From Atriophallophorus winterbourni (taxonomy: Eukaryota; Platyhelminthes; Trematoda; Plagiorchiida; Microphallidae): DNA of 64,000 bases. Below, in pieces: positions 1 to 64,000 of this stretch (positions within the stretch are counted from its first letter, which is position 1; each line of letters starts with the position of its first letter). The stretch lies in assembly GCA_013407085.1 (NCBI GenBank), contig JACCGJ010000253.1, positions 1 through 64,000 on the forward strand. Reading direction: 5' to 3'. A program made the translations under genes and the position numbers. The notes beneath the pieces are model-generated. The model was not told the origin of the DNA, did no database searches, and saw only the letters and a list, made by a program, of their open reading frames with translations.

Positions 1-1610
1 TGCTTAACTTTCCATCTGGTGTTCCCTGCACTAGATGATTTGTCCCTTTAAATAGGCGAGGTTAATGGAGCTCTTATTCAGTTCGTGCGAACAAGGCGGA
101 GTGTCCAGATCACAATCCACTCAATGATGTTAGAATCTCCGCCCAGTGTTGCAGAACCACTATGTGAGCTCTTCAATCATTTCTGCACTGCAATCGGTTT
201 CCCCGCGTGATTGAAAGAAGCCATAGTATAACCAATAACCCAAATGTGGGTTGCTGGTCGAGTCTTGGTAATTATAGACCATTCAGCCTGACCAGCATCG
301 TCTCGAAAGTATTGGACAGACTTATACGCGAAAAAAATCTGCCAGCATCTCTGCCAGCATTCTCTACTTAGTGTAGCTCAACATGGATTCCTGAAAGGGA
401 GGTCTTGTTTGACTAACCTCTTGAGTTTCCTCAATATTGCTACGAAAAGGTTTGATGAAGGGAAGCCGGTCGAAGCGCTCTACCTAGATTTTAGCAAGGC
501 TTTCGATTCCGTCAGCCACCGATTTTTAGAAACTAAGCTGGCAGCAAAAGGCATACGGGGTAGTTTACTTGCTTGGATAAAATCATTACTGACAGGTAGG
601 ACCTTTAGAGTACGAGTAGGATCTACGTTTGTCGACCGCAAACGGAGGTGATAAGTGGGGTGCCCCTCAGGGGTCTTGGCTAGATCCGCTGCTCTTTCTG
701 ATTTTTTATCGATGACTTGTCCGCCTATCTTGGAGTGCCGCGTGGCTTCATTTTGCGGATGACTTGAAGTTCTGGTTTTCACGATGAAGATACTCTGTTG
801 CACGACTCGCGCGGTCATTGACTGGTCCATAACTTGGGACCTCCCACTGCCCTCAATAAGTGCCAACTCTTGTCTGCTCTGGTCGACAAGATCACAGCCA
901 GGTGTCCGTACTCCTATTAGCGTTGATGCCACCAGCGGTTAAGGACTTGGGTGTTCTAGTTAGAGCTGACTTCAAATGAGAGGACCAATGCGCTGTTGCA
1001 GCGCAACGTGCACGCAATGTGCTCTTTCGGTTGAAGTCGGTGATTTCCAGCAGAAGTCCTGACGTGTTCCTGCCACTTTACAAGGCGTTAGTCAGGCCGC
1101 ATTTGGAATATTGTGTCCAGGCGTGGTGTCCTCATTACCAGAAGGATATCATTCGACTTGAAAGCGTTCAGCGACTAGCGACACGCATGATTGAGGGTCA
1201 GCGTGGGAAAAGTTATGCTGATCGCCTTTGGGCTCTGGGTCTTTTCTCTCTTAAGCGTTGTCGTTTGTGAGGTGATTTGATTGAAGCCTTCAAGATCTTA
1301 AAGGGCTTGAGCGGCGTTAATCCAGATGACATCTTTACCTTAAGTCCTAGCTGGGCACTCGCGGACACGCACTCAAGCTTGCTAAGGAACGATGTCGCCT
1401 AGATTCTAGGAAAAACGTTTTCAGCTTCAGGGTGGTCAAGTTCTGGAACAAGCTCCCTGAAGAACTTATCTTCTGTAGTTCCGTCTCAACTTTCAAGCAG
1501 GGTTTAGACCGTGACTGGGGTAAGTTATTCTCTGATTACATCCCATGATTACCATGCTTAGGTTGTCCTCCATTTTGCTCGCTATTCACTGTAGCAATTT
1601 TAGAGCATCT
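1..1610 (+). mobile_element. CR1-like LINE, decayed 3' half
   Basis: Decayed non-LTR retrotransposon, truncated by the left edge. An NYRP-like segment near 260-290 and a degenerate HGFLKGRSCLTN block at about 380-415 precede an open stretch at 409-651 with the motif YLDFSKAFDSVSHR, the palm of a CR1/jockey-type reverse transcriptase. A frameshifted SGVPQGS-like block follows, then FADDLKFW near 745-770. The thumb/C-terminal segment at 1019-1270 reads HLEYCVQAWCPHYQKDI, a CR1-type signature. Stops and frameshifts show it is dead. It lies just upstream of the AP3D1 start. Confidence 0.85.
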
Positions 1611-2005
1611 TCTTATTCTTGATTCTCCATCAGCTGACCTCTCACCGTGCTGGTGAGGAGAAACTGCCTTTTCTTTTTTCCAGCATCGATTATTGCGCGT
1701 TGCTGTACCACTACTATCCTGCTACTACAACGCCTGGGACCGCGATCATCAGAGATTGCAAACAGAGAAGAAAGAAAATTACCTTTTGGCAGTGCATCGA
1801 TTATAGCGCGGTGCTCCTCCAACTACATTCTCCTAGTCCTACGACCATCAGAGGTTCCACACGGAGAAAAAGGATTGACCCTTTGGCAGTGGTGGGCGCT
1901 TCCCCCGCAGCTTTCCACCGAAAGAAATTCTGGACGCTCGATTGGCTTGTTAGCCACATACTGTCCTGTGCAAACTGAACTGAACTGAACTGAACTGAAC
2001 TGAAA
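1611..2005 (+). repeat. Repeat remnant ending in a (CTGAA)n tail
   Basis: The first ~250 bases are not recognised. From about 1910 to 1977 the sequence matches two - strand stretches at 53030-53100 and 53660-53745, all ending in a CTGAA/TTCAG-type pentamer tail (five or six units at 1977-2003). This looks like the 3' end of an interspersed element. It ends about 50 nt before the AP3D1 initiation codon, so it probably supplies part of the promoter or 5' UTR. Confidence 0.5.
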
Positions 2006-2052
2006 ATTGTGGGACGTTTAAACATTTCAAGGTCCACACTTCTTGATGTTAC

Positions 2053-2148
2053 ATGGCGCTTTCAGTCGTTAAAGGAACAATAGAACGGGTGCTCGATAAA
2101 AATTTACAGGACTTAGTTCGCGGTATCCGTAACCATAAACACGATGAA
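2053..2148 (+). CDS. AP3D1: AP3D1 exon 1 (start)
   Basis: Encodes the start MALSVVKGTIERVLDKNLQD and RGIRNHKHDE, matching the N-terminus of animal delta-adaptin. An in-frame TGA lies nine bases before the ATG. The donor GTAATT opens a 28-nt intron. Confidence 0.95.
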
Positions 2149-5100
2149 GTAATTTCTTTTTCATTAATCGTCTCAGACTAAATATATCCATGAATGCTTA
2201 GAAGAAATCAAATACGAACTCAGAATAAACTCTGCGTCATCCAAATCGAATGCAGTGTTAAAGTTAATTTACGTAAGCCTTCATTGCATACAATGTCTGC
2301 AGCTCCAAATGCTTGGATTTGAGTTCAGTTGGGCCTCCTTCAATGTTGTTGAAATAATGAGCTCTCCTAAATTTGCTTTCAAAGTACGTAATGTTTTCAT
2401 TTTTCGCTAATTCATTTTAGCGAATTGGCTATCTAGCTGCCTCTCAAGGTTTTCATCAAGGTTCAGAAGTCCTTATGCTCACAACGAATCTGATTCGAAA
2501 GGTAATATATGTTATACTTAAACCTTCCAAGGATATATGCAGCTCCAAAATTTACGATGCAGGGAATGCGCTTTCCGGACTCGCATGTTTCATCACTCCC
2601 GAGTTAGCTGCAAATTTATACGTTGACGTTATAAAAATGGTAATAATTTGCGTTGTTTACTTTCGCACGACACTCGCCATGCATCGCTTCTATATAGCTT
2701 ATATATTTGAGTTACTATATTTCAATTATTCTCGTATTTGGTCGAAGGCAGAAGGTTGCTCCGTGTGAGCTGCATTACTTTTAGTCATTTCGAAATCCAC
2801 CGATTTAAATAAAAATTGTTTTCTTTTAAAAGTGGATCGTTTTCTTAATTGAGCTGCACGAATTTGCCATATGAATATTTAAACTGCACTTCCATGGTTC
2901 TGGCATTCTTGTTGAGCTTGAAATTTTTCTACGGCTCTTTGTAACTTGATGACGATGCAGGCATTATTCCTCACTCGCGAGATCATCTGCAGCCGTAATG
3001 GGTTATTTTTAGTTGGATGCAAAGATTTGGACATACAATCAGTATGAACTAGACCCAAATCCTTTGTCAAGTGACTGTATCGCCTATCATTACTGTTGAG
3101 AACTGTCAGCTTACAACACTACATAATTTCACATATTTTGGTTCAACGATTGCGAATAACTTTCACTAGACACCGATATTGATTGGGGGTTTGGCAAAGC
3201 AGCTACCGATTTAACTTTTCGGTCTGGGTAAACCGCGAATTAACCGTTAAGAAATGATGTTGGCATACAGTGAATGCGAACTAAACGGTTTGCTGTACGG
3301 CAGTGAAACGTACCCTCCACGCAATACTTGATCAAATGCTAAATGCTTTCCATTGATGAAGCATCTGCCGTATCTTTAGCATATTGTGGTGTGAACAAAG
3401 TAATGAATGCTTTAGTGCTTTCTAAAGCAAGTCTACAGCACATTTTCACCATACTACAACAGCGCCGCCTACGCTGTCTGGGTCATGTGTACGGGGTGGA
3501 AAATGGTCATATTCCAAATGATCTACTCTATGGTGAGTTGAAATCAGAAAGTCTAGCAGATTACCCGAGCGTTACGTGAATAAGAATTGTTTTAAGTGTT
3601 GGATTATGAGGTGTGTGAAATTATGTATAAATATATGTATATATATGTATATTTACGTACAATAGGAGGACACTCAGAATCGACAACAGACTTACGTAAT
3701 CCTTGTGTGGTCCACTTGGATTATCGCCAACAATATATTTGACCCTTGTTGTTTCTTCGCCGGGATAATTGCTCGTCGTAGATGATCAAAGCAGTGAATA
3801 ACCGGAAAGAGAAGAAATGTGCTGGGTCAGTAATCTGCAAACACGTAACACTCGGCTAATCCGCTACATACTGATGAGCCCGACGTCGCTTGTCACCGCT
3901 GTCCGTGGATGCAGGGGATTTCCATCATGTTCAAGTCCTTGCGCATCGGCTGCTTACCTGGAGTCGACGAAAAGGGAGACGAGGGAAACGAAATAATGGG
4001 CACTGGCTGTGAAGGGATAGCTACAGTCGTATGGGATCCTCGGTCTGTGTTCGATTCCATGAACGCGCGCTTCAATCGGTCGATGTTGACTGAATCCGGA
4101 AGGGCGTTCCGTTCGATGACCAAGTACTTGGCACTGCGGGAGATGACTTTGTAAGGGCCGTCGTATGGTGCTTCGAGGGGCCGTTTAACACGGTCTACCC
4201 GCGTGAATACGTAAGAGCACGCCATAAGGTAATTGTAGACGTGACTGGTACGGGAAGTTACACGGGTACGCGGAGCACGTATTTCTCGCATGAAGGCTTG
4301 GAGCCTGGAGACACACGGAGCCGTTTCAATCTCAATCAGGGGTGTGGAGTAGGTCAGTAGTTCGGCGGGGAGTCGCAGAATTGTTCCGTAAACCATATCG
4401 GCTGATGTGTAACCGATGTCCTCTCTTGCGGTATTGCGGATGCTGAGCAGAACCAGTGGAAGTTAGTCTACCCAGGACGCGCTGGATTCGGTGGCGATGA
4501 GCGCAGCCTTCAATTGACGATGGAATCATTCAACGAGACCGTTCGCGGCTGGATGGTAAGCCGTCGTCCGAAAATGTTCGCATTCAAGGAGACGATTTAG
4601 TTCTGGGAAAAGGTGGGGCGTAAACTGAGCTCCGCGGTCTGTGGTGATCTGGGACGGGACACCGTAATTCACAATCCAACTAGAGACGAAGGTGCGAGCT
4701 ACGGTTTCCGCAGATGTATCCATTAGTGGACACGCTTGTGGCCAGCGTGTGAATCTATCGATGCACGTCAAAAGATGAGTGCACCCATGGGATGAGGGTA
4801 AAGGTCCAACCAGATCGATATGTACATGCCGAAAACGTCCATCTGGAAGGGGGGATAGAGCGGGTATGTACATATTGATCTTGTTGGACCGTTACCCTCA
4901 TCCCATGGGTGTACTCATCTATTGACGTGCATCGGTATCAACCCAACCTGGGCCTTGTGGGTCAGGCTTCTTAGCCAAAGATTTTGGTCCACAACCCCAA
5001 TTGTTCTTTCGGCATGGTCGACCTGGCAGTATCCCAGCTCGTATACAACCACGACTATAACTACAAAACCCAACTCCATAGTGCATCCGCCGGCGCGCAT

Positions 5101-8100
5101 GATAAACAGGGTCGCCTTACCTGCTGCCTACAGCAGAGCGGGTAAGCGAGAATAATCTGGTGCTGGTTCTATTCTTGTAACTCTTTCTGACCGTCCTCTT
5201 CCACTCTTAACGAATCTTCTGTCAGCCCCAGCCGTAGAAAAGACCTCGCTGAACATGTTGGAACACCCTCTAATCGTGTACTCACGGATGACTTCCTGAA
5301 ACCAGGGATCTCTGCTCACATTGGAGCTATGAATGTCAGAACCCTCAGACAGATAGGCCAGCAATCTGCAATGCCTCTTACCTCAGATATTCTAACTATT
5401 AATGTCTTCTGTTTATCAGCAAGCGCGTTAATATGATCCGTTTATACTTAAATACTGCGGCAAACCTTTCGATTAACTACTTTTTGCGCTGCTCCTGTGA
5501 TTATGTAGCTGCTATTTCAGAACAGACGGGTGTTGGTATAGTGCTGAATTCACGTGCCGAATCCTGTCGAATCGATTGGATTCCTTGGAAAAGCAGGATG
5601 TGCACAGTTGGAATAGCCACAAATATTAGCCCAAACTCAAAATCTTCTAATTAAAGATGTTTGTTTATTGTAGCAACTTACGCCCTTACTAACACGAATT
5701 TCGTCGACGAGAAGAAAGCCTTCTATGACAATCCATACGCTCTTTTGCGATGTGTGAAAGCTCCGATATTGTTGTCTTCGCGGGAGACGTGAATGCCAGA
5801 CTTGGTCGCTTAGATATATCTAAATCACAATTAGGTGGTATGTTTGGTCTTGAAAGCCAACGCACAGCCAACGGTGAACGATTTATACAATTCTGTACAC
5901 AGTCTCGATTATTCATTAGCAGTACTTCCTTTCGCCATAAAAGATGTTAATGTACAACATTGCGCCGGCTGGATGGAAGCCAACCTTCGGTCCATATCGC
6001 CATGAGTGCTCGCTGGAGAGAGAGAGAGGAGTGCCACTCCTTTAGAATACCTGCATAGATTCAGATCATGCTCTGGTGCGATGTAGGTTCTCGTTAAAGT
6101 TCTCCGGTACGAAGCCTTCGAATGGGAAATGTATTGCGGTCAAAACATTCTCTCAGCCTGCAGTTCAAGAAATTTATAGGACCACCTCAAGTAACTCGCT
6201 CCTAGTTGCTCTGGGTGCAAATTTCGATGAAAGATGGAACACAAAGAAGAATCGCGCCTCTCACACTAGGCAGAACATTTTGAAGAACAATTTTGCTTGT
6301 CACCTGCGAGTGATTCATTGCATCATTTGAAACACTATTATCCTTTGTGTGTTAGCGTAGATCCCTCTAGTGATTTAGAAATTAAAGCACGTATCGATTC
6401 CATGAAACGATTCGAGGTTGCTGGCCCCAATGTTTAAAGAAAGTGGCCAAGTCCTAATCAATACATTAATCTATCTCCGTGAAGTGTGGTTGTCAAAATT
6501 TGTCCCTCAGATTTGGGGAGAATCGGTTAGCATACCAATATTTGAAAAATGTGTACGATCTCCTGCTCTAATAATCGTGGGATAAGTCTCACTCCTATTA
6601 TTACGAGATCTTTAGCGTCCATCTGTCTTCGATGATTAGCATGGCATAGGGAATCACAGAACCGAGAGCAGCAAGCTGGCTTCCGACCTGTCAAAGGCTG
6701 TGCTAATCACACTCTTACTCTTCGACAGATCTTAGAACTGCGGCACTTATCGACAGCCGAAAATAACCATCTCTTTAGACTTCAAAGGAGCATTTGATTC
6801 AGTCGATCGAAGTGTCCCGTTTAACACCTGGCGTTTCGTAAAAGTATGCGAAACATACTGCACTTACATAATGCGTGCACTTTATACTCGTACATACGGA
6901 TGCGTTAGGGTTTACAACGACCTTCCACGCACGTATAACAAGAGTGTCCAATTACTCTTTTGCTGTTCAATTTTGTGATTGATGCCATCATGGAATTATG
7001 CAGCGAAGGAGCCCCAGCATTCGGAGTTCACGTAATGCTCGGTTGCAAGTTTCTCGACTGGGATTATGCTGATATAATTCTGCTGTTCAACTAGTTCGCA
7101 GATGCAAATGCGATACTGAACAAGCTAGCTAGTATCTTCCCGCATTTGGAGTGCGTTTTGCATGATCTACGTGTAGTGTTCTGCTGCAGGACATTGACTT
7201 AACAAACAGCATCTTATTACTTGGCAATCATACGCTTGAAATTGCAGATTGTTTTATGTATCTCGGTGGATGTGTCAATAATTCGGCATCGTTAGATGAC
7301 GAGGTCACGGCACGCTTTTCTAAAATGACCGTATCATTCCGCAACCTAAGTCGCCCCTGACTTCCAAATAAACTGTCTCTGTTACGTAAGGTTAAAGTCT
7401 ACAAAGCGACAATTCGGGCTGTATTGGTGCGAAACGTGGACATTACTTTAACAGCACATTCAGGATCTCCAAGTATTTGACAACCGGTCGTAGCAGCATT
7501 TTAACAGTTAGCTATTACAATCGCATACGCAACGATGCACTGCACTTTGGTAGTAATGTTGATATAGAGAAGCAGATCAACCTGTATAGGTTCTGCTGGT
7601 AAGGTCATGTTTTACGGATGCCGGACTACCGACTTCCGAAACGGATTCTTTTTGGGACGCCACATCCCGATTGGTGTAAATCTCGTGGTGGCCAAACCGT
7701 CATGTGGCATTTATTCATTCATTCAGTCCTCTCCGTGCCGGGTGGCACATGAGGCGGAGACAACTTCACGCCAGTGGTTCCGGTCTGTCGCTGCTTCCTT
7801 TGCCGTCTGCACCGTGAATCCTTGTGCATGTAGTTCACGTTCCAACGTTCTGCGCCAAGTTTCCTTGGGCCGTCCCCTTTTTCGTTTACCTTGCTGATGC
7901 CAGTGCATGGCTACCTTCGTGTGCGAACTGGGATTCATCCTGCAGACATGACAGAACCACGGATCTGTTGTCATCGTTTCCGTAGCAATGTAGGTTTTAC
8001 GGGATAGGGTTGCTAGCCCTAAGCCCAATCCTCCTCCTTTCTTAGACGGGCTTGGGACCGTCCTTGGCATAGGCAGCTAAAAACCCTTACTAGTAATATT

Positions 8101-11100
8101 CCAAAGTTGGCGCAGCATGTCTGCCAGGCTGGGGTCCCCTTGATCAGATATCACTATAGTCACGCTTCAGGATGTACAGAAACCGTGTTCAATGGTGGCC
8201 TTGTACTAAGCACATTAGATCTTTTGCTTAGCCGTGTATGTTGTCAAGTGGAGTGACGAGGAAAGCTTGTTGTGATGGATGGAAGTGAAAGCAGCAAGGA
8301 AGCTGTCGTGTTAATGTAGCTCTACTCATTTACGAAACTTGTTTGAATGCTTGTTCCATTCAAGGTGTAGGCACCTCATCCCAGTTTGTTTTTTCTTACT
8401 CTTCTATAGAATCCATAGCTATTTAAGTCCAACTCTTTCCCATCTTTTAGGATTTTACTTTTTCATGGTTAAGCACGCGGTACATGCTACAGATGTAATG
8501 CGGTATCCGATAATGATGAGCATGAGAAACATGAGACCATCCTGCGCTTGTAATGCACATCCATGGTCGACATTGAACAGAGCAGGACAACAACATCATT
8601 GTAATACGGCGTCGCTCTTGTTCCAGCGTACTGCATTCTGCCGTTGTTTTTGGCTAGACTGCTGGATGTCTGTGTCTTAGATTTGGTTCATATGTGTGCG
8701 TCGTATAGTACCTTGAATGATTCTGCTATTATAATAGAAAACGTTATACGAATTGCTTTCAAAAACGGTTTGCGTTCCCGAGCTTTTCCGCTGCGTTCCA
8801 TTAATGAGACAGTGATAAATAGAATGACAGCAGTATCGCTTCCTTATGTGCCGGAATTTTAAGTCATACCTTTTTCAATTTTTTAAATCTAATCATGGTT
8901 CCAATGCAGTTAACGAAATTTTCTCGATTGGGATCTAGTCCATTGTGAGCCTCATTGCTGACTAAAGAGATGCTCAGGTATCAGTATTTATGTTTAGCGA
9001 ATATTGCCAGTTCCCAAGCGCATGCAGATCCTGATCCTACTGTCCCTACCTGATGAGTGCAAACAGCACGAAACCGGTCGTGGGGTGTGTGTGATGGAGA
9101 TGCATGCAACTGAGCTTTTGTATTCATTGTCAGTTCCCGTTTTACAATTAGGCTTAGTCGTGATTTAAAGTTTTATATTTCCGTATATTTGCAACAGCGA
9201 TACCCGCCTTCATACATACAAACCAAAATGGGAGAAATAAGAGGGCAAATAAATTTTGACTGTTGAAATATCCGGCTAATCGATTATCACCTGAGCGAAA
9301 AAATCAAGGTTTCTATTTGACATGTCAATGCAACACACGGCTCATTGAGGCCATTCTAAGAGTTGACGACGATAAGAATTATTGAATCGTTGAAATGTAA
9401 CCGATTCTTCTTGAACCTTTACCTAGAGTTATTTCAAATATTCAAGAGCGACAGGGTTGTCTTATAATTTCTAATAGTGTAAAAGTGTTTAGTTATTAAC
9501 TTAGTGAAAGTTTTTCGGTCCTAGTCACATGCGCACTCAAGACATCATCGATATTGTCGGTGATCTGATGTGCTCCTCAAAAAATACTTTCATTATAATT
9601 CGCCGTTCTACTTAACTTATCTGTAAATAATTAAACAGAAAGATTGTTTGGATTCTCAAGCATTTTCACATTTTGGTTACAAGTTGCTTTTTTGATTTCA
9701 CGCTTGTGCTGAGACATCTATTTAATGACTTGTTGACACGGTTCTTGCTTGATTGTTCAACAAAAGTTACTGATAGAATTTGTGCAGACATACAGTTAAA
9801 TGTTATACAGTTATTCAGTTCTTTTTCCTAACGTAATTTTGAGGTCGCACGATGCTGCGATATATTACCAGTTGAGATCAAAATGGCTCTTCAGTAATTT
9901 TCAATTAGCTCACAAATCAGATTTATATTATACTAGACCTAGGCAACCCGACAGTATCTTATCCCATGTGCAATGTCTAATTGTGCGGCAATTTGGTTCG
10001 TACATAACGCACCGAATGGTGCTGAGGACGCCGCTTTGTACCCAAATTCCAAAGATTCTTCATTGAAGCCGACTCATCCTCCAGGAGATGATAGTCGCAC
10101 AAAAGTAAAGTAACATAACGCACCGCAGGACAATGTTTCACAACGGGTTCTTTTGCAATCGATTGTGGATTATGATTTTCCTTCACGTGATTTCACCACC
10201 ATCATTTGTGCTGGAACGTACCTAAACGAAAATCATATAGTATCCATTAATTATGGTCTTCTTGCATATATTCTGTTCTGATAGACTTCTTCCAACAATC
10301 CATACCTTCGCAAGAAGGCCATTTTGCTTCTGTACAAAATTTTCATCAATCACCCGGAATCTCTCCCGGAATACTTTACTCGTTTGAAAGAGAAATTAGA
10401 AGATCCGGATCCTGGTAAGTGTCGTTGCCCATAGCGTTCCACATATTCGCTTGTGCCTTTCCATACTACGCTTTACATGTAACGTATAATTTCGATTGAT
10501 GGACAATTTCTTATAAAATTTGAACAACTTGATCAGGTGTGAATGTGTTAAAAAATTGCTGTAATCCGGTATAAAATGGTGTGATCCCGATGTAATGAAA
10601 AAAGTCTAAGCTCTGTACCATTGCGCGAATGTGCCATCGTGCAGAACGTATGTACTGATACCGTGCTAAATTGATTGGCCACTGGTAGTAAGCTGCATGT
10701 TGAAACACGCTGGAGTCTCACTACCATTTCTAACTGTCTAGTTCTGGGTAGCCTGAAAGTATCTTTGCCCGCGTGAAGCTTGACTGTGCGGCACTTTGCC
10801 TGGATCAGGTTTGTGCTTTCATTTCATTTAATGATGTAGTTTAAGGGAATCATACAATTGCTTATCGTGTGTAAATCAAAGCCTTGACGAAATATCCATT
10901 TTGGTTGGAGGATCTCTATCTGACTATGGCATGTGTGATGTCAATAATTTATACTTCAGACAGGATTTTGCACGCAAATTGAATTGTTTGATTAATTGCA
11001 ACTGCCATAGATTGAAGTAGTATGAAAAGATAATTGTGGTGCGTTTACTTGAAATCTAGAAGTTCAGTATCGCTTTTATCCTTCACACCAAATTATACGC

Positions 11101-14100
11101 TAAGAACGTGATTGGATAGCCATACGCAATTTTCTCATTTATCAGTTTGTGTAACGCGAAAATCGCTGGATTCGTGGAGCCAGGACCTAACGTTTTGAGA
11201 ACTTGGTTGATTGATTGATCAACCCAAAATGTGACTCTTTACTCACCTGTTATTTTCTTGATTTGCCAAGTTTTCATTTAAATACGATCTCATGATGATT
11301 TCATATAATTCGCACATCGTCTGTTGCCTTCCGCGTAATTGATGATCATTAACATTCGTAGGCTGACGTACTTGCGATTCTTTGTTTTTCAGGTGTCCAA
11401 TCAGCCGCCGTGAACGTTATCTGTGAATTGGCACGGAAAAATCCAAAAAATTATCTCTCCTTGGCTCCTATCTTTTTCAAACTAATGACAACCTCATCGA
11501 ACAATTGGGTCCTCATCAAGATCATCAAACTGGTCTGTTTCATGCGCATTAACTTTGCCACTCCACCATGTTTGTTATCACTTGATTTTTTAACGACACG
11601 TTTTATACAATTTCTGAACGTTTTCCGGAATGATATGATTTTACCCCATTAATCTGAAGTATCTAATCATCATGTTCATCATGAAGCACAAGTCTGGAAC
11701 CAGACAAAGTGCCAAGTAACATGAAATAGGCGTGAGAAATAGAAACCGGGCAAGCGAAGCAAATATGCAAAAAGTAGCCTGTTTTTTTTCTAGTTTCGCG
11801 GCATGCGATTTTGTGATTTTCCCCACCAAATGTAATAGAATAATAACGGATAAAAACATGATAACATACACTAGCGACACTGAGTTCGGTTTGCAGCCAT
11901 ATTTCGTAAAGTTTCGAGCCAACTATTAGGTGGATATTTTGGACCCCATCCAGTTAAACGAATACTCCCTTCTGAGCCTAGCGCTACACGGAGTTTCTTC
12001 CTCCCAACGCGCCTTGTCATGGACTAGCCTCTTGATAGTTTCTACTAGCCTCTGCGAATAAAGCGTGGTATGGTATGGTATGGTGGTGATGCATTCATAA
12101 AACATGTCCGAACCATAGCAAACGAGAAAGCATCAGCATTTGTATCAGTCCGTGGCATCTTGGTTCTAAAACACGCTTGCAGATAAGTATATTTGTAGCG
12201 CGATACTGCTATCAAATGCGATCAATCCTACGAAAGCCGATAGACAGCTTCCGCTCGGATAGACTAGGTTTGGCAGCCATAAAGTAGTGTAGCACGCACC
12301 ACTGCGTTGTACACTCGACCTTTGGTATGGAGTGAAGCATCGCGTTTACACCACAAATCGCGAAGCTTAGCAAACGCTACATCCGCTTTGCGTACATGTT
12401 GTGAGATCTCGTACTCGACACCAGCACCAGAAAAGATACAACTGCCGAACGCAGCTTGTCGGATGACTAAATAGTCCGATTCATAAGTGAAAATCTCTCC
12501 CACCGCGCTCACAGTGACAGACAGTACTTAGTCGATCGGCGTTAGTTGAATGCCGGCAGTGTGCTCTACGTTCAGCAGCCAAGAGCTTTATCTGCTCTTC
12601 TCCAGCTTGGAAAGTTAACAATCTTTAGTAAGTTTTTTCCAACTCTTAGTATCAATGTCGAGAGCTTTCATATTTCTTTTTGCCGCAAGTGCGGTCTGCC
12701 CAATGGTCAACTTCATGATTTAAACTCACCATAGAGTAGATCTTTTGGACAGGACCTTTTTCAAATCTGTAGACGTGACCCAGCCACCATACGTGGCGCT
12801 GTCGTAGTAGGGTGAACATGCTCTGTAGACAAGTTTTAGAACACTTCAGAATTCATTACTTTGTCAACCCGCGATATGTTCAGTATACGGCCACACCTGC
12901 ACTTACTAAATTCCTTGTTTCACCTTCAGTTTGGAACGCTGACTTCCATTGAACCTCGGCTTGGAAAGAAATTGATCGAGCCCTTAACTAACTTGATCCA
13001 CAGGTAAGTGTTCACTGTCATATTGATACTGCTGCTGATAATGTTTTTTTCGCATTGTCGAATAACTGGTCGATTTTGTTTCTCATTAGATATTCCTTCT
13101 AGTCAGCTGGCCTCACATACGTCGCGTATTTTTCATTACAACTGACTGCGACCCCGAAAATAGCGTGTATTCCAGTGGGGCGATGTGTTCACACCTGTAC
13201 TACTTAAGTGCTAATTGTGTGCCACAAATGCCGGGCTTTGCAGTTCGGGATATCATTGCGTGTACCACATATGGTGCTTGTCACACTCGAAGTGGTAATA
13301 GATCATATAGGTTGCTATGTTGTAAAATATCGAGAGCTCGGCTTTAGCCAACCCTTTTTAATATTACTTGAAAATCACGAGAACGGTGCGAAACAAAAAG
13401 TAGCTTAAAGGAGATTGAACTCACCATCGTCATCATCAGAGACAACACCGGTAGCATGTACCGCGTGGTTAACTGCCACAACCATGAAAGTAAAATCCTT
13501 AAAGATGGGGAACGGTGGGACTTAAATAGCTACAGATTTTATAGAGGAGTAAGCACAAACAAACTGGGATGTGGTGCCTACACCTGGAATGGAACAAGCA
13601 TTCAAACAAGTTTCGTAAACGAGTAGAGCTACATTATCACGACAGCTTCCTTGCTGCTTTCACTGGCATCCATCATAACAAGCATTCCTCGTCACTCCAC
13701 TTGACAACATACACGGCTAAGCAAAAGATCTAAGAAGATGCTTAGTGCAAAACCACCATTGAACACGGTTTCCGTACATCCTGAAGCGTGACTATAGTGA
13801 TATCTGATCAAGGGGACCCCAGCCTTGCAGACATGCTGCGCCGACTTTGGAATATTGCTAGTAAGGTTTTTAGCTCCTATGCCACATGACGGTTTGGCCA
13901 CCACAAGATTTACACCAATCGGGATGTGGCGTCCCAAAAAGAATCTGTTTCGGAAGTCGGTAGTCCGGCATCCGTAAAACATGACCTTACCAGCAGAACC
14001 TATACAGGTTGATCTGCTTCTCTATATCAACATTACTACCAAACAACTTATTTCGGAGAGCATCGTTGCGTATGCGATTGTAATAGCTAACTGCTAAAAT

Positions 14101-17100
14101 GCTGCTACGACCGGTTGTCAAATACTTGGAGATGCTGAATGTGCTGTTTACGTAATGTCCACGTTTCGCACCTATACAGTAATACAGCCCGAATCGTCGC
14201 TTTGTAGACTCTACCCTTAAGTAACAGAGACAGTCCGTTTTAAAGTCAGGGGCGACTTAGTTTGCGGAATGATACGGTCGTTTTAGAAATGCGTGCCAAG
14301 ACCTCGTCATCTAACGATTCCTCACTATACCAACACCCGCCTGTTCTGAAACGGCAACTACAAAATCACCGGAGCAGCACAAAAAGTAGCGAGTCGAATG
14401 GTTTGGGGCAGTAATTTCAGTAATTATAGACGGATCATATAAGCGCGTTTCCGATAAACACCAAACATCAATAGTTAGACTATCTAAGGTAATGAAGCAA
14501 TGCAGCTTGTTTGCCCATCTGTCTGAGAGTTCTGGCATTCATAGCTCCGATGTGAGCAGAGGTCCGTGGTTTCAGAAAGTTATCTGTAGATTCTGTTTTT
14601 TCTTAGTCTTGGTTTGGCGACGAAGAGTTGTTAAGAGTGGAGGAGAAGGGTCAGTAGTATCAGTAGCTTGTTTTCGCTTATCCACCCTGCTGTATGCAGC
14701 AGGTATGGCGACCCTTTTTATCGTGCGCGACGGCCGATGCACTATGGAGTTGGGTTTTGTAGTTATAGTCATGGTTGGCAAGACCAACCTGCACACCCAC
14801 ACGTGGATGCTGTTTAAATCCATGAGATTGAACAAAAATCATTTTTTGCTTGGATTTCCATCACACAAACACCCCACGACGGGTTTCTTTCCGTATGTAC
14901 TCAACTAGGGATAGTACGATCATGTTCTGCATGCCTTTAGAAATGATTAACCAGGTTTGAATAAGGTTGGCACGACCAACTGTTCAATGACGTGCCCACA
15001 CGCATGCAGCTACCTCGAATGTTTTTGAACAATCACGCGCTTCAACCTGTAGATTGTTTTACGTATCTCGGCATTGCGTCAATAATTCTGCATCGTTTGA
15101 TGACGAGGTCTCAGCACGATTTTCTAAGGCGACCGTAGCATTCCGAAAACTAGGTCACCTCTGGCGTCAGAAAGTTCTGTCTCTGTTACTCAAAGGTAGA
15201 GTCTGCAAAGCCACAGTTCGAGCTGTATTACTTGGTGCGAAACTCGGACTTTACGCAAATAGCGTATTTGGCATCTCCAATTATTTCAAAACGAGTATCT
15301 CTGCACCGTTTTGGGAGTTAACTATTGCAGTCTTATAAGCAAAGCTTCACTCCGTTAATGTTGGTGTATTGAAGCAGATCAACTTGCACAGATTAGGTCA
15401 TGTTTATTTGGTTGCCGGACCACCGACTACCGAAACAGATTCTTTTTGTGACGCCGCATCTCGTTTATCAGCAATCTCGTAGTAGCTAGACTGTCACAAT
15501 GCATAGGTAGCTAAAAACACTAACGACTGACCTCTATGAACTCGGTGCTGTCCGTCTTCCTGGTTGGGGTCCTCGTATAAACATATCGCAATGGCCAGTC
15601 ACTCTTGATCATATATCTCAAAGCCGTTTTCAGTGCCGCTCTTACAGTAAGCAACACCTTTGAATGTTTGCTTAATCTTGCATGCTGTCAAGTGGAGTGG
15701 TTAGAAAAGCTTGTTATGATGCATGCCAATGAGTGCCTCAAGGAATTTCTACTCGTTCACGAAATTTGATTGAATGCATGTTCCATTCGCGGTGTAAGCA
15801 CCTCATCCCAATTTGTTTGCGCTTACTTTTCACTCGTGGATATCCGTTTGTGCAGCACATCTTGGTGTGCACCCTGCTAAACTGATTCGCCTCAAAAGCG
15901 AAAATCCACTCGAGTCTCACTGCCATTACTATTTTCATTTCTATCTGTCTACGCCTGGGCAAACTGACATCACTTTAGCCCACACCCGGATTTTGACTTG
16001 TTATTTCATACATACATATATGCATGCATACATTTCTCTATCTTTTGGGATTTTATTTGGTTATGATTGTATGACACTTGAGTGTTCGGCACTGCTTCCG
16101 TTGTAATGCTGTCCCTGATGATTGCGATGATATTGATGGTAGACCTCGGAGTGGCCGAACAGCCCATTGCATAGACAACTAGTAACTTTTTTTAAACGGC
16201 ACAGCTCCTCTTCTGGGCTGGGGTCCATACGATCTGATATCGCGCTTGCATGATCGATCTTAAAACCTTTGCTGATTTGTCTTGGTGATTTTGTGCGTTT
16301 GACTGAAATCTACGGGGAAACTTTTTCACTGATATCGTTGCTACCTGATTACCGTTTACACGTTTCGGATTCAAATACGCGTCAACCCTGTTTGTAAAAA
16401 AATGATTGTATTGTTTACGTGAATTTTCACCGATCAGATTACTTCAATCTTACGAAAATGTTAGATAATTTCTGATACTCCAACCCTCTCATTGTCGTTT
16501 GTAAGCAGAATTCCGCCGTGGTTGTTTGATATTGAAACATCAACACGTTGCATCCATCTAATGCTGCATTTGATGGTGATGATGATGCCGATTTTTTTTC
16601 TAGAAGAGATCTGATTCAGCTCTCTGTTCGCATATCTTAGCACACAACGTCTGCTCTCGTTGTCGATTCCATTGCAGGTAAAATCGAGGATAATCACAAA
16701 TGTGTTCTACCATCCTTACTCGTATTTTATTTTGTTTACCATCTCTAATGTGATCTTCAACGCTGTTGCTTACTTTCTGTTTTGCTCGACAGCACCTCAG
16801 CCATGTCGCTTTTGTACGAGTGTGTGAATACTGTCGTTTCGGGTGAGCTGATAATTCTTCGATTTTGATTGCTCTTGTTTTCGTGTTTTCTCTCTTGCGA
16901 TATTGTTTACTCATCGGTTAAATGAGAGAAACGAACCGTCGAAGTCGGAATAGTAATCACCTTACTTTTACTGCACGGATGTGCAATCGTGCGGTACGTT
17001 GTGTTGTGTGGCTAACACCGTGCTAAATTGATTGACCACAGTTAGTGAGCTGCATGCTGAAACAAGCTGGAGTTTCACTACCATTTCCTGTTCTTTTTTC

Positions 17101-20100
17101 TTCCTCATATATGTCTGGGCCTGGGCAACCTGACAGTATCTTAGTCCACATGCAGTCTCTGACTGTGCGGCACTTTGCCTGGATCAGGCTTGTGCTTTCA
17201 TACCATCATACCATACGTTTACTGAGTAGTGCCGAGCAAGAAACTTTGTTTGAAACCCATTATAGCTTTAGGATGACTTCATAGTTTTGCTACTCTCTCT
17301 ATTAAATCGATATTTAAATCTGTATTTATTATTTATCATGTGGAGGAAGTTCTCAACTGTGATTAGTTCATTGTCGCATTGTTAAGCACGGATGTACAAT
17401 CGTGCAGTACTTATGTGCTGGTCGGCTAACACTCTGCTAAATTGATTGACCACGGGTAGTGAGCTGCATGCTTAAGCACGTTAGAGTCGCACTATTATTT
17501 CAATTTTGTTTCTCATATCTGTCGAGCTTTGGGCAACCTGACAGTATCTCAGCCCACGTGCAATCTCTGACTGTGCGACACTGCCTGGATCAAGCGTGTG
17601 CTTTCATACCAAACCATAAGCCGTTTCTTTGCGTGGGACACCGTTTTTTGATCCCGTTCTAGTTCAATTTACACATGTCAGCCATGGAGTATGAAAGCTC
17701 AAGCCTGATCCAGGCAAAGTGGCGTACAATCATAGACTGCATGTGGGCGAAGATACTGCCAGGTTGCCAAGGCCTAGCTAGAAATAGAAATTTCAATGAG
17801 ACTCCAAGGTGTTTCTGGTAAACTTTTATCATGCATCACCTCATCTTCCCCCCCCCCCGATAATCATACTCTCACGAAACCTTGTCCGTTTATTTAGTTC
17901 TCATTTCTATATCTTCCGGGATTCCGAATCATCTGGCTTCAATTCAGGTGAGTGATTTACGGTTAAAGATGATTTTCATTGATTCTCAACGTTGTGCTCA
18001 TGGCTGCGTGTTTTCTGTTCCATTATAGTTTTGCACTTCAGATCATCTGCCCGTTTGCCGTTAATGCACTAAGCATCGCTTAACTTATGGATTGATCGGT
18101 CGAAATATCTCTTCGCACACAATACTTGGTCAAACAGCATGTCAGCCCTGACGTTGCTCACACCACATTCACTTGCTCCCTTTAGACTACTGAGAGCAAA
18201 CATTAGGGGGTCGTGCTCTGAAATTTTATTGCACCATTTTCTGATTGCTCCCGTGACTTCAACGGCTGTATGTCGGCGACACGCACTAAATTGCTTGGCC
18301 ACCGGTAGTGAGCTGCATGCTGAAATACGCTGGTATTTCACTGCCGTTTCTTTTCTCTTCCTCATATATGTCTAGCACTGGGCAACCCGACAGTATGTTA
18401 GCCCACGTGCAGTCTCTGGCTGCGCGACACTTTGCATGGATTAGGCTTGTGCTTTAATACCAGTAATACAGTATATGTAATCTGTACGAAACCTGAATTA
18501 TTACGTGTTCGCCATTGTCGCCATCGGTCATTGCAGCGCTTGCTGCTGCTGTGTGTGTTCTATATATCTTCCGAATGCTAGTGATTGCCATTCGTCACAA
18601 ATACACCTTACACTTTATCAATCTCCTTCTTTCTTATCATTTGCGCAACAATGAAAATCAAACGCATTGTTACTCTATGCCATTTGCGTTTAAGCATCCC
18701 AATCCGTTTTTAATTGACTCACCGTTTTTGTGCTTGTAGCTCTGTGTTCAAAAGCTTCGAATATTGATTGAGGATTCGGATCAGAACTGTGAGTTTCATG
18801 TTGACTCGCCTGTGCGTTTTGTACTTTACTTTACTTTACTTTGTGCGACTATCTCCTCCTGGAGGATGAGTCGGCTTCAAAGAAGATTCTTGGGAATTTG
18901 GGTACAAAGCGGCGTCCCCAGCACCACTCGGCGTTTGTTCGACTCAGCTTCTCTAGCCTTTGCACAACCAAGTGCGACCTGCAAGGCAGCAGGGAGTTGC
19001 CAGAAAGAGGTGGTCTACCAGACTCTGTTCCATGTTTTTCCCCAGGGTTTTCTCCCGAAGCCTTTCCCGCGATCGGGTATCCCGCAAGGCAGCGGTTTAA
19101 AAATCAGGGTTTTCCTTCCCTTAGATGAAATGCCCTTCTCCAGGCTAACGAGCTACATCTTGCCCGAAACAAACTGGTTTTGAGGCGCCAGTCACTCGCC
19201 CTCGCCCTTTCTGGTGGTAAAAGCAGTTCCGCCGGGCGGAGAGCCATTCGTGCAGGGCCAGAAGCTGGACTTGGTTGTCAGAGGCTATTGAGGACGCATG
19301 CCATATGGGAGCAAATTTAATTAAACAGTGGGAGCTTTCCACCACGGCTACCCCGGCTTATGACAAACCTTTGGAACCTTTGTATCTAAAATACGGGCTA
19401 CAGTTCTAAGCCTGTTTCACCAATGATCTTTAGTGGCTTTGACGCTCACCATCCGCGGCCACAATACATTGGTCTTTCAGAAGCGCCTCGTGGCTTGATC
19501 ATGAAACACTCTGTAATTCTGTATTTGAACATCCGTGGTTCGTTCTCTGAACCCTGTTCAACACTGGTTTCCGAGTATAACATTTGATTCAATGTTTTCA
19601 AGCAGACAGAACTAGATCGAATTTTTAGTGTTTATGTCCAGTTTCTATCAGACGCGTTTGTATAGGCAGTGTTGTTGTCAGTCGTAGTTATTTGTCTAAC
19701 TATTGTGCTTACCCGTTTCACACTCGGGCGTGGCGACGATTAAGGCTGAACACATTCGCCGAAATAAGCATCCGCCATGTGCTTTATTGAATATCACTAC
19801 TTGTGGGACTTAGCTAGTCCCCACTGAAGCTAAATTTCAATTTGGAAATGAGGATTTATCCTCGAATTCGCAAATATCACTACTCTCCAGGGTCACCCCA
19901 TCAGCACCAGCTGCCATGAATCATTTCATTGTTTCAATGGCGATCTTGATTTCGTCTTCTTTCAGACTCGTCAAATCACCTTTTTGGGGAAACTATTCCC
20001 CGGTGTTTAGGGGAATCTATAATCATACCTATTTTCAAAAAGCTGTTCCTGTATAAGGTGCATATGCCGTACGCCTGTCATTACCCGGCCTCTTGCTTCA

Positions 20101-23100
20101 ATATGTATCCGGTGCCTTATATTACACAGGCAATCACAGATTCGCGAACAACAACCAAGGATTCGTCTCGGTAGCTGCGTTAGGATGTACAGTAGCGGTT
20201 TGTTTGCCATCTATAATTAAGATTGGCGTCATTGCAAGTATCGCCAGACTCTGACTTGGCTCATACAGATGAAGGCTTCGTCTCTTAAATTAGCTGCAGT
20301 TGGTGCGACCGGTCTCCTAGCTTGGGGTCCAATGAGATCCGAATTCGCAATGGCCTTTTGCCTTTAGTCACATGGCCCAAAATCGTGTTCATTGGTGGTC
20401 TTGTTGTAGACATCTTCTTGGAGAGTTTGAGTAATCTTGTATGCTGTCAAGTGGAGTCACGGGAAAGCTTGCTGTGGTGCGAGACAGTAAAAGCTGCAAT
20501 GAAGATGTCATTCTACTGTCGCTCTACACTTTCACAACACTCGCATGAATGTATGTTTGATTCGTGGTGTATGCAACTCATCCAAGTTTGTCTACCCAAT
20601 CTTTGATCAGTTCAGACAGACATTTCTCTACTCTAAGTCTAGGCCTGGGCAACCTGACAGCAATATCGCCCACGTGCAGTCTCTAACTGTGCGGCACTTT
20701 GCCTGGATCAGGCTTGTGCTTTAATTCATTCATTCATTCACTCTAAGTCATACTCCTCCGAAACACGTGGTTCGAAGCCTAAAGTAAAATTTAATTTAAT
20801 TATATACTATATCCTATGGTATTGTAAAGCGATATGCTTTTTACCAAACATATTGGATTCTGTATCTTACAATCAGGATTATAATGTGGCGAAAATCAAG
20901 GTATTTACAGGAAATGCACTTGTTTGTCTTCTCAGTAAAATATCTCGGCTTACTCGCGATGACCAAGATCATGCGGCATCATCCAAAGAGTGTGGAGTCT
21001 CACAAAGATCTGATTTTGTGCTGCCTGGACGATAAGGATGAGTCGATCAGACTGCGCGCTCTTAACTTGCTCCAGGGTATGGTCACCAAGCAGAACTTGA
21101 GCGAAATTGTCAAAATCCTTGTGCAACACGTCAGTAGCCCGTCAGCAAGCTCACACTTCCGTAATCAATTGGTCGGCAAGATTATTCAATTATGCTCGGA
21201 GATGAATTATGAGCTCGTGACCTCGTTCGAATGGTAAGTGATAACGCTCCTGTTTTTTTCTTTCTAGCTTTATCTGATTTGTTGTAAGGAATTTGAAATT
21301 TTGATTTATTATTCGCCAATCATCGTCAACCCTCTGTTTGTGAAGCTGCTCGATGTCAATTTTAACATTACGAAACTATTCGTTTTAATAATCAGCGATC
21401 GATTCATTCGTTACAGCGGATTCGTTGGGTTTTTTCACTAATCCCACTCGTCTGTTTCCGCCGCTCTCGTTTTTCTGATCATCACCCAAAATAACAACTG
21501 GCAATTATTTTATTAGATTCCAGGAAATCCGAAGATCATGAACCTTATTTTTCACTGTTGGGCAAGGTGAGTACGACCAACCTGTTCAATCACATGAGCC
21601 CACACTCCGGTAGACTGAATTTGAACCCATGACCATGAACAAAAAAGCTCATTTGCATACATTTCCATCACATCAACCGCACGACCGGTTTCGTGCTGTT
21701 TGCTCACATCTGGTAAGGATAGTAGGATGCATGTGCTTGAAACAGTGGAAGAATGATAAACAAGTTGTGCTTGTATGTCACTATTGGATAAGGTTGGTAT
21801 TTTATGATACAGCTGTGAAGAGAATGTTAAGCCACTGATTTGCTTGCTCAATTATAGACTATGAATGTTCATCGAGACAATAAACAATATTTGTATTTTA
21901 ATCCGCTGTTAAATTGGGTTCGTTGAACAAACCACGATGTTCAACTACATATTCAGTCAAGCGTTATACTTCTAGCTCTCACACTCCATGTGTTACATAC
22001 CTTTCTCCATATATATAACATTTTTAACAGGTACATCAGCGTGCTTGTCGAATTGTCCTGCATCGATACGGTTTCCAATGGCAACGCATTATCCTCGCAA
22101 TTGATAGAAGTGGCAATCCGCGTGCCCTCTGTTCGTTTGTTTTGTGTCAATCAAATGTCAATTCTGTTTGATTTGTGTTGCTCGGATGAAAACCTGGTTT
22201 CCCGTCCAAGCGCACTCTTGGACGCCATTCGCGCTGCCAGTTGGATTTGTGGAGAATACGGCACGTACGTATAGTTTTCCATGATGTCATACTGATCAAT
22301 ATTTCTTATCCTTTTTGTCAACCCCGTTGCTGTCATTGTGTGTGTGTTTACATACTGTGACCTTGTCAGTCAATCGGTTGCGACGAAATGTCTCTTATTT
22401 CTTTTGCATGAAGGCAGGCGCGGATACGGGATATTAACGCGGTGCGATGATTTGTGTACCCCTGTGACCCATTGAGCTATACTAGGTTGTGTCCTTTAAG
22501 CACAAGCAGGGTTACTCATAACCGGAAGGTCGGTTGATAGATGTCAAACAAAGTCGGTCTCAGCCCACTGCCTTGTGAGTAAGGCTCTTTAGTCAAAAGC
22601 TTTGGTCGAGAACCCTAATTGTTCTCCTGTCTAGACTATGGCGACCTGGCAGTATCCCAGCCTACATACAATCATGACAGGCACAAATAACTCCAATTCC
22701 ATAGTGCATTGGCTGTCGCACGATAAGCTACTGCTGGCCCTACTCTTCGATCTTTTTCTGTCCCCTCTCCTTCCCCGTTTTTTTATTTCTCATCCTTCAG
22801 CTTTCTGTGTAGGTATAGTTTTGAGTTCGCATGCAGAAAGTTCACTTTTAGACTGGATTCCCTTCAATAGCAGGACTAGCTACTTCTATCAACACTACTT
22901 CCCGAACTCAAAATAAGCGGTTCTTCTTTGTAGTTGCCACCTATGCTCTGATGACGGCAAAGATATATTCTACGACGAACTTTGTTCTCTCTCATCACAC
23001 GTAAAGAGTTCTGCTATCATTATTCTTGCTCAACTTGGTCGCCTAGTTACTAAGTCAGAACTCGTTTGTTCGTTCAGTGTCGATGCGCAGCCGACAGATA

Positions 23101-26100
23101 ATGGTGAACGCTTTCACCTATGTGCACAGCACTTCGTTTCGGAATAAAATGCGGCACTGTGCAATTTGTCGTCCGCCCAACGATGATCAGCCATAGATAA
23201 AAATTGGCCATCTTGCCATCACGCTAGATGGAGTGGCTGCGTTGGGGACTGTCGCTCTTTCTAGAACACTAGCGTGGATCTTCATCAAGCGCTCCTTTGA
23301 TCGAAGGACAGTCATCTCTAAGCGCATAGCATTCGCGAAGATTTCGGATCCCGCAATTCAGCAAGCTCATTGAGGTGATTTAGTAGATAATTTTCTCGCT
23401 GCATTGGCCGAAAATATCGCACAACAGTGGAGAGCGCTTGCAACTGTAATAAACGATGTCGCAGAGTCGGCGTGTTGCAGTTCCACCTACAGCAGAATGT
23501 CCCACTGGATTACTAGAAGAAAGGCGAAGAATTCCTTTCGGTTCGCAATATAATGCAGAACGATGAGAGGTCAGAAATGAGCTCAAGCGTAGTGGCTGCG
23601 AAAAATTGAAGAAATGGAGGTAGCCAGCAATTCGGGTAATGTCCGAAAGCTGTTTCAGATAATTCGATGTACAGGTTCAAAAACCATTGGAGTTGGCGAG
23701 ACAATCATAGAGAACGATGGCGCCTTAATCACTAGCAAAGAGCACCGCTTGTCTCGTTGGTCAGAACATTTTCACGAGCAATTTAGCTGGTCAGCTGTAG
23801 ATGGTCCATTTAACGCCTCCGAGCGTAGCCGAAAACAGCCTCGCCATTCAGTCATTGAAAAGATTCAAGGCAGCTGGACTTTCTCCGGTTCTGTTTAAGG
23901 ATTGTTGCGATATCTTAATGAGCACTTTAGTTGACCTTTTTCGTCTAGTATGTGACACAGAAACTATTCCCCAGTGTTGGGGAGAATCTATAATCATACC
24001 TATTTTCAAAAAAGATGTGCGTACTTCATGCTCCAATCACAATGGAATAAGCCTTACGCCCGCAATTGCCCGGCTTCTCGCTTCAGTATGTCTTGTGTGC
24101 CTTACATTACACAGAGAATCACATATTCGTGAATAACAAGCAGGATTTCGTCCCGGTAAAGGATGTGTCGATCGGCAAGCCCTAGAACATCGTCGCTTAT
24201 AGGCAGCCCGCTGTAGCGATCTTTCTTTGATTTTAAGGGTGCTTTTGATTCGGTCGATAGGAACGCATTATTTAATACCTTAATACTCAAAGGTGTCCCA
24301 TCAAAGTACGTTTACATATTTCGGGCGTTTTATTCCTATAGTTCTGGGCGCGTTAGGGTGTACAATAGCCTGTCAACCAACTTCCTACGATTACTGTGGT
24401 CCGATTTCTCCATTTTTTCAATTATATGATTGACGCTATAATGGTTGCATGTAATGCAGGCGTATTGACACCGGGCATTCAGATATGCCGCGATAAAAAT
24501 TTTTAATGTAGATGTAGTTGTACTCTTCTATTCCTATACGGATGCTCAGTCTACTTTAGACTTGCTATGTAGTATCATACCATCCTTCGGTATGCTGTTT
24601 GCACCTCGCAAGTGCAACGTTTTATTACAGGATATTGATCCGATCGAAACTGCATTAAGCATCAATAATGAGAAACTTGCGAATATAGACTATTTTACCT
24701 ATTTGGGTAGTTGCATTACTGCCAACGCTTGTTTAAATAGTAATATCTCAACTAGCATTTTCAGAGCTACGGTAGCTTTTCGTAACTTGGGACTTCTGTG
24801 GCGTTAAACAAGTTTGTCTCTAAAGCTCAAGGGTAGAGTCATATGGCTACAAGTCCTCTCGGTTTTACTCTACGGATGTGAAACCTGGACACTAAGAAAA
24901 GAAGAAGCGAGACATCTACAGGTCTTCGACAATCGCAGTCTCCGCACCATCGCTGGAGTTACTTGGCACCATCGGATACGTGACGCAACTCTCCGTAATA
25001 GAATCTTTGTTAGCGACGTAGACACTGAAAAACAATTTAACAATCATCGTTTCCCTAACGTGGTTTTGTCCGCCCTTCGTAATGGCGTTGCAGTGGTAGC
25101 CAGACTCTGGCCTAGCTGAAGCAGATAAAGGCTTTGCGTATTAAACTGGCTGCGGTTTGTGCGATCCGTCTACCGGGTTGGGATCCAAAAAAATGAAAAT
25201 TCAAAGGGACTTTTTACGCTTAGCGATTTGGCCCAAAATCGTGTTCGGTGGTGGTTTTGTTGTAGACATCTTCTTGGAGTGTTTGTTTAATCTTGTCTGT
25301 TGTCAAGTGAAGTGACAAAAAAAGCTTATTATGATGCGTGACAGTAGCTTTTTACTTCTCACCTTTCCCCATATCTTTTAGAATATTTTAATTTGTCATG
25401 TTTGTATGGCAGTTAAGCACGTGGTACTTGTTGCCTGGGTAACCTGACAGTATCTTAGCCCACGTGCAGTCTGTGACTGTGTGGCACTTTGCCCGGATCA
25501 GGCTTGTGCTTTCATACCATACCATACTTGCTGCCGGTGTGATGCTGTCCATAATGATGATATGAGATACAATGTTAAATTGTAAAACAGTTGGATGCAC
25601 TAGGTGAATTTAAATTTCAGCCAAATAAAACGTATTTGCGTGCATTTCCGTCGTACATCGCATGGGTTGAACCTATCTACAATTGTGTGGCTACGTGCGA
25701 TTCACCAGTGACCTACAAGTTCAAACCTTGTTTACTGGCAGACGGATGTAATTTATTCTGTGAAAATTTTGTACGAAGACGCTTGTTGTGTGTTTGATTA
25801 TCCATTGGCGCTTCTCAAGTAGTGTGATAAGCGGACCTTTACAACTAATTAATTTGTTGACCAAAGTAATGTGTTGCTCACATATCCATCCCTTACACAC
25901 CACTACCGGTTTCTGGCTGTTTGCTGTCGTCATATATTTGTTGATATGACCCCACTCGTTTACTTTTGCCTCAAGTGTAGTGCTTTTTCCAATTTTTTTT
26001 ATAGTGTTATACCGCTAGACTGGTTAGTCCACTCCTTTTTATATTCACTGCACGGAAGATCGATAAGCCGTCGTTGTAGTGTACCCCTTGACGACGCTGA

Positions 26101-29100
26101 TCTCGGTTCCATTGTTTTCATCGTATCCTCAGTCTGTTGGATAACCCGACGCACACAATGGAGTCTATGCTGACTGTGATTACCCGTGCATCCGGACTCA
26201 GTGGCAGCATTCGTGCGATCACACTGCTGAACACCTTCAAGCTGTACTGCTCCATCGTTTCCGGATGGATCGCGGAGTTGCGAAGTGATTGCAAGCTGGA
26301 CTGGATCCTTAACGACCTGATTCCCCGAGTTTCTGGGATCACAGCGAAGTTAACTGATAATTTCGCCATGCTCATGCAGTCGGCTCACTTGGAGGTTCAG
26401 GAACGAGTGAGTTTTTTTGCTGTTCGCACAGAAACTATTCGGATAGAATAATATTGTGTTGTTGCGTAAAGTGTCGCGAACTATGTTCATCCTCGTTCGA
26501 CCACGTTATCTACTCTGGTTAGGTTATTTATTTTGTATAAAACAACGGTGATCTCTCGGAAGATTTCCCATTTGTGTTGTTGGATGGAACTCATGCATAC
26601 AAACACAGCCTACGCACTTCGAGGTGTGAATATCTTGCTACAGCTCTATCGCTGTTTACCGACTTGGTGTGCATTGTGCAATCAACATGCATCCGCGCGA
26701 AAGACATTGTGTCGCATTATCTCTCGTGTTTCTTTTCATTTTTTAACGATGACGTGATATTTCCTTCCATAATAAACAAGTGGAAATGCTGTGCGGTAAA
26801 TTCGAAGAGCAAGTTTTCCACCGGCTTTGTTTGTTTGACGTCTGTTGCGAGAAATTGATTGCACTCGGCGGCTGCATTATGCTCTTACTAGAGCTGAAAT
26901 GCAAAGCCTAGCTGCGCATCTAGCCTCAATCGGAGATATTAGATTATCTGGGATGTAATAGTTTCGCCTAAAAGTCGGCTGGAAACCTTACATGGTATGA
27001 CTGCAAACCCTCATCGATTCGACCAGCATAGCTTACGGCGTACCGTAACTTTTTGAGCGGGTGAGGGGAGAGGTCGGAAATAACAGCTGACGAACATCTG
27101 ACCACTTATCGCAAAATTCTGTCTAACATTGACCACGTGACCTCTCGGATTTCGCACACGCATGATAGCGTCTCGCTCCATCTCTGAGGTCAACCTGTCC
27201 AACGCTAATCGCGTTCACCCAAGAGTCCCCAGCACAGGAGGAAGCTGATTGGTCAAACGCGTTAATTACACACAAGACAAGTATCGAAACACACGCCTAT
27301 CTTACATAGGCAAATCAAACAATCACAACACTTATCCTGAAACATGTCTGTTCCGGTTGTCAGTTCGATCTGATTTGTCAATCAGATCGTGCCAACCGGT
27401 GCACAAAGCCCTCGGCACGCTGGGCTCGTTTGACCAGCGTGGACTAATTGCATATCGTTCGATGGCGGCTGACGTTGTCCATCATCTCATACTCCTGAAG
27501 ATGTTGTCGCTCAAACCGTTCGAATGCAATCAACCCGAAACCCAAACTATTACGAGTTCGCAATGGTCCTAGTCGGTTATGTCGTCGCTGCCTGCTCTTG
27601 TTTTGTGTCAGAGGGCGCTACGTTCTGTATTTTGTTCGGAAGCTCGTGATTAACACTCATCACGAATGCACTTGGCATATCCACGTTGTGTGTTTCGAAA
27701 AACAATTATTTAAAATTAATTCGCCTGTTTCATGTTAATTGGCACTTTGTGTGGTCCAATACCTATACTTCATGATGATAATTATTCCTTTTCAAGGCTG
27801 TCACGTTCCACCAATTGCTTCGCCTGATATCGGACCGTCTAGAACATTTTCTTGCACATGCAAATAACGATGCTGACAGTCTACGTGGCATTTGCAATGG
27901 TGATTCCGCCATATGCCACGCAGAACACAACCTTCGAGATGAACTAGCATCTCTCGGTCATGAGGTGTCGCTTTTCTTCGCCGGGGATATCAACCCGGTC
28001 GCCCCTAATGCTCAACGCAAGGTCCCGGTTCCCGAAGGTCTTGATTTAGATGTGTGCATCAATGGCTCCAGTGATAATCAATTTTTGGCTTCCAACAGCC
28101 TTGGTGAAAAAGACATGGTAAGCTTTCCGTCTGTTGACGAAATGTAGAATGTAAACTTTGTTTCAAACTTCAAGACAGTACCAATCTCAAACATAATCAT
28201 TCAGCCAAAATGTGACTACTTCAATCATCTTGATCGTCTGATTATTTTAACGTTTATCTTCTGTTTGCTTTTTGTGTGATCATTATCCGATGCGTCTAAG
28301 GGTGTCTATTCGGTATTTCATTCATAGAATACCATATCCTCTTCAACCCGTGGTCTACGATTCACCAAACGGATGGACTCGGAATTATTTCCACTGTCTT
28401 CTCTGGCCACCAAGGTCACACTCACGCAGGAACAGTTGGATGAAGTAAGTACAAATTAAAAAAAGCTCATTTGCATGCCTTTTCTTCACACACCGACTGT
28501 TCCTTTTTAACTTCGCGCTCGAAGATGTTCCAAGGAAAGCTTTAGTTGGTCTGATGGGCACAAGTGTTGAACGGTGTGTGATATCAATATTGAATTGGTC
28601 GACAGCTTTGTTTACCTCGGCAGTTGTATCTTTTCTGGTGCTGGTGTCGAGTACGAGATCTCTCAACGTGTACGCAAAGCGAATGTGGCGTTTGCTAAGC
28701 TTCGCTGTTTGTGGTGTCAACGCGATGTTTCACTCCATACCAAAGGTCGAGTGTACAACGCAGTGGTGCGTGCTACAGTACTTTATGGCTGCGAAACCTA
28801 GTCTATCGGCTTTCGTAGGATTAACCGCATTCGATGGCAGCATCGCGCTACAAATATAGAGGTCTGTAAGCGGGTGTTAGAATCCAGAGGCCACGGACTG
28901 AGAGAAATGCTCATGTTTTCTCGTTTTCGATGGTTGGGACATGTTTTATTAATGCATCACCACCGTTTACACACCGCGCCTTATTCGCAGAGGCTGGTAG
29001 AAACTATCAATAGGCTAGTTGGGATGAAGAAAATCATTGTACCGCTAGGCTACATTACGTATAATCGTTTGCCTGAGTGGTGTCCAAAAGATCCACGTAT

Positions 29101-32100
29101 TAGTTGACTTTAAACCTTACGAGATAAGGATGAAAACATAAATCGATTGCATGACAATGAGCGCTTCCTTTATAGCACATAAATCAATAATTTCTAGAAT
29201 GTTACCAATCAATAAGGGTTTTAAGCGTTGTTCAGAGTTCAAAACAATTAATGAATCAGGCTGTTTTTACTTGTCCAGAAGAGTGTCCAAGTTGCAGCCA
29301 ATCAACAACTCGAGATGTTTTATTGAATAAGTGCAGTACCTCTTAAGACTTAACGCTTCATTTAATTGCTCCAACCAATTATTTTCTCTCAGATGCGGCG
29401 CCAGCGTTTGCAGCGTCAACAAGATGATCCCTTCTACTTGAAGCCCGCTCCAGACAAACCAAATTTGTCATCACAGGACAAGGTTTCCAATGAATCACCC
29501 AACGTTTCGGGGCGCCAGGATACCACAGTCGATAAAAGTCCAGGTTGGCTTTAGTTTTTTGTATGAATGTTACGGTTTTCCTTTCCAACTCATTCGTGGC
29601 AACATTCAGCGATCCTGCGAAAAGGATTTTGTTCAGTGATGCTGAACGCACAATTAGTGAAACAATTACATTCAAACGAATAATGCGTTCATCTGTACTG
29701 ATGTAGAGGATCAAAACAGTCCCCACCACACGATTGAAGAGTGTCGTCACTAATGAGTTCAAATCGATTAGTCACACGTCTAATACCGATTTTTTCACCT
29801 CTATGTGCTCGGACATATTATGCTGTATTGCAGTCCATCAGCTTTCTTTCTCACGTGATTTGTGATATCATATGTGCGTTATATTGCTACCTGCAATCAA
29901 CGAATGCAAATTTCATACCGCGCTTCCGTTCATCTCATTGTCCAAATTATTCGCCTTACCCCCCCTCCACTTGCTTCACCTGTACTGCTTCCTCCCCAGT
30001 GCGACGTTTGGCAAGACCTGATCAATTCGTGAAAGAGATTCAGCACAATCTGAATGCCTTGTGTCTTGAGAAGAGGTAAGCGTTTTGACAGTATTCCGGA
30101 TCGAGTCCCCGTGTATCGAATGCATTGGCGCTTGTATTTTTCAGTAAAACCGAGCAAAGCGAACCTCCCATCACGCGAACCAATCGGCGCTCTTCATCAC
30201 CTACAATTGACTTTGAATTATCGAAAACTCCACCGTTAGTCCGGGTCGACATGGACATGCCACCAGTAAGTAATGCCGCCCCCTTGACGCTCCAGTATAA
30301 CACCTTTCGAGCACTAGTACATTTCCCAGGCCGATGGTGCTATAGGGTTCAGCAAATCAAGCAGATCACATGCGCAATCGATTACATAGTTTAGTAGCTT
30401 CAATTCACACTTTTCTTTTCAATCGATATCACGTATACAAGAACGACCATGGCGCAATTTACCCGGTTCGTAGCCGCACAAGGCTTGCACTGAACCAAAA
30501 TCGATGGCATCTACGTCATATTTTAGCCACCGGCTGTTTCGAACCTTCTTCATGTTCTGCCAACAAGACCACATGCGCGGGGTGTTGGTTCTTTGTACTT
30601 AAACCATGGATTGTTTTACTCTACTCGACACCTGACAGTAGCTTAGCCCACGTGCAGTCTCTGACTGCGCGGCACTTTGCCTGGATGAGGCTTGTGCTTT
30701 CATACCATACCATACTCGACACTCGATCTCAATGTGCCGATCCGTAAGGAAGATAAAGTTTACTCAGCTACTGTATCCTGTGGTAATCTCTACCAGTTGC
30801 GCTACTTGCCGTTAGGTATAACTTTTGCGGTTGCTTGTTTTAAACACTCCAAACCTTTTTGGTTAGTTTCACCCCCTCGGAGACAACTTGGATTTGTAAT
30901 CACTCCATGAATCCGTTTGTCAGGAGGACATTACATTTGAGTTATATGTATATATGAAAGCACAAGCCCTACCCCAAAGGTTGTCATACCCCGGAGTGGC
31001 AGTGGGGATATGCTCCCATATGGCACGCGTCTCAAATAGCCTCTGACTACTAAGTCCAGCTTCAGGCATGCACGAGTGGCTCTCCGAGCCTGGCGGAACT
31101 GCTTCTACCAACAGGAGAAGGGGCGAAGGCGAGTGACTGGCGCCTGAAAACCAGTTTGCTTCGGGCAGATGGAGCTCGTTAGCCTGAAAGGGCCTTTCAT
31201 CTAAGGGAAGAAAAACCCTGATTTTAAACCTCCGCGGCCTTGCGGGATACCCGATCGCGGGAAAGACTTCGGGAGAAAACCCTGAGGAAAAACCTGGAAC
31301 AGTCTGGTAGACCTCTTTCTGGCAACCCCCTGCTGCCTTGCAGGTCGCACTTGGTTGTGCAAAGGCTAGAGAAGCTGACTCGAACAAACGCCGAGTGGTG
31401 CTGGGGACGCCGCTTTGTACCCAAATCCCCAAGAACCTTCATTGAAGCCGACTCATCCTCCAGGAGGAGATAGTCGCACAAAAGTAAAGTAAGTAAGCAG
31501 TATCCAGGCAAAGTACCGCACAGTCAAAGACTGCTCGTAGGGAAAATACTGTCAGATTGACTAGGCCTAGACAGATATAAGAAAAGAAATAGAGTTGCAT
31601 TATCTGCGTTCGAAAACCTTGTCGTTTTCAAATGCGAAAGGTGGAAAAACTGACTTCCGGATGTAGCTAACGCAAACGCTGTTAGCCTCATCATCTCTAA
31701 AACAACAGTTCGAGAGATTGAATGCAAATTTAAAGTATCCCGAAATCTGTACATTGGGGCAATAGTAAGGAAATATTTGCACTTTCCACTTGCCTATCCA
31801 TGTCCTAACACATCATGTGCTACCATAACGCAGTACTTTTGTACTGCACAGCCAAATCCGTTCTTTTATAGATTTGCCACTGGTAGTGAGATGCATGCAG
31901 AAATACAGTAGTGTCTCACTGCTATTTTCTCTTATCTGTCAAGATCTGGGCAACCTGACAGTATGTTAAGCCACGTACAGTGTTTGACTGGATCAGGCTT
32001 GTGATCTCATACATACCATGGTTATTCGGACATCACATTTTATGTTCACTCGGATATTAGTTTTATGTCTGTTAATTCTTTTTTACACAATCGAAGTGTA

Positions 32101-35100
32101 ACGACCAGCAGTACGATTCAATCGAATCCCAAAAGCAGTGCTCGAATGGAACGTTTCGATTCCAAATTCTGTAAAGGAAAAAAGACCCTGATATCCTGTC
32201 AGCTATCGTTTCACAGCTAAGAATCCTCATTTCTCGATTTTCATTTTATTCCGTCCGCCATTGCTAAGTGTTGTCACTCTAAACCACACTGCGTTCCATT
32301 CTTACAGTTCTACCGTAGTAATAGTTGCAACCCTTTGTTTCCAGGGTATGAAAGCGATAGAAGGTGATGCCTCAGAGCAGGAGGCCAACAACATCATAGA
32401 TCTTAATCCTCGTTTGAGCATTCCTTCGGATACCAAGAAAGATCTTGTGGCGACCGGACGTCACATAGCCAAGAAATCCAAACGGATGCGCCAGGTGGTT
32501 TATGTCTTCTCTCATATTTGTCCAGTGTCGAGTTGTGTTTTGTTTTGCTGCTCACATTGTCACTTATAATGTATGTATGTTGCATTACTAAATTTGAAAA
32601 TTATAAATGCGATATATCTCTAAGTGTTGCGACCCAGTAATTTTTCATTTTTATATTTGTTCAAAATTATGCCAAGTAGCCATGTCGCAATAAAAAGTCC
32701 GAAATAGTTGAGTCGTCGTCGTCATCATCATCGTCGTCGTGGAAAGCATTACACCAGTAGCACGTGACGAGTGCGTAACTGCCACCCAAGCATGGTGTGA
32801 TACAATATCAAAGATGAAATGCTACGGAATGTGTAGAGGATTTGGCCGAAACACGTTGAGCTGAGGTGCCTACGCCTCGAATCAAACACGCATTGAAGCA
32901 AGTGTTGTGAACGAGTAGATCGATATCTGCATCTATCTTCTCTCTATTTCTTTTGTCATATCTGTCTAGGCCTGGGCAACCTGACAGTATCTCAGCCCAC
33001 GTGCAGTCTCTGACTGTGCGGCACTTTGCCTGAATCAGGCTTGTGCTTGTACATCACATTGATTGTCACACATCTGAACAGACTTTCCTCACCACTATAC
33101 TGGACATCATTCAAGATTAAGCAAACACTTCAAGAAGATGTGTACTACAAACCCGCCACTGAACATGCGTATAAGGAAGCGTAAGAAATCACTTCTAAGT
33201 CTGATCTCTGGGCTCACAACTGCAGCTAGTTTACCATTCCAACCCCTCATTTGCTTCAACCAAGTCATAGTCTGGCCACCCTTACTACAACGACGCCATT
33301 CAGTGTGGCAGACAAAACCGCTTTGAGAAAACGATGATTTGCCTTTCGAAACGCATCGCCTAACTACTGTATTGTATGCATGATATCGACGTTGCTAACG
33401 AAATTTGTATTGTGAATAGTTGCGTTACAAATCCGATTATGCAGTGACTGTGCGAAGGCACCGATTTTCGATGACCCACAAACGTCTTGTTTCTTTCCCC
33501 AGTAAATGAGCAAGCAAGACACCTATTGACATGATATGCCTCGTATGAAATTGCACAGACAATGTACCATCTCCGTTGCTTGTTGGTCTGGTACTGTTAA
33601 GCAGGATGTTGTTTTCATGTGTCCGAAGCAAATTGTCTTCCTGTTCACGCTCCAGTAATCGCATACTTGTTTACAGTGTTTGGACGAAATACGCTTCATT
33701 GCTCCCCCGATTTCCAATGATCACTTTGCAAAGCTAGTCCAGTCGGGCCAATTATCGCACTCCGTCAATGCCAAATGTAAATGCCCTCTTCTCGATACGG
33801 ATTCCAGCGCGAGCGACGTTGCGCGCCTCGTCACGAACCAACTTCCTTGTCACTGTAAGTCGCGTTTTCGTTGATTGATGTTGTTTTCGTATGCCGCTGT
33901 TATTCAGCTTAAACGCCTCGGTCGCTGTGGTTTCTCAATGTCGTGATTAAACTGGGTAGCCTTTCATTTTCATAGTAGTAGCCAGATGTGTTGTTTCATA
34001 TTTCTTGTTCATTTCTTCTCCATTACCAAGTGATCGTACCCGTTGACACCAGTAGACGGGATCCGATTTCTAACATGATCAAGTTGTTTCTTGTCACCGT
34101 GTTTCCCTCGTTTAACTTCTGTAAAAACTACAAATCGGTCAAACATTTTTACTGGTAAGTGTAAAGTGCTCATTCAGAATTAGCGAGAATTCGCTAGAGC
34201 TGATCTCATTATCAATCATGTAATTCAGCGAACACCGTGCTAAATTGATCTGCCACAGGTAGTGAGCTGAATACGAATCCACGCTGGATGCGTTATGGTT
34301 TACGACGAAGTCTCACCCAAATTCAACACTACAAGTGGCGTCCGACAAGGATGTCCGATTTCTCCGTTTTTGTTTAATTTCGTAATTGATGCTATCATGG
34401 AATTATGCAGCGACTGTGCTCCAGCCTTCGGAGTTCACATAATGCCAGGTGTCAAGCTTCTCGACTTGGATTATGCTGATGACATAGTTCTGCTTTTCGA
34501 CTCATACACAGATGCACATGCGATACTGAACAAGCTATCTAGTATTGTGCCCGCATTTGGAATGCGTTTTGCGCCCTCTAAGTGCAGTGTTCTTCTGCAG
34601 GACATCGACTTATCGAACAACGCTTTATTACTTGACAATCAGGCGCTTGAAATTGTGGATCGTTTTACGTATCTCGGTAGTTGTATCAATAATTCTCCAT
34701 CGTTAGATAGCGAGGTCTCGGCACGCATTTCTAAAGCGACCATAGCATTCGGCAACCTAGGTAACCTCTGGCGTCAGAAAGGACTGTCTCTGCTACTCAA
34801 GGGTAAAGTCTATAAAGCGACAGTTCGGGCTGTTTACTGTATGGGTGCAAAACCTGGACCTTACGTAAAGAACACATTCAGCGTCTCCAAGTATTTGACT
34901 ACCGGTGTCTCCACAGCCTTCTAGGAGTTAGCTGTTACAATCGTATGCGCACTGATGCTCTCCGAAATAAGTTGTTGGGTAGTAATGTCGATATAGAGAA
35001 GCAGATCAACCTGCATTGGTTACGCTGGTTGGGTCACGTTTTACGGATGACGGACCACCGACTTCCGAAACAGATTCTTTTTGCGACGCCACATCCTGAT

Positions 35101-37619
35101 TGGCGTAAATCTCGGGGTGGCCGAACCGTCACATGGCATAGGCAGCTAAAAATTCTTACTAGTAACCTTTCCAAAGTAGGCGCAGCGCGTCTTCCAGGCT
35201 GGTGTCCCGCGATCATATATCGCAATGGTTAGTTACGCTTCAGGATATGTCCCGAAACCGTGTTCAATGGCGGTCTTGCACTAAGCATCTTCTTGGAGTG
35301 TTTGTATAACCTTGTATGTTGTCAAGCGGAGTGACGAGAAAAGCTTGTTATGATGCATGACAGTGAAAGCCGCAAGGAAGCTGCCGTGCTGATGTTGCTC
35401 TACTCGTTCACGAAATTTGTTTGAATGCATGTTCCATTCGAGGTGTAGGCACCTTTTCCCAGTTTGTTTGTGCTTACTCTTCTATAAAAGCCGTAGCAAT
35501 TTAAGTCACACACTTCCCCATCTTTTAGGATTTTACTTTTTCATGGTTGTATGGCAGTTAAGCATTCGGTACGTGCTACCGGTGTAATGCTGTCTTTGAT
35601 GATGATGATGGAGTCTCACTGTCATTGCTATTTTCTTTGCTCATATCTGCCTATGTCTGCGAAGCGGAGAGTGAATGGCTCGAAATGAATATATTCGGGA
35701 GTAATATTCTCCCGCACCGAACACTGATGGACAGTACGTGGTCGATCGGCGTCAGTTGCGCGCCGGCGTCGTGATCTGCGTTCAGCAGCCAACAGCTGTG
35801 TCTGTTTCTCCACAGCTTGCAGACGACGCTTTACACAATATCTCCAAAGTGATCGGTCAAGAGCAAATTCTTCCTGTTCGTGGAGTCAATGCCAAGACAT
35901 TTTATATGAATCGGTCGACTTCCTGATTTCAACTCACCATCTTTCGGAATACGACCATTTTTCATTCAGCAGATGTGACCAAGCCACCATGGGCGGCGCT
36001 GTCGTATTAGGGTGAACATGCTCTGTAGTCAATTTGTCCATACACGATATGTTTAAAATACAACAGATGCTTCGCAAATGGGTAGCATTCAGTACACATG
36101 CGTTGTATGCCGTCTTCTTTATCATCACAGTCAACTTGCATTTGCTCAGACTCGAGAGGTCAGTCAGGGTAGCTGCTCTGACAATCCACTTATCAATCTC
36201 CGTGTCTAGCGAGAGGTTATCCGCAATGGTTGAACCCATGTATGTGAAATAATGTACTAGTTCAGGCTGACAGATTACAACTGCGATTATGAGAGGCGAT
36301 ACAGTCCGTTGACCAAGGACTTTGATTTTACTCACGCCGAAGAGAAACAGTCCATTAGCGGCTGGAGGTGTTCAAATAATAGCAGGCTTTCATCGCTCAT
36401 CCATGGTAGGCTTGTTGTATGCAATGACCAAAGTTTCTTCGCGCGAAATGTCGTGGGTATGAACGATGTCCTCGGTACCACTTGTCTTTGCAAGTCCAAG
36501 TGCACCGGACATAGCAGCACCAGTTTTCTCTAGGTTTCCTTCCGACGCAATCTCTGCTATTGGTTATCTCATAAGGTAGCTGAGATGTCGAGCCAAGTCC
36601 TTTTGGGTGTCTATCACTACTAGCTGAAGCAAACCCCATTTTTGAAGACAGTGGTCAATGAGAGCAGCTCTTCTATGCTTGTGGAAGCCACTCGTGGATT
36701 TACTTACTATTGGCTCGTAAACGCTATGAGCTATTCTCCCTCATTTATTTATCTTTCTATTTGATCAGTCTAACGGTGACAATTTCGTTATTCCCACAAT
36801 GTATAATCGTCGATGCATTTGTCGTGTAAATTCTGGTGTTTTTTTCGTTTCAGTGGTTGAATCGATAGATGAAAATATAGTTTCGTTGTATGCAGAAGGA
36901 TTCGGTTCAAACGAGCCAATTTGCATTTTGCTGAAACGATCCGTAAGTCTGAATTGCTTGATTTGCTGTCTACATGATGGTCTTCGAGTGTTTACCTATT
37001 TTCTACGCAACCGACAAATACCCCAATTCGATTGTTTACCATTTCTGATCACTTAATCGTTGCGCGCAGTCGTGCTGTGTGCAAAGTATCTCGTAAACGC
37101 GCTTAAGTATTTCGCAGCGGATTCAAATGATGGTTTCATACTGCAAACCGCTTATCAGTCGTGCTCGAATGTGCAATCTTACAGCAATTATGTGCTGTGC
37201 TGTCAACACGGTGTTAAATTGATTGGCCACCGGTAGTGAGCTGCATGCTGAAACACTTTTATTTTTTTCTCATCTGTCTAGGCCTGACAGTATTGTAACC
37301 CATATGCAGTCTCTGACTGTGCGGCACTTTGCCTCGATCAGGCTTGTGCTTTTTTACGTACAATGACACATTTGTTGGCTTATCCTCAATCATAAAATCT
37401 CTAGTTCGACAGTTGCTGTCGATTTTCGACCGAATAACCTTTGATTTACAATTGTACAAACGTTTTGGTCACGTTGTTGTCTGTGACCGTGGATTGTTTT
37501 GTTTTCTCGTTTAGAACCAACCCGGTTTCGCGAACGTGGCCATCCGCTCCAGCAGCCCGAGAACAGCTCCCGCCTGCCTCGCTCGCATGAAGCGCATCCT
37601 TGGACAGCTGTCGAGTTGA
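2053..37619 (+). CDS. AP3D1: AP-3 adaptor complex subunit delta (delta-adaptin), 23 coding exons found
   Basis: Large subunit of the AP-3 complex, which sorts cargo into vesicles from endosomes or TGN to lysosomes and related organelles. Exons: 2053-2148, 2177-2272, 2303-2383, 2421-2501, 2532-2639, 10285-10414, 11393-11532, 12930-13003, 16793-16842, 17898-17947, 18740-18788, 20936-21233, 22031-22264, 26133-26406, 27797-28117, 28328-28444, 29393-29543, 30000-30075, 30145-30265, 32345-32494, 33677-33854, 36854-36942, 37515-37619. Phases agree at every junction, totalling 1,022 codons plus TGA. The trunk follows animal delta-adaptin block by block (KLKEKLEDPDPG region, STSAMSLLYECVNT, SHKDLILCCLDDKDESIR, ASWICGEYG, NPVAPNAQRKVPVPEGLDLD). 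A hinge and a partial ear follow. The start is the first ATG after an in-frame TGA nine bases upstream. The protein is shorter than vertebrate delta-adaptin because part of the ear was not found. Confidence 0.95.
2177..2272 (+). CDS. AP3D1: AP3D1 exon 2
   Basis: 32 codons, phase 0 to 0, encoding TKYIHECLEEIKYEL and the following helix of the adaptin trunk. It is followed by a 30-nt intron (2273-2302) with no in-frame stop. Confidence 0.95.
2303..2383 (+). CDS. AP3D1: AP3D1 exon 3
   Basis: 27 codons starting LQMLGFEFSWASFNVVEIMS, the conserved trunk block LQMLGYDISWAAFNIIEVMS of animal delta-adaptin. The downstream intron is 37 nt (2384-2420). Confidence 0.96.
2421..2501 (+). CDS. AP3D1: AP3D1 exon 4
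   Basis: 27 codons, RIGYLAASQGFHQGSEVLML then TTNLIRK, a classical adaptin signature. It is followed by a 30-nt intron (2502-2531) that again lacks an in-frame stop. Confidence 0.96.
2532..2639 (+). CDS. AP3D1: AP3D1 exon 5
   Basis: 36 codons including ALSGLACFITPELA, the adaptin trunk. The donor GTAATA opens the first large intron (2640-10284), which holds LINE, Ty3 and hammerhead-SINE material. Confidence 0.95.
3060..3585 (+). mobile_element. LINE-C fragment, 3' part
   Basis: Degenerate C-terminal part of a non-LTR polyprotein. It reads a FTYFGSTIANNFH-like stretch, GLLYGSETYP, then LQQRRLRCLGHVYGVENGHI and LLYGELKSE. The same family occurs at 12530-12880 (-), 35665-36560 (-) and 59140-59660 (+). 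Frameshifted and dead. Confidence 0.7.
3586..3889. other. Unassigned AT-rich stretch, possible LTR remains
   Basis: Contains a (TATATG)n-like tract near 3630-3650. It sits on the 3' side of the - strand Ty3 integrase and could be its LTR, but no second copy or terminal motif was identified. Confidence 0.2.
3890..4875 (-). mobile_element. Ty3-like LTR retrotransposon, integrase fragment
   Basis: Two - strand open segments (4873-4526 and 4396-3893), interrupted by a frameshift and a stop near 4460-4525, encode an integrase core. The first catalytic aspartate is in HIDLVGPL, the second in ITTDRGAQF, and the E region reads AANGLVE. A DMVYGTILRLPAEL block and a C-terminal chromodomain-like PYDGPYKVISRSAKYLVIER segment follow. 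It is an endogenous, decayed Metaviridae-type element in AP3D1 intron 5. No protease or reverse transcriptase is attached. Confidence 0.9.
4757..4935. repeat. Palindrome: inverted duplication of Ty3 integrase DNA
   Basis: 4757-4831 reappears as its reverse complement at about 4863-4935 around a ~30-nt spacer. Both arms contain CCCATGGG and the GTATGTACAT/ATGTACAT block. The right arm abuts the RTE copy. Confidence 0.85.
4936..8540 (+). mobile_element. RTE-A LINE, near full length, decayed
   Basis: Begins with a leader (also at 22580 and, on the opposite strand, near 49920-49985) and an endonuclease N-terminus (AMNVRTL near 5325, GVGIVLNSRAES at 5530). SSDIVVFAGDVNARLGRL follows at 5760. The RT palm is broken by stops (SLDFKGAFDSVDR near 6775, DYADIILLF near 7060). 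The C-terminal region is near 7500-7700 and a 3' UTR runs past 8500 towards TGATGATG-type repeats. A separate LINE is inserted at 7711-8056. The single EN-RT layout and microsatellite tail fit the RTE clade. Confidence 0.85.
7711..8056 (-). mobile_element. 5'-truncated LINE inserted in the RTE-A copy
   Basis: A 346-bp insertion read on the - strand. It encodes a LINE polyprotein C-terminus (WFCHVCRMNP, then GKRKRGRPKETWRRTLEREL, ending SASCATRHGED) followed by a (GAAT)n tail at 7711-7725. It is flanked by imperfect 14-15 bp direct repeats, 7696-7710 and 8057-8070. The inverted RTE-A copy at 13880-13900 has the uninterrupted site. Confidence 0.85.
8541..8984. other. Intronic stretch, nothing recognised
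   Basis: I see no coding signal, RNA motif or repeat shared with the rest of the window here. Confidence 0.4.
8985..9130 (+). repeat. Hammerhead-containing SINE-like repeat (R3), sense copy
   Basis: Shares its core and the downstream GATGCATGCAACTGAGC-type stretch with copies at 14785-15010, 21560-21840 and 25600-25930 (all -) and short pieces at 28458-28502 and 62018-62061. The 21560 copy also has a B-box-like GGGTTCAAATTC, suggesting pol III ancestry. It is comparable in concept to the schistosome Sm-alpha hammerhead SINE. Confidence 0.7.
9044..9085 (+). ncRNA. Type I hammerhead ribozyme, intact core
   Basis: All conserved elements are present in order. The stem I 5' strand CCCTAC (9044-9049) is followed by CTGATGA (9050-9056). 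Stem II GTGC/GCAC (9057-9060, 9066-9069) closes an AAACA loop. GAAA is at 9070-9073. A minimal self-complementary stem III ACCGGT (9073-9078) and C17 at 9079 follow, then the stem I 3' strand GTGGGG (9080-9085), giving six pairs with one U-G. The predicted scissile bond follows the GTC ending at 9079. A stem III without a loop is typical of hammerheads that act as dimers. It lies in sense orientation in AP3D1 intron 5. Confidence 0.85.
9131..9932. other. Intronic stretch, nothing recognised
   Basis: AT-rich intron 5 sequence without supported features. Confidence 0.4.
9933..10001 (+). repeat. R1 SINE-like repeat, 3' fragment
   Basis: Matches the R1 block from TAGGCCTGGGCAACCTGACAG to TGTGCGGCACTTTG. 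It is interrupted by the R2 insertion that follows. Confidence 0.7.
10002..10125 (+). repeat. R2 insertion (10015-10112) with 13-bp target-site duplication
   Basis: The 98-bp insert is the extreme end of the ~550-bp R2 repeat (CTCCAGGAG, GATAGTCGCAC, AAAAGTAAAG). It is flanked by perfect 13-bp direct repeats at 10002-10014 and 10113-10125. This is a clear 5'-truncated retrotransposition event, and it shows that the AAAGT tail is the 3' end of R2. Confidence 0.85.
10285..10414 (+). CDS. AP3D1: AP3D1 exon 6
   Basis: Encodes PYLRKKAILLLYKIF and RLKEKLEDPDPG, the HEAT-repeat region after the first long intron. The borders are ATAG and GTAAGT. It ends in phase 1. Confidence 0.96.
10617..10830 (+). 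repeat. R1 SINE-like repeat
   Basis: Near-complete copy with the hairpin GGTAGTAAG/CTCACTACC and the GCCTGGATCAGG block. The tail is TTCATTTCATTTA instead of CATACC units. Confidence 0.8.
10831..11392. other. AP3D1 intron 6 remainder
   Basis: No repeat or coding signal recognised. Confidence 0.4.
11393..11532 (+). CDS. AP3D1: AP3D1 exon 7
   Basis: Encodes VQSAAVNVICELARKNPKNY and NWVLIKIIKL, strongly conserved trunk. The acceptor TTTTTCAG is strong. The donor GTCTGT is weak but gives the phase and homology continuity with exon 8; reading through loses the homology. Confidence 0.94.
11655..12525 (-). mobile_element. RTE-B LINE, 3' part
   Basis: The - strand encodes SCIFSGAGVEYEISQHVRKA then LLYGCQT (12512-12264), as at 28574-28801 (+) and 47446-46998 (-). 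The 3' end near 11660-11700 shares CATCATG and AAGTCTGG-type sequence with 46600 and 51700. Probably 5'-truncated. Confidence 0.75.
12530..12880 (-). mobile_element. LINE-C fragment
   Basis: Shares the - strand C-terminal region with 35700-36060 (AAGCCACCAT/CGGCGCTGTCGTA-type block, GTGAACATGCTCTGTAG). It ends about 50 nt before AP3D1 exon 8. Confidence 0.65.
12930..13003 (+). CDS. AP3D1: AP3D1 exon 8
   Basis: 74 nt encoding FGTLTSIEPRLGKKLIEPLT then NLIH. Acceptor CACCTTCAG, donor GTAAGT, ends in phase 2. No methionine lies in the exon, so it is easy to miss. Confidence 0.95.
13421..14780 (-). mobile_element. RTE-A LINE copy with internal deletion
   Basis: 13421-14322 matches the 3' third and tail of RTE-A on the - strand and is very similar to 7220-8540 (+), but without the insertion found there. 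From about 14323 to 14780 it jumps to the endonuclease N-terminus and leader (LSETRLYDPS, EQAGVGIV), so the RT core is missing. It lies in AP3D1 intron 8. Confidence 0.8.
14785..15010 (-). repeat. R3 hammerhead-SINE copy, decayed core
   Basis: The - strand reads ATCCCTAG, a mutated core, AAAGAAACCCGTCGTGGGG and then the common downstream block. CTGATGA is changed, so it should not cleave. Confidence 0.6.
15045..16150 (+). mobile_element. RTE-A LINE, 3' fragment
   Basis: Starts within the C-terminal RT region (FDDEVSARFSKATVAFRKLG at about 15085-15150). It runs through the shared 3' UTR (TTGATTGAATGCATGTTCCATT near 15770) to GATGATTGCGATGATATTGATGG. Frameshifted. Confidence 0.75.
16151..16792. 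other. AP3D1 intron 8 remainder
   Basis: No supported feature up to the polypyrimidine tract preceding exon 9. Confidence 0.4.
16793..16842 (+). CDS. AP3D1: AP3D1 exon 9 (50 nt)
   Basis: A 50-nt exon encoding TSAMSLLYECVNTVVS, one of the best-conserved delta-adaptin blocks. Acceptor CTCGACAG, donor GTGAGC. It starts by completing a serine codon split with exon 8. Confidence 0.95.
16971..17217 (+). repeat. R1 SINE-like repeat, full length
   Basis: A complete copy from TGCACGGATGTGCAATCGTG to the CATACCATCATACCATAC tail. Confidence 0.85.
17387..17615 (+). repeat. R1 SINE-like repeat
   Basis: A second copy about 170 nt after the previous one, same orientation, with several changes in the hairpin. 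Confidence 0.8.
17681..17815 (-). repeat. R1 SINE-like repeat, inverted partial copy
   Basis: Reverse complement of the R1 3' half (ATGAAAGCTCAAGCCTGATC through CCTAGCTAGA) just upstream of exon 10. Confidence 0.75.
17898..17947 (+). CDS. AP3D1: AP3D1 exon 10 (50 nt)
   Basis: A 50-nt exon encoding LISISSGIPNHLASIQ, equivalent to the LISLSSGMPNHSASIQ block of animal delta-adaptin. Acceptor TATTTAG, donor GTGAGT, ends in phase 0. Confidence 0.95.
18272..18470 (+). repeat. R1 SINE-like repeat, 5'-truncated
   Basis: Contains ACCGGTAGTGAGCTGCATGC, GGGCAACCCGACAGTATG and GCTTGTGCTTTAATACC. Confidence 0.8.
18740..18788 (+). CDS. AP3D1: AP3D1 exon 11 (49 nt)
   Basis: A 49-nt exon encoding LCVQKLRILIEDSDQN, fully collinear with animal delta-adaptin. 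Acceptor TGCTTGTAG, donor GTGAGT. An R2 repeat begins about 35 nt after it. Confidence 0.96.
18822..19375 (-). repeat. R2 repeat, long copy
   Basis: A ~550-bp GC-rich repeat whose 3' tail lies at 18822-18840 as (TTTAC)n on the + strand. The near-identical inverted partner is 30960-31495. Long + strand reading frames through it are not conserved between copies. Confidence 0.75.
19376..19839. other. AP3D1 intron 11, nothing recognised
   Basis: No supported feature. Confidence 0.3.
19840..20634 (+). mobile_element. RTE-A-type LINE, rearranged 3' fragment
   Basis: Contains the block GGGGAATCTATAATCATACC also found at 23980, then jumps to the C-terminal and 3' UTR sequence also present at 25090-25370 (CAAAATCGTGTTC, GACATCTTCTTGGAG). 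Confidence 0.7.
20635..20735 (+). repeat. R1 SINE-like repeat, 3' fragment
   Basis: Begins in CTAGGCCTGGGCAACCTGAC directly after the RTE 3' UTR. The tail is (ATTC)n rather than CATACC. Confidence 0.8.
20936..21233 (+). CDS. AP3D1: AP3D1 exon 12
   Basis: 298 nt encoding KYLGLLAMTKIM, SHKDLILCCLDDKDESIR, LNLLQGMVTKQNL and ends SFEW. It is the largest and most diagnostic trunk exon. Acceptor CTTCTCAG, donor GTAAGT. Confidence 0.97.
21560..21840 (-). repeat. R3 hammerhead-SINE copy, decayed core
   Basis: The - strand keeps GCAAACAGCACGAAACCGGT then CGTG, but CTGATGA is replaced. It also carries a B-box-like GGGTTCAAATTC downstream. It lies in AP3D1 intron 12. Confidence 0.65.
22031..22264 (+). 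CDS. AP3D1: AP3D1 exon 13
   Basis: 234 nt encoding YISVLVELSCIDTVSNG, IEVAIRVPSVRLFCVNQM and AASWICGEYG. The acceptor TTTTTAACAG completes the tryptophan codon split with exon 12. The donor GTACGT ends in phase 2. Confidence 0.96.
22560..25570 (+). mobile_element. RTE-A-type LINE, long decayed copy
   Basis: Leader (CTGGCAGTATCCCAGC at 22649), an endonuclease remnant (LLDWIPFNSRTSYF), a linker (RWSEHFHEQFSWSAVDG at 23758-23808), RT blocks (WGESIIIPIFKKD near 23980, FYLG-type and LLYGCETWTLRKEEARHL at 24860-24920) and the RTE 3' UTR up to 25570. There are many stops. It holds an R1 insertion at 25436-25524. Confidence 0.8.
25425..25535 (+). repeat. R1 insertion (25436-25524) with 11-bp duplication
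   Basis: The 89-bp R1 3' end (TGGGTAACCTGACAG to CATACCATACCAT) is flanked by TACTTGTTGCC (25425-25435) and TACTTGCTGCC (25525-25535), one mismatch. The target is the RTE-A 3' UTR. Confidence 0.85.
25600..25930 (-). repeat. R3 hammerhead-SINE copy, decayed
   Basis: The - strand has GACGACAGCAAACAGCCAGA then AACCGGTAGTGG, a mutated hammerhead core, and the common downstream sequence. Confidence 0.55.
26133..26406 (+). CDS. AP3D1: AP3D1 exon 14
   Basis: 274 nt encoding NPTHTMESML and ending SAHLEVQER, the end of the trunk solenoid. Acceptor TATCCTCAG, donor GTGAGT, ends in phase 0. Confidence 0.94.
26407..27796. other. AP3D1 intron 14
   Basis: No repeat shared with the rest of the window was recognised. 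Two moderately long open frames (26533-26858 and 27249-27572) have no recognisable domain and no conserved splice links, so I do not call genes. Confidence 0.35.
27797..28117 (+). CDS. AP3D1: AP3D1 exon 15 (trunk to hinge)
   Basis: 107 codons. The last trunk helix is followed by the block FFAGDINPVAPNAQRKVPVP and EGLDLD, matching the animal sequence at the start of the delta hinge. Donor GTAAGC. Confidence 0.95.
28328..28444 (+). CDS. AP3D1: AP3D1 exon 16 (hinge)
   Basis: 39 codons of low-complexity, serine/threonine-rich hinge ending LTQEQLDE. Good splice sites (TTCATAG, GTAAGT) and phase 0 to 0 link it to exons 15 and 17. A short hammerhead-SINE fragment begins about 13 nt after the donor. 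Confidence 0.85.
28458..28502 (-). repeat. R3 short fragment starting near the cleavage site
   Basis: The - strand starts GTCGGTGTGTG and ends GCATGCAAATGAGCTTTTTT. It equals the part of R3 downstream of the predicted hammerhead cut and lies 13 nt after the exon 16 donor. Confidence 0.6.
28555..29110 (+). mobile_element. RTE-B LINE, 3' part
   Basis: Encodes LVDSFVYLGSCIFSGAGVEY, EISQRVRKANVAFAKLR and LYGCET at 28574-28801. A frameshifted WQHRATNIEVCKRVL and RFRWLGHVL follow at 28840-28945. Confidence 0.8.
29393..29543 (+). CDS. AP3D1: AP3D1 exon 17 (hinge, NPFY-like block)
   Basis: Encodes MRRQRLQRQQDDPFYLKPAP, matching the RREARKQEQANNPFYIKSSP block of animal delta-adaptin. The acceptor CTCTCAG is strong; the donor GTTGGC is weak. 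Confidence 0.9.
30000..30075 (+). CDS. AP3D1: AP3D1 exon 18 (hinge)
   Basis: 76 nt, phase 1 in and phase 2 out, encoding VRRLARPDQFVKEIQHNLN and so on. Acceptor CCTCCCCAG, donor GTAAGC. Only a 69-nt intron separates it from exon 19. It is supported mainly by phase fit on both sides. Confidence 0.8.
30145..30265 (+). CDS. AP3D1: AP3D1 exon 19 (hinge)
   Basis: 121 nt encoding a charged, Ser/Pro-rich segment ending PPLVRVDMDMPP, resembling the IPVVQIDLSVPL region of the vertebrate hinge. Acceptor TTTTTCAG, donor GTAAGT. Confidence 0.82.
30600..30865 (+). mobile_element. Possible Ty3-like reverse transcriptase fragment
   Basis: Around an R1 insertion the flanks read a STLDL-like strand, and downstream LYQLRYLPLGITFAVACF, resembling the RT motif in which LP-F-G precedes AP-FQ. 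Short and diverged. Confidence 0.4.
30622..30722 (+). repeat. R1 insertion (30632-30712) with 10-bp duplication
   Basis: The 81-bp R1 3' end is flanked by perfect TACTCGACAC repeats at 30622-30631 and 30713-30722. Confidence 0.85.
30960..31495 (+). repeat. R2 repeat, inverted partner copy
   Basis: Reverse complement of 18822-19375 over nearly its whole length, ending in AAAAGTAAAGTAAGTAAG. Its first bases (GAAAGCACAAGCCC) resemble the reverse complement of the R1 3' end. Confidence 0.8.
31497..31590 (-). repeat. R1 SINE-like repeat, partial
   Basis: Reverse complement of the R1 3' half, directly after the R2 copy. Confidence 0.7.
31825..32025 (+). repeat. R1 SINE-like repeat
   Basis: Diverged copy with GGTAGTGAGATGCATGC, GGGCAACCTGACAGTATG and CATACATACC. 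Confidence 0.75.
32345..32494 (+). CDS. AP3D1: AP3D1 exon 20 (hinge)
   Basis: 50 codons, phase 0 to 0, acidic then lysine-rich, ending HIAKKSKRMRQ, as in the basic end of delta hinges. Acceptor TTTCCAG; the donor GTGGTT is weak. Confidence 0.78.
32711..33175 (-). mobile_element. RTE-A 3' tail, split by R1
   Basis: Starts with a (GTC/ATC)n microsatellite (32711-32740), then the reverse complement of the RTE-A 3' UTR up to about 32930, continuing at 33060-33175. It lies where the missing AP3D1 ear exon would be expected. Confidence 0.7.
32935..33052 (+). repeat. R1 SINE-like repeat, 3' half
   Basis: TCATATCTGTCTAGGCCTGG to CAGGCTTGTGCTTG, inserted within the RTE-A tail. Confidence 0.8.
33677..33854 (+). 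CDS. AP3D1: AP3D1 exon 21 (ear domain, C-terminal part)
   Basis: Encodes LDEIRFIAPPISNDHFAKLV and QSGQLS, matching the vertebrate ear segment with DAFAKLLESGDLS. Acceptor TTTACAG, donor GTAAGT, ends in phase 1. The preceding ear strands were not found between exons 20 and 21. Confidence 0.88.
34031..34154 (+). other. Candidate alternative exon of AP3D1
   Basis: 124 nt open in the phase set by exon 21, with acceptor TTACCAAG and donor GTAAGT. Its out-phase does not fit exon 22, so inclusion would cause a stop two codons into exon 22. It could be a poison exon or a chance exon-like sequence. Confidence 0.35.
34222..35608 (+). mobile_element. RTE-A LINE, least decayed RT, joined to an R1 5' half
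   Basis: 34222-34291 is the 5' half of R1. It is joined to RTE-A from the RT palm onward. 34295-34924 is open for 209 codons with SGVRQGCPISPFLFNFVIDA, LDYADDIVLLF and the FTYLGSCINN segment. A frameshift at about 34920 precedes LHWLRWLGHVLRMTDHRLPK (35000-35065). The 3' UTR runs to GATGATGATGATGG at 35598-35611. The YADD catalytic box is intact. Confidence 0.88.
35609..35660 (+). repeat. R1 fragment after the RTE-A tail
   Basis: GGAGTCTCACTGTCATTGCT to CATATCTGCCTATGTCTG, the centre of R1. Confidence 0.6.
35665..36560 (-). mobile_element. LINE-C copy
   Basis: The - strand carries HYFTYMGSTIADNLSLDTEI, LNATHLRSICCILNISCMDK and a CLGHV-like region in shifted frames. The upper part to 36560 corresponds to the RT thumb. 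Several frameshifts. Confidence 0.75.
36854..36942 (+). CDS. AP3D1: AP3D1 exon 22 (ear domain)
   Basis: 89 nt encoding VESIDENIVSLYAEGF and PICILLKRS, matching the VERVDSCASMYSRSIQG and VCLLVKK region of animal delta-adaptin. Acceptor CGTTTCAG, donor GTAAGT. Its phase fits exon 21 directly. Confidence 0.9.
37160..37355 (+). repeat. R1 SINE-like repeat
   Basis: ACCGGTAGTGAGCTGCATGC to GATCAGGCTTGTGC, with an internal deletion of the GGGCAACC part. It lies in the last AP3D1 intron. Confidence 0.8.
37515..37619 (+). CDS. AP3D1: AP3D1 exon 23 (terminal, TGA stop)
   Basis: 34 codons plus stop, ending ARMKRILGQLSS, aligned with the last helix of vertebrate delta-adaptin. The acceptor CTCGTTTAG follows a pyrimidine tract. 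I saw no canonical AATAAA in the next 500 nt. Confidence 0.9.
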   Translation, partial: NQPGFANVAIRSSSPRTAPACLARMKRILGQLSS

Positions 37620-38149
37620 TTCTTGTACGACCCTGATTGGTTTTCCTTGTCTTTCAAACAGAATCATCGTTGTCATGTTCTTGATGAAGTTGACTGCATT
37701 TTTATCGCTTTGCCCCACCTGTCGCATCGTGTGTTGTTGTCCGTCCATTCCGATTTTGTTTTGATGTAACTTACTCTTTCCTGATTTATATTTTGATGCT
37801 CTTCTGTCGTTGAAACTCATTGTGTTTTTTATTCTTTGATTGTTCGAGATCCGGAAAATATCCCGGGACTTTTCATACATACGGACAGTTAACGCGATGC
37901 AATAATTGAATAAGTAACTTCGCAATGCAATTTCATGAGTATTTTTACACGAGATTGTGCAGATTTTTACCTCTCCCCCAAACCGGAGTTTCATTTGTTC
38001 ATCTATACATTTGAGATCACTCAAGTAGCCAATGGTTTTATGCCCTTCACATGAATTTTGGGTGACTGCCTTACTCAAGGGTTGTGCTTTCATATAATTT
38101 ATACCCCCATGCTGCTTATAACCAAAAAGAACTCCGTTAAAATGACATT
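37620..38149 (+). other. AP3D1: AP3D1 3' flank
   Basis: Presumed 3' UTR and downstream sequence. No canonical AATAAA was seen. A 215-codon open frame on the opposite strand (38093-37446) overlaps exon 23 and has no recognisable domain, so I treat it as chance. Confidence 0.4.
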
Positions 38150-38420
38150 TGTGGTTGTCAAGTGAACCGGCGAGGAACGCTTGTTATGATGCGTCACAGT
38201 GAAAGCCGTAAGGAAGCTGTCGTGCTGATGTCGGTCTACTCGTTCACAACCTGCTCGAATGCATGTTTTATTCATTCCCGTCTGTCTGTGCTTAACCTTT
38301 TATACGCTAGGCAATTTTTTAGAATTTCCACCATTTCATGGTTGTATGGAAGTTAAGCACTTGGTACTTGTTGGTGTAATGCTGTACATGATAATGTGGT
38401 TTATTTGCAGTGATAACTGT
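38150..38420 (+). mobile_element. RTE-A 3' UTR fragment
   Basis: GTTGTCAAGTGAACCGGCGA, GATGCGTCACAGTGAAAGCC and TGGTTGTATGGAAGTTAAGC are RTE-A 3' UTR blocks. Confidence 0.75.
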
Positions 38421-39599
38421 TAAAACGTCAGTGTGGAATTGTTTCAGTTAATCGATGGTTTGTTGGGCACGTGCATTTGAACTTCAGATTGAGGAAACAG
38501 AACTATCAGAGCGTAATACATCGGCTAAGTCTAATGTTCGATGGATTTTGCTGTGTTTATGGCGTGGTGTGTAATTTGAATTAAAGATCAGTACGACTTT
38601 CATTTGAAGCACTCGGTAACCTGGCTAGACGCCTCCGGCAGAAGAGGTGCCAAATGCTGTTTACTTTCATCAAATGGAGACCACTTCGTTACTGCTAGGG
38701 AACATCAACCTCCACTCTATGACCGCACTGGTGTCTTTTACTGAATGAATGCATACACTCACTAATCCTTTCAAACCTGGCATGAAGGATTTAATCTGAT
38801 ATCGTAGTTGTTTCAGAAGCTTTTTAGATTAGCAGTGTCGAAGAAGTGTGTTGCAGCTTCACAGTCATCCCACCGAAGGACGCATAATGGCGAGATTAAT
38901 ATTTGGTCAAACTGCGAGCTGGTTTAGCAGGTTTACAGCACAAACAAAACAGTGGTTGTTGGAAACATTGGGGTTGTATGAACCTATCCGGCGTAACGAA
39001 ATTTCAGATAAAATTAATAAAAGTACTACGATCGGATGAGTGAGATAACACAGAATGTGGGAGCTAGGTGAATATTTGCGCGTGCTGGGCTGTCTAAACT
39101 GACTTACAAATTTCGCGCTGTGCCGAATCTTGTCTTCGTCGCGGTTACTTGACAGCATTGGGATTTCAAAAACTGATTAAAAGCACGGCCAGTAATCTTG
39201 GATACAATGATACGTTATCACGTTTCTATCTCTGACGTAGCTCTACGAGAGTGAGACCACTTGGCATCTTGTCTCATCTTTTCAGCTACTTGTAAAAATC
39301 TGCTAAAGCGTGGGATTTTCATCCTCGGCGTCATTATGACTCCAAGATGTAAATAAATCGAAACGCAAAGTTGCAAGCAAAATTATTTGATACCACATTA
39401 CAATTCAAGAAATATAATCAAAGAGAAGCGAACATGTGATGCGTAAACACATGCTGGTTGGCTATCAGTAATAGAGCAGTGGCAGGATCCGGAATAGTGT
39501 TCGGAAAACACACTAGAAACGTGTAACGGATTACGATGTTCTTACTGGGAAAAAGACGTTCAACGCCAGCTGGGTGCATCGAGCCCACCAGATGTGAAA
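38421..39599. other. Intergenic, nothing recognised
   Basis: No coding or repeat signal that I can name. Confidence 0.3.
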
Positions 39600-40435
39600 C
39601 AAATAAATCAAACCAGAGCATTGCAAATCAAGCTTCTTGTACTTCCAAGTACAGATATCACGCATGATGAAGCTCAAACCCAAAATACTTTATCAGTCAT
39701 TGCCATAACAGAGACATGGTTCCAACCTCACGTGAGCGATCGCGAGGTCTCTATTCCAAACATGACCCTGTTTCGGAGAGACCGCTTAAGAACAGGTAGT
39801 GGAGTAGCTGTTTACCACCACGAACGTTTATACAGCAAGGTAGTTACAGACACTGATCTCGATCTGGAAGGCAGTATATGGTGTAAATTGAAGCTCGAAT
39901 CTGGAGACAGTTGCATCGTTGGTCGTTTACCGTTCACCATCATCGGATGAGCACAACGAAAAACTCTTGGAAACGATGCAGTACGTTGGAAAACAGCGCA
40001 ATTATTGATTATAGAAGACTTCAATCTGCTTAAATTATATAACCGAGTAGATCATCCACCCCAATCACTAGACTACAAATTTCGCGAACTGTTCGATTAT
40101 TATCCCCTTGTATTTCGAATATACTCGACAACAAAATTTCCGACAGACATTTGTTCTACAGCTAGCCTTCTGAAGCCACGGCTCTAGAAAGTGGCTGACA
40201 AGGCGAAATTTGGCATGGGTCGCCAGAACAGAATCGGCCTTGGCACACTTTAGCGAATTGCGGAATCAAGTCACAAATCTCATCCCGGAGGATGAACAAT
40301 ATCACCATCTTCAGCTGGTAGTAAGAATGCAGCGAAATCCCAAACTGCTTTATCAAACCGTTAATAACACGTCTAAGCTGAAATCCGGTGTTTTTCCGAT
40401 TGTGACAGATAACAGAGTAACCGATTTCTTCTGAC
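39600..40435 (+). mobile_element. CR1-like LINE, endonuclease region
   Basis: Encodes SVIAITETWFQPHVSD, then RRDRLRTGSGVAVYHHERL (39594-39950), the endonuclease ITETWL and RxGGGVA motifs. A frameshifted LLIIEDFNL (GDFN motif) is near 40005. Dead. Confidence 0.8.
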
Positions 40436-40570
40436 CTCTATCCGCCGACCTTCCTGGTATGAGTAACTCTGTGCCCAAAGGAGACACGCCAGTATAGATC
40501 GATAGGACACGGAGGTACACACACTTCAAGGTCCGGTCTCCGAGCGGAAACTGGTAAAGCGAATGTCTGA
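40436..40570 (-). repeat. RTE 5' leader fragment
   Basis: TCTGACCTCTATCCGCCGAC to CTCCGAGCGGAAC resembles 50010-50150, upstream of the RTE-B endonuclease. Confidence 0.45.
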
Positions 40571-41271
40571 ACATCACCGGTTGGCTAAGCAAAGGCTGTT
40601 CTAGGAAGGTGAATAGCTCGATTCTAGCTCACTTGATTGATACGAGGCACCAAGTAAAGCCTGGAAAAGCGTTTTCAGTCGCTTACACGGTTCACCACGT
40701 GTCTCGAAGAGTCGGTTGGAATATCTTGCGTACAGATGAGGCGATTGCAATAAAAATATTTCGACAATTTATGCGTCACAAAACGATTAGTTCGTGATCT
40801 TTCATTATCTTAGCCAACATCCATATCGGCCAGACAATTTTAAGTAACAACACGTTACACTGATTTTTGTTTATTGGTTGATTTTGATAGATTTATTTCT
40901 ATTTTCTTAAGGATGTATTGTAAACCTTGATAAGAAATGCTGACAAGGAATTCCTTTGCTTTCATCAAATGTTTCGCTGGCAAGTATGTGAGTGGTTTTG
41001 CCGATCCTGTCGCCAAGCAACGCTTCGAACCATTAACCACTAATGAGATCGGTTTCTTAGTTTAAATTCGAGTTTTTTCTTAAGGACAAATGTAGAGCTC
41101 ACTTCGATTGAATTCTTGAGATGAGACATTGATCATAACCAAAACCCAGGTAGGTTGCTGATTTCTGGCGTTTCGAAGAGCATCACTCGAAGCCAGAATG
41201 TTGATCCGTCTAACTGCTTTAAGGGCATCATCTGTTCTTACAGCCGTAAACAGATAGTCAAACTGAATGAC

Positions 41272-41590
41272 GACGTGATCATCATCATCATACACAGCAT
41301 TACACCGGTAACACGTACTGAATGCTTAACTGCCATACAACCATGAAAAAGTAAAATCCTAAAAGATAGGGAGGGGTGGGACTCAAACAGCTACGGATTT
41401 GATAGAAGAGTAAGCACAAACTGGTAAGAGGTGTCTAAACCTCGAATGGAACATGCATTCAAACAAGCTTCGTGAACGAGTAGAGCGACATCAGCATGGC
41501 AGCTTCCTTGCGGCTTTCACTGTCATGCATCATAGCAAGCTTTTCTCGTCACTCCGCTTGACAACATGTTTAAGCAAACACTCCAAGAAG
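41272..41590 (-). mobile_element. RTE-A 3' tail
   Basis: (ATC)n at 41278-41292 then the reverse complement of the RTE-A 3' UTR, ending AAACACTCCAAGAAGA. Confidence 0.8.
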
Positions 41591-41850
41591 ACGTGATCAC
41601 TTAATTGGACTTTCGTAAGCAACGTTGTCAATGTCGTGCTCATTGCTTGTCAGAACGAGATCCATGAATGAAGGTAATTCGTTTCCGTGGTATGGGATAT
41701 CACAAGCAATGTGGTTATAAAGAGGAATATTGTCCAACAACTCACTGAATGCGCGCTCGAGGAAGTGTTCAGGGTTAATAATACTGCTTTCCAGATCCGG
41801 TAAATTGAAGTCACCCATAATTAAAAATCTGGAAGTAACCATGCGAATTC
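41591..41850 (-). mobile_element. CR1-like endonuclease fragment
   Basis: An 81-codon open frame (41842-41597) with LIMGDFNLPDLE and PSFMDLVLTSNEHDI, the GDFN and DLV/T catalytic region of the apurinic-like endonuclease. Confidence 0.8.
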
Positions 41851-42479
41851 TGTCGAATAGGGTCAGATTATGCTTTTAGTGCAGACAGTGGGTGATATAC
41901 CTCGGTTATGGGTCGTTGCATGCAATAACTCGAGAAATTGCGGTGTATGGCGTGTTCTACCGGTGGTAAGGATTACACATTGATTGCAATCGCATTTATG
42001 TCCTTCACTATCTACGTTTATTGCTACAAGAGACTTGTGGTCGTGTCTCGTGCTTGTGTAACCAGTCTTCTTTCTACCTAACGTAAAGCACAATGTTTGC
42101 GTCGTATTTTGTAGACAACATTCGTTTTGTCCACTTTTAGTATGGGATCCTTCGGTTTTCAAAGTTGTGTGGGAATAGCTTTTCCTGTTTGAATGTAGCA
42201 CCAACCGCGAATGGTCTCAGTCTCTTAGGTCCCTTATTCTACTTCCATCAGGATCGATTTAACAAACAGCATTCTATTAAGCACTCGAGTTTAAATTTAT
42301 CCCGTTATTTTACTATTTTTCTAAAATAGTTTTTATGCGAAATAGGTATCGATTTTGCTTTTAAACATTAGTCCAACGCTGAAATTTCGATAATGCTTTT
42401 TCCTCGCTTTTAAATGCTGATAGTCAGCAAGATGTGAGAATACATATAATCCCTTTTATTAAGGAATTAAGAATTGCTA
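41851..42479. other. Intergenic with a short RTE remnant
   Basis: 42250-42285 resembles an RTE-A RT segment (GATTTAACAAACAGCATTCT). The rest is unassigned. A - strand open frame at 42204-41863 has no recognised domain. Confidence 0.35.
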
Positions 42480-43085
42480 GAGCCGTCCAGAATTGCTAAA
42501 GCCAGAATGGCATTCGCTAGACTTAATGTGCCTCTGGAAGAGACGTGATTTAAGCTTGGGGATCAAAGGACGGATATATTCCACCTCGGTAAGGACAGTA
42601 TTGCTATACGGGAGTGAATGTTGGACAGTTCGCTCAGAAGATGTTAGGAGGCTTGAGGTTTTCGACCAACGTTGTTTGCGTAGGATTGCTCACGTACGGT
42701 GGCAACACCACGTTTGCAATTCTGAGGTCAGGCGCCGCGTCTTAGGAAGCAACGGCACTAGCCTTCAGACAGCCATTAACCGACGTCGCCTCCGCTGGTT
42801 GGGGCACGTCCTGCGCATGAAACCCGAACGGTTACCACACCGAGCGCTTTATGCGTCAGCCGGTACAGATTGGAAAAAGTGGCTGGCGGTCAGCCACTAA
42901 CATGGAAGAGTGGCTTGAAAAGGCTCACTTCTGGTCTAGCTAGAGTTGGACGAGCGCGCTTGCCTGGATGGGGTGCAAGAGAAGGGGAGAGTGTATGGCT
43001 CGACACATTGGCAACGATGGCAATGAACCGACATCAATGGAAAGAGTGCATCATCTCTATTACTCCCTGACATTCTCTGTTCAAA
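42480..43085 (+). mobile_element. RTE-D LINE, C-terminal part
   Basis: 42493-42900 encodes LLYGSECWTVRSEDVRRLEV, then FDQRCLRRIAHVRW and RRLRWLGHVLRMKPERLPHR in one frame. A frameshift leads to LTWKSGLKRLTSGLARVGRA (42888-42947). It is less decayed than the other RTE copies. AT-rich 3' end. Confidence 0.82.
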
Positions 43086-43332
43086 AAACTTTATCAAAAA
43101 AATTCAAAAAAAATTCAAAAAATGATGTGTGTAAATGTATGACAAAAAAAAAACTTACCACTGTTCCCCTCCACTGTTTATTTTATCACTGTTCCTAACG
43201 AAGTGTAACCCCGTTATCGATTTGTAAATCTCATTGTTTATGTGAAACGGCACCAATGTACAGATGGGTTGCAAAATATATATAAGGACCGTTGTTGCTC
43301 TGCTTTGGTAAGTTGAAAAATATGAAAAAACA

Positions 43333-43573
43333 CCGTTGCACGGATGTGCAATCGTGCAACATTTCTGTGCTGTGCGGCTAACATCTTGTTAAATTGATTG
43401 GCCAACGGTAGTGAGCTTCACGCTGAAACACGCTGGAGTCTCACTACCATTTCTATCCCCCCCTCATATCTGTCTAGGCCTGGGCAACCTGACAGTATCT
43501 TAGCCCACGTGCAGTCTCTGACTGTACGGCACTTTGCCTGGATCAGGCTTGTGCTTTCATACCATATACATAC
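43333..43573 (+). repeat. R1 SINE-like repeat, full-length reference copy
   Basis: Complete copy. A perfect 9-bp stem GGTAGTGAG (43407-43415) pairs with CTCACTACC (43440-43448). A second hairpin GCCTG-GAT-CAGGC lies at 43536-43548. It ends in TTTCATACCATATACATACC. Confidence 0.88.
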
Positions 43574-43990
43574 CGTCAGAGCCAATCTCTTTCAATGGAA
43601 TAATGAAGGTTACTAATGGAACATTCGATCAAAAAACATAAACACGATTGAAGGCCGATCAAGCTACTATTTAAACGAACACAGATAAATGGGATACAAA
43701 ACATCCCCAAATAGTAATAATAGCGAAAGTAACAGAGATAGGAACGGCACAACTTACAATCATTTTTTCGAAAAAACAACTGATTGAAATAGCTTAAATA
43801 TCACGTGAAATAACAACTTAATCTAAAATGGATATTTGTCCCACGTTCCAAAACATTGTATCATAACACTGTAAGGTTTAAAACAAATCCTATTCAACCA
43901 GTTATATTCTGTGCGACAAAGCGAAACGCAACACTGATACATCCGAGTAGCAGGCGACAACAAGCAATGGGGGGACGAAAAAACCAATCA

Positions 43991-44990
43991 NNNNNNNNNN
44001 NNNNNNNNNNNNNNNNNNNNNNNNNNNNNNNNNNNNNNNNNNNNNNNNNNNNNNNNNNNNNNNNNNNNNNNNNNNNNNNNNNNNNNNNNNNNNNNNNNNN
44101 NNNNNNNNNNNNNNNNNNNNNNNNNNNNNNNNNNNNNNNNNNNNNNNNNNNNNNNNNNNNNNNNNNNNNNNNNNNNNNNNNNNNNNNNNNNNNNNNNNNN
44201 NNNNNNNNNNNNNNNNNNNNNNNNNNNNNNNNNNNNNNNNNNNNNNNNNNNNNNNNNNNNNNNNNNNNNNNNNNNNNNNNNNNNNNNNNNNNNNNNNNNN
44301 NNNNNNNNNNNNNNNNNNNNNNNNNNNNNNNNNNNNNNNNNNNNNNNNNNNNNNNNNNNNNNNNNNNNNNNNNNNNNNNNNNNNNNNNNNNNNNNNNNNN
44401 NNNNNNNNNNNNNNNNNNNNNNNNNNNNNNNNNNNNNNNNNNNNNNNNNNNNNNNNNNNNNNNNNNNNNNNNNNNNNNNNNNNNNNNNNNNNNNNNNNNN
44501 NNNNNNNNNNNNNNNNNNNNNNNNNNNNNNNNNNNNNNNNNNNNNNNNNNNNNNNNNNNNNNNNNNNNNNNNNNNNNNNNNNNNNNNNNNNNNNNNNNNN
44601 NNNNNNNNNNNNNNNNNNNNNNNNNNNNNNNNNNNNNNNNNNNNNNNNNNNNNNNNNNNNNNNNNNNNNNNNNNNNNNNNNNNNNNNNNNNNNNNNNNNN
44701 NNNNNNNNNNNNNNNNNNNNNNNNNNNNNNNNNNNNNNNNNNNNNNNNNNNNNNNNNNNNNNNNNNNNNNNNNNNNNNNNNNNNNNNNNNNNNNNNNNNN
44801 NNNNNNNNNNNNNNNNNNNNNNNNNNNNNNNNNNNNNNNNNNNNNNNNNNNNNNNNNNNNNNNNNNNNNNNNNNNNNNNNNNNNNNNNNNNNNNNNNNNN
44901 NNNNNNNNNNNNNNNNNNNNNNNNNNNNNNNNNNNNNNNNNNNNNNNNNNNNNNNNNNNNNNNNNNNNNNNNNNNNNNNNNNNNNNNNNN
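43991..44990. other. Assembly gap, 1,000 N
   Basis: Exactly 1,000 undetermined bases, the conventional size for an unsized gap. Reading frames across it are meaningless. Confidence 1.
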
Positions 44991-45560
44991 GCTCACTACC
45001 GTTGGCCAATCAATTTAGCACGACGTTAGCCGTACGGCACAGAAGTGCTGCACGACTGCACATCAGGTGCAGGTGTATGTATGTATGTATGGTGTGGTAT
45101 GGTATGAAAGCACAAGTCTTATCCGGGCAAAGTGCCGCATAGTCAGAGACTGCACGTGGGCTGGGATACTGTCAGGTTGCCTAGGCCTAGACAGATGAGG
45201 TAGAAAAAAGAACAGGAAACGGTAGTGAGACTCCAGCCTGTTTCAGCATACAGCTCACTACCTCTGGCCAATCAATTTAGCGCGGTGCAGCACGAGGTAC
45301 TGCACGATTGCACATCCGTGTATGTATTTATGAATGTATGTACGTGCGAAATCACAAGCCTGATACAGGTAAATTGTCGCACAGTCACAGACTGCATGTG
45401 GGCTAGGATGCTGTCAAGTTGTGGGGTCTAAACGTGTGAAAAATAGGAATGGCAGCGAGACCATATTGTTTCCGCATGCAGCTCACGACCAATTTCACAA
45501 AAATTTAGCAAGGTGTTAACTGCATAACGCAAAACGTACATCCGTTCAAAGGCATGTATT
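44991..45560 (-). repeat. R1 tandem cluster, three head-to-tail copies
   Basis: A partial copy (44991-45070) directly after the gap, a full copy (about 45090-45322) and a diverged copy (about 45325-45550), all on the - strand, joined by TATG-rich tails. Confidence 0.85.
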
Positions 45561-46100
45561 TATATATGAAATCATATGCTTGTTCTAGCCAAGATGACTG
45601 CAACGGAGATTAGATACTTTCAGATGGTCCAGCCCTATACAGATCGGGATGATTTAAGCTGAGCAGATAAGAACATTATCCGCTTTCTCTCAGCTTGAAC
45701 ATGACGCGCTGCACTTCGCCTCAAAAATAAGAGCAGTAAAAACGCGTGAATAGCAAGCCTCGCCAACTTAATCAATTCTTACGTTAAAACTGACTCAAAT
45801 GCAGACCAATAAATTAATGTTAAGCCGGCTTTTGAAACCGACTAAATACAAATTCTAGCCACAGGATGAATAATTGCAATTTGTGCTCCGTTGACTGAAA
45901 CGGGGCAGCGGTCGGTGCACCGTCAGAGAGGTGATTCTTTGATTGACTGCCTAGAACCCACAAAAAGACGGCAATCTAGCTAGTACGTATGTAATCACAA
46001 GCCTAATCCAAGCAGTGTCGCACATGAGCTAAGATACAGTCAGGTTGCCTATACCCAGTCAGATATAAAAATGAAAATAGAAATAGGAAAATAAGTTGGA
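45561..46100 (-). repeat. Further R1 remnants
   Basis: Two weak - strand R1 3' fragments, 45558-45650 and about 45985-46075 (AATCACAAGCCTAATCCAAG, CAGGTTGCCTATACCCAG), separated by unassigned sequence. Confidence 0.55.
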
Positions 46101-46382
46101 CTATGGCAGTGGCATCAGTCTGCTAGAAAAAACCAACATCACTGGAGAACTCATTGCCAAAAATTTTATTACTCGTTCGGCAACTTCGACACTAATAATA
46201 ATACGCATGGAACCCATGTGAATTCTGAAGTACTTTCCATAGCGCTACGATTGTGCACAGTTTTATCCATGCTCAAATTTCAGACTCACACCACCACCTT
46301 TTTCACTCTGTTGCACCTCATCTAGGATCACGTCCCAGTTGATTTGAATGGTGGATATTAAAAAATGAAACGGATATTTAGC

Positions 46383-46445
46383 TCACGATCGAACGATGCG
46401 AAGATCTAGCACAATTCCGTCTAGACTCACAGGATGGGTGGAAAA
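46383..46445 (-). CDS. Candidate 3' terminal exon of the G3BP-like gene
   Basis: Follows a 30-nt intron (46446-46475) with good borders. It reads FSTHPVSLDGIVLDLRIVRS and stops. A strong internal donor-like GTGAGT could instead lead to another exon, so the end of the gene is uncertain. Confidence 0.3.
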   Translation of the reverse strand, partial: FSTHPVSLDGIVLDLRIVRS

Positions 46446-46475
46446 CTGAAGCAACGAGAGAGAAAAACAACTTAC

Positions 46476-46536
46476 ATCGCGAGCATAATTTTGATCGGCC
46501 GACGCGATTTGTGGTCTACCGGCACCCCCACGTGCC
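46476..46536 (-). CDS. Candidate RGG-like exon of the G3BP-like gene
   Basis: Acceptor TTTTCAG and donor GTAAGT. In the phase left by the exon ending at 51955 it encodes RGGAGRPQIASADQNYARD, an arginine/glycine segment as expected near the end of G3BP. The link is by phase and composition only. Confidence 0.35.
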
Positions 46537-46594
46537 CTGAAAACCAAATCATAAACCACCAATTAACAGAATTTTCGCACATGGACAAATTGAA

Positions 46595-49500
46595 TATTTA
46601 TTCATCATCATCATCATGACGAACAAGTCTGTAGCCAGAGAAAGTGACAAACGACATGAAGCAGGATGAGCAGATAAGCAAGCGCGTGAAAAAAGGAAAG
46701 CGGGCAAGCGGAAAATGCAAAAGCAAATGCACAACAAGCATCTTTTTAGTAGTTTCACTGCATGCGATTTTTCCGTTTGTTTCTCATGAAATATATAATA
46801 ACACCGGATTAAAAAATTATGAAAATGACGCCACTGACTTAGGTTTACAGCCATAACCGTAAGGTTTCCAGCCAACCATTAGGTGGATATTTCGGACCCC
46901 ACCCAGGCAAACTAATACGCCCCACGGAGCCTAGAGCTACGGTGAGTTTCTTCATCCCAACGAGCAACGTCATGCACGGGCTACCTGATCGTTTCTCCTA
47001 GCTCCTATCGGAATCTTCGAATAAGGCGCGGTACGGTAAACGGTGAGTAGGCATTCTTAAAACATGTCCCAGACATCGCAAACGAGCAAGCAATAGCATT
47101 TCTCTTAGTCCGTGGTCGCTTGGTCCTAACACACGCTTGCAGACGTCTATATTTGTAACGGGATGCTGCCACCGATTGCCAGGAATAATACGCAGGCAAC
47201 GGGTGTCAAAAACAGAAAGCCGACGGACATCTTCCGCTCGGATAGACCAGGTTTTGCAATCATAAAGTGTAGCACTGCGTTGTACACTCGCCATTTAGTA
47301 CGGAGTGAAACATCGCTCCGACGCCACAAATGTCGAAGGTTAGCAAACGCTACACCCGCTTTGCGAACACGTTGTGAGATCTCATCCTCGACACAACCGC
47401 CGAGGTAAATAAAGCTGTCGACCAATTTATGATTGGCATCACACACATTTAGATTTGGAAGAGAGCCGCTAAAGTCATGGGTAAATGTTTTACACTTGTT
47501 CGGCGCAAATTACATGCCATACCTCAAAGCTTCAAATGCCAGGCAGTCCAGGGCTTTTTGCATCATACGAGGGTCATCTCCCAGAAGCACGATGCTATCC
47601 GCATACTTCAAAACTGGTAGCTCTCTCACCCGGCAGAAGTTCAACACCAGACTAGCTACAACTTTCCTTAGAACATCGTCGATCGTGAAGTTAAAAAAGA
47701 ACGACTAGATAGGGCAGCCCCGCCTTACTCCACAGGAGATATTGAACGAGGACGACAACTGTCCGTACGTTCGAACCCTGCCCGAAGTTTGGCAATATAA
47801 TGCTTTCCAGATCCAAACATACTTATTGGGCACTCCATGTGTCAGCAGACCGTTCCAAAGACTTTCGCGATCGATTGAATCGAATACCGCTCAAATGTCA
47901 AGGAATACCACGATAATTGGCCTACGAAATGTGTGGAGCTGCTCCAGTAACTGACGGTGTGAAGATTTAATCTATACATCCTTGATCTGCACGAAACCCA
48001 GTTTGCTCCTCACTGATTTGCTCTTCCGGTTTGATATTTAACCGGTGAAGCAAGATGGTGAAGCAAGATGGAGACCAGTATTTTAGGAGCTACTGAAATG
48101 AGACTGATACCGCGATGATTTTCGCATGAATCGCAGGAATTTTTTTGAAAACTGGAGCAACTACTGATTCTCACAAAGGGATCGGAAAGCTTTCCTCAGC
48201 CCATATGTTGGCTAACAGCGCTTGAAGTTCGCACTATTCTCACAAAACCATCGGAAGAGCTTTCAACCAGCCCATATGTTGGCGTTTCAGCGCTTGAAGT
48301 TCGCAAACTAAAACGCAACCATTCGGGAGAAATCAACCATGGGGTGCAGTGTTTCAAATCCCCGAAATCAGTGGGTAAAGAAGACCAGTTAAACTGTGCA
48401 TCAAAATGTTCTGACCATCGCTCCACGTGCCCTTGCATTTTAAAAACTGGCGAACCATCAGGTATCAGCGTATCAGCTCACTGATGAGTGGGAACAATTT
48501 TCTGAAATTTCCTACAGATGCCACAGATTCCATTTTCGTAGCCTTAGAACTGCACCAAATTTCCCGGTCGGTTCACAAACGGGCAACTAGTTTACGTTTA
48601 ATAAGCATTCCTGGCGCATCTAGTATGATATCAGCAGAAAGCGACCGACGTTGGTCCATTAGTTAGAGAGTTCGCAGAAACCCAGTGTTGATCTACACAG
48701 AAAGTCAACCCACAACTATCCAACGCGGCTGTTTCCATGGTAGTTTGAATCCCACTCCATTGTTCATCGATATTATTTTAGTGAACTGTAGAAAGATGCA
48801 AACTAAAATTGGCCAAAAGCCCTCGGAGAACTGGGAGATCATTAAGCCTGGCAACATTCAATTGCTTTGCAACATTTCTACGTTTCCCACCAAAACGCAT
48901 CGAGAGCTTAGCACCTACTAATGCATGATCGGACTCTAGACAGGTGCACATTATGAACGGCAATTTCGCACACTTCCTCGCCACGACTAGCCGATAGCAA
49001 TATGGTCAATTTGCGTGAACGAGGCCGCCGACGAAGCAGTGACGCTTCGAATGGCGGAAGTTATTGCTGGCAAGGTAGTCTGTGCTTTGAGAACAAGCCA
49101 AGCAATCTTTCGCCGTAGTCATTAAGATGGCAATCGATATCAAACCTTCCACCCATGAAATGCCCGTTTGAAGATAAACGACCAACAGGCGCGTACGTCT
49201 CCAGCTAAAACAACGATGTCACTCATCGATGCACATCTAATGTGTTCTTGTAATTTTCCATAAAAACCCATCCTTGGTAAGTACAGAGCTAGAATTAGTC
49301 GGTGCATAGGCAGCAAGCACAAACAGGTTGTGGAATTGATTGTGATATCAGCCTTTTTTGCACGAACCATGTGGTCTTATTGCACAAAGGCGACTATCGA
49401 CTGGGATCCAGTCTAACAGTGCGACCTCAAAACGATTCCGACACCAGCTTGACCAGATACCATGGCGTCGTCATCAGTGGACAGGCGTAGATAGTATGAC

Positions 49501-50160
49501 TGGCTTAAATTCAAACGATTAGACAATCGCTTAACCGAGCTAGAGTTATGCATGTGTGTTTCCGACAAACAGCATACATCGACATGGAGGCTATCAAGTG
49601 TGCTGGCTAAAGTCCGTACATTAAACGCCGTTAAGTTGAAAAGTAGGTGCGGGCAGAAGAACGCTCTAAAGGCATTCGAAGTAGGCGAAATACTCGAAGT
49701 GGCTAAATTTGGAGAGCTTGGTGAAGAAGCTGTACTTCTGTCAGGGCTACCCAATGAACTACAAAACGGTCATTTCAAAAGTTTGCATGCAGTGTGAGAT
49801 CATTGAAAGCATTGTGAGCAGAGTGCGGGAGCAGAGAGCGTGGGAGCACAGGAACTGTCATTTACAGTTGTATTTTCATACTTGCTTGTGGGCGTGATAC
49901 TACCCGGTTGCCCTGGTAGAAGTGAGGAGTTGGCTTAGCCCCCTTAGCCCAACCCGGAGCCCTTGGCTAAAAAGCCTGAACCACAAGGCATTTGGTTGAG
50001 ACTGAGTTTGTCTGACCTCTGTCCATCGACCTCAATGTTATCAGTAGCTGTGCTGGCACCAAAAGACCACCCATTATCTTTCAATGGGTCATGGAGGTAT
50101 ACAAACCAATACACCACATTAAGGTCTAATCTCAGCGCGACGAACGGTTATTAGAAAACG
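46595..50160 (-). mobile_element. RTE-B LINE, near full length
   Basis: On the - strand: leader (50160-49920, with the ACCACAAGG and CTTGGCTAA blocks shared with RTE-A), endonuclease start (FNVRTLASTLDSLHVDVCCL, 49640-49575; GQAGVGIVLRSH at 49450), endonuclease end (49000-48780), linker GHVERWSEHFDAQFNW (48435-48385), broken RT (48300-47500), the C-terminal LVDSFIYLGG, EISQRVRKAGVAFANLR, then WQHPVTNIDVCKRVLGPSDH. The 3' end is at the CATCATCATC tract 46603-46618. Many stops. Confidence 0.85.
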
Positions 50161-50582
50161 ATAAACAGACAAGTTTCACCCGTGTGATAGGACGACAGGC
50201 TGATGGTGCGATTTTCGCTATCACTGTCAGCTGATAACTAACGCTCTATAGGTATGAATTGGAATTGAGCACTTGCGCTCGTGATGTACATCGATGGTGA
50301 ATATCAACCGAAGGAGGCCAACAACAATTGCGGTGGGGTTTCAAGTCTTTTTGCTTAGAAGACTCGCATTAACACGAAGCTAACTAAACCACACGTCATC
50401 AAAACACAACCGCTATCAATGACAGCATTACAACAGCAAATTTCGACGCATAACTCTCATAAAATCACGTTGGATATGCCAAATACAAACACCAAATTTG
50501 ACATTGGTCCATGAATAGTTTATTTGTATTGATGGTAAAAACCTTGTTTTAAACCGACTAATGAAGCAATCGTTCATTTACA
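50161..50582. other. Unassigned intron sequence
   Basis: Lies in the putative long intron of the G3BP-like gene. I found no RRM-coding exon here. Confidence 0.3.
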
Positions 50583-51600
50583 AAGATCACATCATCATCA
50601 GAGACAGCATTACACAGGTATGGTATGTATGGTACGAAAGCACAAGCATAATCCAGGCAGTGCCGCACAGTAAGAGACTGCACGTGAGCTAATATACTGT
50701 CAGGTTGCCCAAGCCTAGACAGATATGAGGGGGGAACATAAATGGTAGTGAAGCTCCAGCGTGTTTCAGCATGTAGCTCACTACCGTTGGCCAATCAATT
50801 TAGCACGATGTTAGCCGCACAGCACAAAAATGCTGCACAAGTAGCATGTAATGAATGCTTAACTGCCATACAACCATAAAAAAGTGAAATACTAATAGAT
50901 GTGGAAGGGTGGGACTACGAATTATATAGAACAGTAAGCACAAACAAAATAAGATGCCTAAACCTCGAATGGAACTGCATTCAATCAAGTTTCGTAAACA
51001 TGTAGAAACACACCAGCACGACAGCATGCATCATAACAAGCATTCCTTGCCACTCCGCTTGAAAACATGCAACGTTAAGCAAACAATCCAAGATGCTTAG
51101 TAGAAAATCGCCACTGAACACGGTTTCGTGACATATCCTGATACGTAGCTAACCACTGCGACATCTGACCGTAGGACCGCAACCCGAAAACGTGCTGCGC
51201 CTAGTTTGGAAAAGTTACTAGTGAGTATTTCGCTGCCTATGGCATGTGACATTTTGGACACCACAGATTCACGCCAATTGGGGTGTTGCTTGACGAAAAA
51301 ATCTGTTTCGGAATTCGTTGGCCCGGTATCCGTAAAACGTGGCCAAACCAGCGTAATGTGTGCAAGTTAATCTGATTCTGCATATCAACATCGTTACTGA
51401 AGAGCTTATTTCGGAGTATCGTTTCGTAAGCGACAATAACAACAACTAAAATGCTGCGGAGACATCGGTTATCAAATACTTGGAGGCCGCGATGAGGTGC
51501 CTACAACTAGAATGCAACAGGCATTCGTGAACGAGTAGAGCGAAATCAGCACACCACCATAATTGTGACTTTCGGTGCTATACATCACAACAAGTTTTCC
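50583..51600 (-). mobile_element. RTE-A 3' part interrupted by R1
   Basis: 50583-50616 and 50841-51600 are the - strand RTE-A tail and 3' UTR (CTTAACTGCCATACAACC, AACAAGCATTCCTTG). The R1 copy at 50617-50840 separates them. Confidence 0.75.
50617..50840 (-). repeat. R1 SINE-like repeat, full copy inserted in the RTE-A tail
   Basis: Full reverse-complement copy from ATGGTATGTATGG to GCTGCACA. Possible short duplication ACAGGTA/ACAAGTA at the borders. Confidence 0.82.
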
Positions 51601-51694
51601 TCGTCACTCCACGTGTCACCGTAAATGATTAAGCAACTAACCACCCACAAAGCATAATAATTGGATGGTAATCAAAAAATGAGAAAGCGCGGTG

Positions 51695-51770
51695 AAATAA
51701 TCGTCATCATAAAGCACAAGTCTGGAGCCAGACAAAGTGCCAGGAAAAATGAAGCAAAAAAGGCAGATAA
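51695..51770 (-). repeat. RTE-B 3' end fragment
   Basis: CATCATAAAGCACAAGTCTG and GCCAGACAAAGTGCCAGG match the RTE-B 3' ends at 11665 and 46610. Confidence 0.6.
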
Positions 51771-51954
51771 AAATACGGGTAAAATAAAAGCGGGGCGAAG
51801 TCATAAGCTTTACAACCTGACGAAAACTTTGCGGGCTGTAAAACTGCTAATGAAAATTGATTTGATGATACCCATCAAAACTGAGTCCCGCGATTTGATG
51901 AAAGTGTAAGAATAGGCCGAATGAAACTAAAGATAAATCGGCAAAGTTACTTAC

Positions 51955-52340
51955 CTAGCAGCTGCTGAATTTGGCCCAGTAGTCAGAGGTGATCGAACAA
52001 CTTTCGCTTGTTCATCAGGCTTAGATACAACTGCAGTTGCTGCAGTACGCTGAGTCTTTGTGACCTGAGATGTTGCTGCTCCAGGGCCTGGTTGTTTTGC
52101 CAAAATCTGGGCCCAACTGAAATTCTGCGCAGCCGGTGGACTCTGAGGTTCCGGTTCTATATGAGATGTTTGCATATTCGTAGGTTGTGTTTCTTGAATA
52201 ACAGTGTGTTGATCCTGCTTCCTAGTATCAAACGAACCGATTTCTTTAGGAGTAACTTCATAGGGCATTCGTGGAGAATTCGGAGATTTCATATCAACTA
52301 AATCATCCGTCCTGTTGTCTTCCCAGACATTCATGCGTAC
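51955..52340 (-). CDS. G3BP-like exon 4 (linker with FSWA motif)
   Basis: 386 nt, rich in Pro, Gln, Thr and Glu; contains FSWAQILAKQPGPG and ends GPNSAAA with donor GTAAGT in phase 2. Confidence 0.87.
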
Positions 52341-52974
52341 CTAGATAAAAGTTTACGAATCGCATCAAATACCTTTTCCGATGAGGCATGTTGTGGTTGC
52401 ACTGGTATGTCATTTCTAAATTGATCAGGAGACTCACAAGCGGTAGCTAACAAGAGTCGATGACGAAACGTAAGAACGCACCATTTTCAGTGGAATCGTC
52501 ATTCATTGCGTCTCCATAAACATGATCTTGATATCGGAATATATCATTCAGAACATAGAAATCATACAACGCTTGCTCTCGCAGGACAAAACTCTGCATG
52601 AATCGCCGAGCCGGCCCTTTATTTAAACTTATTTCGCCAGCAACCTAGGCAGTTAATTAAGAAAATATTCGAACTTGAATGAGCACGCTATTGCCATTGG
52701 CCCGGAGGGCATCCAACCTAAGAATTCCTACTCTTGAATCATGTATATTCGTGTTCATTATGTTTTGGTGAATAAGTTTTTGTCCGAAAACTGTGGCATT
52801 TTCTCGGATCATAGCAGAATCATCCTTATAGAAGCGGTGGAGCTGAGCGGGTTGCTCACGCATAACAGTATAATACTGTATAACAAACTTTTCTGCGAGA
52901 TTGATGATATCATTAGGATCCATTCGGCATACACTCAAATTTCCAGCAGCGGAATCCATGTCGCCTGACACCAT
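51955..52974 (-). CDS. G3BP/rasputin-like protein, 5' exons (NTF2-like domain)
   Basis: Four exons on the - strand: 52974-52675, 52644-52482, 52446-52373 and 52340-51955, giving 307 codons before a phase-2 donor GTAAGT. The first 150 residues form an NTF2-like domain typical of Ras-GAP SH3-binding proteins (LAEKFVIQYYTVMREQPAQL, HRFYKDDSAMI, GQKLIHQNIM, then FMQSFVLREQALYDFYVLND and IFRYQDHVYG). A Pro/Gln/Glu-rich linker with AQNFSWAQILAK follows, equivalent to the FSWA motif of G3BP. An in-frame TAG lies ten codons before the ATG. G3BP proteins nucleate stress granules and bind mRNPs. The RRM and most of the RGG region were not found. Confidence 0.88.
52373..52446 (-). CDS. G3BP-like exon 3
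   Basis: 74 nt linker (ESPDQFRNDIPVQPQHASSE). Followed by a 32-nt intron (52372-52341). Confidence 0.82.
52482..52644 (-). CDS. G3BP-like exon 2
   Basis: 163 nt, start of the second half of the NTF2-like fold (RRFMQSFVLREQ, NDIFRYQDHVYGD). Followed by a 35-nt intron (52481-52447). Confidence 0.9.
52675..52974 (-). CDS. G3BP-like exon 1 (start)
   Basis: 100 codons from MVSGDMDSAAGNL to NSVLIQ. Donor GTTCGA opens a 30-nt intron (52674-52645). Later methionines at codons 6 and 18 are possible starts. Confidence 0.88.
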
Positions 52975-53029
52975 TTTAATAATGCGCCCAATTTGAAAGA
53001 ACCGCTATTCAGAAAATCGATTGGTTCTG

Positions 53030-53100
53030 TTCGATTCAGTTCAGTTTGCAAGGGCAGTAAATCGCTAACGAGTCAATCCAGCGTCTAGAATTCCTTTAGG
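53030..53100 (-). repeat. 3' end of the CTGAA-tailed repeat
   Basis: TTCAGTTCAGTTTGC then GCTAACGAGTCAATCCAG, the reverse complement of 1900-1985. Confidence 0.6.
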
Positions 53101-53439
53101 TAAGACGCTGCAGAGAATACCACTTATTACTGCCAAAATTATTTTTTTGTTCTTGTCAATTTGAAATCTCCAACGATCACGACGTCAAGCCTTATCCCAA
53201 AGTATTTATGGAGTATTTATGGAGTTAACCAAGGATAAAGTAGTTTCACTTTAAGGTAACAGGTAATCTGACGGAGAATTGTGTATCAAGAACAGAATTT
53301 ACTTTCTTCACGACAACAAGCTTGTAATATTGATCTACCGAAACTTGCATATCAGTTAGGTCGAGTATGTTGTGTTCTCATCATTGTATAATTTATTTTA
53401 TTAATCCTACATGTTTCGTTATTGTTTTGTTATAACGAT
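53101..53439. other. Unassigned stretch upstream of the G3BP-like gene
   Basis: No feature recognised. Confidence 0.3.
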
Positions 53440-53636
53440 ACATGTAAATATGTGCACAATTTGAAAGCATTATTTAAGCGGCTCACTGGTTCTCTTTCGG
53501 AACAATTCAATCGTGTGTGGTTGCTTTGGATTTGTATGCCGTGTAACGTTGAGAATTTGGTTCCGGTTTATTGAGTAAAATAATCATAAGGCGTACGTTA
53601 TTATTGGTAAAATCTCAGCTGGATCAACCGCTACAA
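53440..53636 (+). repeat. LTR-like sequence (Ty3-type)
   Basis: Similar over its length to 57590-57790, which follows a Ty3 integrase C-terminus: CGATACATGTAAATATGTG at the start and CAACCGCTACAA at the end. Probably a solo LTR. Confidence 0.55.
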
Positions 53637-53659
53637 ATTAGTGAACACCGAACCTTTTC

Positions 53660-53745
53660 AGATCAGTTTAGTTTGCCCCGGACAGTAAGTGGCTAACGAG
53701 CCAATCGAGCGTCCAGATTTCTTCCGGTGGTATGCCACTTCAAGC
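53660..53745 (-). repeat. 3' end of the CTGAA-tailed repeat
   Basis: AGTTTAGTTTGCCCCGGACA then GCTAACGAGCCAATCGAG matches 1900-1985 in reverse complement. Confidence 0.6.
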
Positions 53746-53929
53746 AATATCCTCACAAATATCTTCTTGTATGAGAATAATCTGGAATGCAACAGAAAAT
53801 CTCCCCTCAAAAATAGGCGAGTTGAGAAATTGGTACGTTCCAAAGACAACATGAGGACCATACCAACTATTCAATTACGGATAAAAATAAGGAAATAAAG
53901 AAGGCCACACATAGTCCAGTCACTTCTTG

Positions 53930-55475
53930 AAACCCCTCACCGAAATAGAACAAACAACTTATTTAGGTAGACGATTCCAGTAATTTACTACGTTTTCACT
54001 AAAGAAATACTTACGAACATTTGACCTGACATGTCGTTTGGTCAGTTTTAATGGGTGGCCTCGAGTACCCACACTTGGCGCCAGAGCATACATTTCACTT
54101 GGATAAACAGTACTGAAACCTGTCGTGATTTTGAAGGGTGTAATCAGGCCCCAACCTGGCCGCCTTTTTTCATTAAGAAGAGATCTAGACTCAGCAATCG
54201 TTCCTCATACGACCTACCTGATTGACCTACAGTCATACGTGTAGCTAGTCGTTGAACACCTTCAAGCTTGGCAATATCTTTTCCTATATAATATGACCAT
54301 AGTTGGACGCAAAATTCAAGAAGTGGTCTAACGACCACTTTGTATAATTGTATGAAAACACTCTTGGACCTGCAAGATCAAACTTATCAAAGGCGAAAAT
54401 GCTCGCTCCTAGCGCGTTGTGCAGCAGCTGCACATTGATCAGTCTCTTTAAATTCCGCTGAAAACTCTATACCTAATTCTCGAACTTTCGACACCCCATT
54501 TATCTCAAGTATGCCATCTGATTCAGCAAGCTCTAGCTTTTTAATTGTTTTTGACATGAGATAGGTTTCAGTGAAGTTAACTGGTAGATCCCATGTATCA
54601 AACCACTTTATGACCTTTTCGATATCCTCAAGAAAATTCTGTTCATTCAGTGGTTCGATAAACTTTACATCATTCACAAAATATAGCAGGGACAATTAAG
54701 CGACGCTGCCAAATCATCAATGAATATGAGGAAAGGTAGCGATCCGAGTACGGAACCCTTGGGACTCCACTAACAACTTTTACTTTCGATGTATACATAC
54801 TGGCTATCCTGACGCGAAAGAATCTATTGCTTAAGAAGCCTATTATCCATTTCTTCAGAAGACCATCGATACACATATATTCAAGTTTACTTGCAAGCAA
54901 TCTGTGGCTTACCGAATCAAAGGCTTTGCAAAAGTCCAAGTAAAAAACTTCAACGTGTTGGCGTTTATCTAGCCTCATGGTGACCTCATTTAGAAAACAC
55001 AAGATATTTGTTAGGCAAGACTTCCCTTTAAGGAATCCGAGCTGAGACAGATCCTATCCCTAATAAGTTTCTTCGGTATTTTACAAATAATGCTAGTAAG
55101 ATTTAGAGGTCTGTAAATACAAAATGAGTATCGTCTGCCACACACATCACACAACCACATCAGCTAGCTTCCAAATACTCGGAATATATCCATGTTGCAA
55201 GAAAGCGTTAAAAAGACGACCCTCTGGCTCTGCTAGTTTTGGCGCCAGGTTCTTCATAATTTAAGGGTGAATGTCGTCTGGGCCAACAGATTTATGGTGG
55301 TTAGTTGTGGCAAGAGCAAGTTTAACCTCATCATCACTGAAGGATAACTCCTCCATTGGAGTAACGATAACTGGCCTTTCGATGACTGGCATGTTTTCTT
55401 TTTGAAATTTTACTTCTAACCATGTACTCTCATTTACTTTTTTATTTTGCTCTCCCATATATTTTTCATTTCCGA
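53930..55475 (-). mobile_element. CR1-like LINE, RT to 3' end
   Basis: On the - strand: SDDEVKLALATTNHHKSVGP then DDIHP (55345-55261), a broken finger region, HVEVFYLDFCKAFDSVSHRL (about 54960-54900), VVSGVPRV, a frameshift replacing FADD, then VVRPLLEFCVQLWSYYIGKD (54340-54280). Same subfamily as 1-1610. Confidence 0.85.
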
Positions 55476-55839
55476 AATAGATTTTGAGTCAGCATTTTCT
55501 GATACACCATTTGCAGATTTTTCTGCAAACACTATATCACACTTTAGCATTCCTTCTTTTGGTATGAACGACCATTGCCTCTGGTTCGCACAAATCGCAG
55601 CACAATTCCATTCTTACCGTGCAAAAACTCTACGAGCCCGCAAACAACGTGTCTACATAAAAACCGAAAAGTTTTATCCGTAATGAACGAGAACGCTAGT
55701 CTCCAAAACCTATCTGGCATTGCAGACTAACTACATGACATCTCTCACAATGCCACACTTTCTCACATTAATCACACGACTGGTGATTATTTTAGCACAC
55801 AAATGCAAAAAGATCTCGAAGAGTTGATGTCGATGTTCC
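55476..55839. other. Unassigned stretch next to Ty3 sequence
   Basis: May include diverged Ty3 material (a short open frame 55447-55683), but no motif is secure. Confidence 0.25.
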
Positions 55840-56110
55840 GTAAACTATTTCTGCAAGTACAGAACGGTTACATCGACAGCTAAAAGCCGCGCTTACGTCA
55901 CATGGTGATATGGAAAACTGGGTCGAGAACCTGCCATCGATCATTCTTGGTCTACGTGCTACTGTCAAATAAGCTCTGCGTTGTTCCGCAGCAGATTTTG
56001 ATTACGGCACACTACTCCGTCTCCCTCCTGAATTGATCGAATCTCATGATGTGGCAACAGACATTAGTGTTCCCAACTAAGTCAATCACTTACTTTCACT
56101 TGCTACAGAC
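55840..56110 (+). mobile_element. Ty3-like integrase fragment
   Basis: Frames following 55860 read a RLHRQLKAAL helix, NLPSIILGLRATVK and LLRLPPELIESHD, matching the integrase segment after the catalytic glutamate, as at 4540-4330 (-). Stops are present. A CR1 copy follows. Confidence 0.75.
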
Positions 56111-56219
56111 CGGTAACGCTACTTCGATGATCGCTAAATCAATTGGACACATTGTGACTGCGCACATAAGAGTACATTTTTAAAAAAATATTTTGACTGC
56201 AGCACAACACTGTTTTCGA

Positions 56220-57300
56220 AGAAATCGTTGCTGTTTATCCGACCTTTTTACATCGTTCAAAAATTGGACCAAGGCACGGGACGTGCACTGGTACATGCTT
56301 GCTACATCGATATTTCCAAAGCGTTCGTTATAGTCAACCATGACATGTTATTATAATCATGAAGCTTATGGAACTAAGGGAATGTTGCTGAATTGGATAA
56401 AGAACTGTTTTACTGATAGAGACACGGTCAAGTTCACGTTGGCAGCATCTTCTATAGAAGAATAGACGTCGCAAGTAGAGTTCCAAAGTCTCGGTGCTTC
56501 GACTTCTTCTATTCTCGTGTATATGAACGATATAGTAGAGGACATTGGATGTAACTTGATAATGTATGCCGATGATATTAAAATATGAAAACGCGTCACG
56601 TATGTTAATGACTGTATGGCATTACAACGAAATACGTGAACCTTATTCTTTTGGTCCTAGTCAAATGAGTTACCATTGAACCATAAAAATGTAAAATGCT
56701 GCGGCTTGGAAAGTCTCAGCACCACGCGTATCAGGTTGGCACGCAAGATCTCGTCTATACCACTGCAGAAAAATGATTTACGTATTTTGGTGTCGTTTAA
56801 CCTTGAGCCTGGATATCATTGCCGGACAGTGTACAATAAAGCCAGCATTATCTTGAGTCGTCTAAAAAGGATATTCAGGATTTGTACGCCCAAAACTTTA
56901 CCCCGGTTAACTAATACGCATTTACATCCTGGTATGTAATATTCCATCCAACCTGGGTACCATGGCTGAGAAATTATATCGAACTACTTATCAAGATTTA
57001 TCATCGTGCGACAAAGTTGGTGTCCCCTTAAAGAAATTTACATTTCTAAAAGCGAATGTTAAGCATTCCGTATTCTCCATTGGATATTCGTCGAATTTTT
57101 TTCTCGGAAAGAATCTGTATCGCTTGGAACATTTTGCCTGAAGAAATCACATTCTTGGAATTTGTGGCGGTTTTCGCTTTTTAATTCGCTGAGTATATGA
57201 CAAACCGTGTGGTTTGTGACTGCCCCTATTGATTTTTGAAAGATTTTGTACTTTTACTCCATATACCCGTCATCCTATGGTTATTGTTAAGCAAACTGCT
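56220..57300 (+). mobile_element. CR1-like LINE apparently nested in Ty3
   Basis: Degenerate ACYIDISKAFVIVNHDML at 56305-56350, MYADDIK-like at 56563-56585 and the thumb segment NKASIILSRLKRIFRICTPK (56840-56900). The 3' end CATCCTATGGTTATTGTTA (57271-57289) is shared with the CR1 at 62484-64000. Confidence 0.75.
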
Positions 57301-57444
57301 TTTTCTACCATTAAACCATTCGAGTTCTGAGTTCTGATCGTTCATGCGTCAATTAGGTGGCCATCTTACTCGCGCTTACACTTGTAACGTTTATTTGCTG
57401 AGTGGTTTACATTCATGATATTTTGTTTTTATAAGAAATAATTA

Positions 57445-57590
57445 CACGTGCAAACACCTGCAAGCCCCTAGACCTTTCAACGTCATTAGCCGGTGTGTCA
57501 AATTCTACGTCATCGACAGAAATGGTGCTCAAGATAAGGTTACTACTGACCGCTAGTTGGCAGCCTTAATTGAACTAGTGTGCGACGAAA
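57445..57590 (+). mobile_element. Ty3-like integrase C-terminus
   Basis: Reads FNVISRCVKFYVIDRNGAQD, the C-terminal module of Ty3 integrases, directly before an LTR-like sequence. Confidence 0.7.
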
Positions 57591-57790
57591 TGATACATGT
57601 AAATATTTAAATGGTGTAAATACGTTATTCACGCCGCTCATCTGTTCTGCTTTCCGACAAGTCTATTATAACTGATGGTTTTAGATCTGTATGACGTGGT
57701 ACGTTGAAAAATATGTTCCGTTTAATTGGGTACAATTATCAGAAGGCTGTTAGTAGTGAAATCTACGCTGAATCGACCGGTACAAGTACT
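57590..57790 (+). repeat. LTR-like sequence (Ty3-type)
   Basis: GATACATGTAAATATTT to GAATCGACCGGTACAA, similar to 53440-53636. Confidence 0.55.
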
Positions 57791-58060
57791 CAGTAAATAA
57801 AATACCCCAGTTGCGGTTCGGACCCTGCTTAAAACTCGCGTCGCTGACACTAATTCACAGTTGTAAAAAGACAATTGTAAAAGTAGTTTTGGATGATTAG
57901 ATATTTTATATGGTAAATGCGTTAAACAAAGAAATTGCAGTATGAAAATTAGGATCAGATTTATTTACCAACTTTATTTATCTGACACGTGATTATTTTG
58001 TCCATATTTCTTCCGGGATCAGCTTTTCTTTGACTTTGGACTACGTTTTAGCTTCATTGG

Positions 58061-58324
58061 TTAGTACGGCATGTTTGTTGCTAAAACTGGCTTCGCTATC
58101 TTCTTCGGCTTTGCCATCTTCAATTCCAACGGAGCACAATAGATCGGAACGATTGGAGGTTTGCTTACCAGAGTTTCCTTGTTGTCCAATTTTTGTCTTT
58201 TAGACGATGGTTCACGAATGTTGGATTGGTAATCGTTCACTTTCGACTTTGTAACTCGCTCTTTATGCTTTTTGAACGCGAAATTAACGACAAGTAGACA
58301 ATCACGAATAAGATAGTTGTGCAT
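58061..58324 (-). CDS. Candidate exon, lysine-rich C-terminus, unrecognised
   Basis: 87 codons from an internal Met, ending in a basic tail (KKHKERVTKSK, SSKRQKLDNKE, KMAKPKKIAKP) and TAA. It resembles the tail of a nuclear or nucleolar protein. Splice links to the RRM-like stretch upstream are not resolved. Confidence 0.25.
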   Translation of the reverse strand: MHNYLIRDCLLVVNFAFKKHKERVTKSKVNDYQSNIREPSSKRQKLDNKETLVSKPPIVPIYCAPLELKMAKPKKIAKPVLATNMPY

Positions 58325-58635
58325 TGTTTAAAAGGACTCAAGTGCATCTTTTTGCGTTCACAAGGTAACGCGACTACAGCCTATGGATTTCTGTTTCGGA
58401 TTCACATTAAATTCGAAGTTTTATGCCTTCTGGAACAAATACCGAACTTCATCCTGCGTAGCGGTCCAAGGAAATCAGTTCATGTGAAAAGCCGACAAGT
58501 AGACTTAACAGCAGACGCTGATTTGGGATCATCGAATGCGTATTTTGCTTCCCGTCGCGTCATTGGAATCAAAAGATGTGGAATGACGCTCAGATCACAA
58601 CATTTCTCGGATTGTCCGATCGGCTATCAACTTAC

Positions 58636-58826
58636 CTTCGACAGCTGCGTAGCCGACTTAGCTGCGTCTTTGGATTTGAATTCGATGAAAGCGTGTTTTC
58701 GTCGATTTGAAAACTTCATAGATTGAATTCTCACATTGATCAATGTCAGACAGAGTGACTTCACTTGTTTCGACGTTGTATGATGTGGTACGATTATCCA
58801 GTTCCGACAATCGCTGACAAATCATA
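58636..58826 (-). CDS. Candidate exon with RRM-like segment
   Basis: The - strand frame ending at a GTAAGT donor encodes INVRIQSMKFSNRRKHAFIE then FKSKDAAKSATQLSK, the beta2-beta3-alpha2 pattern of an RRM with RNP1-like HAFIEF. The acceptor GATTTGTCAG is plausible. Not recognised as a specific family. Confidence 0.3.
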
Positions 58827-59139
58827 CCCAAAAGAACAGTATTTGACCGTAAGCGTCCAGTGTCTCCTTGGATACTTGAACAGAATTCGGCGTGGTGAGA
58901 CTAGTGTTTAACCGCGAACATTTAAAAATTGCGGGCTACCATTAGATTTCAAGTGTTTAGGAGACTCATTGTTTCTTCTTCGTGTTTACTTTTTCTGAAT
59001 GTTGCGGGAGAATTTGACTACTTGGAAGCTTTGGTCATGATAATGAAATCAAGGCAACTGTGTAATTACAGAAATACACTGATACACGGCAGAGAACCGT
59101 ATAGGTAATATGATAAATAATCTTTGAAGTGGGAAACTG

Positions 59140-59660
59140 TCAGCTTGAACAAATACATCATTTCAGACGTAATGGTTCAACCATTGCGGATAAACACTCG
59201 CTAGACACGGAGCGGATTAATAGAGCTGCTCTCATTTTGTCCCGATTGAACTCTCTTGCTTGGGGTAAACGCTAGTTGACCTTAAAGACAAAGATGATGT
59301 TATGCAGCGCGTGCATACTAAATGCTTTCATGTACGGCAGTGAAACCTGGGCCAACCACGCGAGACACGAGCGGGAGCTGAATGCTTCCCATCTATGACG
59401 CATCCGTCGTATCTTGAACATATTTTGGATGGATAAATTGACTAATACTGAATTGCTTTCAAAAGCTTGTTTGTTTAAAAAAGATATACGAAAGCTCTTG
59501 TCATTGACAACGTGAGTTTGGAAGAACTTGCTTTTGACCGAGCACATTGAAGGCATTGTGTAAGCATTCTCTACCAGCTGTGGAGGAGCAGATACAGCTC
59601 TTAGCTGTTGAACGCAGATCACGCCGCCGGCTTGCAACTGACTCCGAACGCCCGAGATCT
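59140..59660 (+). mobile_element. LINE-C fragment
   Basis: Contains FMYGSETWANHARHERELNA, then a stop, RIRRILNIFWMDKLTNTELL, in the C-terminal region shared with 3060-3585 and 35665-36560. Reverse frames here are shadows. Confidence 0.75.
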
Positions 59661-60649
59661 GCTAATCATTGCGAGTGCTGCAGAAAGATTACTTTCACCG
59701 AATCGGAATGTATAGTCTTTCGAAAAGATGTAGAACATAAAAATTCATGGGATATTGATGTACATCCATGGTCGACTTCGATCGAATTTTGCCAAAATAA
59801 CACACGTTTATTATTATTATTATTAAAACTTACTTCCGACTTTCGTTCACAACCAACGGTGAAGACTGCCACTGGTTTATTCATGTGAAGGCATGACTGT
59901 CAACTGTGAAGGAGGAAGCTAGGAACTGCCTACTATTTACCGCGTTCGGCTAACTGACAACTGCTGAGCGGTCGCATTGTTTGCTCAGACACTTCTGGTC
60001 ATATCTCCGCCGAATCTGCTCGGATTTATTCCATTCCGAAAATTCTGAACTACTTTCCATCATATCTATCGGAATTTATCAGTTTTGCTGTTGTCGACTG
60101 ATTAATAGCAAAGTTGCCACATTGGCGTAAATATCTCAGTTTGAACACGAGCGCAAACCTTTTACCATCGCTAACTATTCTACGGTTTTGCTATCATTGT
60201 AAAGATTGCGTTGAGCTATGCATTTTGATACTTGCTTCAGTATTCTACCTTGTGTGGTTAACAAGTTATTGTGGATTATTTGCTAAATGACGAAATAAGG
60301 AGTTCCGAACAAGCCACATCGACCTGTCAAACAAACGCCCACCACTCAGCCGAACAACCCACTTCATGCTACTAAATAGTTTGACCGCATCACGAGATCC
60401 AACATACGGACAAAAAATCGATCGATCAAGCTGTCTCACCGACTGGACCACTTGACTTCAGTGCGAACGCCACAATATTCACAGTCGGCCAAGCTGAAAG
60501 TAGGAATCCTCGTCCCAAAAGTCCACTTGTAAGACATGTGAACAAACGGTAAGTCCAATGCGAGTAAGCCATACTGTTTTTCTGGTGTCTGGGTAAAAAC
60601 ATGGTAATATACCCGTATTTTTAAAGCCCCTGATTCGATAGGCATTATT
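59661..60649. other. Unassigned, possibly upstream CR1 material
   Basis: No clear coding or repeat motif apart from the TTA microsatellite. Confidence 0.3.
59806..59826 (+). repeat. (TTA)n microsatellite
   Basis: Short run of TTA units. Confidence 0.8.
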
Positions 60650-62410
60650 AAATAATGAAAAGGTTCCATTCGCCTGTTATGTCTGTGTTCGTTGCAAAGC
60701 TAAACCCTAGCACGGTGCAGAAAATTTTGAAGCCAAATTAGAAAATAGAATGGTCAGTTTCACGTTGAGCCTTCGACGTGTTGAAGAAATATTGGTAAAT
60801 CATGTGAGTACGCAAGCATCACTGATGTAAGCCATCAATACAACGATTTCGGAGCCATTATTGAAGGAATTTGCGACTAAAGCTATCGGTGTGACAAAAA
60901 GAAAAAGCTGGGTTAATCAAGTTTTGGAATCAGTTAAAACGACCACGGAAGAGGAAATTCTTACAGAGATTTGCTGTTAAGGTCAAACTCAACTTTGTAC
61001 TCCAAAACTGCTGTACCAGACTCACAAAGTCAAGGCACAAATCTTTTAAATTCGAAAAATCTGACTTTCCGATACCCAAAAATTACTCACCGTACGCGCT
61101 GAGCGTGATATGTACGAACGTCACCGAGTCCCAAGAAAGCATGTTTGATTGCAAACAGAACAGGGAAACGAACATTACCCAATGATGTTAGACTAAGCCC
61201 ACCCAAACCCAATGTCATAAGTCAGACACTTCCCCGTCTGGAAACAGCCGATAGCAGCGTTTCCGTTCAAATAGAAGACATCAATACATCAAAAAACGTC
61301 GTAGGTCAGGCTCAAATCGAGTCGGACTAAGTAATTCACACTGAAAACTAATTGTCGATTCAAGCGGTCGTCGACCAATAAGCAGCTCATATGTTTTATC
61401 ATCTCAGCCACTGACTACTCAGAGGAATCCGACATCACACTGCTTAACGCCTTATCACATATCACATAATTCATCAGTAATTGTTAAGCCCGACTCCAGA
61501 GAAGGCGGACCAATACTTTCAGTTTACACGCCTTCGTTACTCATGAAAAATTCAATTAATTGCATCTATAAAAAAGCGAACAGCCTTTTCAAAAAATTAA
61601 TAGAATGGTCCGATATTTGTAATGGGACTTCCCCAGACATAGTTGCAATAACAGAAACGTTTATCTGTAGAGCTATGAACGACCAGACCCTTGATATAAC
61701 TAACACACTTTGGTGCCCACTGACTCTTGTTTCAGGAGAACAATGCATTATTGGAGTGATCTATCGTTCTCCAACAGCAACGCTATGTAACAACCCGGTA
61801 CAATACTCAAATATTAATAATTAAGAATGTCAACTTTCCCCAGCTTTATAGCTGGGTTGACCATTCATCAGAGACACTTGAATATGTACTTCGAGCCGTC
61901 TTGGATTACACACCTCTTTATAACGACGTTTTTATATTTATTCGTTTGAGGGGATCAGACCAGCCGTCTACTATCTACCTAATACTTACATCAGATCCCA
62001 CAACTATAGAGAATATCAAAATATTCATTTGCATGCTTTTCCGTCATTCACACCCCACGACTAGAGAATATCGTTTATAAACCGCCAATCAATCACGTTG
62101 TCCTAGAATTCGAGTACGTTTGTAGCGCTAGGCGCAACAGAGACGGAACGAAATGCGTCAGAAAAGTGAACTACCGTGCTCTGTGTGCTACTACGAAACA
62201 GGACTAAAATATGGATGAAACAAAGGACAGTAGCATGGTAGTTTCGCAAGGCTACCAACAAAATTTACACGACTGTGAAAAAAGTTATCAGCTTAATTCT
62301 GGATGATAAACAAGCTTTGCAATCGCAATTGATTTCTCAGATGCACCAGAATCCGAAGCTCTTATATAGACTTCAAAGTGATTCAAAGTGATTCAAAGTT
62401 GTAATGGTCT
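60650..62410 (+). mobile_element. CR1-like LINE, ORF1 and endonuclease remnants
   Basis: Interrupted frames give an ORF1-like CYVCVRCKAK, then LENRMVSFTLSLRRVEEIL (60740-60795). The endonuclease SPDIVAITETFICRAMND (61630-61690) and EQCIIGVIYRSPTA (61738-61780) follow, then an EN-RT linker (HQNPKLLYRLQS near 62345). The RT is missing. It meets the 3' end of the opposite CR1 near 62410-62480. Confidence 0.7.
62007..62072 (-). repeat. R3 short fragment (62018-62061) with 11-bp duplication
   Basis: The - strand insert starts GTCGTGGGGTGTG and ends GCATGCAAATGAATATTTT. It is flanked by perfect TAGAGAATATC repeats (62007-62017, 62062-62072). Confidence 0.75.
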
Positions 62411-62483
62411 AAAAAGCATTTAGCCTAACAATAACCATAGGATGGAGTTATGAGGTATATACAATAAAAAAGAAGAACAGGAA

Positions 62484-64000
62484 AACTCATGTAGTGTAAA
62501 TCGTATCAAAGTTTGGGTTGTCTCTCAAGTATTTGTCCAAATTAGCTTTAAAAATATCCAGGTTGGCTGAGTGTGTAACAGTGGAGGGGAGGGTGTTCCA
62601 TGTGAAACTTACACGTACAGCATACGAATATCTTCGACAGTTCAGTCTTGAAGTGGGAATAAGCACTGTAAGTTCATGTTTCCGACTGGCACGGGGTGGC
62701 GAGCGTGTGAAAAGTTTGGACAAGGGATGGTTAGGGACGTGCATAATGTTGTACATCAGTATGAGGTTCACCTCTTAGTTGACGACAGCGAAAGTCTAAA
62801 AGATTGAGACTCCTCAAACGTTCTTCATATGGTTTAGCAGCTAGTCCGGGTACAAGCTTTGTGGTTCGGTGGTAAATACGCTGCAGAAGATTGATGTCTT
62901 TCTGAATCCAGGGTGACCAAGCCTGAACAGCGTACTCCATCGCTGGTTCAGATAGGTGTTCATGATACGGGGCACCGACTGATTGGAGAATCTGCCGAAA
63001 ATTCGTCTCAATAACGCCAATACTTGTGACGCCTTTTTGTATGCCGCTTTGCACTGCAGTGAAGTCTTCAGACTTGAACTGGTCCAAACACCCAAATCCT
63101 TCTCTTTAGTTGTCCAGACGAGTTGGTGGGACCCAAGAGTGTAGTTGTAATTAACAGTCTTTCCAATGTTTAACGCCTTGCACTTTTGGAAGTTGAATGG
63201 TAGTTTGTTTCTCAGAGACCAATCTTGCAATGTGTTTAGATCCTTCTGCAAAGTTTCACAGTCATCATTGGTACGTATGCTTCTCCAAAGCTTTATATCG
63301 TCTGCAAATAACATAATCTTGCATTTAACACGCTCCGGAATGTCGTTTGCGTAGATCAAAAACAAAATCGGTCCGAGGACCGAACCCTGGGGCACTCCGC
63401 TCGTAATTTTGAATGGTTCCGATAAGGCGCCGTCAACTCTGACTTGGGCACTCCTGTCGCGTAAATAGTTTTCTAGCCAAGCAAGAAGTTTTCCTGTTAT
63501 CCCGTGCAATTCAAGTTTCTGGATTAAAATACTATGATTGACGCGGTCGAAAACCTTTGACATGTCTAAAAAGCATGCGTGGATGGAGTAACCATTGTCC
63601 ACACACTCAGTCCAGTCGTTTAAGGTGAGCAAGAGGTTAGATAGACATGAGTGATGTTTCCTGAAACCGTGCTGTTCAGTCGCAAGCAGTCTATTGTTTT
63701 CGAGGTGATGGGTGATCTTTTTCGCTACTAAACTCTCTAGCACTTTAGAAATTACTGGCAACAACGTAACTGGTCTATAGTTCGCAGCGTCAGATCGACT
63801 CCCGCCCTTGTAGATTGGTGTGATGATGCCAGATTTCCATTCCACGGGAACGATACTATTTTCGAGCGAAATTTGGAATAATGTGCTGAGTGGACCACAC
63901 AATGAGGATGCGCATCGTTTGAGGATAAAAGGAGTGATTCCATCTGCTCCTGGTGACTTTGCGGTATTCAAACAAAGAAGTTTGAGCATGACACACTCAT
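62484..64000 (-). mobile_element. CR1-like LINE, largely open reverse transcriptase, cut by window edge
   Basis: 63989-62841 is one open frame of 382 codons: KSPGADGITPFILKRC, TPIYKGGSRSDAANYRPVTL, EQHGFRKHHSCLSNLLL, CFLDMSKVFDRVNHSIL, SGVPQGSVLGPILFLIYAND and LFADDIKLWR (intact FADD). A frameshift near 62960 leads into AMEYAVQAWSPWIQKDINLL (62935-62880) and a C-terminal segment to 62487 (SFTWNTLPSTVT). It is the best-preserved LINE here; the 5' part lies beyond the window. Confidence 0.92.

Follow-up and report, generated by a model that had tools for sequence, protein, structure and literature searches.

Background

In metazoans, non-LTR retrozymes with type I hammerhead ribozymes have been described as tandem units of 150-450 bp with target duplications longer than 4 bp (PMC7229834). 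In the published model the retrozyme RNA is cut by its hammerheads and then closed, probably through a tRNA ligase, before a borrowed reverse transcriptase copies it (PMC7229834, PMC7761336), and Penelope-like elements were proposed as the partner on the grounds of shared type I hammerheads, tandem copies and co-occurrence (PMC7229834). The axolotl hammerhead HHR_Amex1, whose helix III consists of one pair and a palindromic tetraloop, showed 6% cleavage per hour as a monomer and much more as a dimer (PMC7229834).

In rotifers, Penelope elements show pseudo-LTRs in inverted orientation, duplications of 8-10 bp and, optionally, a 31-bp tail; self-priming rather than two-sided priming was the explanation given for the inverted copies (PMC3846280). 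The Penelope-like enzyme of Anolis initiates internally in vitro, past the hammerhead, with a tail between two start sites, and extends both target strands (PMC11167929).

In flukes, approximately 38,500 hammerhead matches were reported for Schistosoma mansoni (PMC2770079), and MEG and VAL genes show an enrichment of hammerhead SINEs (PMC4350168). For S. mansoni, a putative intronic hammerhead is reported in every SmPoMuc gene, with the essential G12 in group 2 only (PMC2576457).

Here we analyze a hammerhead in intron 5 of AP3D1 in the fluke Atriophallophorus winterbourni, within a 64,000-nt stretch of genomic DNA (the window). The motif is very probably the ribozyme of a non-autonomous metazoan retrozyme, inserted in the intron as a 110-bp, 5'-incomplete copy. 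The insert belongs to a repeat family and has a target-site duplication, and its sister copies have a preferred 3' end and occur both in tandem and head to head. These sister copies record how retrozymes enter the genome, since their ends tell where synthesis started on the RNA, whether the ribozyme cut was used and what kind of endonuclease opened the target.

Results and Discussion

The letters at 9044-9085 (+), read directly, are CCCTAC-CTGATGA-GTGC-AAACA-GCAC-GAA-ACCGGT-C-GTGGGG (Table 1). The invariant core CUGANGA...GAAA and an NUH cleavage triplet are in register, and three helices with an open-ended stem I are present, helix III being weak as a monomer. The reading confirmed the complete hammerhead of the initial annotation in its core, 6-bp stem I, 4-bp stem II and GTC triplet. 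It also agreed with the self-complementary stem III noted there, which is an A-U pair with the palindrome CCGG, and this weak helix supports the suggestion that the ribozyme acts as a dimer.

Table 1. Coordinates of the AP3D1 hammerhead, its carrier and related pieces in the window
Feature	Positions	Strand	Remarks
Type I hammerhead ribozyme motif	9044-9085	+	RF00163, 32.9 bits; pair probabilities; core common to the family
Stem I	9044-9049/9080-9085	+	6/6 pairs
Stem II	9057-9060/9066-9069	+	4/4 pairs; loop II AAACA, 9061-9065
Helix III	A9073-U9078	+	one A-U pair enclosing palindromic CCGG
Predicted cut, GUC triplet	between 9079 and 9080	+	
Retrozyme insertion	9016-9125	+	110 bp, approximately unit positions 1-106 of the 233-nt unit; similarity to multicopy tandem units
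Left target-site duplication ATTGCCAGTTCCC	9003-9015	+	12/13 identical to 9126-9138
Right target-site duplication ATTGTCAGTTCCC	9126-9138	+	GTTTT comes next, which gives an AC^ motif on the opposite strand
Family-B copy, diverged	14814-14934	-	73% identity over 124 nt; later AP3D1 intron
Family-B copy, slightly over one unit	21544-21799	-	76% identity over 265 nt; later AP3D1 intron
44-bp family-B insertion	62018-62061	-	unit approximately 62-105; 100% identity over a 45-nt match
AP3D1 intron 5	2640-10284	+	7645 nt, GTAATA...GATAG; exon homology, frames, splice sites

The Rfam model Hammerhead_1 (RF00163) aligned end to end with the motif, with an E-value of 7.8e-6 over 2 kb and 2.5e-4 over 64 kb. 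The score, 32.9 bits, fell 1.1 bits below the curated 34, an operational detection limit and not a structural feature; at the gathering threshold the model gave 0 matches over the whole window. For the pattern CTGATGA-N{4,30}-CGAAAC the expectation is 0.09 occurrences in a shuffled window, whereas the looser CTGANGA-N-GAAA pattern is at chance level (6 observed against 5.2 expected in the window). In a 71-nt fold, the pairs of stem I had probabilities of 0.91-0.98 and those of stem II were close to 1.0. The minimum free energy structure additionally pairs CUG of the core (9050-9052) with CGG of helix III (9075-9077), a non-catalytic pairing that would compete with the active form. The hammerhead motif at 9044-9085 is real.

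The motif lies in sense in intron 5 of AP3D1, about 1.2 kb upstream of the acceptor, a location given in the initial annotation and borne out here by exon homology and by the GT...AG borders, which were read from frames and splice sites (exon 5 ends at 2639 and exon 6 starts at 10285). The AP3D1 exons were located with a human query sequence; two of them were confirmed against AP-3 delta PDB chains (20932-21237, E 3e-38; 11392-11532, E 2e-23), and the exons flanking intron 5 rest on homology to the human query and frame reading. By frame reading, the first four introns (2053-2639) are only about 28-37 nt long, against 7.6 kb for intron 5, which appears rich in pieces of transposable elements.

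A 13-nt direct repeat with one mismatch flanks positions 9016-9125; of 4000 random placements in the window, 7 had a repeat of equal quality within 10 nt. Similarity to the repeat family described below (family B) ends near 9015 and 9130, and the direct repeat at these borders defines the insertion. Three further pieces of the family are present in the window. The diverged copy sits between AP3D1 exon pieces 12930-13001 and 16773-16841. The copy of slightly over one unit, between exon pieces 20932-21252 and 22023-22271, has a broken hammerhead core in which invariant positions are missing. The 44-bp insertion is enclosed by a perfect 11-nt duplication (62007-62017 and 62062-62072 in + coordinates, with one border base ambiguous); it starts 3 nt before the ribozyme cut and ends at the usual 3' end of the family. 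Only the insertion at 9016-9125 combines the sense of AP3D1 with an intact core. The element is common, and the intron 5 hammerhead marks one of several places in which it has landed. If the four pieces in the window are typical, hammerhead copies in this genome would number, as a rough figure, tens of thousands.

Other features of the window were noted. A Twister-P1-like match at 8083-8028 (-) scored 27.8 bits, against a gathering score of 67.2; its 12-nt core, GTCCCAAGCCCG, is exact. The match may belong to the 3' part of an RTE-type repeat. Schistosoma has abundant twister ribozymes, and this one may be a twister that was carried by a repeat and has decayed. A long near-perfect palindrome at 4759-4934 matched the plant model MIR807, with 78 bits on one strand and 76 on the other, both below the cut-off of 113; it looks like a MITE-type hairpin and overlaps an ORF at 4526-4891 (-) taken for a piece of a retroelement. 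A run of about 1000 N at 43988-44992 is either a gap in the assembly or a withheld stretch.

A profile search with RF00163 of the A. winterbourni genome contigs (537 Mb, 15,840 contigs) at E<=10 gave at least 70 matches, at least 27 of them above the cut-off; the window copy is not among the 70, and these counts are lower bounds since 74 of 96,317 candidates were scored. Among 14 control genomes, 11 had some match at E<=10 and none had one above the cut-off. Thirty loci sorted into two families, 28 by core pattern and two (L026 and L027) by similarity to family A. Family A, the second family, has the core CACTG-CTGATGAG...GCGAAAC-TCGA-GTC-CAGTG and, in L015, a 422-nt unit. Some of its sequences were read as pol III A and B boxes, and ARAGORN called no tRNA in the four loci of this family that were submitted to it. 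The window insertion belongs to the other family, family B, a multicopy retrozyme family with a unit of about 233 nt that forms tandems in L028, L021, L054, L061 and others; L028 holds four cores spaced 233-235 nt apart. The type I hammerhead is thus found in short repeated units within the 150-450 nt of metazoan retrozymes, the window copy being one partial unit.

Seventy-eight family-B cores differ from that of the window by 13 substitutions or fewer; the 75 with up to 11 were retained and the three with 12-13 dropped. Nine of the 75, the window core and eight others, are identical over all 42 nt, and 62 are distinct. The invariant core is retained in 53, and in 16 it is accompanied by at least 5/6 stem I and 4/4 stem II pairs, fractions inflated by the choice of copies by ribozyme score. 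Covariation across these cores is weak. Stem II pairing was better than in 1000 of 1000 shuffles; stem I showed no covariation beyond shuffles, 561 of 1000 reaching the observed pairing. Folded as a circle, the 233-nt unit gave -65.8 against -53.6 (sd 4.1) for 50 mononucleotide shuffles, with 61% of it paired, a predicted structure compatible with, and no proof of, the self-paired circles described for retrozymes. Contig C10575 holds three occurrences of one retrozyme locus (L041, L042, L043), spaced by about 11.5 kb, and the locus recurs on the other strand of contig C9581 (L040); identical copies are also common to L037/L038, L050/L052 and L066/L067. These repeated loci are segmental or assembly duplications.

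The ends of the copies were analyzed in 75 family-B rows, after removal of edge rows and exact duplicates, with the unit numbered from AAGCGC (u1) and the ribozyme cut between u64 and u65; the sample is small and was picked by ribozyme score. The 3' end fell at u91-120 in 36 rows, all of them within u95-118, the near-duplicates L040/L041 and L050/L051 each counting twice among the 36. Eighteen of the 75 end at u101-110, and the commonest end is 42 nt past the ribozyme cut. Compared with an even spread of the 68 ends at u71-233, the u101-110 bin has a binomial probability of 1e-7, uncorrected for the choice of bin. The remaining 39 rows end elsewhere, eight of them in a marginal cluster at u211-220 (P 0.06), and the 5' ends are scattered. 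The data do not support the ribozyme cut as the usual end of the inserts: of the 36 rows that end at u91-120, 34 extend through it, which suggests a template that was uncut or circular at this point. The 44-bp copy in the window is a single case and does not show run-off from a cleaved end. Family A gave a similar picture, 23 of 31 copies ending at u101-129, about 80 nt past its own cut, and 4 of 32 non-edge ends lying at u141-150, about 32 nt further on; its 5' ends are also scattered.

Target duplications were associated with the preferred ends. A duplication score of at least 10 was reached by 6 of the 36 family-B rows ending at u91-120 and by none of the 39 other rows, against 0.6% of 510 and 1.8% of 555 control placements, respectively; for a score of at least 8 the figures were 8/36 (controls, 3.1% of 510) and 1/39 (controls, 5.9% of 555). 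In family A, duplications of at least 10 were found in 2 of the 23 copies ending at u101-129 and in 0 of 345 controls, and those of at least 9 in 3 of the 23, against 0.3% of the 345 controls and none of the 8 other copies. Some copies of the two families have duplications of 8-16 nt; those of the seven best family-B copies are 9-13 nt long and most copies show none, including L029, a short copy with the same borders as the window insert, which has no clear one. Where present, they are longer than 4 bp, as in metazoan retrozymes. Among 17 inserts chosen by duplication score, AC stands directly before the left duplication in 9 and at either end in 12, a motif noticed post hoc. A search for empty sites of these 17 gave one possible diverged site, for L044 (68% identity, window 40543-40767); the two other spanning matches were self-matches.

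Adjacent copies in opposed orientation (gap <=40 nt) were head to head in 18 rows, or 15 distinct pairs after mirror duplicates were removed by eye, and tail to tail in one. Seven of the pairs belong to family A (L001, L002, L005, L007, L009, L012 and L014, some with target duplications) and eight to family B. Duplications with a score of at least 8 enclose 6 of the 15 whole pairs, a count made without a matched pair control: L001 (10/10), L005 (12/12), L050 (12/12), L035 (8/8), L007 (11/12) and L040 (11/12). The insert ends of the two families suggest a preferred start past the cut, more than one round of synthesis and maybe two-sided priming. Ends, duplications and twins together fit target-primed reverse transcription, as in Penelope-like elements.

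Target-primed synthesis could also have been supplied by a LINE, for example of RTE type, with the head-to-head copies arising by L1-like twin priming. Twin priming predicts scattered outer ends for the inverted arm. The outer ends of the pairs are instead clustered: both lie at u105-148 in 7/7 family A pairs, while 7/8 family B pairs have one arm ending at u95-112 and 5/8 have the other ending at u194-221. Nor was a poly-A or simple-repeat tail seen at the retrozyme 3' ends. On the other hand, reverse-transcriptase ORFs are present in the window, "RTE-type" being a reading of these ORFs, and duplications of 8-16 nt are LINE-like as well; the 15-bp duplications of Nematostella repeats were likened to those of LINEs (PMC4918200). 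One window reverse-transcriptase ORF has 106 related proteins, and those named by organism are from flukes (Dicrocoelium, Opisthorchis, Schistosoma, Trichobilharzia and Heterobilharzia) apart from two coral proteins and three that bear the label Acinetobacter baumannii; among named relatives the best score belongs to one from Dicrocoelium, 54% identical over 89%. We regard movement by a LINE as unlikely, if still the most serious of the alternatives.

A Penelope-like partner is, in our judgement, the likeliest mover of these retrozymes, and moderately probable; the agreement is good, though of an indirect kind. In both families the inverted copies, internal preferred ends and short duplications resemble the insertion signature of Penelope-like elements, features alone being compared. 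With 110 bp, the insert has no room for the reverse transcriptase and GIY-YIG endonuclease that a Penelope-like element encodes, and a narrow motif scan for GIY-YIG over the window and the 70 loci found nothing. Under this reading the hammerhead would act on the retrozyme RNA, cutting multimers to units that are then joined to circles, and would do so mostly as a dimer, because its helix III has a single A-U pair closed by the palindromic loop CCGG. Host DNA would be nicked at about AC^ by a reverse transcriptase that brings an endonuclease of its own and is most likely supplied by a Penelope-like element. Copying would start inside an uncut or circular RNA, preferentially at the site 42 nt past the ribozyme cut, and run for part of a unit, one round or several, with priming sometimes from both target strands. 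In its most specific form, which we offer as a tentative possibility, the Penelope-like enzyme nicks AC^ on both strands, and each end of the break primes cDNA at one or two fixed internal sites of a circular hammerhead RNA. If true, this two-sided priming would give rolling-circle tandems, head-to-head twins and 44-bp minimal inserts alike, and the genome would record the missing step from RNA circle to retrozyme repeat.

The short inserts might instead be remnants of longer tandem arrays, left by recombination or deletion in the manner of solo LTRs. The window insert and the short copies L029, L044 and L045 do share borders near u1 and u106. The 44-bp copy, however, has a perfect 11-nt duplication and yet a different 5' border, and the family shows an overall scatter of 5' ends, which is what reverse transcription that stops short of the 5' end should give; the remnant origin is improbable for the 110-bp and 44-bp copies.

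The hammerhead is in the AP3D1 intron because a common small mobile element, the retrozyme, copied itself there. That its placement in a conserved host gene is special is not supported, the motif riding on a 110-bp mobile-element insertion with a target-site duplication, one among dozens of sampled copies, and the view of the initial annotation that such a placement was not known to be described falls as well, since putative hammerheads in introns of fluke host genes are already published (PMC2576457, PMC4350168). The AP3D1 hammerhead is an ordinary passenger, ordinary in kind. It is probably neutral, being spliced out with the intron and cleaving slowly at most. Slow cutting of the pre-mRNA is expected from a single copy with a weak helix III, by analogy with the axolotl monomer of similar helix III (6% in one hour, PMC7229834). 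No tandem array was seen around the window hammerhead, and the nearest other family-B piece is about 5.7 kb away on the opposite strand, leaving no neighbouring ribozyme for intramolecular action as a dimer.

Recruitment by AP3D1, as an intronic ribozyme under selection that regulates pre-mRNA processing, would agree with the sense orientation and with a core equal to the family consensus while the flanking parts differ, and conserved intronic hammerheads are known in amniotes (cited in PMC7761336). The identity of the core, however, is simply that of the family consensus, the motif came in with a mobile element whose target duplication can still be recognised, and the two other family pieces in AP3D1 introns are diverged and on the opposite strand. 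Such recruitment is very improbable, and the passenger reading is retained. A chance likeness to a hammerhead, for which only the score of the window motif below the Rfam gathering value would speak, is refuted by the family, as copies L019, L020, L021, L023 and L025 exceed the cut-off (34.6-37.2 bits), repeats that bear ribozymes in this way are of a known kind, and membership of a repeat family, together with the target-site duplication of the insert, does away with that explanation.

Conclusions

The insert ends, duplications and twins provide a direct, countable test of the proposal that Penelope-like elements are the partners of retrozymes. The preferred 3' end and the head-to-head twins are its less expected part. 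Titles and opening lines of abstracts among the literature matches listed, supplements and subscription papers aside, held neither feature for metazoan retrozymes, and the words "inverted" and "head-to-head" do not occur in the main text of PMC7229834.

Compared with the metazoan retrozymes of PMC7229834, whose named hosts include platyhelminths, the type I hammerhead, tandem units and duplications are alike, whereas the window copy is a single 110-bp partial unit. The window hammerhead shares its kind of weak helix III with axolotl HHR_Amex1 (PMC7229834). The schistosome hammerhead SINEs Sm-alpha and Sj-alpha, as described in PMC2770079, PMC2576457 and PMC4350168, are likewise from flukes, number thousands of copies and occur in introns of host genes; A and B boxes are common to the schistosome elements (PMC2576457) and, by our reading, family A, whereas family B has a 233-nt unit of other sequence. 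Penelope-like elements with hammerheads in their pseudo-LTRs show partial tandems, inverted copies and short duplications as found here (PMC3846280), but the window insert codes for nothing. The Anolis Penelope-like enzyme has a reported cleavage preference for ATT, in contrast to AC^ here, and its start past the hammerhead cut and extension of both strands resemble the steps that we infer for the retrozyme (PMC11167929).
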